From a virus: a stretch of DNA of 25,929 bases. Where the stretch lies: positions 1 to 25,929 of IMG/VR virus record IMGVR_UViG_3300031857_001210, one strand, 5' to 3'. A model generated the notes under the pieces. That model did no database searches and was not told the DNA's origin. It was given only the letters and a program-made list of their open reading frames with translations. This document shows, piece after piece, positions 1-25,929 of the stretch. The stretch's first letter is position 1. Every line of letters begins with the position of its first letter. A program made the position numbers and the translations under genes.

Positions 1-18
1 TGTTGTTGAGTGTGTCAT
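1..18 (-). CDS. Start of a gene cut by the left window edge
   Basis: Only the first six codons (MTHSTT) lie in the window. The call rests on context. An ATG at 16-18 follows a leader with two AGCGAA boxes and lies downstream of promoter module A, the same arrangement that precedes the genes starting at 1206 and 2491. The first residues MTH match those of the protein starting at 1206, which might hint at a related product, but six residues cannot establish that. Nothing can be said about function. Confidence 0.45.
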
Positions 19-35
19 TTCGCTTTTCTTTCGCT
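19..35 (-). promoter_or_regulatory. Twin AGCGAA leader boxes, copy A
   Basis: On the minus strand AGCGAA occurs at 30-35 and again at 19-24, exactly 11 nt apart, directly before the ATG at 18. No GGAG-type Shine-Dalgarno sequence is visible here, so the boxes may belong to the translation initiation region. The same twin arrangement with the same 11-nt spacing occurs before the genes starting at 1206 and 2491. Function is inferred only from this repetition. Confidence 0.5.
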
Positions 36-63
36 ATTAACTGACTATGCGGAATTGCTGTGT

Positions 64-124
64 CAGTGAAGATAGTGTAACACGGTAATTCACCTTGACA
101 ATACTTTTTTAAATTATTTTGTAG
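64..124 (-). promoter_or_regulatory. Promoter/operator module A
   Basis: The minus strand has a -35 TTGTCA (96-101), a 16-bp spacer and an extended -10 TGTTACACT (TACACT at 74-79). An A/T tract resembling an UP element lies upstream at about 102-120. The spacer and -10 form a 23-bp imperfect palindrome at 73-95, as expected of an operator whose occupancy would block RNA polymerase. It is the first of three related modules and would drive the gene leaving the window at its left edge. Confidence 0.7.
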
Positions 125-134
125 GGACAAACCC

Positions 135-386
135 TTAGTCGTTCATGTGCTGGGCAATCTCGCGCTCAATGCGTGACTCGTCCTTACTGGTCATCTTCTT
201 TGCCAGCCACGGTGCAGGACGGCCACGGCGGTCGCACACCACCCAGTCGCTCTCGCTGTAACCGTGGTAATCCCAGTCGCTGGCCGCGTTCTGGCAGTAG
301 GAACCAGCAACGCTGAAGTATTCAACGACACCGATCACGCAAGGGATGCCTGCGACGCGGGTTTCAATTTCTGCGATGAATGACAT
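135..386 (-). CDS. Hypothetical phage protein, 83 aa
   Basis: I do not recognise a named family. The product is a small soluble protein rich in aromatic residues in its middle (SDWDYHGYSESDW, about residues 40-52) with a charged C-terminal helix. The start at 386 is chosen because it follows AAGGAAATTACC, a good ribosome-binding site, and lies just past the stop of the upstream gene at 397; a longer reading from 410 would overlap that gene. It is the last gene of the unit begun by promoter B, and promoter module A lies just beyond its stop codon. Confidence 0.75.
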   Translation of the reverse strand: MSFIAEIETRVAGIPCVIGVVEYFSVAGSYCQNAASDWDYHGYSESDWVVCDRRGRPAPWLAKKMTSKDESRIEREIAQHMND

Positions 387-396
387 GGTAATTTCC

Positions 397-1206
397 TTAA
401 ACGGTTTCAAGAACTTTAGGGCGCTGGATAACGGTCTGCTTCACGCCGTTGTATACGGTGTGTTCTTTGATGCTGGCCTTGATGGTGTTGGTGTCACCCT
501 TGCCGCCGATGCTGGACTTGCCCTTGTAAGTAATGGCATTGCCTGCCTCGTCGCGGGCGATGGTGATGTAATTGTTGCCGTAGAACTCAGAATGTAAAAC
601 AATGATGCGCTCGACGGTGATGGTCAAGGTGACCTTGTCGCCCACCGCGCCGATGTGCTGGCTGTTGGCGCGTGCGGCCTCAAGGCGGTCGATCACCGCA
701 AAGCAGGACTCTACGGCCTCAACTTGGCGGGCGGATAAGTTGCCCCAGTAGGCAAGGTTGGCGATAGAACTGAGCAGGAAAGTATTTGCACCCTTGTAAG
801 CCTCTAAACGGGCCACCAAGGCGCTGTTGGCATCGCGCCATGCTTGACCAGCCTCAAGGCGTTCTGCGGCTCTCTGAGCGCGTTCTGCCTCAATCTGTGC
901 CTTGCGTGTCTCACGGCGCTTCTGGGCACCAGCCTGACGGCGTGCGCGTGTGTGTTCGGCGCGAACTTCCAAGAAGCGATCAATGCCCCAGCCAGTCTTG
1001 GCAACACAATCGCAACCCACCTTAAATTGCTTTGCGCCAGCAATGGAACCCTTGATCCAGAACTCCCAACGAATGCCTGTGCCGCAATAGTCGCAGACGC
1101 CGCCAGCCTTGGTCGTGCCATCGCCGTTATCCCAGACATTCTCGCTCACACCTGTGCATGAGAAGGGTGCCTTGCCGAGTCCTGCTTTTTCAAATGGGTG
1201 TGTCAT
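397..1206 (-). CDS. Zinc-ribbon protein with C-terminal OB-like domain
   Basis: This 269-aa protein has three visible parts. The N-terminus holds a Cys cluster (CDYC at 38-41 and CDC at 65-67) that would bind a metal. A basic, Arg/Ala/Glu-rich helical segment spans about residues 78-125. The C-terminal 75 residues begin with GDKVTLTITVERI and alternate strands ending in a VKQTVIQRPK motif, which resembles an OB-like domain common in phage and plasmid hypothetical proteins. A role in nucleic-acid binding is inferred from the zinc cluster plus the OB-like fold; no enzyme motif is seen. It is the first gene after promoter B, with AGGAG in its leader. Confidence 0.8.
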   Translation of the reverse strand: MTHPFEKAGLGKAPFSCTGVSENVWDNGDGTTKAGGVCDYCGTGIRWEFWIKGSIAGAKQFKVGCDCVAKTGWGIDRFLEVRAEHTRARRQAGAQKRRETRKAQIEAERAQRAAERLEAGQAWRDANSALVARLEAYKGANTFLLSSIANLAYWGNLSARQVEAVESCFAVIDRLEAARANSQHIGAVGDKVTLTITVERIIVLHSEFYGNNYITIARDEAGNAITYKGKSSIGGKGDTNTIKASIKEHTVYNGVKQTVIQRPKVLETV

Positions 1207-1208
1207 GT

Positions 1209-1225
1209 TTCGCTCCTGATTCGCT
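1209..1225 (-). promoter_or_regulatory. Twin AGCGAA leader boxes, copy B
   Basis: AGCGAA occurs on the minus strand at 1220-1225 and 1209-1214, 11 nt apart, just upstream of the ATG at 1206. In this copy an AGGAG Shine-Dalgarno sequence overlaps the second box. See copies at 19-35 and 2494-2510. Confidence 0.5.
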
Positions 1226-1250
1226 GTTACCTGCTTATTGCAGTGATTGG

Positions 1251-1302
1251 AAGTGTAACACGGTATTTCACTTGTGCAACACTTTTTTAATTTATTTTGT
1301 TG
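1251..1302 (-). promoter_or_regulatory. Promoter/operator module B
   Basis: The minus strand has -35 TTGCAC (1274-1279), a 16-bp spacer and an extended -10 TGTTACACT (TACACT at 1252-1257). The segment 1251-1273 is the best of the three palindromes: half-site AAGTGnAAnAC, a central base, then its exact complement, with mismatches only at the n positions. An A/T tract resembling an UP element covers about 1281-1300 and contains the stop codon of the upstream gene (1292-1294). The first gene downstream is the zinc-ribbon gene starting at 1206. Confidence 0.78.
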
Positions 1303-1474
1303 GTACTTTCCCCAAGTCGTATTTGCCCTGCATTTTGAGGCGGTCGATCAGGTCTCGAAGTAGGATGTTCTCGTCGCCATCATGCTCAAGAGCAAAACGC
1401 TCGATCTCCGCGACGATGTAGTCGCACCCGTGGTCAAAGCCTTTGATGTATTCGCTCATAGTGGTCTCGCTCAT
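1292..1474 (-). CDS. Small hypothetical protein, 60 aa
   Basis: The product is a 60-residue acidic, mostly helical protein (MSETTMSEYIKGF... to ...DLGKVPTK) with no recognised motif. The start at 1474 is chosen because its ATG overlaps the TGA of the upstream gene in an ATGA, the usual junction in this operon; a longer open frame to 1600 lies inside that gene and is not used. Its stop codon lies in the A/T tract of promoter module B. Confidence 0.7.
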   Translation of the reverse strand: MSETTMSEYIKGFDHGCDYIVAEIERFALEHDGDENILLRDLIDRLKMQGKYDLGKVPTK

Positions 1475-1911
1475 AATTCGTTCAATGCCAGAAAACCTTC
1501 TGGGGTTACAGACCACACCACCGCGTCTTTGCGCTGGTGCGTTTTCCTGCGGGTGCCGCTGTCCACCACAAACCCGCGATCCATCAAGGTCACGCGGCAT
1601 GGTCGATACGAGTTGCCCTCCATGCCCATCGTTTGCTGGGCCTCCTCATCTGTCAGGCCAAGAGGGTACGAACACAAATGCGCCAGCACCTTGCGCGTGA
1701 TGGTGCCGAACTTGGGCGCGATGGCCTCTGCGGCGGCTCTGGAGGTGTCGCTGTGCCATTGGTGCGGGGGTAGGTAGCCCTTACCCTTGCGACGGCCTAT
1801 ATCGGCCTCCAGCAAAGCAATGCAGGTGTTGATGGCATCGGCCACAAACATATCTTCGGTGCGAATTGATTTGAGTTCGGCCAGCACGCGGCCCATCGTG
1901 CGCTTGCTCAT
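1471..1911 (-). CDS. Phage winged-helix DNA-binding protein
   Basis: The 146-aa product has a pattern seen in many phage proteins annotated as winged helix-turn-helix: HSDTSRAAAEAIAPKFGTITRKVLAHL, then GLTDEEAQQTMGM, then a wing-like segment with YRPCRVTLMDRGFVVDSG and a final VVWSVTPEG strand. The first about 45 residues are a separate helical extension. It is probably a DNA-binding accessory or regulatory protein of replication; its target is unknown. It overlaps both neighbours by ATGA. Confidence 0.8.
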   Translation of the reverse strand: MSKRTMGRVLAELKSIRTEDMFVADAINTCIALLEADIGRRKGKGYLPPHQWHSDTSRAAAEAIAPKFGTITRKVLAHLCSYPLGLTDEEAQQTMGMEGNSYRPCRVTLMDRGFVVDSGTRRKTHQRKDAVVWSVTPEGFLALNEL

Positions 1912-2111
1912 GCGGCTTCCTCGATTGTGTCGGTCACTACAAACTCACCACGGTCGCCATTCCATGTGCAGTCTGGCAATGTGATCTTAAAAAACTTCAC
2001 AACTTCCATGACCTCGGCCTTGGTCTTTTTGTAGTCACACAGTGGTGAACCTTGGTTGATCAAAATCCAGCCGCGTTCGCTGTAACTCAAATAAATTTTA
2101 GGGTCGCTCAT
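1908..2111 (-). CDS. Small hypothetical protein, 67 aa
   Basis: No family is recognised. The protein is short and soluble with a predicted strand-turn start (IYLSYSERGWILI) and a hydrophobic helix around VMEVVKFF. The ATG at 2111 is preceded by an AAAGCGAATCGATT leader that carries the AGCGAA motif seen before other genes here. A strong GC hairpin lies between this gene and the one upstream, so its expression may be partly uncoupled from it. It ends in an ATGA overlap with the winged-helix gene. Confidence 0.7.
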   Translation of the reverse strand: MSDPKIYLSYSERGWILINQGSPLCDYKKTKAEVMEVVKFFKITLPDCTWNGDRGEFVVTDTIEEAA

Positions 2112-2137
2112 AATCGATTCGCTTTCGTTTTGGTTAA

Positions 2138-2151
2138 GCCCCCGAAGGGGC
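2138..2151 (-). terminator. Short GC hairpin with TTCG loop
   Basis: The minus strand reads GCCCC-TTCG-GGGGC, a five-pair all-GC stem closed by the very stable UUCG tetraloop. It lies between the stop at 2159 and the start at 2111. No U-run follows, so it is more likely a partial terminator, a processing or mRNA-stability element, than a full intrinsic terminator. Confidence 0.5.
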
Positions 2152-2158
2152 GGGTGGT

Positions 2159-2491
2159 TTACTTGCTGGTGACCTTTACGCTGAACACAGCGGAGGTATT
2201 TGTGTTTGACGCGACCAAGCCAGCAACAATTTTGTTGGCATCGATTTCTTTGTTTTGCTCTTGCAACAAAACAGTAAGAGCGGCCAAGATTTTTTTGTAG
2301 TCAACGCTTGAGCGGTTGCTCTCGATGTAGGTGGCTTTGAAGAGCGCACCCTCGACTACTTTGGCACCGCCTGCGCTGGCGCTATCCTTGATGCCGTCCT
2401 TAATTGCATCGGCTTGCTTGGTCAGATCGGCGATCTGTGCCAACAATGTGCCGAGTGTGTCTACTGATGTGAAGTTGATGTCGTTGTTCAT
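2159..2491 (-). CDS. Small helical phage protein, 110 aa
   Basis: The product begins with a helix (TSVDTLGTLLAQIADLTKQADAIKDGIKD) followed by a strand pair around VVEGALFKATYIESNRSSVDYKKI. This pattern recurs in many siphovirus and podovirus early-region hypothetical proteins; I know of no assigned function. It is the first gene behind promoter C, which suggests high or separately controlled expression. The ATG at 2491 is preceded by the twin AGCGAA leader. Confidence 0.75.
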   Translation of the reverse strand: MNNDINFTSVDTLGTLLAQIADLTKQADAIKDGIKDSASAGGAKVVEGALFKATYIESNRSSVDYKKILAALTVLLQEQNKEIDANKIVAGLVASNTNTSAVFSVKVTSK

Positions 2492-2493
2492 AA

Positions 2494-2510
2494 TTCGCTT
2501 TCTGTTCGCT
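2494..2510 (-). promoter_or_regulatory. Twin AGCGAA leader boxes, copy C
   Basis: AGCGAA occurs on the minus strand at 2505-2510 and 2494-2499, 11 nt apart, just before the ATG at 2491. No purine-rich Shine-Dalgarno of the GGAG type is present between the boxes and the start. The spacing matches copies A and B exactly. Confidence 0.5.
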
Positions 2511-2546
2511 GGTTCTGCCTTGCAACAATTGCTTGGTCAGTGAGGT

Positions 2547-2597
2547 AAGTGTAACACCATATTTCACCTGTGCAAGACTTTTTTAAATTATTTTCTA
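2547..2597 (-). promoter_or_regulatory. Promoter/operator module C
   Basis: The minus strand has -35 TTGCAC (2570-2575), a 16-bp spacer and extended -10 TGTTACACT (TACACT at 2548-2553). The palindromic operator copy is at 2547-2569, with some mismatches to the symmetric consensus. The upstream A/T tract runs into the stop codon of the Ref-like gene (2595-2597). It drives the gene starting at 2491. Confidence 0.75.
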
Positions 2598-2897
2598 GGT
2601 AGTTTCCCTAACTTCGTGGCCCAGCAACAACAGGGTGTCTTTGAGCAGGTCTGCCTCGTCGTAGCCGTAGTGCGCCTCGAAGCCCTTTGTCCCAAGGCCG
2701 TGAAGGCCCGTAGAGCCGCGATGATGCTCTGGGCATAGCGGTATGACACTCATGTGGCTAGAACGGCCCCAGCCCCCCGCCAATCGCCTTGGATGGTGCA
2801 ACTCAGCGGGCGTGCCCTCGTACCCCATTCGCCTGCACACGGCGCAACCCAACTCGGCCACCGCGCTCATGTGCTTTTTCTCTTTGAGTGTTGTCAT
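2595..2897 (-). CDS. Ref-like HNH nuclease
   Basis: This 100-aa protein matches the pattern of the phage P1 Ref family of RecA-dependent nucleases. A CxxC pair (C18, C21) is followed by LHHPR (H34, H35), then SHMSVIPLCPEHHRG (C55, H58, H59) and TGLHGLGTKGFEAHYG, which together form the zinc-stabilised HNH core. P1 Ref cuts DNA at RecA-made displacement loops; RecA dependence here is inferred from the family. It is shorter than P1 Ref (about 186 aa) and lacks the long N-terminal DNA-binding extension. The start at 2897 overlaps the upstream stop by ATGA. Confidence 0.8.
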   Translation of the reverse strand: MTTLKEKKHMSAVAELGCAVCRRMGYEGTPAELHHPRRLAGGWGRSSHMSVIPLCPEHHRGSTGLHGLGTKGFEAHYGYDEADLLKDTLLLLGHEVRETT

Positions 2898-3094
2898 TGG
2901 CGCGGCGTCCTGTTCTGCATCAACTCAATGAACTTGGCTTCCTCTTCTGGGTCAACAGGTACAGCGTTGTCCATCAGCGTGCCGTCCTCGACCATCTGGT
3001 GAATGTCAGCCAGCATCGCGGCCAACTCTTCCTCTGTGCCGTCGAAGTTGTCAAAGCAACCCTCGGCAAAAACAACTTTCAGTTTTTCAGTCAT
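2894..3094 (-). CDS. Acidic phage protein, 66 aa
   Basis: A strongly acidic small protein with the pattern KVVFAEGCFDNFDGTEEELAAMLADIHQMVEDGTL. I recognise this general pattern (a short strand, FDNF-GT, and an acidic helix) from several phage hypothetical proteins, but no function is known to me. It sits in an ATGA-linked chain between a zinc-knuckle protein and the Ref-like nuclease. Confidence 0.72.
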   Translation of the reverse strand: MTEKLKVVFAEGCFDNFDGTEEELAAMLADIHQMVEDGTLMDNAVPVDPEEEAKFIELMQNRTPRQ

Positions 3095-3237
3095 TGCTTA
3101 CCTTTCGTAAAGCCTGCACGGTTCTTCAAATCGTGGCAGGTCTGGCATCGCCACTGCGGTGCGCCTCTGCTGTTCTTACCTTGCACCTCTGCTGGCCGTA
3201 GGCGGCACACCTGACAGGTCTTTGGTTTGTCGGTCAT
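3091..3237 (-). CDS. Small CxxC zinc-knuckle protein, 48 aa
   Basis: This gene is short but well supported. The ATG at 3237 overlaps the upstream stop by ATGA and its own TGA overlaps the downstream ATG in the same way, exactly filling the interval between two neighbours. The product has two CxxC pairs (C8/C11 in TCQVC and C31/C34 in RCQTCH) separated by about 19 basic residues, a typical four-Cys zinc ribbon. It probably binds nucleic acid or a protein partner; no specific role can be given. Confidence 0.78.
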   Translation of the reverse strand: MTDKPKTCQVCRLRPAEVQGKNSRGAPQWRCQTCHDLKNRAGFTKGKQ

Positions 3238-3566
3238 TGCTTCATACCCCGCACATATGCCGCGAAGGATGCGGCGGTGTCGCCCAATGAACGCATCTTG
3301 TCAAATTCTTTAGCAACTTCTTCCAACACTTCATTGCGATCAACGGGCACGATAAATTTTTCTTTTGGAAATGCATCGCGATACTTGATGTACTCCTCGT
3401 CAAACGCCTTGTCCAATTCTGGTGTCTTCATGCAAATGCTCCACATTGAATAAATTAAAAAAACAAAACCAAGTGCGGCCACCCAGTGGGTGTGCATTGC
3501 CCAGCCATCGAGCAACACCAGCACCCAGCCAGTCATCTGCATCACGGTTGCTTGGTAGGTGTTCAC
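3234..3566 (-). CDS. Small membrane protein, 110 aa
   Basis: The N-terminal half contains two hydrophobic segments (about residues 8-20 and 28-46, GWVLVLLDGWAMHTHWVAALGFVFLIYSMW) that look like a helical hairpin. The C-terminal half is charged and probably cytoplasmic. The start is a GTG at 3566 whose GTGA overlaps the upstream stop; no other start fits as well. It is one of three small membrane proteins in 3234-4148. A lysis or membrane-remodelling role is possible but no holin signature is certain. Confidence 0.7.
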   Translation of the reverse strand: MNTYQATVMQMTGWVLVLLDGWAMHTHWVAALGFVFLIYSMWSICMKTPELDKAFDEEYIKYRDAFPKEKFIVPVDRNEVLEEVAKEFDKMRSLGDTAASFAAYVRGMKQ

Positions 3567-3895
3567 ATCGTGGCCTTTCCTTCGGCCCTGTTGTTCGCCT
3601 GCTCAGTGCGCCATATTTCCACGCGCAATTCAGCCGCCGTGATGTCCCATTTCAGACGCTCCTCAATAGCCACAGCCTCCCGCAATCCTTCAAGCAATTG
3701 AATCATCTCTGGGTGTGCATACGCTTCGCGCTCCTGCGCACCAATCGCGGTCTCCATGCTTCGCTTCATCAAGATGCCCTTCAGACTCTTTCGGTAATGC
3801 TCGATGTATGTGCGCTCTGCCTTTGCCTTTGCAAACAGCGCGGCGTTCTTCAGGATATAGTCCACCGCTTTGTGTGGGTCTCGTTCTTCACTCAT
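3563..3895 (-). CDS. Helical phage protein, 110 aa
   Basis: The protein is almost all helix and has the pattern KAERTYIEHYRKSLKGILMK ... QEREAYAHPEMIQLLEGLREAVAIEERLKWDITAAELRVEIWRTEQ, a widely distributed phage early-region family without a known function to my knowledge. The conserved AYAHP and EIWRTEQ segments argue that it is real and under selection. It overlaps the upstream gene's 3' end and the downstream gene's GTG start. Confidence 0.78.
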   Translation of the reverse strand: MSEERDPHKAVDYILKNAALFAKAKAERTYIEHYRKSLKGILMKRSMETAIGAQEREAYAHPEMIQLLEGLREAVAIEERLKWDITAAELRVEIWRTEQANNRAEGKATM

Positions 3896-4025
3896 AAAAC
3901 ATTTTCCTTTTCTTTTCGCGATTGCGCTTGATCACCATGCCAACAAAAATTGCCAAACAAATCCAAAACATGAAACCACTCATTGCCATGAATGTCCAAA
4001 AAAAATCTCCGAATGATTCAAACAT
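3888..4025 (-). CDS. Single-helix membrane peptide, 45 aa
   Basis: A 45-residue product has one strongly hydrophobic stretch (about residues 8-32, rich in F, M and I) followed by a basic tail with IKRNREKKRK. That is the shape of a small inner-membrane protein with its C-terminus in the cytoplasm. The ATG at 4025 directly follows the stop of the upstream gene, behind a strong AAGGAG ribosome-binding site. Its stop runs 8 nt into the next gene. Unknown role. Confidence 0.65.
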   Translation of the reverse strand: MFESFGDFFWTFMAMSGFMFWICLAIFVGMVIKRNREKKRKMFYE

Positions 4026-4148
4026 TTACTTCTCCTTTTTTTTGTTACAAGACCAGTAATACCAACACAAAAGAATCGTTGCAATCCAACACAACGCGCC
4101 AGTCAACATCAACATAATCATCAAAATATTAAAGAGGTCACTCACCAT
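4026..4148 (-). CDS. Single-helix membrane peptide, 40 aa
   Basis: The product MVSDLFNILM...CNKKKEK has a hydrophobic span at about residues 5-33 and a lysine-rich tail, the same layout as the 45-aa peptide encoded immediately downstream. The two could act together, or be successive versions of one activity. The start at 4148 overlaps the last codons of the upstream gene. Too short for a family assignment. Confidence 0.6.
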   Translation of the reverse strand: MVSDLFNILMIMLMLTGALCWIATILLCWYYWSCNKKKEK

Positions 4149-4305
4149 AATTTTCCATCTCCTCTTTTGCTTCCATCATTGCATCCGCCTGCCGATATGC
4201 TTGATATGCAATTTGTTCTGGCTTTGCATTCTTAGGCGCTGTCTGCAACAACGAGTGCATTGCAATCAACGCGACGATGTCAATCCATTCAGGTTCTTGT
4301 TTCAT
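4138..4305 (-). CDS. Small hypothetical protein, 55 aa
   Basis: The product begins MKQEPEWIDIVALIAMHSLL and continues as a soluble helix rich in Ala, Gln and Glu, ending MENYGE. The first part (WIDIVALIAMHSLLQ) resembles short phage proteins in which a conserved helix is followed by a charged one; function unknown. The ATG at 4305 overlaps the stop of RusA by ATGA. Confidence 0.68.
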   Translation of the reverse strand: MKQEPEWIDIVALIAMHSLLQTAPKNAKPEQIAYQAYRQADAMMEAKEEMENYGE

Positions 4306-4649
4306 TCGATCTCCTCGATCTTTATCTTTAACATCCCACCAATGTCTGGTGCCCAGTAGATGCGCAGGTCAACGATCTGTGAATCGTCTTCGTACACACC
4401 AGCGTGCGCCAGTCCATCAAGGGTTGCTTTCAACAGGTTATCTAAATCCCTGCGTCGCTTGTCTGGCCTCCATGCTTCAATCACCACGCGCAGTGGCCCC
4501 TTGAAATGCCTGATCTGTTTTTGTAGCGTCATCTGGTCACCGACGGTCTCGCGATACTCGCGCCCTCTTGCGCTGATGATCATGCGGCCATCAAAGTTGC
4601 GCCAGTAGGTGTTGACCGATGGAGGCCAAGGCAGTGTGATCTCAATCAT
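4302..4649 (-). CDS. rusA: RusA family Holliday junction resolvase
   Basis: The 115-aa product has the full RusA pattern: LPWPPSVNTYWR near the N-terminus, then RRRDLDNLLKATLDGL (D68, D70 and K74) and GVYEDDSQI (D89). Those positions match the catalytic acidic residues and lysine of E. coli RusA (D70, D72, K76, D91) with the same spacing. RusA dimers cut four-way DNA junctions and can resolve branched phage DNA before packaging. The start at 4649 is chosen over an earlier in-frame ATG at 4700 because it overlaps the upstream stop by ATGA and gives the normal N-terminus. Confidence 0.92.
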   Translation of the reverse strand: MIEITLPWPPSVNTYWRNFDGRMIISARGREYRETVGDQMTLQKQIRHFKGPLRVVIEAWRPDKRRRDLDNLLKATLDGLAHAGVYEDDSQIVDLRIYWAPDIGGMLKIKIEEIE

Positions 4650-4897
4650 TGCGGCCTCATGCGATGGCGGATAGCCTCGGACAGTTCCTCTTGGCTCCAC
4701 TCAAGAGCAAGGTCAGCGCACGCGTTGCGCTCGATTGCAATTGCTTGCTTGCTGGTCTGAATAGCAATTGCCATGATTTCTGCTTTCGCTTCTCTCAATG
4801 CCTCGTCGAATTCAGTTTGTGTGAATAACTTCATGGCCCCAGAGTTGCCAAGTAGTTGCCTTGCTAAAGGGCTAAGTTCAGCATCTTGCTTTGTCAT
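4646..4897 (-). CDS. Small helical hypothetical protein, 83 aa
   Basis: This is an alanine- and glutamate-rich soluble helical protein containing repeated A-I-A-I patterns (EIMAIAIQTSKQAIAIERNACADLALEWSQEELSEAIRHRMRP). No family is recognised. I start it at 4897 rather than two codons earlier at 4903: AAGGAGA then has normal spacing, and the ATG overlaps the upstream TGA. Confidence 0.65.
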   Translation of the reverse strand: MTKQDAELSPLARQLLGNSGAMKLFTQTEFDEALREAKAEIMAIAIQTSKQAIAIERNACADLALEWSQEELSEAIRHRMRPQ

Positions 4898-5139
4898 TTC
4901 CATTCTCCTTCGTTACCTCGGTTACCTTTAGACCATTGGTCTCTAACATCTTTTTCAAGCGTTGATTCGGGGTGAAGTTCGTTCCACCCTTTCTTCCAGC
5001 GCCCAGCGTGGTCACTGTAGCCATTGAGCCAACGGTATGCACCATCACGATCTTTAATGCGCATCTTGATGACCTCCCGAACGAGACAGCGGTGCATATG
5101 CTCACGGTCTCTTGCTCTTTGCTCCTCCTTGTCATTCAA
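4894..5139 (-). CDS. Small basic phage protein, 81 aa
   Basis: A charged protein with the pattern EVIKMRIKDRDGAYRWLNGYSDHAGRWKKGWNELHP...DVRDQWSKGNRGNEGEWK. The ending GNRGxxGxW and the RWLNGY segment recur in phage early hypothetical proteins. Its frame is preferred over an overlapping 85-aa frame (4878-5135) because it starts with an ATGA overlap to the helicase gene and has a coherent protein-like composition. Possibly DNA-associated; function unknown. Confidence 0.7.
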   Translation of the reverse strand: MNDKEEQRARDREHMHRCLVREVIKMRIKDRDGAYRWLNGYSDHAGRWKKGWNELHPESTLEKDVRDQWSKGNRGNEGEWK

Positions 5140-6137
5140 AATCTTCCTCCATTGTCGAAAGACATCGGCACGCTGTTGTCGTACTCAACAAACTGCTGAC
5201 TGTCTTTGTGATACCAAAGCGAATACCAATCTTCGGCCTCGCCGTTCCTTTGCTTCTCGCACATCAACATGGCGTCAGGAATCATTGGATCGACTGGCCC
5301 GTTCTGCGCTTGATGCTCTTTCTTTTTATTGCGCCAGACCATCAACACATTGTCAACTTGGTCACTGATCGCGCCCGACCCTTTGATGTCATTTTTGTTT
5401 GGCTGAATTTCTTCACTAGCCAACTTGCGAATGTGATGTATTAAATGGATGTGGACATTGTGATCACGCGCAAGCGATGTCAACTCATCAACAAACATCT
5501 TCTGTGCGTTGTAGTCGTCCTCACCAGACACACACTTCATGAGCGAGTCAATAAAGATGTGTTGCACACCCAACTCGACGGCGCTGTATCGGGCCACTGC
5601 AATGACCTGCTGTGATGTCACCGTACCCTGCTGGTCATACAGCCACAACTTGCCGTGCGAGAAGTCCTGCAACCTTGTGACCAAGTCCATCAAGTGCTGT
5701 TGCTTGTTGACATACATTGGGTTGTAAATGTTCTCGCCTGCAAACTGTCGAAGCATACGAGTCAGTGTGCGCTTGGGCTTCATCTCAAACGATGCAATCA
5801 TCACGCGCTGGCCTTGCTTGATTAGGTGCAATGCAATCTGCCCAGTGACCATTGACTTGCCGCCGCCGTTGCCGCCAGCGTACAGCGTGACTTCGCCTGC
5901 ACGAAACCCAAAGCCTTGATGCGTCTTCGGCCACGGCATTGTTTGATGCGGCTCCTCCTTCGGGTTGATGAAGTCTTCGCGCACCTCTTCTAAAAATTCC
6001 ATAGCGCCGCGCACCTTTTGACCGACATCGTTGGCCTTGATGTACTTCTCGAAGTCAACCTCATCGGGTTTGACAATCCGAATGCGACGCGCCTCGTCCA
6101 ATTCCTTGGCCCGTTTTTGTATTTCAGACACCTGCAT
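5136..6137 (-). CDS. DnaB-type replicative helicase (RecA-like core)
   Basis: This 333-aa protein is a RecA-fold ATPase of the DnaB/gp4 helicase superfamily. It has Walker A GGNGGGKS (residues 88-95), SFEM (116-119), Walker B IFIDSL (194-199), the HLIHHIRK motif (231-238) and a KGSGAISDQVDNVLMVWRN segment that provides the arginine-finger region. The first about 75 residues are a short linker; there is no DnaB N-terminal domain. It would form a hexamer that unwinds the replication fork. A CHC2 zinc-finger protein encoded immediately upstream overlaps its start by 14 nt, so primase zinc-binding domain and helicase are separate proteins here, unlike the T7 gp4 fusion. Confidence 0.9.
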   Translation of the reverse strand: MQVSEIQKRAKELDEARRIRIVKPDEVDFEKYIKANDVGQKVRGAMEFLEEVREDFINPKEEPHQTMPWPKTHQGFGFRAGEVTLYAGGNGGGKSMVTGQIALHLIKQGQRVMIASFEMKPKRTLTRMLRQFAGENIYNPMYVNKQQHLMDLVTRLQDFSHGKLWLYDQQGTVTSQQVIAVARYSAVELGVQHIFIDSLMKCVSGEDDYNAQKMFVDELTSLARDHNVHIHLIHHIRKLASEEIQPNKNDIKGSGAISDQVDNVLMVWRNKKKEHQAQNGPVDPMIPDAMLMCEKQRNGEAEDWYSLWYHKDSQQFVEYDNSVPMSFDNGGRF

Positions 6138-6558
6138 ATACCACTACCTCCTCAATTCGCTGTTGTGCCACTTTTAATCGCTCCATGTCCTCATTGCTGA
6201 GTTGTTTGCCCTTGCTCAAGTCGTATGCCGCAATCATCACCACTAAGCACTCAAACGACGCAATGCGTAAGAGGTCGCTGGCGTAGAACGCTGGCTTGAC
6301 CTTGGGCTTTCCTGTGTCGTTCCAATCGCGCTTTTTTTCGTCTGGTGGAAACAAGTCGTTCATATCCATGCCGACAGCGCCGACCACATCATGCACCGCA
6401 CATCCACCAAAACAATGCACCAGAACTCGACCGTCTTCGGTCTCCCGAACTGACAACGATGGTGACTTGTCCTCATGTGCTGGGCATTGTGCAGTCCAAG
6501 AACCATTACGGCCCCTGACCTTGCCTAGACGCGAAACAAAACGCTCGGCTGGGGTCAT
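6124..6558 (-). CDS. CHC2-type primase zinc-finger protein
   Basis: The 144-aa protein carries a DnaG-like zinc-binding domain: CPAH at 25-28, then KSPSLSV, and HCFGGC (C49, C53), with the typical VxxxVGMDMNDLF helix after it. No TOPRIM catalytic domain (EGxxD, DxD) is present; the rest is a short helix-rich tail. It may guide template recognition for a host primase or for a primase encoded elsewhere in the phage. The gene lies between DUF1376 and helicase genes in the replication operon with overlapping ends. Confidence 0.85.
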   Translation of the reverse strand: MTPAERFVSRLGKVRGRNGSWTAQCPAHEDKSPSLSVRETEDGRVLVHCFGGCAVHDVVGAVGMDMNDLFPPDEKKRDWNDTGKPKVKPAFYASDLLRIASFECLVVMIAAYDLSKGKQLSNEDMERLKVAQQRIEEVVVYAGV

Positions 6559-7208
6559 ATCACCCTCCGCGCCGTTGCCTGCTGTTCGCCTGCATCATCT
6601 TCCCAGCGGCGCTGGTTGATGTAGGTCAATGGCGCAGGATCAAAGCCGCCAGTCCACTGCTCGGTTTTCTTCAGGCGCGTAACGCTGGCAATAATGGTGT
6701 CAGCCACCATGTCAAGGTTGTGCTTGTCCCACTTCTTCTCGCACTCGGCGCGGGCAACCTTTCTTTTTGACGAAGGCCACGCAGACCAAAAGTCGTTGAA
6801 TCGCGATGTTGTCGGTGTCACCGACGATATATTCTTATTCTGTATCTGTATCTGTTTAGGGTTAACCTTCGGTTTTGATTCGGTTATCGATTCGGTTTTC
6901 TTCGGCCTGCCGCCTCGCTTTCCGAGTTGTCGATTATTTTCAACTTGATGTTGATACTTCGCGATTTCCATGTCACAACGACTGTTGCGATACCCATCAA
7001 CACCCTTGTCAAAAAATTCCCCCAAAACCGATTCGGTTATGTCCAAGTCAAGGCGGATTTTGCGTGCAACCGATTCGGTTTCGAGTGGGATTGGCTTCTC
7101 GCTGATATAGTACAAATCAAGCAGGCGGCGGTATGCCAAGTCTTCGGCATCCGACAAGTGGTTGGTGTGTGTGATGTAGTCGCCCAAATAGAATTTGTAC
7201 CAGATCAC
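6555..7208 (-). CDS. DUF1376 replication protein
   Basis: The N-terminus (WYKFYLGDYITHTNHLSDAEDLAYRRLLDLYYISEKPIP) is the DUF1376 domain, found in phage replication regions. The middle is a hydrophilic linker. The C-terminal 70 residues (FNDFWSAWPSSKRKVARAECEKKW ... APLTYINQRRWEDD) resemble the end of lambda O/phage replication initiators that contact the helicase. A role in initiating replication or loading the helicase is inferred from domain and neighbours. The start is a GTG at 7208, giving a GTGA overlap with the upstream regulator gene. Confidence 0.82.
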   Translation of the reverse strand: MIWYKFYLGDYITHTNHLSDAEDLAYRRLLDLYYISEKPIPLETESVARKIRLDLDITESVLGEFFDKGVDGYRNSRCDMEIAKYQHQVENNRQLGKRGGRPKKTESITESKPKVNPKQIQIQNKNISSVTPTTSRFNDFWSAWPSSKRKVARAECEKKWDKHNLDMVADTIIASVTRLKKTEQWTGGFDPAPLTYINQRRWEDDAGEQQATARRVI

Positions 7209-7414
7209 TTGATGTCTCCAAAGATGTCAGGCCGTAATGTTGCACGCAACACCTTGCCCTTTGTGTATCGTTCAATGGCAACGCAAACCTCTGCGCTTGC
7301 CAGCCCTCGGCCCGTGATGAGTGCGGCCATCCACTGCTTAGTGATGCCTAAGTGTCGCGCCAACGCAATCTTCGCACCCCTTGGTTTATCTTCAAAAAAT
7401 TCCTCTAGCGTCAT
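7205..7414 (-). CDS. Cro/YdaS-like HTH regulator, 69 aa
   Basis: A helix-turn-helix is seen in AKIALARHLGITKQWMAALITGRGLASAEVCVAIERYTKGKV, close to the YdaS/Cro class of small phage regulators. The ATG at 7414 is chosen because it follows a GGAG at the right distance; an upstream in-frame start at 7453 would precede the likely transcription start. The gene is first in the leftward early operon and sits behind a promoter with an operator-like palindrome, so autoregulation and control of the promoter modules at 64-2597 are reasonable guesses. An antitoxin role, as proposed for YdaS, is also possible. Confidence 0.78.
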   Translation of the reverse strand: MTLEEFFEDKPRGAKIALARHLGITKQWMAALITGRGLASAEVCVAIERYTKGKVLRATLRPDIFGDIK

Positions 7415-7429
7415 CTCGACTCCATGTGT

Positions 7430-7452
7430 TAGTGAAACTTGATCATACACCA
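7430..7452 (-). promoter_or_regulatory. Degenerate fourth operator
   Basis: By hand alignment this 23-bp segment matches copy A of the promoter-module palindrome at about 16 of 23 positions, including the outer GGTG and CACTA arms. It overlaps the -10 of the leftward promoter at 7442-7447. The weaker match may mean lower affinity. A binding role is inferred. Confidence 0.35.
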
Positions 7453-7469
7453 AAAAAACAATTGTGCAA
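7442..7469 (-). promoter_or_regulatory. Leftward early promoter
   Basis: On the minus strand TTGCAC (7464-7469) and TATGAT (7442-7447) are separated by 16 bp, a good sigma70 promoter. Transcription would start near 7435 and enter the HTH regulator, DUF1376, primase-domain and helicase genes. The -35 element is only six bases from the -35 of the divergent rightward promoter. Confidence 0.7.
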
Positions 7470-7475
7470 GGGTTG

Positions 7476-7503
7476 TTGCAAAATAAGTTAATGTGTGTAT
7501 GAT
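7476..7503 (+). promoter_or_regulatory. Rightward early promoter
   Basis: TTGCAA (7476-7481), 16 bp, then TATGAT (7498-7503). The two divergent promoters have the same -10 and the same spacer length. It drives the plus-strand operon beginning at 7532. Confidence 0.7.
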
Positions 7504-7531
7504 ACCAACATCAACAGCGAAGGAGGAGTGT

Positions 7532-7711
7532 ATGCACAGCGAAGAGGAATACAACCAAGTAATGCTGGAGAGGCAACAAATGCTTGAGGAGGCTCTAGAA
7601 CGGGCTGAGACAGGCGTTGCAACCGAGGACGACTGGAACACCATCCGCTTTGAATGCGGGGTTACCAGACGGCCAAAATCAACTGAAACTAGGAGCGAAT
7701 CATGGCTTTAA
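7532..7711 (+). CDS. Small acidic protein, 59 aa, leader gene of the rightward operon
   Basis: The product MHSEEEYNQVMLERQQMLEEALERAETG...ESWL is an amphipathic, Glu-rich helix with no recognised domain. The start at 7532 is chosen because AAGGAGGAG lies just upstream; the earlier ATG at 7493 lies within the promoter spacer and would not be transcribed. It overlaps the SSB-like gene by 10 nt. Its role is unknown; a small regulatory or anti-host peptide is possible. Confidence 0.72.
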   Translation: MHSEEEYNQVMLERQQMLEEALERAETGVATEDDWNTIRFECGVTRRPKSTETRSESWL

Positions 7712-8355
7712 TAGCGCGAGAGAGTGGTGGCGGCGGAACCTTTACCCCAGTGCCCCCGGGGATGTACTTGGCACGGTGCTACCGCATCGTTGACCTTGGA
7801 ACACAAAAGAGCGAATACCTCGGCCAGATCAAAAATCTGCCAAAGGTGATGTTGCAGTTTGAAGTGCATGGCGAAGACGACGCAGGCAAGCCATTGGTCA
7901 CGGCCAAAAACGAGCCAATGTCGATCAGCAAGAACTTCACGCTGTCATTGGCAGAGAAGGCAACCCTGCGCAAAGACCTGCAAACATGGCGCGGCAAAGA
8001 GTTTACGCCTGACGAGTTGCGTGGATTCCAGATTGACAATGTGCTTGGGGCTTGGGCCATGATTGCCATCACGAAAGCGATGGGCAACAACGGCAAGGAG
8101 TACACCAACATTGCCAACATCAACTCGGTGCCCAAGGCTATGAAGGCGAACCTGCCTGAAGGCCACAACAAGTGCGCCGCGTTCTACATTGAAAGCCCAG
8201 ACATGGATATGTTTGAGTCCTTCAGTGACAACCTTCGCGCCAAGATCGAGCAGTCACCAGAGTGGCAGGCCCGTCAAGGCAATCAATCCGCCAAAGCCCC
8301 AAGTGCCTCCAAAGGCTCAGGCTTTGATGACATGGACGACGACATCCCGTTTTAA
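7702..8355 (+). CDS. SSB-like phage protein with acidic tail
   Basis: This 217-aa protein ends in SGFDDMDDDIPF. The DDIPF tail is the C-terminal protein-interaction tip of bacterial SSB, used to dock recombination and replication proteins. The body (PVPPGMYLARCYRIVDLGTQ ... VMLQFEV ... FTLSLAEKATLRKDLQTWRGKEFT ... GAWAMIAITKAMGNNGKEYTNIANI) resembles phage ssDNA-binding proteins of the OB type. It follows a good AGGAGCGAATC leader. It is probably the phage's own ssDNA-binding protein, expressed with the nuclease two genes downstream; known family, no direct proof of binding. Confidence 0.8.
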   Translation: MALIARESGGGGTFTPVPPGMYLARCYRIVDLGTQKSEYLGQIKNLPKVMLQFEVHGEDDAGKPLVTAKNEPMSISKNFTLSLAEKATLRKDLQTWRGKEFTPDELRGFQIDNVLGAWAMIAITKAMGNNGKEYTNIANINSVPKAMKANLPEGHNKCAAFYIESPDMDMFESFSDNLRAKIEQSPEWQARQGNQSAKAPSASKGSGFDDMDDDIPF

Positions 8356-8373
8356 ACCAAAAGGAGAGTGGCA

Positions 8374-8643
8374 ATGTTTATTTCAACTAAAGAAAAAAAC
8401 CAAATTGAAGAGGCGCTTAAAGGACTTTGCATCCGTATTGAACACCTCAGTACAGAAATGCTTTATCTGTCTGGAAAAATAAAGGCGCTTGAAGGCGGAA
8501 AGACATCGCCAAAAAAGCCTAGAAAGCAATCAACAATGAGCGCAGAGGGCCGAGCAAGAATAGGTGCCGCAGTGAAGGCTTATCACGCAAAGAAAAAATT
8601 GGAGAAAGAAAATGCTACAAGCATCAGCACCACGAGCATCTGA
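8374..8643 (+). CDS. Small basic protein, 89 aa
   Basis: The N-terminal half is a helical Glu/Ile-rich segment (NQIEEALKGLCIRIEHLSTEMLYLSGKIKALEGG) that could form a coiled coil. The C-terminal half is lysine-rich (KKPRKQSTMSAEGRARIGAAVKAYHAKKKLEKEN), a typical nucleic-acid binding tail that recurs in phage proteins. The ATG at 8374 follows AAGGAGAG with normal spacing. It overlaps the nuclease gene by 32 nt. Possibly an accessory to the SSB or nuclease. Confidence 0.7.
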   Translation: MFISTKEKNQIEEALKGLCIRIEHLSTEMLYLSGKIKALEGGKTSPKKPRKQSTMSAEGRARIGAAVKAYHAKKKLEKENATSISTTSI

Positions 8644-9379
8644 GTCAAATCACTGGTACACCCGCGATGGCGTGCCTATGTACACCGTAGAGGCCAAGAA
8701 GGGGGGTCAGCGCAATACAACCCTGCGCGACGCCCGCACAATGAACTTGGTGCCCAGTGTCACTACAATCCTCAACATCGCCGCAAAACCAGCCCTGCTT
8801 GCTTGGATGCAACAGCAGGTGCTGTATGCGGCGCTCACGCTTCCACGCCGCCCAGACGAGCCTGAAAAGGAATACATCGACCGAATCATCAACGATTCCA
8901 AAGAACAGGGTCGTTCTGCGGCGGATGCTGGAACAGACATCCATGCATCGATACAAGGACACTATGAAGGAAAGACAACAGGCAAGCACGCCGAGATGGT
9001 TGCCGCCTGCACGCAAGCAATTGACAACTGGGCTGGCCCACGCACATGGATCAGCGAACGAGCCTTTGCGCACGAGGCGGGCTTTGGGGGCAAATGCGAC
9101 CTCTATTCTGAATCGGACGGCGGCTTTGTGGCTGACATCAAAACCAAAGAGTTCACCGACCCAGACAAGATTGGTGGATACGATGAGCATCTGATGCAGT
9201 TGGCCGCGTACCGTGTGGGCCTTGGCGTGCCCACCGCACGGTGTGCCAATGTGTTTGTGTCTCGCAATGTCCCCGGCCTCGTGGTGGTCAAGGAGTGGCC
9301 CCTCGAAGACCTGAACACAGGCTGGGAGATGTTCATGCACCTTCTGGCATTCTGGCAACTCAAAAACGACCATAAGTAA
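8612..9379 (+). CDS. PD-(D/E)XK exonuclease, RecB-like
   Basis: The 255-aa product has the RecB-like nuclease pattern: GTDIHASIQGHYEG (H111), then an active-site stretch ERAFAHEAGFGGKCDL (D163) and VADIKTK (D175, K177), followed by YDEHLMQLAAYRVG, the typical Q-Y motif of these enzymes. It probably acts as a metal-dependent exonuclease that resects ends for phage recombination, together with the SSB-like protein. Other possible roles are host DNA degradation or Cas4-like processing, but there is no iron-sulfur cysteine set. The start at 8612 has GGAGAAAG upstream and overlaps the previous gene. Confidence 0.85.
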   Translation: MLQASAPRASESNHWYTRDGVPMYTVEAKKGGQRNTTLRDARTMNLVPSVTTILNIAAKPALLAWMQQQVLYAALTLPRRPDEPEKEYIDRIINDSKEQGRSAADAGTDIHASIQGHYEGKTTGKHAEMVAACTQAIDNWAGPRTWISERAFAHEAGFGGKCDLYSESDGGFVADIKTKEFTDPDKIGGYDEHLMQLAAYRVGLGVPTARCANVFVSRNVPGLVVVKEWPLEDLNTGWEMFMHLLAFWQLKNDHK

Positions 9380-9381
9380 TC

Positions 9382-9594
9382 ATGGAAAAAATAGAAGCAT
9401 TCAAAGCCAGCGATGGCTCTTTGTGGGAGAGCAAGGAAAAGGCCGAGCGCCAAGAACTGTTCCTGCAAAAAGACATGATTGTTGAAGAGTTTCTCGACAA
9501 CGACATCAATCCCTACAAGGCGCTGGCGCAACGATCAATCGCAAGAACCACCATCATCAACTGGGAACTTTGGAAGAACAAAAATGCTGAGTGA
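9382..9594 (+). CDS. Small hypothetical protein, 70 aa
   Basis: Starts two bases after the nuclease stop. The sequence MEKIEAFKASDGSLWESKEKAERQELFLQKDMIVEEF begins like small phage proteins that carry a short beta hairpin (AFKASDGSLWESKEKA) followed by a helix. The second half (YKALAQRSIARTTIINWELWK) could be a helix-turn-helix-like hairpin. Function unknown. Confidence 0.68.
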   Translation: MEKIEAFKASDGSLWESKEKAERQELFLQKDMIVEEFLDNDINPYKALAQRSIARTTIINWELWKNKNAE

Positions 9595-9805
9595 AGAAAC
9601 AGTCAAACAAATTTTTTTCTACTGCGATCTGCACGAGCCTAATGCGGTGGTTGCCGACGATGTAGACATCGTTCAATTTGCGCATAAGATTGCCGCGTTT
9701 GTTGAGCCTATCATTGCCGCAAAGGAACATCAAAGATGCGTACAGATCGTGAGCCATATGAACCCAGAGGTCTCCCGCTCGTTGGCAAATCAGAGACCGA
9801 AATAG
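9584..9805 (+). CDS. Small hypothetical protein, 73 aa
   Basis: Starts at the ATG within the last codons of the previous gene, reading MLSEETVKQIFFYCDLHEPNAVVADDVDIVQFAHKIAAFVEP. Short helical phage protein with an acidic middle; no function recognised. An earlier in-frame ATG at 9479 would overlap the upstream gene by 116 nt and is less likely. It overlaps the next gene by 70 nt in another frame, which is unusual for this window. Confidence 0.55.
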   Translation: MLSEETVKQIFFYCDLHEPNAVVADDVDIVQFAHKIAAFVEPIIAAKEHQRCVQIVSHMNPEVSRSLANQRPK

Positions 9806-9918
9806 ACGAGGCGCTGATGGAGGCGTACTTGGCAGGCTTTGACGCTGGCGTTGAAGAGGCCCAGAGGCAGTTCATCCAGACGCAAATTCTTTTGATGACT
9901 CCAGCAGGAAACGCATGA
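9736..9918 (+). CDS. Small hypothetical protein, 60 aa
   Basis: The product MRTDREPYEPRGLPLVGKSETEIDEALMEAYLAGFDAGVEEAQRQFIQ... is a charged helical protein with the AYLAGFDAGVEEA pattern often seen in small phage proteins. AAGGAA precedes the start at a somewhat long distance. It ends with an ATGA overlap with the cysteine-cluster gene. Confidence 0.6.
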   Translation: MRTDREPYEPRGLPLVGKSETEIDEALMEAYLAGFDAGVEEAQRQFIQTQILLMTPAGNA

Positions 9919-10343
9919 CCGACAAAGTGATACCGATATTGCCAGAACGCGCCTGTGGGGAATGCACGGCCTGCTGTGAGGGGTGGTTAAGTGGGGAGGC
10001 TTACGGCCAGACCTTTCAGCCGGGTCGCCCCTGCTTCTACCTGCAAGACGGTTGCGGCATCTATGAGACCCGCCCAGAAGACCCTTGCAAGACCTACAAA
10101 TGCGTTTGGTTGAAAGAGAACACGCTTCCCCTGTGGATGCGGCCAGACAGGTCTGGAGCCATCGTCACCGAGCGCGAGGTCGAGGGCATTAAATATTGGG
10201 ATGTCTCGGAATGCGGCGAGACCTTGACCTCAGAGATGCTGTCGTGGCTGATCATGTACACCATCGACAACCAAGCCAACCTTCAGTGGCGCGTCAAAAG
10301 CGGTGCGCTAAAGATCGGCCAGCCTGATTTCCTTGAGCAATAA
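9915..10343 (+). CDS. YkgJ-type Zn/Fe-chelating cysteine-cluster protein
   Basis: The 142-aa protein has CGECTACC (C14, C17, C20, C21), then GRPCFYL (C40), GCGIYETRPEDPCKTYKC (C47, C58, C63), a recognisable YkgJ/CxxCxxCC family pattern. Members bind zinc or iron-sulfur; some (FliB-like) are linked to protein methylation, but most are uncharacterised. The C-terminal part has no motif I know. It is the last gene of the rightward operon and its TAA overlaps the A-run that serves as U-tract for the terminator of the opposing late operon. Confidence 0.85.
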   Translation: MTDKVIPILPERACGECTACCEGWLSGEAYGQTFQPGRPCFYLQDGCGIYETRPEDPCKTYKCVWLKENTLPLWMRPDRSGAIVTEREVEGIKYWDVSECGETLTSEMLSWLIMYTIDNQANLQWRVKSGALKIGQPDFLEQ

Positions 10344-10365
10344 AAAAGCCCCCATTGCTGGGGGC
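10342..10365 (-). terminator. Intrinsic terminator of the late operon
   Basis: On the minus strand a GCCCCC-AGCAAT-GGGGGC hairpin (10348-10365) is followed by TTTTTT (10342-10347). It stands about 27 bases past the stop of the last late gene (10392). It faces the leftward transcript; on the plus strand no T-run follows, so it would be a poor terminator for the rightward operon. Confidence 0.85.
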
Positions 10366-10391
10366 CAAGGGTAGGAGAGTGGCAACTGCAA

Positions 10392-12197
10392 CTACCGCAT
10401 CAATGTTAACCCACCTCTGGCCTTTTGTGGTTCTTTTTTTGGAGCAAATACGCCTTTTTTCCCAAGGTAATCGTGAAGTATCCAGACTGGAATCATTCCA
10501 AGGCTTCCAACCGTTCCTACGCCCTTTACAGCCAACGAGGCTGGGCTAGTAGGTGGAGCCATAGACGCGGCGTTTAGGGCGGCTTCTATGGTGCCTATAA
10601 CGGCTCCAGAAGTGTCGCCCTCATTGGCTCTTTTAACCGCCTCGTCAAGCGATAAAGTTGTCCCAGCGGCACCCAACACATTGCCAATGACTGGCAACTT
10701 CTCAGAGAACCTGCGGCCAGCCTCACGAGCGGCCATTGTCAAGCCACTTGGTTGAGCCGCCGCCGCTTCTTTGGCGGTTTGCTGTGCAGTTCTGGCGCTG
10801 ATCTGGGCGGTCTCCAGTTTGCTTGCATCAGACTTTGCTTGAGATGCGGCCTGCTGTCTGGCAGTGTTTGCCGCCCTTTTTGCTTCAGCCGCCCGCTCAC
10901 CAGCAGAAATCTTAGACTTGCGGGCCTGCTCAACCCGTCTTTCTGCCGCTTGACGCTGGCGGGCAAGGTCGGCCTCTGCGGCTAAACGCTTGGCTTCCTC
11001 GGCTTGGGCGCGTGCGGCCTGCTCTGCGGCCTCTTGCGCTTGCTTTGCGGCCAACTGTCCCTCAAGTTCTTTTGTAAGATCAGTAGGCAAAGAAAGTGTT
11101 TTTGTTGGGTCTAATTTGTAGTCGCCAAGCCCCATGCCTTCCAAACGCTGAACGGCGGCTGTTTGAGCATCAATAATTGCCTGACCGCCTTTGGGGTTGT
11201 CCCCCCTCATGTTTCTAGCCTTTTCAGCCAATGCGGTTGGAATGTCGTCGCTCATGGCCTCAACCCATTTCTGAGCGCCAGAAGCGCCAGAAGTTGTTCT
11301 TGCCGCAATCTGCTCGGCTGTCTCTGCGGCGGCTGTCTCAACTGGCGGAACATAAGTTTTTGGCAAGCCCTTCAAGTTTTTTTGGGCTTCACGCAACTCA
11401 TCTTCCATCAACTCTTTGCCCATCTTGCGCATATCAAACTCGCGCTGTAAGGAGTCAACATCAATTGGCTCTCGGCCTGAAACAACTTTTCCAATTTCTC
11501 CAACCCTAGTTTGCGCCGCTCTGGCCGCATCTTTTGCCGCCTGCACCTGTTGGGGCGTCTTCTCGCCTTCGCCAACCAAATGCTTTTCAGGGTCTTGCAA
11601 TATCTTTTCAAGAACACCCTTGGTAAGGCCGACACCTGCGGCGGCTGGAATCTCTGGGTTCTCCAGCGCCTTGGTCGCAATGTACTCGCCACTATCAGCA
11701 AGTGCGCCCATGACCTTCTCGGTATTGGACTGCTCTGGCACTAAAGCAGGCAAAGTCTCGCCGCTATCCGATCTGGCCCTTGGTTCGTAACCTGCAAATG
11801 GGTCTTTGACTGACGGTTCTTTTTTCTCTGCTGGGGCAGAAGTTGTACCACTTTCAAACTGAGCAATCAAATCAGCAAGTTTTTCCTCCGAGCCTTTAGG
11901 GAAAGGATCGGTTGTGCTTTGAAGGCCAAGATTTTGGGCCAAAAAAATCTTGTAATTTTCTCGCCCCTCTTCTGGATTTTCAGCCATCGCTGGCGCGTAT
12001 TTGTCAATAAACGCGTTAGGGTTGTTGAGACCTTGCCGTTGCTTGGCGCGGATGTCTTGCATCAATGCATTGCGGCCAGCGTCTTTGTTTTCAAAGATGG
12101 CGAAGCCTCGGTCGTCAACACCAATCTGACCTTTGTAGGTAAAGCCCTTGGGCCGCAGGTTACCGGGGTTGTTGTTGTAGTCAGCAACCGATGTCAT
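10392..12197 (-). CDS. Internal-virion-type protein with NNPGNLR domain, 601 aa
   Basis: The first about 95 residues (NNPGNLRPKG at 9-18, then DDRGFAIFENKDAGRNALMQDI) form a domain found at the ends of phage virion proteins; I know of no confirmed enzymatic activity for it. A long Ala/Glu/Gln/Lys-rich region (about residues 380-480) has the look of a continuous helix or coiled coil, as in ejected internal virion proteins. A glycine/alanine-rich hydrophobic stretch follows (LPVIGNVLGAAGTTLSL, VKGVGTVGSLGMIPVWILHDYLG), which could be membrane-active. It ends in KARGGLTLMR. The start at 12197 overlaps the previous stop by ATGA. Confidence 0.72.
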   Translation of the reverse strand: MTSVADYNNNPGNLRPKGFTYKGQIGVDDRGFAIFENKDAGRNALMQDIRAKQRQGLNNPNAFIDKYAPAMAENPEEGRENYKIFLAQNLGLQSTTDPFPKGSEEKLADLIAQFESGTTSAPAEKKEPSVKDPFAGYEPRARSDSGETLPALVPEQSNTEKVMGALADSGEYIATKALENPEIPAAAGVGLTKGVLEKILQDPEKHLVGEGEKTPQQVQAAKDAARAAQTRVGEIGKVVSGREPIDVDSLQREFDMRKMGKELMEDELREAQKNLKGLPKTYVPPVETAAAETAEQIAARTTSGASGAQKWVEAMSDDIPTALAEKARNMRGDNPKGGQAIIDAQTAAVQRLEGMGLGDYKLDPTKTLSLPTDLTKELEGQLAAKQAQEAAEQAARAQAEEAKRLAAEADLARQRQAAERRVEQARKSKISAGERAAEAKRAANTARQQAASQAKSDASKLETAQISARTAQQTAKEAAAAQPSGLTMAAREAGRRFSEKLPVIGNVLGAAGTTLSLDEAVKRANEGDTSGAVIGTIEAALNAASMAPPTSPASLAVKGVGTVGSLGMIPVWILHDYLGKKGVFAPKKEPQKARGGLTLMR

Positions 12198-13954
12198 TTG
12201 GCTTTCCTTCCACTGTTTTTCCAAGAGTCATCAGGCTGGCGTTCCCAAATGTAACCATCAATCACACGCTCGTTGGCGCGGCCACCAGCGGGCTGTCCAC
12301 TTGGCGGCTTTGCTTGAGGCGTTGTTGATGGCGCTTTGGTACTGAGCAAGTCAGTGTTGGCTTTGCGCACAGCCTCCAGTGTGGAGTCGTAACTCTTGCG
12401 CAGTGCCTTGAACTCGTCAGAACTGAGGCGGAACTTATCGAAAGATTTCCCGGGGTTCTGCTCACGCCAGTCCACCCACAGCGTAGCGGCGGCTTTGTCG
12501 TAATCGGTGCGCAGTGCAAGCAACTCTGACTTGAGGCCAATGACGCGTGCTGTGTCTGTAGGCAACGCCTCGACCTGCGCGTACAAGCGGCCTTCGCTTT
12601 CGGTGGTCGCCCCCTCGCCCGGTGCCCTTGACGCCTTGCGCAACTCAACCGTCAACTGTGCAGACTTCTGCGCAAACATTTGCAGTGCCTCGATGTCTTT
12701 GTCTTGCAACTTGTATTGCAAAATTGTTCGAGGATCAATGTTCAATGGTGCGCCCATCTTCTCAATGGATCGCAACACAGCATCCTTGAGGGTTGCTGTT
12801 TGCATCAACTGGAATACACGAGGATTGCTTTCAGCATAGGCAGACATATCCAGCGCAATCTGCTTGGTTGTGTCTGCGGCTTGACCCCTGTCAATCAAAG
12901 TAGAGGCACGCTCTTCTGATTTTGTAATGCGGGCCTTTTGAGTTTCCTCTTCAGCCTTGCGATCTAGTTCTCGTTGACTTGCGGTCTTCATGCTTGACTC
13001 AGCAGGTCGGCCTTCAACAGCAGGCGTGTAAGTCGCTCCGCCAATTCCCTCGGAAGAGTAGTAGCGTGCAAACTGATCTGCCCGCTGTGGGTGGCCCGCT
13101 GGATACTGTTTATTCAACTGTCGAATTTGGGCCAACTGACCTTGCGTAACTTTTTCCACACCAACAAAAGGAATGGATGTCTCAATCGTTGACTCAAGGC
13201 CAGTATCAACGGCCTTGCCAGTGTCCTTACGAATCACGCCCTGCGGCGTACTCATAAACTTATCTTGCTGAAACTTGGCCTGCTCCATAACTTGCTTGCC
13301 GTAATCAGGGCTGATCGCATAGGCCACTTGAATGTCCCGCTCAGTGATCATGCGTGGCTCACGAGGTGCGCGTCTGGTCGCAGGGGCACCCTCAGTAGGT
13401 TCAGCACCAGCAGGTGTTCCGCCAAGAGGCGATCCGCCAGCGGGGCCAGTTACCAAGGTGGTTAACTCTTTAGGATCGTAGCCAGACATTTGCATCTGAT
13501 GCTCAAACATCAGGTTTTGACTTTGCATTGCGGCTTGCTTTTGGGCTAACTCAAGTTTGGCCTTATCAACCGCTTGCTTGCGTGCCAACTCTTTATCTGT
13601 TTCTGCGGCATACGCTTCAGCCGCATAACCAGCAGACTCACCAAAGCCGCCTGTTTTTGTTGGTCTTAGAAAGCCTGAAGCCGCCGCCATCAACGAAGTG
13701 TTAAATGGTGGACTCATGCGCGAGTCAAGGCTGTTCTTCAACGCTTCAATTTGTGAATTGAGTGCGGCCTCTTGCGCACGCTTGTTTCGCAAGGCACGCT
13801 CTAGGAAGTCCTCTTCAACAGGTGTCTCTTGCTCTAGGCCAGAGATGCGCTGTGCGGCCTGCGCAGGGTTAGGTGGCTGTGCGTTTGGTTGAGGAGCAGG
13901 GGCTGGGGGTCTTGGGGCCATTGCGCCCAATCCGCCTTGTGGTTGTTGTGCCAT
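12194..13954 (-). CDS. Internal-virion-type protein, 586 aa
   Basis: The N-terminus is Pro/Gln-rich and disordered (APRPPAPAPQPNAQPPNPAQ). A helical middle has heptad-like EAALNSQIEALKNSL and KAKLELAQKQAAMQSQNLMFEHQMQMSG. The remaining region is mixed, with SAQLTVELRKASRAPGEGATTESEGRLYAQVEALPTDTARVIGLKSELLALR and a C-terminal YIWERQPDDSWKNSGRKAK. Position and composition suggest a structural protein ejected with the DNA or part of the tail core. Homology is not recognised beyond environmental-phage hypotheticals. GAGG precedes the ATG at good spacing. Confidence 0.68.
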   Translation of the reverse strand: MAQQPQGGLGAMAPRPPAPAPQPNAQPPNPAQAAQRISGLEQETPVEEDFLERALRNKRAQEAALNSQIEALKNSLDSRMSPPFNTSLMAAASGFLRPTKTGGFGESAGYAAEAYAAETDKELARKQAVDKAKLELAQKQAAMQSQNLMFEHQMQMSGYDPKELTTLVTGPAGGSPLGGTPAGAEPTEGAPATRRAPREPRMITERDIQVAYAISPDYGKQVMEQAKFQQDKFMSTPQGVIRKDTGKAVDTGLESTIETSIPFVGVEKVTQGQLAQIRQLNKQYPAGHPQRADQFARYYSSEGIGGATYTPAVEGRPAESSMKTASQRELDRKAEEETQKARITKSEERASTLIDRGQAADTTKQIALDMSAYAESNPRVFQLMQTATLKDAVLRSIEKMGAPLNIDPRTILQYKLQDKDIEALQMFAQKSAQLTVELRKASRAPGEGATTESEGRLYAQVEALPTDTARVIGLKSELLALRTDYDKAAATLWVDWREQNPGKSFDKFRLSSDEFKALRKSYDSTLEAVRKANTDLLSTKAPSTTPQAKPPSGQPAGGRANERVIDGYIWERQPDDSWKNSGRKAK

Positions 13955-13957
13955 TTA

Positions 13958-14881
13958 TTACCTCGCCATTTTTACTGAACCGCCGCGTGCCAAATAAACA
14001 CGGGCTTTTGAACGCTGGGCCTTCCCACCGTTTTTCATAATCACAGCGCCACCGTTCGCTTTCTTCATAAAAGCGCCAAGACCAGTCAACAGGCCAGCGA
14101 TTTGAGACAGTGGGCTGTTTGAGTATGCGCCAGCCTGTGGGCCAGTTTGTTGCTGTACAGAGCCGCCGGGGACTTGGTACTGCTTCAACAACTGAGAGAA
14201 CGCCTGCGCTTGCGCCATTGGATAGTCAAGCATCTTCTGGCCCAAAGCCTGTTGCTGACCGCCAAACTCACTCATGGCCTTGAGGCCACCAAGACCAAGT
14301 TGCTGTTGCTCTTGACCCAATTGGGTAAAGCCTTGACCAGCCTGCAAAGCACGAGTCAAGTCTTGCTGTGCAAACTTGCCAGCCTCTGTATATCCAGACT
14401 GAAGGGCTTGCATTTGCTTGCCCAACAGATCGGACTGGAGGTCACGCAAAGAGTTGCCAGTGACTTGCGCCTGACGACGCGATCCAAACTGACCAGAGCC
14501 AGCCGCCGCCGCGCCAAGGTTTGGCAAGATGTTTTCTTGAATGCTTCGCTGTTGCAGGCGACCCATCTCATCCACCACGCCACGGGTGTAGGGGTTCATG
14601 TAGTCAGCCACCACATCAGGCATGGTGGTTGCGCCAGCCTGACCCATCAATTGGGATGCCGCGCCCATCGAGCCAGCGCCAGCAAATGCCACATCAGGCA
14701 CCATCTGGAAGGCTTGCTGTTGCAGTGGGCTAAAGCCTGCCACACCGCCCTGCTGGACGGCGTTCTGACCAAGGTTGGCAATGTCTTGAAGGTAGTTTGT
14801 GTAGAACTCTGGCGCGGTCGCTTGCGTTTGCGTCGTCGTCGTTACATCTGGTAGGGGATCACCCTGAAACAGTCCAGCCAT
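13958..14881 (-). CDS. Gln-rich virion protein, 307 aa
   Basis: The protein has the layout of a recurrent environmental podovirus virion family: N-terminal TQTQATAPEFYTNYLQDIANLGQNA, then GVAGFSPLQQQAFQMV, PYTRGVVDEMGRLQQRSIQENILPNLGAAAAGSGQFGSRRQAQVTGNSL, a Gln/Leu-rich helical core and a basic C-terminus with FMKKANGGAVIMKNGG and ARGGSVKMAR. Likely an internal virion or tail-core protein (T7 gp14/15 position). Its ATG overlaps the stop of the upstream gene by one base (TAATG). Confidence 0.75.
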   Translation of the reverse strand: MAGLFQGDPLPDVTTTTQTQATAPEFYTNYLQDIANLGQNAVQQGGVAGFSPLQQQAFQMVPDVAFAGAGSMGAASQLMGQAGATTMPDVVADYMNPYTRGVVDEMGRLQQRSIQENILPNLGAAAAGSGQFGSRRQAQVTGNSLRDLQSDLLGKQMQALQSGYTEAGKFAQQDLTRALQAGQGFTQLGQEQQQLGLGGLKAMSEFGGQQQALGQKMLDYPMAQAQAFSQLLKQYQVPGGSVQQQTGPQAGAYSNSPLSQIAGLLTGLGAFMKKANGGAVIMKNGGKAQRSKARVYLARGGSVKMAR

Positions 14882-17800
14882 TATCTGGCTCCTTTCAAGT
14901 AGGAAGTAAGCGCCTTAGTCTTGGGCGGAATCTTATTCACGGGCGCAGACCGCTTGTGCGCCCTAATATTTTCCCTGAATTTATCCAAAGCCTGTGCGCC
15001 TGCTTTTGTAGAACCGTTGCCAATTTGGGCTACGGTCTCAGCGTCGATTACATACTCACCGTCAGCCAGCATCGCTGGGATGTCGTCGGATTGACCATCG
15101 CCGGGGCCATGCACTGACGCACCCTTGCGGAAGTTCAAGCGACCTTGGGTGATTGGCACATTTGAGAACGCAGGCAGGCCACCGCTCTTCATGCCTATGC
15201 CAGCAGGCGGCACGCCTTGGGGGATAGAGGGCTGTGTTGGAGCCATACCCATTTGGGGCAGTGCCTGCTGTGGAGGCACTTGCTGTGCGTTCTGAGCGGC
15301 CTGTGGAGGCATCTGAGGTTGCCCTTGTGGTTGCTGTGGCTGTTGCTGGAACGGCGCAGGGTTGCGCAGGTTCTGCAAGGGGTCAACAGGTGTGCCAAAG
15401 GTGTAGTAAGTCTGAGGCGCTGTCTGACCCAAACCGCCTTGAGGCATACCGCCCTCGGCCATACCTTCACCCATTTGGGTTTCGTACTCATCGTCCATCA
15501 GTTCGTCGTACTCTTCGCTTGGGCCAAACTCGGCCTCGTCGTAGCGTGCGTAGTCCCCGGGGTTCACCTCGTTGAAGCCGGGGGCGTTGAGGTTTTGATA
15601 CAACTCAGTGCCGTAGAGTTCGGGCATCTGCTCTGGCGTGCCATATTGGTCGTAGCCAACATAGTTTGCTGGGCCAATACCAAAGTCTGTCGTGCGTGGA
15701 TCGATTGCGCCAACGCCACCCATGTCAAAACCACCACCGCCTCCGCCTGTACCGCCACCGAACAGGTCAGTGTTGCCAAGCAGTGCGCCCAAAACAGCGC
15801 CTGCGGCTCCTGCGCCACCGTAAGTGTTCAGGCTTGCAAGCAAGTCAGCAATTGCGCTTTCGCTGGCCGCATTGGCTCTGTTTTCGGCAACCCTTTCTTG
15901 AATAGTTGGGTCGTTTGTGATGTCAGTTGCGCCAGTACCGCCCGCGCCCGTTACTTGCGTAGGGCCAGTCACGCGACCACCACCCAAAGGAATCACATTG
16001 CCTTGGGGGTCGTATACGCCAACAATGTTGCCAAAGCCATCGGTCACGATAGCGTTGCCTTCATCGTCGTATGTTGTATCGTATGCGTCAACAGTCCTAA
16101 AGACATTGCCGTCGGCGTCATAAACAATTTGTGAGCCGTCGTCAAATGTCTCAATACTAGAGCCGTCGTCAAAGTATTGAATGTTGCCTTGACCTGCTTG
16201 AGTCAAGCCGCCAGTTGTAACCGCTTCGCCATCTTGCGCAACCACCTCGCCGTTTGCATCAGTCACAAACACGATGTTGCTGTCCTCGTCAATAGTCACT
16301 GTGCTACCGTCGTCGTCCACATAGGTGGCTGTGCCGTCACCATTAGAAACAAATCCTTCGGGCCAGCCTTCTGGTGTGAAATCTAATCCTGTGCCTCGGC
16401 CCTCGTTGCTGTAAGTGTTGCCTACTGGGTTGCGGTTTCCAGTCAATGTGTAACCCGTCATGGTGGGGTCATCTGACTCACCAAAGTTATAGTCCACATT
16501 TTGGAAGTCTTGAACCTCTTCATCTGTGTCTGAATAATTGGGGTCACGCGCAGACAAACTGCGAGTTGCAAACGCAGGCGCAACTTCAAAATCGTCTGTT
16601 GCCTCGGTTACATCAACAACTTCGCCATCTGCGTCGTAAGTGATGGACGAGCCATCATCAAAGTATTGAGTGATTGTGCCGTCTTCGTTTTCCTCTTCCT
16701 CAACTGGCTCAATTTCTTCGTCCTCATAATCTTCGCCTTCCGCTTCGCCGCCCTCGGCCATTTTGAATAAGCCGCCTTTCTTCCCAAAATCCATGTCGTC
16801 GTAATATGAGTAGTCGTCTTCGTATGCGTAGTTGTCATCATAGGAATACTCGTCATCATACGAATACTCGTCATCAGCAGAATACTCATCTCCAGCCGTG
16901 TACTCATCATCAAAAGACTCGTCTCCAGCAAAAGTGCCGTCAGCGTATTGGTATATGTTGCCGCTTGAGTCATACAAATTGCCGTCATCATCAGTGAAGA
17001 AACTTCCTTCTGACTCCGCTACATCTTCATCACCAGCATAGGTTCCATCAGCGTACTGGTAAAGGTTACCGCTAGAGTCGTACAGGTTGCCATCGTCATC
17101 AGTAAAGAAGCCTTGGTCTGAATCTACTGTGTCTTCGTCACCAGCATAGGTGCCATCTGCGTATTGATAAATATTGCCGTTGGAATCGTACAGGTTGCCG
17201 TCATCATCAGTGAAGAATCCCTGTTCTGACTCTGTTGTATCCTCGTCACCAGTTACAAGCGTGTCTGACCCATCAATAACCTCGCCGTCACCGTCGTATG
17301 TAACGCCATCGGTGTCAGTGTAAGAAACAATGTCACCGTCTTCGTCGTATGTGATTACAGTGCCATCATCCAATGTTTCGGTTGTATTACCTCCAGCATC
17401 TAAATCTCCGCCGCCCTCGGTTATCTCATTACCGTCAGCGTCGTAAACAGAGCCGTCTGTGTCAGTGTAAGAAACAATGTCACCATTCTCATCAAGCGTA
17501 ACAACAGTGCCATCGTCTAACACTTGCGTAGTTGTGCCGTCGTCATCAGTGGTGGTGTCAAGATCATCGCCAGCATCACCAGTGTCGTCATCATCAGTGC
17601 CGTCTTTTTTTTCGTCCGCAAGAACAAGGTTTCCATCTTCATCAGTGCTATACAACTCTGAGCCATCTTCCATGCTGTAGGTTGTATTGCCAACGGTGTA
17701 TGTGCCATCGCCGTTATCAATAGCGCCTTCAGGCAATCCTAAAGATTCGTCAGCAAGCGTTCCCTCGTATGCCTTGTCAGCCGTAATTGTTGACGACCCT

Positions 17801-18996
17801 GCTACGCCTGTCTTAGTTGTACCAGTCTTGGCTGTCTTAGTTGCATCAGTTTTAGTTGCGCCAGTTTTAGTTGCGCCAGTTTTGGTCGCGCCTGTCTTAG
17901 TTGCACCAGTTTTGGTTGTGCCAGTCCCACCTTTTGGAACAAATGGAGGTGTTCCAACACCAGTTTTTGTGGTGCCAGTTGTGCCTGTTTTAGTTGTTCC
18001 AGTTCCTGTAGTTTTAGTTGTTCCCGTTTTTCCTGTTGTGTCAGCGCCCTTGATTACAGAGGTGACGCCAGTTCCTGTTTTCGTAGTCCCAGTGCCTGCT
18101 GTGCCTGTGGTCTTAGTAGTACCCGTTCCTGTTGTACCAGTTGTCTTTGTAGTTCCAGTGCCTGCCGTACCCGTAGTTTTTGTAGTTCCCGTTCCAGCAG
18201 TTCCTGTGGTTTTTGTGGTGCCCGTGCCTGCTGTTCCCGTGGTCTTTGTGGTTCCAGTTCCAGCAGTTCCAGTGCCCCTGACAGTTCCAGTTCCAGCGGT
18301 GCCAGTCCCAGCGGTTTTAGTTCCGCCAGTCAATTTGTCAATTACAAACTTGGTTCCAGCACCAAGAGCGGCACCAGTCAACGCATTTGTCAATGTGCTG
18401 GTCACACCTGAACCTGACTTTGTTCCGCCAGTTGTGCCAGTAGTTTTGCCTGTACCAGAACCCGTAGAGGTAAGAGTTTTTGACCCTGTTGCGCCAGTAG
18501 CACCAGTAGTCTTGCCAGTGCCAGTGCCAGTTGATGTCAAAGTCTTTGCGCCAGCGCCACCAGTAGTGCCAATGGTTCCAGTAGTCTTGCTGGTTAACCC
18601 GGGCAACTTTGAGGTTGTCCCAGCCGCAGTGGTTCCAGCAACTTTTCCAGCCGTAGCGCCAGTAGTCTTTCCAGCGCCCGTAGGGCCTTTTAGAGCGGAT
18701 GTAACAGCATTCTTAGGCTGACCTGCCATGTTGCCAAATTTATCGACTGTGCCCTTTCCTGCGCCTCCCATAGCGCCAGCACCGCCACGGCCACCACCCA
18801 TGCCACCACCCATTGGCAGATAACCTTCGGTGTCTCCCATTGGGCCGTAACCACTTGATCCAGCCAATTGGCGGATCGCTGAAGTGATTGGAGTCTCGCC
18901 ACGCAATGCGGCGGCACGGTCACCTGCACGGGTGTCTTGATACCTTTGAAACCGTGGCAATTGATTAACTGCTTTGCGTTTTTCTAAAATTGCCAT
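14881..18996 (-). CDS. Giant low-complexity virion protein, 1371 aa
   Basis: N-terminus (MAILEKRKAVNQLPRFQRYQ...) followed by a glycine-rich MGGGMGGGRGG segment. Residues about 100-405 are Thr/Gly/Lys/Ala-rich with seven 11-residue TGTAGTGTTKT units (231-307) and five GATKT units (364-388). Residues about 406-780 are strongly acidic, with DxDGN-type loops and three 36-residue repeats. A C-terminal Q/P-rich part ends in a conserved-looking block (HGPGDGQSDDIPAMLADGEYVIDAETVAQIGNGS...KFRENIRAHKR, from about 1295) that recurs at the ends of environmental phage structural proteins. The acidic loops may bind calcium. A role in the virion is inferred from the operon; a fibrous or DNA-ejection component is possible. 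Confidence 0.72.
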   Translation of the reverse strand: MAILEKRKAVNQLPRFQRYQDTRAGDRAAALRGETPITSAIRQLAGSSGYGPMGDTEGYLPMGGGMGGGRGGAGAMGGAGKGTVDKFGNMAGQPKNAVTSALKGPTGAGKTTGATAGKVAGTTAAGTTSKLPGLTSKTTGTIGTTGGAGAKTLTSTGTGTGKTTGATGATGSKTLTSTGSGTGKTTGTTGGTKSGSGVTSTLTNALTGAALGAGTKFVIDKLTGGTKTAGTGTAGTGTVRGTGTAGTGTTKTTGTAGTGTTKTTGTAGTGTTKTTGTAGTGTTKTTGTTGTGTTKTTGTAGTGTTKTGTGVTSVIKGADTTGKTGTTKTTGTGTTKTGTTGTTKTGVGTPPFVPKGGTGTTKTGATKTGATKTGATKTGATKTDATKTAKTGTTKTGVAGSSTITADKAYEGTLADESLGLPEGAIDNGDGTYTVGNTTYSMEDGSELYSTDEDGNLVLADEKKDGTDDDDTGDAGDDLDTTTDDDGTTTQVLDDGTVVTLDENGDIVSYTDTDGSVYDADGNEITEGGGDLDAGGNTTETLDDGTVITYDEDGDIVSYTDTDGVTYDGDGEVIDGSDTLVTGDEDTTESEQGFFTDDDGNLYDSNGNIYQYADGTYAGDEDTVDSDQGFFTDDDGNLYDSSGNLYQYADGTYAGDEDVAESEGSFFTDDDGNLYDSSGNIYQYADGTFAGDESFDDEYTAGDEYSADDEYSYDDEYSYDDNYAYEDDYSYYDDMDFGKKGGLFKMAEGGEAEGEDYEDEEIEPVEEEENEDGTITQYFDDGSSITYDADGEVVDVTEATDDFEVAPAFATRSLSARDPNYSDTDEEVQDFQNVDYNFGESDDPTMTGYTLTGNRNPVGNTYSNEGRGTGLDFTPEGWPEGFVSNGDGTATYVDDDGSTVTIDEDSNIVFVTDANGEVVAQDGEAVTTGGLTQAGQGNIQYFDDGSSIETFDDGSQIVYDADGNVFRTVDAYDTTYDDEGNAIVTDGFGNIVGVYDPQGNVIPLGGGRVTGPTQVTGAGGTGATDITNDPTIQERVAENRANAASESAIADLLASLNTYGGAGAAGAVLGALLGNTDLFGGGTGGGGGGFDMGGVGAIDPRTTDFGIGPANYVGYDQYGTPEQMPELYGTELYQNLNAPGFNEVNPGDYARYDEAEFGPSEEYDELMDDEYETQMGEGMAEGGMPQGGLGQTAPQTYYTFGTPVDPLQNLRNPAPFQQQPQQPQGQPQMPPQAAQNAQQVPPQQALPQMGMAPTQPSIPQGVPPAGIGMKSGGLPAFSNVPITQGRLNFRKGASVHGPGDGQSDDIPAMLADGEYVIDAETVAQIGNGSTKAGAQALDKFRENIRAHKRSAPVNKIPPKTKALTSYLKGAR
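16789..16926 (-). repeat. Acidic DDEYSY-type short repeats
   Basis: Residues 691-736 of the giant protein read as irregular 5-6-residue Asp/Glu/Tyr units (DDEY, GDEY, DDEYSY, DDNYAY, EDDYSY). They directly follow the 36-residue repeats and precede a KKGGLFKMAEGG segment, forming one of the most acidic parts of the protein. Confidence 0.75.
16927..17250 (-). repeat. Three 36-residue (108-bp) acidic repeats
   Basis: Residues 583-618, 619-654 and 655-690 are tandem copies of a unit with GDED, S/E-rich turn, FFTDDDGNLYDSxGNxYQYADGTxA. The DDDGNLYD loop resembles calcium-binding DxDGN loops (inference). The copies differ by several residues and by many synonymous bases, so they are old and maintained at the protein level. 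Confidence 0.85.
17833..17907 (-). repeat. Five GATKT pentapeptide repeats
   Basis: Residues 364-388 are GATKT four times then DATKT, a 15-bp tandem unit in the coding sequence. Each contributes one lysine at a fixed phase. Confidence 0.85.
18076..18306 (-). repeat. Seven TGTAGTGTTKT 11-residue repeats
   Basis: Residues 231-307 of the giant protein are seven units of an 11-residue pattern (the first ends VRG, the sixth has TGTT at its start). Codons in equivalent positions vary widely between units. One basic residue occurs per unit at the same phase. Confidence 0.85.
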
Positions 18997-19001
18997 GATG
19001 C

Positions 19002-21008
19002 TTATCCTTTACGATTAACTAAAGTTGACAGGCCAGATATTTTGGAGACTGGCGTCAACTTGCTCACATTCGCTTTGAGAGGAGCGGTTTTCTTTGTGGC
19101 CGAAACTGGAATCAGTTTTGATATAGCCATTGATTTAGGAACAACTTTGCTTCCAATTTGAGAGGCAACACCTTTAACCAACTGCTTACCAATTGACGGT
19201 GTCTTGGCAGTCTTAACGCCAAGTGCTTTATTGATACCGCTTCTGACGCCACCTTTGATTGCGCCAGTTACAGCCTTTGTCACTGCACCTTTTACAATGT
19301 TTCCAAGCACATCAGTTTTTGCACCAGTAGTGCTGGCTTGGTTCAAGCCGCCTGTTGTTGTGGCGTCTGCGGCAGAATCTACATTAAGGTTGGTATTGCC
19401 TGACTGGACTTGCGTTAACCCACCTACGGTGTCTGTTGCGCCAGTGGTGTCTGTTGCGCCAGTGGTTCCTGTTGTGTCAGCAACAATATCTGCGGCGCGA
19501 GTAATAACATCGTCACCTGTTGTATCTGCTACTACAGTTGCAACACCATCATCGTCAACAACAACCGTTTTGTCGCCTTGATCACCTGACACTGCGGTCA
19601 ATCCACTGATGACATCATCACCTGTGTCAATATCTGAGCCACCAGTCAATTGAGTGTTCAGCGTATTCAATCCGCCAATGGTGGTGTCTCCTGCTGTGTC
19701 ATCCGCCGTAGCAACTGTTGTGCCGAGAGTTGTGTCAAGCGTTGTATCAAGTGTTGTGTCAAGCCCTGTATCGCCAGATGTGCCTACAGTTGCGCCACCT
19801 GTATCGGTGTTGAGACTTGTAATGATGTCAGCAACGCTGTCTAAACCGCCAGAATCACCGACCAAGTTTGAGCCTGTTGTATCGCCGCTGTTTAAAACGG
19901 TTGATACAGTATCACCGCCGCCAGTGCTGGTGACATTGTCTGCGCCAAAAATCGTATCCGCAGTTGAACCCGTTGTCGATCCTGTAGTTGATCCTGTGCC
20001 TGAATCCGCAGTTGTAATGCCCTGACTGAGTACCCAATCCATTGTGGAGTCATCAAGGCCATAATGCGATTGAATTTGATCCGCAGTAAGACCAGAACTG
20101 GCAATGATTGCGTTGGTTGCGCCGTAATCACCACTGCCCCACGCCGCTGTAATTGCATCGTAGGGATTGGTGGACGCTGTAATTGTTGTTGCGCCTGTGT
20201 CACCAGTAAATGTGCTATCAACGCCTGTGTTGTCAACGCCTATATTGGAAACGGTAACTTGAGAAACGATGTCCGACGATACGCCAGCACCGTCGGTGTT
20301 TAAATCTACAGCGCCCGTTACCAACGATGTGCTACCCGCCCCAGATGTATCAACAGTATCAAAATTGGAAACGGTGGTAGTGAATGTGTCACCAACAGTT
20401 GTGTCTACGCTGGTTGTCGTTGATCCAGAGTCAAACCCAGCCACAAAGTCGGCGTTGGCTGTGGTGCCCACAGCATTTATTGCGTCTGTTGCTGTGCTGA
20501 TTACAGAATCAGAAACAATGTTGGTGAGTGTCGTAACGCCTGCATTAACCACTCCACCGACAAGACCGCCAGTGAAGCCATCAACAAAGTCGCCGCCTTT
20601 GATTTCCGCAACAGTTCCAGCAACAAGACCTTGACCGATAGATGTGCCAACAACATTAGAGATGGCCGCGTCAACTCCTGACTCAATCAGCGTTGACGAA
20701 ACTGAACCTGCAACTGGGCCAACAACTGAAGGCGCAAGATATGAAGTTCCAGCAGACAAAACGACATCCATGAGGTCGCCGCCACGAGCCGCAGTAACAA
20801 TTCCAGAGGTAACAAAAGGCGGAATGCCAACAGCCGCGCCAGCAATTTGCAAAAGCACTGGCAAAGGATCGTCAAGGACTGCTTGAACCGTGTCGCCAAC
20901 AAACTCAACAACATCACCGACGGCATCAACAACGCTTTCGACAACATCGCCGACTGCCTCAAAGACATCACCAACAACATCGCTTACAAATTCAACAACT
21001 GCTGACAT
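19002..21008 (-). CDS. Large Thr/Asp/Gly/Val-rich virion protein, 668 aa
   Basis: The N-terminal about 45 residues are a Val/Asp amphipathic repeat (VVGDVFEAVGDVVESVVDAVGDVVEFVGD), followed by LLQIAGAAVGIPPFVTSGIVTAARGGDLMDVVLSAGTSYLAPSVVG, a Gly/Ala segment that may insert in or cross a membrane. The middle is low-complexity and Thr/Asp/Gly/Ser-rich with TTGSTTGST, LDTTLDTTLDTT and GATDTTGATD runs. The C-terminus (residues about 590-668) is basic, with GAVTKAVTGAIKGGVRSGINKALG and LVNRKG. A structural or ejected role is inferred from the operon. GGGAG precedes the ATG. Confidence 0.7.
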   Translation of the reverse strand: MSAVVEFVSDVVGDVFEAVGDVVESVVDAVGDVVEFVGDTVQAVLDDPLPVLLQIAGAAVGIPPFVTSGIVTAARGGDLMDVVLSAGTSYLAPSVVGPVAGSVSSTLIESGVDAAISNVVGTSIGQGLVAGTVAEIKGGDFVDGFTGGLVGGVVNAGVTTLTNIVSDSVISTATDAINAVGTTANADFVAGFDSGSTTTSVDTTVGDTFTTTVSNFDTVDTSGAGSTSLVTGAVDLNTDGAGVSSDIVSQVTVSNIGVDNTGVDSTFTGDTGATTITASTNPYDAITAAWGSGDYGATNAIIASSGLTADQIQSHYGLDDSTMDWVLSQGITTADSGTGSTTGSTTGSTADTIFGADNVTSTGGGDTVSTVLNSGDTTGSNLVGDSGGLDSVADIITSLNTDTGGATVGTSGDTGLDTTLDTTLDTTLGTTVATADDTAGDTTIGGLNTLNTQLTGGSDIDTGDDVISGLTAVSGDQGDKTVVVDDDGVATVVADTTGDDVITRAADIVADTTGTTGATDTTGATDTVGGLTQVQSGNTNLNVDSAADATTTGGLNQASTTGAKTDVLGNIVKGAVTKAVTGAIKGGVRSGINKALGVKTAKTPSIGKQLVKGVASQIGSKVVPKSMAISKLIPVSATKKTAPLKANVSKLTPVSKISGLSTLVNRKG

Positions 21009-21010
21009 AA

Positions 21011-21454
21011 TTACTCCCGATCAGGCCGTGCTGGCCCTAGTTTGACCGTCACGCGGAAGCCAGTTTTTGTTCTTTCAGCGCGATAGCCCATGCCTTCTTG
21101 CGGAGGGTTTCTTGAAATGCCCTTGAAAATATTCATAATCGTTGGGTCTTCAAAGTCGCTGACCAAAATATCAAAACCCATCTTGTATGCGTCTTGAATG
21201 AATATGTAGGAGTTGTCCAGATAATTTCTGGCTGTGTCGGCATTCAGGGCGCGAAAGACGCCAATGCGGCCTTTTGCGTGATGCATCAAAAACACTGTGT
21301 TGCCTTGGCGATAGACACTTGTGCCTTCCATGTTCATCTCTTTTACGAGAGATGCATAGACCTGCTCCGCAGAATATTTGGACTTCGTCTGCTGTGCGGC
21401 AATCATCAAGATTGACTCAGCACTTAGTTCCTTCTTTTTGCTATCGACCAACAT
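21011..21454 (-). CDS. Possible GNAT-like protein at the T7 gp13 position, 147 aa
   Basis: The product has an N-terminal helix pair, then TVFLMHHAKGRIGVFRALNADTARNYLDNSYIFIQDAYKMGFDILVSDFEDPTIMNIFKGISRN...MGYRAERTKTGFRVTVKLG. The strand-helix-strand order with a helix of the YIFIQDAYKMGFDILV type and a final Tyr-rich strand is compatible with a GNAT acyltransferase fold, but no clear acyl-CoA P-loop (Q/RxxGxG/A) is seen, so the call is weak. Gene 13 of T7-like phages occupies the same position. The ATG at 21454 is in TGATG with the stop of the ketosynthase gene; a GTG at 21457 is the alternative. Confidence 0.5.
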   Translation of the reverse strand: MLVDSKKKELSAESILMIAAQQTKSKYSAEQVYASLVKEMNMEGTSVYRQGNTVFLMHHAKGRIGVFRALNADTARNYLDNSYIFIQDAYKMGFDILVSDFEDPTIMNIFKGISRNPPQEGMGYRAERTKTGFRVTVKLGPARPDRE

Positions 21455-22563
21455 CACAGCCCCTTAAATATTGCGGCGGAATAGATGTTGCCCATCCCAG
21501 CCGCCAGACTCATTATTAAACCATCAGGGGGACTTGTCGATTCCGAAAGGAATACCGAATCGTTTTCAGTTCGGTTCTCAATCGCTGGCACAAATCCTGA
21601 CTTGATGTCGCCCAATAACAATAAAGTTTCAAGCAGTCCACTGCTTCCCATCGTATGACCAATTTTCTGCTTATACGAAGTTGCAATGAACCCTTGGAGC
21701 GTTTGGTTCAAGGCATTCTTTTCAGCCTTGTTGTTGGACGCTGTTCCAGTTCCGTGGGTCTTGACAATTTTAATCTGATCTGGCCTTGTTTGGGAATAGT
21801 GCAATACACCCTCTATGGCCCTGATGAAGCCCTCACCATCCTCACACTGCCCAATCGCGTTTGTAGAGCGTTCTGACGCGTTGTAGGCCCCTACAAGGCG
21901 GGCATGGGGTTTGATCTGTTGTTGGTTGACCGCGTCGCGAGACTCAAACACCGCAAAAGCGGCTCCCTGCCCAACCCTAAATCCACCGTTAACCGAATCA
22001 AAAGCGGATGGCTTTATGCCCTCCTGCTCTTGTTTTTCAGTTAATACAGCCTTGGAGTCACCAAAGAACTCCAGCACGGCGTTGGATACACCGTCCTCCA
22101 CCGTCAACACAATCACGCGGTTAAAACCGTAGAACTGGATAAGATTTTGCACATCCATCATTACCTTGAGGCTGGAGGCGCAGGCAGAGGAGTCGGTGGT
22201 GACCATGTCCATATCACCGCACGACTGGGCAATACGGCCAGCGTAGACTTGCGTCAGGGTGAACGGCAGGAACTTGTAGGTGTAGGTCAGGCGCGAGTCG
22301 TAAGGGCGCTGGCCGATGCCAGCAAAGTGGGCGTTGCCTGCGGCCAAGATGAATGCCGTCTTGCCTACAGGGTTTTCCCTTAGATAAGTCAGCAACTCAG
22401 GGTCAAGGACTTTTTCGGCCAGTTTGTGCGGCACATAGACCAAGCCAGACTTGACTCGGTTGTAGGTCTCAGGAAACCAGTTGACCTTCTGGGGGTAGAT
22501 GATGTCGTCGAACAACTCGACATTGGTCGTGGAGGCCGTGCGGTAGTGCGTCAAATAGATCAT
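21454..22563 (-). CDS. Beta-ketoacyl-ACP synthase (KAS I/II, FabB/FabF-type)
   Basis: This 369-aa protein belongs to the condensing enzymes that join an acyl group to malonyl-ACP. The active-site Cys is in DSSACASSL (C128); the two histidines are in THGTGTASNN (H270) and KQKIGHTMGSSG (H303), with K298 five residues before H303, all as in FabF. The protein is shorter than FabF (about 410 aa), mainly at the N-terminus, which lacks the VxxTGxGxxSPxG opening. The C-terminal gating loop reads AAGMGNIYSAAIF instead of SFGFGGTN. No KR, DH or ER partner is in the window. The start at 22563 overlaps the ACP stop by ATGA. It presumably uses the ACP encoded just upstream, and host malonyl-ACP. Confidence 0.9.
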   Translation of the reverse strand: MIYLTHYRTASTTNVELFDDIIYPQKVNWFPETYNRVKSGLVYVPHKLAEKVLDPELLTYLRENPVGKTAFILAAGNAHFAGIGQRPYDSRLTYTYKFLPFTLTQVYAGRIAQSCGDMDMVTTDSSACASSLKVMMDVQNLIQFYGFNRVIVLTVEDGVSNAVLEFFGDSKAVLTEKQEQEGIKPSAFDSVNGGFRVGQGAAFAVFESRDAVNQQQIKPHARLVGAYNASERSTNAIGQCEDGEGFIRAIEGVLHYSQTRPDQIKIVKTHGTGTASNNKAEKNALNQTLQGFIATSYKQKIGHTMGSSGLLETLLLLGDIKSGFVPAIENRTENDSVFLSESTSPPDGLIMSLAAGMGNIYSAAIFKGL

Positions 22564-22844
22564 TTGCACGCCTCCACAACTTCTTCCATAGAGGCAGGCT
22601 CTTTGGTTTTGTTTGCCATGACAAGGTCGTGCAACTCCTGCACAGATGTCGGTGCCCACTCTTTGCTGACTGCGTCGTCGATTCCATAAAGGTCATCGAA
22701 ATACATCAACATCACCAAACCATCAAGACTGTCTAATCCAATGTCTTGGAAGGCGTCGGCCATTGAATCTGCAATGGCAACTTTGGCGTGAGCAGGTCGG
22801 GCGACCTTTGCCACATGGTTAAAAATGTCGATGAACTCTATCAT
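22560..22844 (-). CDS. Acyl carrier protein
   Basis: The 94-aa product has the ACP/PP-binding pattern: MIEFIDIFNHVAKVARPAHAKVAIADSMADAFQDIGLDSLDGLVMLMYFDDLYGI. The serine of DSL (S39) is the site for 4'-phosphopantetheine attachment by a host AcpS/Sfp-type transferase, since none is visible here. The four-helix layout with acidic helices fits ACP; the C-terminal tail (TKEPASMEEVVEACK) is slightly longer than AcpP. It lies between a small tail-associated gene and the ketosynthase gene, with ATGA overlaps on both sides. An in-frame upstream ATG at 22898 lies inside the previous gene and is not used. Confidence 0.9.
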   Translation of the reverse strand: MIEFIDIFNHVAKVARPAHAKVAIADSMADAFQDIGLDSLDGLVMLMYFDDLYGIDDAVSKEWAPTSVQELHDLVMANKTKEPASMEEVVEACK

Positions 22845-23101
22845 TGATCTGGGCCTTCTGTGGGCTGGTTGACAGCGCCAACCAAAGCCGCCGCCCAATC
22901 CTGCCAGTTGTTGTAGATATAGGGGCCGGGGATACCCTCATTCGTAAACACATCAATTGCCTTCAACCCAGCCGCCCACTGCTTCCAATCTGTTTGAGGC
23001 GTAGGAATCGATAACTGCTGACCCGCATACGCCTCGCACATTAGCGATGCCCACGACTCAAAGGTGTGAAACCGAGGATCGTAGACAACAGCCAGTGCCA
23101 T
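22841..23101 (-). CDS. Small tail-region protein, 86 aa
   Basis: A Trp-rich compact protein (FESWASLMCEAY, TDWKQWAAGLKAIDVFTNEGIPGPYIYNNWQDWAAALVGAVN) whose pattern I associate with environmental podovirus tail-region hypotheticals, next to the tail hub gene. No motif shows an enzymatic role. It starts one base past the stop of the hub gene and ends in an ATGA with the ACP gene. Probably structural. Confidence 0.75.
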   Translation of the reverse strand: MALAVVYDPRFHTFESWASLMCEAYAGQQLSIPTPQTDWKQWAAGLKAIDVFTNEGIPGPYIYNNWQDWAAALVGAVNQPTEGPDQ

Positions 23102-23102
23102 T

Positions 23103-25163
23103 TTATGGCCTTACATCGCCAACATTAGCATGGAGTAGAACTTTACCCAACTGGTAGTCACCCCCAGCCACATTGCTCTTGAAGATCAAACGCAACTCAC
23201 GGCGCTGTTCCCGCAGGTCAATCTTGCGTGTGTCTGGGTTAAATGCATACGGTGGCGAGGTAGTGTCCTCCGCCTGCGCAAAAGGACGACCAGTCACTTG
23301 GAAGGTCATCTCGCCAGACTGGATGAAGTCAGGCTCCATGCGCTCCAAATGCAACCAGAAGTTATCTCCAACAGGGGACGCCTGCGAAGGGCCACCCTGC
23401 ACCCAGCCAAGGTCTGAGGTTGTAAAGTAACTCTCGATGGCGTTGGCATTTTCGCCAACAACCTCGTCAGTGCCGATCTCGTGTTGCCACAAGGTAATGC
23501 GGCCAGCCGTTGTGCTGAAGTCAGCAGACACGGTTGCAGATGCTGTGGCCGCTTTTGAAAGCGTCACAGTAAAGTAGTCCACCGTGGCGCTTGGCGCAAT
23601 TGCTGTGATCAATGTGTCGGCAGGAATTCCAGCCGCCGTCACCAATTGGCCGATGGCAATCTGATTGGTGATTGGCACCTCAATGCTGGTGGTTGTGTTT
23701 GTGGTGATTGTTGATGTGAACACCAATTGTTGAGTAGTCAACACATTGCCAGCATTTATTGGGAAGCGGAACACCTGAGAGAAGTAACCAGCAGAACGCC
23801 GTGCGCCCTCGGCAGAACCTGCGTCATACCAGCAGTCTTCGCGGGTGTTGTAAATAATGCAGTCGTTGCACTCTGTTGAAGTGCCAGAGGGGAAGAACCA
23901 CCAAATCTCGCCAAATCGAGGAACCTTCTGCGCATACACCTTTTGGCTTTGCGCGTAGTTTAGGTTGTCAAAAAAGTAGTTCTGGTTGAAATTGTTCTTG
24001 AGTTCCTTGACCACACCGTTGTACAGCAGGAAGCGGTCAACGCCAATCCAATAGTAGATGCCGTCATACTCAATGACGCACTGCGATGAAAGGATTGACG
24101 ATTGGCTGGAAATGATGTCATATCGCCAGTAGAAAGTTTGAGGCGTCCCAGCGACCGTAATGGTCGTAGGTGTGTAGGACACGCGGATCAGTGAATCAAG
24201 CGCCCAGAACAGGCCAGAAGGCGCGTTGGAACCGCCTCGCACTGGTAGCCCCTTGACAATCTTTGTGGAGGCCACATTGACCTCATTGGAGTCTGGGCCG
24301 TTCCAATCAAATGGATTGCCAGCAACGCAGTTCTTAATCAGGCCATTGTCGCCATAGACAAACACATACGGGTGCAGAACCACCACGCCGCCAGCAACTT
24401 CAATAATGTCACCTGTTGGGCTTGTACCAGAAGTATCAGTCAGCGGAGACATGGTGGTGCCAGCAATGTTGCCAGCCAAAACAGGGGTGTTGACCGTCTG
24501 GTCGATTTGCGCCAAGTTGAGGCCGGGGTGCGCCAACAGCAACTGATTACCCGAACCTTGCGAGTCAAACGAGGAGTCAAACTGCCACAGGTTCAGATCG
24601 CTTTCAGTAAACCCATCATTGATTGTTGCTACCTTAATTGAGAACCCGCTACCAGTGCCGCCAATGCTTGCCGCTGTGGCGCTCAAGGTGTTGCCGACCA
24701 CATACCCGTTGCCGGGGGTCGTTACAGTTACCGTCGTTACCGAGCCGCCAGACACAACAATGGTCGCTTTTGCGCCAGAACCAGAGCCGCCAGTCAGGGT
24801 CACATTCGTGTAAGTGCCGTTGGTGTACAGCGTGCCACCAACCAAGGTATTGAGCGTCAACACAAGACCTGTAAAGGTGAACTGGTTTAAACCAGCACCA
24901 ATACCTGTGTTGTCAATGTTGATGACCTCAAGGCCATTGTTATAGCCGTTGAAAACTTGGTTGTTTCCATCGACAGAGTTGACATACAGGCCGCGAGAAT
25001 ATCCACGGGCATCTTCGGTGATGGCTCGATACCCGCCAATCTTGCGAGGACGGCCACGCTGGAAACGAACCCAGCGGCCATCGGTGTAGAAGTTCATGTC
25101 GAAGATCGTACCGTCGCGCTGGACGCCGGGTTGCGTATCAATCGCAAAAACCTTCTTGGTCAT
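23103..25163 (-). CDS. Tail hub protein, P22 gp10/packaged-DNA-stabilisation type, 686 aa
   Basis: The N-terminus (QPGVQRDGTIFDMNFYTDGRWVRFQRGRPRKIGGYRAI) and the later GNPFDWNGPDSNEVNVASTKIVKGLPVRGG, WIGVDRFLLYNGVVKELKNN and REDCWYDAGSAEGARRSAGYF segments match the podovirus tail hub/stabilisation family, which closes the portal after packaging and carries tail appendages. Two insertions with tail-adhesin character lie at residues about 99-181 (GGSGSGAKATIVVSGGSV...TGSGFSIKV) and about 480-553 (TSIEVPITNQIAIGQLVTAAGIPADTLITAI...LSKAATASATV). The start at 25163 overlaps the upstream stop by TGATG. Confidence 0.82.
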   Translation of the reverse strand: MTKKVFAIDTQPGVQRDGTIFDMNFYTDGRWVRFQRGRPRKIGGYRAITEDARGYSRGLYVNSVDGNNQVFNGYNNGLEVINIDNTGIGAGLNQFTFTGLVLTLNTLVGGTLYTNGTYTNVTLTGGSGSGAKATIVVSGGSVTTVTVTTPGNGYVVGNTLSATAASIGGTGSGFSIKVATINDGFTESDLNLWQFDSSFDSQGSGNQLLLAHPGLNLAQIDQTVNTPVLAGNIAGTTMSPLTDTSGTSPTGDIIEVAGGVVVLHPYVFVYGDNGLIKNCVAGNPFDWNGPDSNEVNVASTKIVKGLPVRGGSNAPSGLFWALDSLIRVSYTPTTITVAGTPQTFYWRYDIISSQSSILSSQCVIEYDGIYYWIGVDRFLLYNGVVKELKNNFNQNYFFDNLNYAQSQKVYAQKVPRFGEIWWFFPSGTSTECNDCIIYNTREDCWYDAGSAEGARRSAGYFSQVFRFPINAGNVLTTQQLVFTSTITTNTTTSIEVPITNQIAIGQLVTAAGIPADTLITAIAPSATVDYFTVTLSKAATASATVSADFSTTAGRITLWQHEIGTDEVVGENANAIESYFTTSDLGWVQGGPSQASPVGDNFWLHLERMEPDFIQSGEMTFQVTGRPFAQAEDTTSPPYAFNPDTRKIDLREQRRELRLIFKSNVAGGDYQLGKVLLHANVGDVRP

Positions 25164-25929
25164 CAGTAAGTCCCACCAGCGATGCCGCCAGTAAAGTTGC
25201 CCGTTCCAACAATTGCAAGACCAGACGCAGACAAAGTCGATCTCAACACACCAAGAATGGCAAGGTTGAATTCGCCAGCGGCGGCATGATACACGCCAGT
25301 CGTAGGCTCAGAAGAGAAGTTGAGCGAAGGGTTGCTGGCCGAGCCGTTGTTCAAACTGATTGTTGAAGAACCCGCCAAGATGGTGTTGGCATTAAACAAG
25401 TTGACCGAGTCGCAAACCAGCGTGGCCTGAGAGCCGGGGGTCAGCGTTGCCGTGGCTCCCGAGCCTGTGGAGATTGTCAGGTTGTACGCGCCAGTGGTTG
25501 CATTGACGATGTAGTAAACCTGCACCGTTGGAGGCACAACAATGGTCACATTGCCCGTCAAAGCGCCCGTGTACTTCTGGATCACATTGGACGCCTCGGA
25601 GGCTGTCAAAGTGTATGACCCAGTGGTCACCGCTTTGGTCAACTGCGTGAAGTTGAACTGCGTCGATTTGCCAAGGCCCACCGTGTAGAAGGTCGTTCCA
25701 CTGCACACAATGATTGCAGAGTCAGTTGGCTGAAGAATGATGGACGCCGAGCCGTTGATTGTGTTTCCGCCACTACCAGCCACCGTTAAAGCGCCAGTGC
25801 CACTGTTGCGAACAAACATGAACCAGTTATCGCCAAGCGTAGACGCAAGAGTCAAAGTCAGAGTTCCTGCGCCGCCAGTCCACACATAAGTGCTTGAGCG
25901 ATCTGTGTCCAGCGCCGTGTAACTCGAAG
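25163..25929 (-). CDS. Tail fibre-like protein, 5' end beyond the window
   Basis: The frame is open to the right edge, reading SSYTALDTDRSSTYVWTGGAGTLTL... and ending ...GTGNFTGGIAGGTY. It is rich in Gly, Ser, Thr and Ala with few charged residues and repeated strand-turn units, typical of a beta-helical fibre or appendage. PSLNFSSEPTTGVYHAAAGEFNLAI is a motif seen in phage tail-fibre proteins (a short N-terminal-like decorated unit, here near the C-terminus). No chaperone or enzymatic domain is visible. A receptor-binding or appendage role is inferred. Confidence 0.72.
   Translation of the reverse strand, partial: SSYTALDTDRSSTYVWTGGAGTLTLTLASTLGDNWFMFVRNSGTGALTVAGSGGNTINGSASIILQPTDSAIIVCSGTTFYTVGLGKSTQFNFTQLTKAVTTGSYTLTASEASNVIQKYTGALTGNVTIVVPPTVQVYYIVNATTGAYNLTISTGSGATATLTPGSQATLVCDSVNLFNANTILAGSSTISLNNGSASNPSLNFSSEPTTGVYHAAAGEFNLAILGVLRSTLSASGLAIVGTGNFTGGIAGGTY

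Follow-up and report, generated by a model that had tools for sequence, protein, structure and literature searches.

A predicted 19-bp operator within early phage promoters and its probable Cro-like repressor

Three similar promoters, each with a palindrome between its −35 and −10 hexamers, raise the question of whether the palindrome is an operator and, if so, which protein would bind it. The window examined here comes from an uncultured lake phage and covers an entire IMG/VR record (25,929 bp, classed as linear). A first-pass annotation had located the repeats at 73-95, 1251-1273 and 2547-2569, and they are present at those positions. Allowing up to three mismatches, the 23-bp pattern finds exactly three matches in the window, compared with 0.01 expected from shuffled sequences. 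The 16-bp spacer and the extended −10 occur in all three (the −10 is TGTTACACT in each), as do the upstream A/T tract and a related leader. All three repeats lie on the minus strand in the promoter form TTGNNN-16-TACACT; each is directed at minus-strand genes and is followed by a short leader up to the next ATG. The promoter calls are based on sequence, and the features are as follows:

74-101, minus strand: early promoter 1, TTGTCA-16-TACACT with an extended −10; the gene behind it starts at about 18 and runs off the record
75-93, minus strand: operator 1, read on the plus strand as GTGTAA-cacggta-ATTCAC, called by comparison with the dyad described below
1252-1279, minus strand: early promoter 2, TTGCAC-16-TACACT, before a 269-aa gene
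1253-1271, minus strand: operator 2, minus-strand reading GTGAAA-taccgtg-TTACAC, called by dyad match
397-1206, minus strand: the 269-aa gene behind promoter 2, whose orthologues were used to compare operator with gene
2548-2575, minus strand: early promoter 3, TTGCAC-16-TACACT, before a 110-aa gene
2549-2567, minus strand: operator 3, minus-strand reading GTGAAA-tatggtg-TTACAC, called by dyad match
2159-2491, minus strand: the 110-aa gene behind promoter 3, whose orthologues were used in the same comparison

The repeats had been described as an exact duplication. The copies differ, however, with 64% and 82% identity to copy 1 across 73 nt. Of the three, only the copy at 1251 comes near to a complete palindrome of the proposed half-site, AAGTGnAAnAC. 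The element conserved in relatives is a shorter dyad, GTGWAA-N7-TTWCAC, which matches at 12 of 12 positions in 1253-1271 and 2549-2567 and at 11 of 12 in 75-93. The single mismatch in the latter is one of two weak points in the window. Hence, the palindrome noted earlier is real, and the operator, as judged from sequence conservation, is its inner 19 bp.

A pattern scan of IMG/VR recovered this promoter in 34 further stretches, and protein searches yielded 80 loci each; the resulting set comprised 133 non-redundant loci (1.49 Mb). Across these loci, the dyad GT[GT][TA]AA-N7-TT[AT][AC]AC (GTKWAA-N7-TTWMAC) occurs 160 times, while each of the eight alternative spacers (3-6 and 8-11) gives 0-1 matches. 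Fourteen of 16 whole records contain the dyad, compared with none in a reversed control, and strict copies number 1-4 per record. The central 7 bases vary, more so in the class of relatives designated B below than in class A, and both half-sites shift jointly, for instance to GTTTAA-N7-TTAAAC. In most classes, a fraction of 0.96-1.00 of the sites lies within 90 bp upstream of an ATG-initiated ORF, compared with 0.62-0.72 of random positions.

A further copy of the dyad, beyond the range first reported, is found upstream of a gene for a small helix-turn-helix (HTH) protein, and many others are found in relatives. The relevant features in the window are:

7205-7414, minus strand: gene for a 69-aa YdaS/Cro-like HTH protein, the proposed repressor, with a recognition helix at residues 26-34 according to the model
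7432-7450, minus strand: predicted operator at the promoter of the HTH gene itself, GTGTAT-gatcaag-TTTCAC, 11 of 12, overlapping the −10 and the predicted start
7442-7469, minus strand: predicted promoter serving the HTH gene and the replication operon, TTGCAC-16-TATGAT, read by eye
7487-7505, minus strand: weak candidate operator, 9 of 12, at a divergent rightward promoter

The start of the HTH gene is the ATG at 7414, and the listed ORF opens at an upstream TTG. The protein matches the YdaS family PF15943 with 57.6 bits against a cut-off of 30, and each of the 16 records encodes one PF15943 protein above the cut-off. A profile built from its relatives retrieves YdaS of CP-933P (PDB 8co2, 8c7k) at 2.4e-14. 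An AlphaFold model (pLDDT 92) places the HTH helices at 14-22 and 26-34 and has the five-helix HTH fold of YdaS/Cro proteins, with TM scores of 0.87 to 8co2 (YdaS of CP-933P) and 0.69 to 3bd1. The gene is the first of a leftward replication operon, followed by DUF1376 and then by a DnaB-like helicase and RusA. Upstream of the HTH gene of relatives, the dyad is found at 11 of 12 or better with spacer 7 in 63 of 72 regions; the 27 matches obtained there with spacer 6 are class B sites read one base off. The divergent-promoter site, the second weak point, is doubtful in the window; the equivalent position is strong (11 of 12) in many class B relatives. No HTH match was noted for the divergent gene at 7493.

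One reading of these data is that ordinary sigma-70 promoters were duplicated, and that a conserved −10 together with a copied spacer gave rise to the palindrome as a by-product. In its favour, conservation of the −35 and the extended −10 is good, and copies so nearly identical point to duplication in the recent past. Derivation of the palindrome from the −10 was favoured at first, since GGTGAAAT, present in most class A copies, breaks the outer half-site originally described; the specificity for spacer 7 overturned it. The dyad stays at exactly 7 bp despite a varying centre and a changing promoter architecture, its half-sites change jointly, and the copy at the HTH gene is placed differently with respect to the −10. 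We therefore regard the by-product reading as very improbable.

An unbiased search for dyads common to HTH-upstream and other upstream regions gave a noisy spacer profile, with spacers 3 and 5 reaching the level of spacer 7; its spacer-7 matches uncovered further half-sites, which were later tested with controls. Classes were set by HTH residues 25-31, and additional half-sites came from relatives fetched with divergent HTH proteins. Seven classes were obtained, listed with their helix, half-site and number of distinct spacer-7 sites:

Class A: helix TKQW, half-site GTGAAA, 30 sites
Class B: helix SKTW(F/M/L)S, half-site GTTTAA, 87 sites
Class C: helix SRTWLA, half-site TTGTAA, 15 sites
Class D: helix SLTW, half-site YYTTAA, 56 sites
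Class E: helix T(Q/P)TWLG, half-site NTCTAA, 31 sites
Class F: helix xEWMSK, half-site YTTGAA, 8 sites
Class G: helix SRTWMS, half-site ATKTAA, 4 sites

This list leaves out about 10 HTH types, including SDVW, TQTWMT and several singletons. The matrix of helix class versus half-site is nearly diagonal: only 3 off-diagonal sites fall between named classes, the group outside the named classes has up to 7 sites per half-site, and six control spacers give a mean below 1 in every cell.

Half-sites and classes were initially taken from the same loci, other loci being tested only later, and three circularity checks were therefore added. When matrices were trained with the HTH region left out and then applied to HTH upstream regions, 91 of 112 were classified correctly (A 18/18, B 30/37, C 5/5, D 19/27, E 7/12, F 7/7 and G 5/6). 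Among the 5,040 possible labelings, the true one alone reaches 91 of 112. At orthologous promoters, the operator matched the class of the resident HTH protein in all unambiguous cases, 19 of 19 for the 269-aa gene and 46 of 46 for the 110-aa gene. In 13 of 27 cases, the nearest relative of the 269-aa protein came from a different class, and this protein is about 90% identical among the window (class A), locus L047 (class B) and locus L212 (class D). Operator class, as read from these promoters, tracks the HTH gene and not the controlled gene, an observation on which simple duplication was rejected. With the table fixed, contigs fetched afterwards agreed in 15 of 16 cases, 13 of 14 for class E (31 sites) and 2 of 2 for class F, with one stray match.

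Binding of the dyad by a host regulator was also considered, as phage promoters can be under the control of host factors. Such a factor would need to switch in step with the phage, given that each of the seven half-site types pairs with one of seven HTH helix types of the phages and that the two switch together between close relatives. The chances that a host protein is responsible are accordingly very slight.

The first-pass annotation had proposed that three early units are under the control of a single phage repressor. Spacing specificity, the dyad at the HTH promoter, covariation, the held-out classification, orthologous promoters and the later contigs all support this proposal at the sequence level, with predicted autorepression added to it. 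The duplication on which the proposal had been grounded would not, alone, have been evidence for a single repressor. Absent from that account were the strand of the repeats, the true 19-bp operator, the putative autoregulatory fourth site and a hairpin in the leader.

This hairpin lies near the predicted start after each promoter:

41-66, minus strand: leader hairpin of unit 1, CTGAC...GTCAG
1231-1243, minus strand: leader hairpin of unit 2, CTGC-AATAA-GCAG
2515-2540, minus strand: leader hairpin of unit 3, CTGACC...GGCAG

In a 7-pair structure aligned over 17 leaders, every cell is paired. Thirteen cells are changed on both sides, a number reached by none of 500 shuffles, and pairing falls to 17-31% if the partner is slid by 1-3 columns. 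The compensatory changes are confined to three of the seven pairs, the remaining pairs being invariant. Folding energy revealed no unusual stability (mean z about −0.8 and −1.0), so that the argument for the hairpin comes from compensatory changes only, and not from energy. A recurring AGCGAA-type region is also found in the leader ahead of the start codon. A 5′-terminal stem can slow mRNA decay, and the leader hairpin may have such a role.

Altogether, we consider it likely, with a probability of roughly 0.85, that the 69-aa protein represses sigma-70-type early promoters, as well as its own, through 19-bp operators, and that the resulting mRNAs are led by a hairpin. The operator GTGWAA-N7-TTWCAC would overlay the spacer and −10 of the early promoters, and the sole YdaS/Cro-like protein of the phage would bind it as a dimer and exclude RNA polymerase; repression is preferred to activation because the operator overlaps the −10. 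The same protein would occupy the operator that covers the −10 and start site of its own promoter. With its gene at the head of the early replication operon, the protein would accumulate early and would then shut off that operon along with the remaining early units, following a Cro-like logic. Each promoter would give rise to an mRNA that opens with the conserved hairpin and carries the AGCGAA-type region before the start codon.

Whether this repressor takes part in lysogeny was examined in the 16 records, which extend up to 58 kb and may be incomplete. Neither a tyrosine integrase (PF00589) nor a serine recombinase (PF00239) was found in them, and a search limited to the S24 type detected no CI repressor. 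A lambdoid CI/Cro switch would include a CI-type partner divergent from cro as well as integration functions, neither of which these searches detected, and a lysogeny switch is not supported. Because integrase and S24-type CI repressor were not found, a stand-alone Cro-type early shut-off seems most likely. The main rival is that the same protein, acting on the same sites, is an immunity-type repressor that silences all early promoters and maintains a dormant or carrier state. A single repressor with operators at several early promoters would also fit single-repressor immunity, as in the stoperators of Cluster A mycobacteriophages (PMC6550527), and the records are not certified complete. This alternative seems unlikely, however, given that no recombinase or S24 repressor was found in the 16 records, and in view of the position of the HTH gene at the head of a replication operon, its predicted autorepression, and the Cro-analogue nature of the nearest relative with a solved structure.

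That relative, YdaS of the cryptic prophage CP-933P of E. coli O157:H7, has been shown to bind promoters, with footprints over two promoters that contain 18-bp palindromes of half-site GTTTAGTAA; despite the Pfam name YdaS_toxin, it has been argued to be a Cro analogue and no part of a toxin-antitoxin pair (PMC8630535). The 69-aa protein shares its fold and matches it over the full length of the profile, and the CP-933P half-site opens in the same way as GTTTAA, the half-site of class B. However, YdaS of CP-933P acts with the CI analogue PaaR2 and with YdaT in a lambdoid immunity region, while no CI-type partner was found here. Its operators are located in one intergenic region and at one further promoter, in contrast with the scattered promoter cassettes described above, whose half-sites lie 7 bp apart in a 19-bp site. 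Lambda-type Cro offers a similar comparison: it is also a small HTH repressor with a dyad operator over early promoters and with autorepression, which is predicted in our case, but lambda operators are clustered in two control regions that CI also uses, whereas here a single operator is found per early unit and no CI is seen.

Two mycobacteriophage systems are partial parallels, different in kind. In Cluster A, one phage repressor acts on sites across the genome and the motif shifts with the repressor; stoperators are, however, 13-bp asymmetric sites that can number as many as about 30 in a genome and mostly lie away from promoters (PMC6550527), unlike the 19-bp promoter dyads found here in 1-4 strict copies. 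The SAS/ESAS elements of Cluster K are also repeated modules with an inverted repeat just before early-gene start codons (PMC3203893), but their sequence is different, and the hairpin described here follows a promoter-operator and has compensatory changes.

No cultured close relative was found: the best match to the helicase among phage records is about 35% identical, and that to the 269-aa protein about 30%. The closest genome-derived relative, L309, is a contig binned with Limnohabitans. Its helix is SKTWMS, and it has two cassettes of the form GTTTAA-N7-TTACAC, in line with the class B prediction. The text of a study on Limnohabitans phages (PMC12195039) gave no link to the phage in the window.

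A repeat spotted by eye thus leads to a regulon with a named candidate regulator and exact predicted sites, in phages for which metagenomes are the only source. The seven helix/half-site pairs are a natural data set in which a small HTH repressor changes specificity and several operators follow, a long-standing question in regulator evolution. If a CI-type repressor is truly absent, Cro-like shut-off would work without a lysogeny switch. Covariation of the Cro recognition helix with the operator half-site has reportedly been described by the Cordes laboratory. Helix classes partly parallel phage lineages, and independent switches are few, about six. We lean slightly towards a broader view: an abundant, uncultured freshwater lineage may control its early genes by means of a stand-alone Cro, in the absence of CI, and the operators would have followed some six changes of repressor specificity under a natural code that would relate residues 25-31 to the first four bases of the half-site. 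Examples of such pairings are E27 and K31 with G at base 4, and Q27 with A at base 4.

An inverted repeat, TAGGG-N-CCTA, was also detected. The window alone contains no excess of it, and its association with the cassettes emerges from relatives only, in which it lies upstream of 63-73% of class A and class B operators, compared with about 1% at random positions.

An inverted repeat, TAGGG-N(4-8)-CCTA, was detected in the window and in relatives upstream of the cassettes, the early promoters with dyad operator and leader hairpin:

122-135: TAGGG-N(4-8)-CCTA inverted repeat, with copies at equivalent places upstream of cassettes in relatives

The gene before the cassette carries the repeat at its 3' end; the reading frame of the repeat varies between copies, and they lack a U tract. 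It accompanies 63-73% of the operators of classes A and B (half-sites GTGAAA and GTTTAA, respectively), compared with about 1% of random positions.

The region upstream of the 269-aa gene was also examined. Many class B relatives (L043, L047, L068, L072) carry there a G5/C5 hairpin whose loop holds the -35 element TTGAC, with TTTGTTT after the hairpin. Judging from the sequence, it looks in these relatives as if the promoter of one unit overlapped a terminator belonging to the unit before it. Upstream of the same gene in the relative loci L061/L121 and L018/L060, a class A promoter of different layout is found, with TTGCAA and TATACT as -10. It contains GTTAAT-gttatac-TTTCAC, that is, the class A half-site with a spacer of 7, in a placement relative to the -10 that is new.

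In L245, a sequence similar to the 3' half of a tRNA lies upstream of the gene for an HTH protein of the SDVW type; ARAGORN detected no tRNA gene there.

Elsewhere in the window, the following were noted:

14881-18996, minus strand: very long protein, 1371 aa
19002-21008, minus strand: very long protein, 668 aa
21454-22659, minus strand: beta-ketoacyl synthase-like gene (PF02801 and PF00109 matches)
22560-22898, minus strand: small ORF, acyl carrier protein-like by eye

Both long proteins consist mostly of Thr/Gly- and Asp/Gly-rich repeats, and the 1371-aa protein has no Pfam match. The small ORF, also lacking a Pfam match, adjoins the beta-ketoacyl synthase-like gene, and together they are unusual phage cargo. 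Structural genes surround the synthase-like gene.
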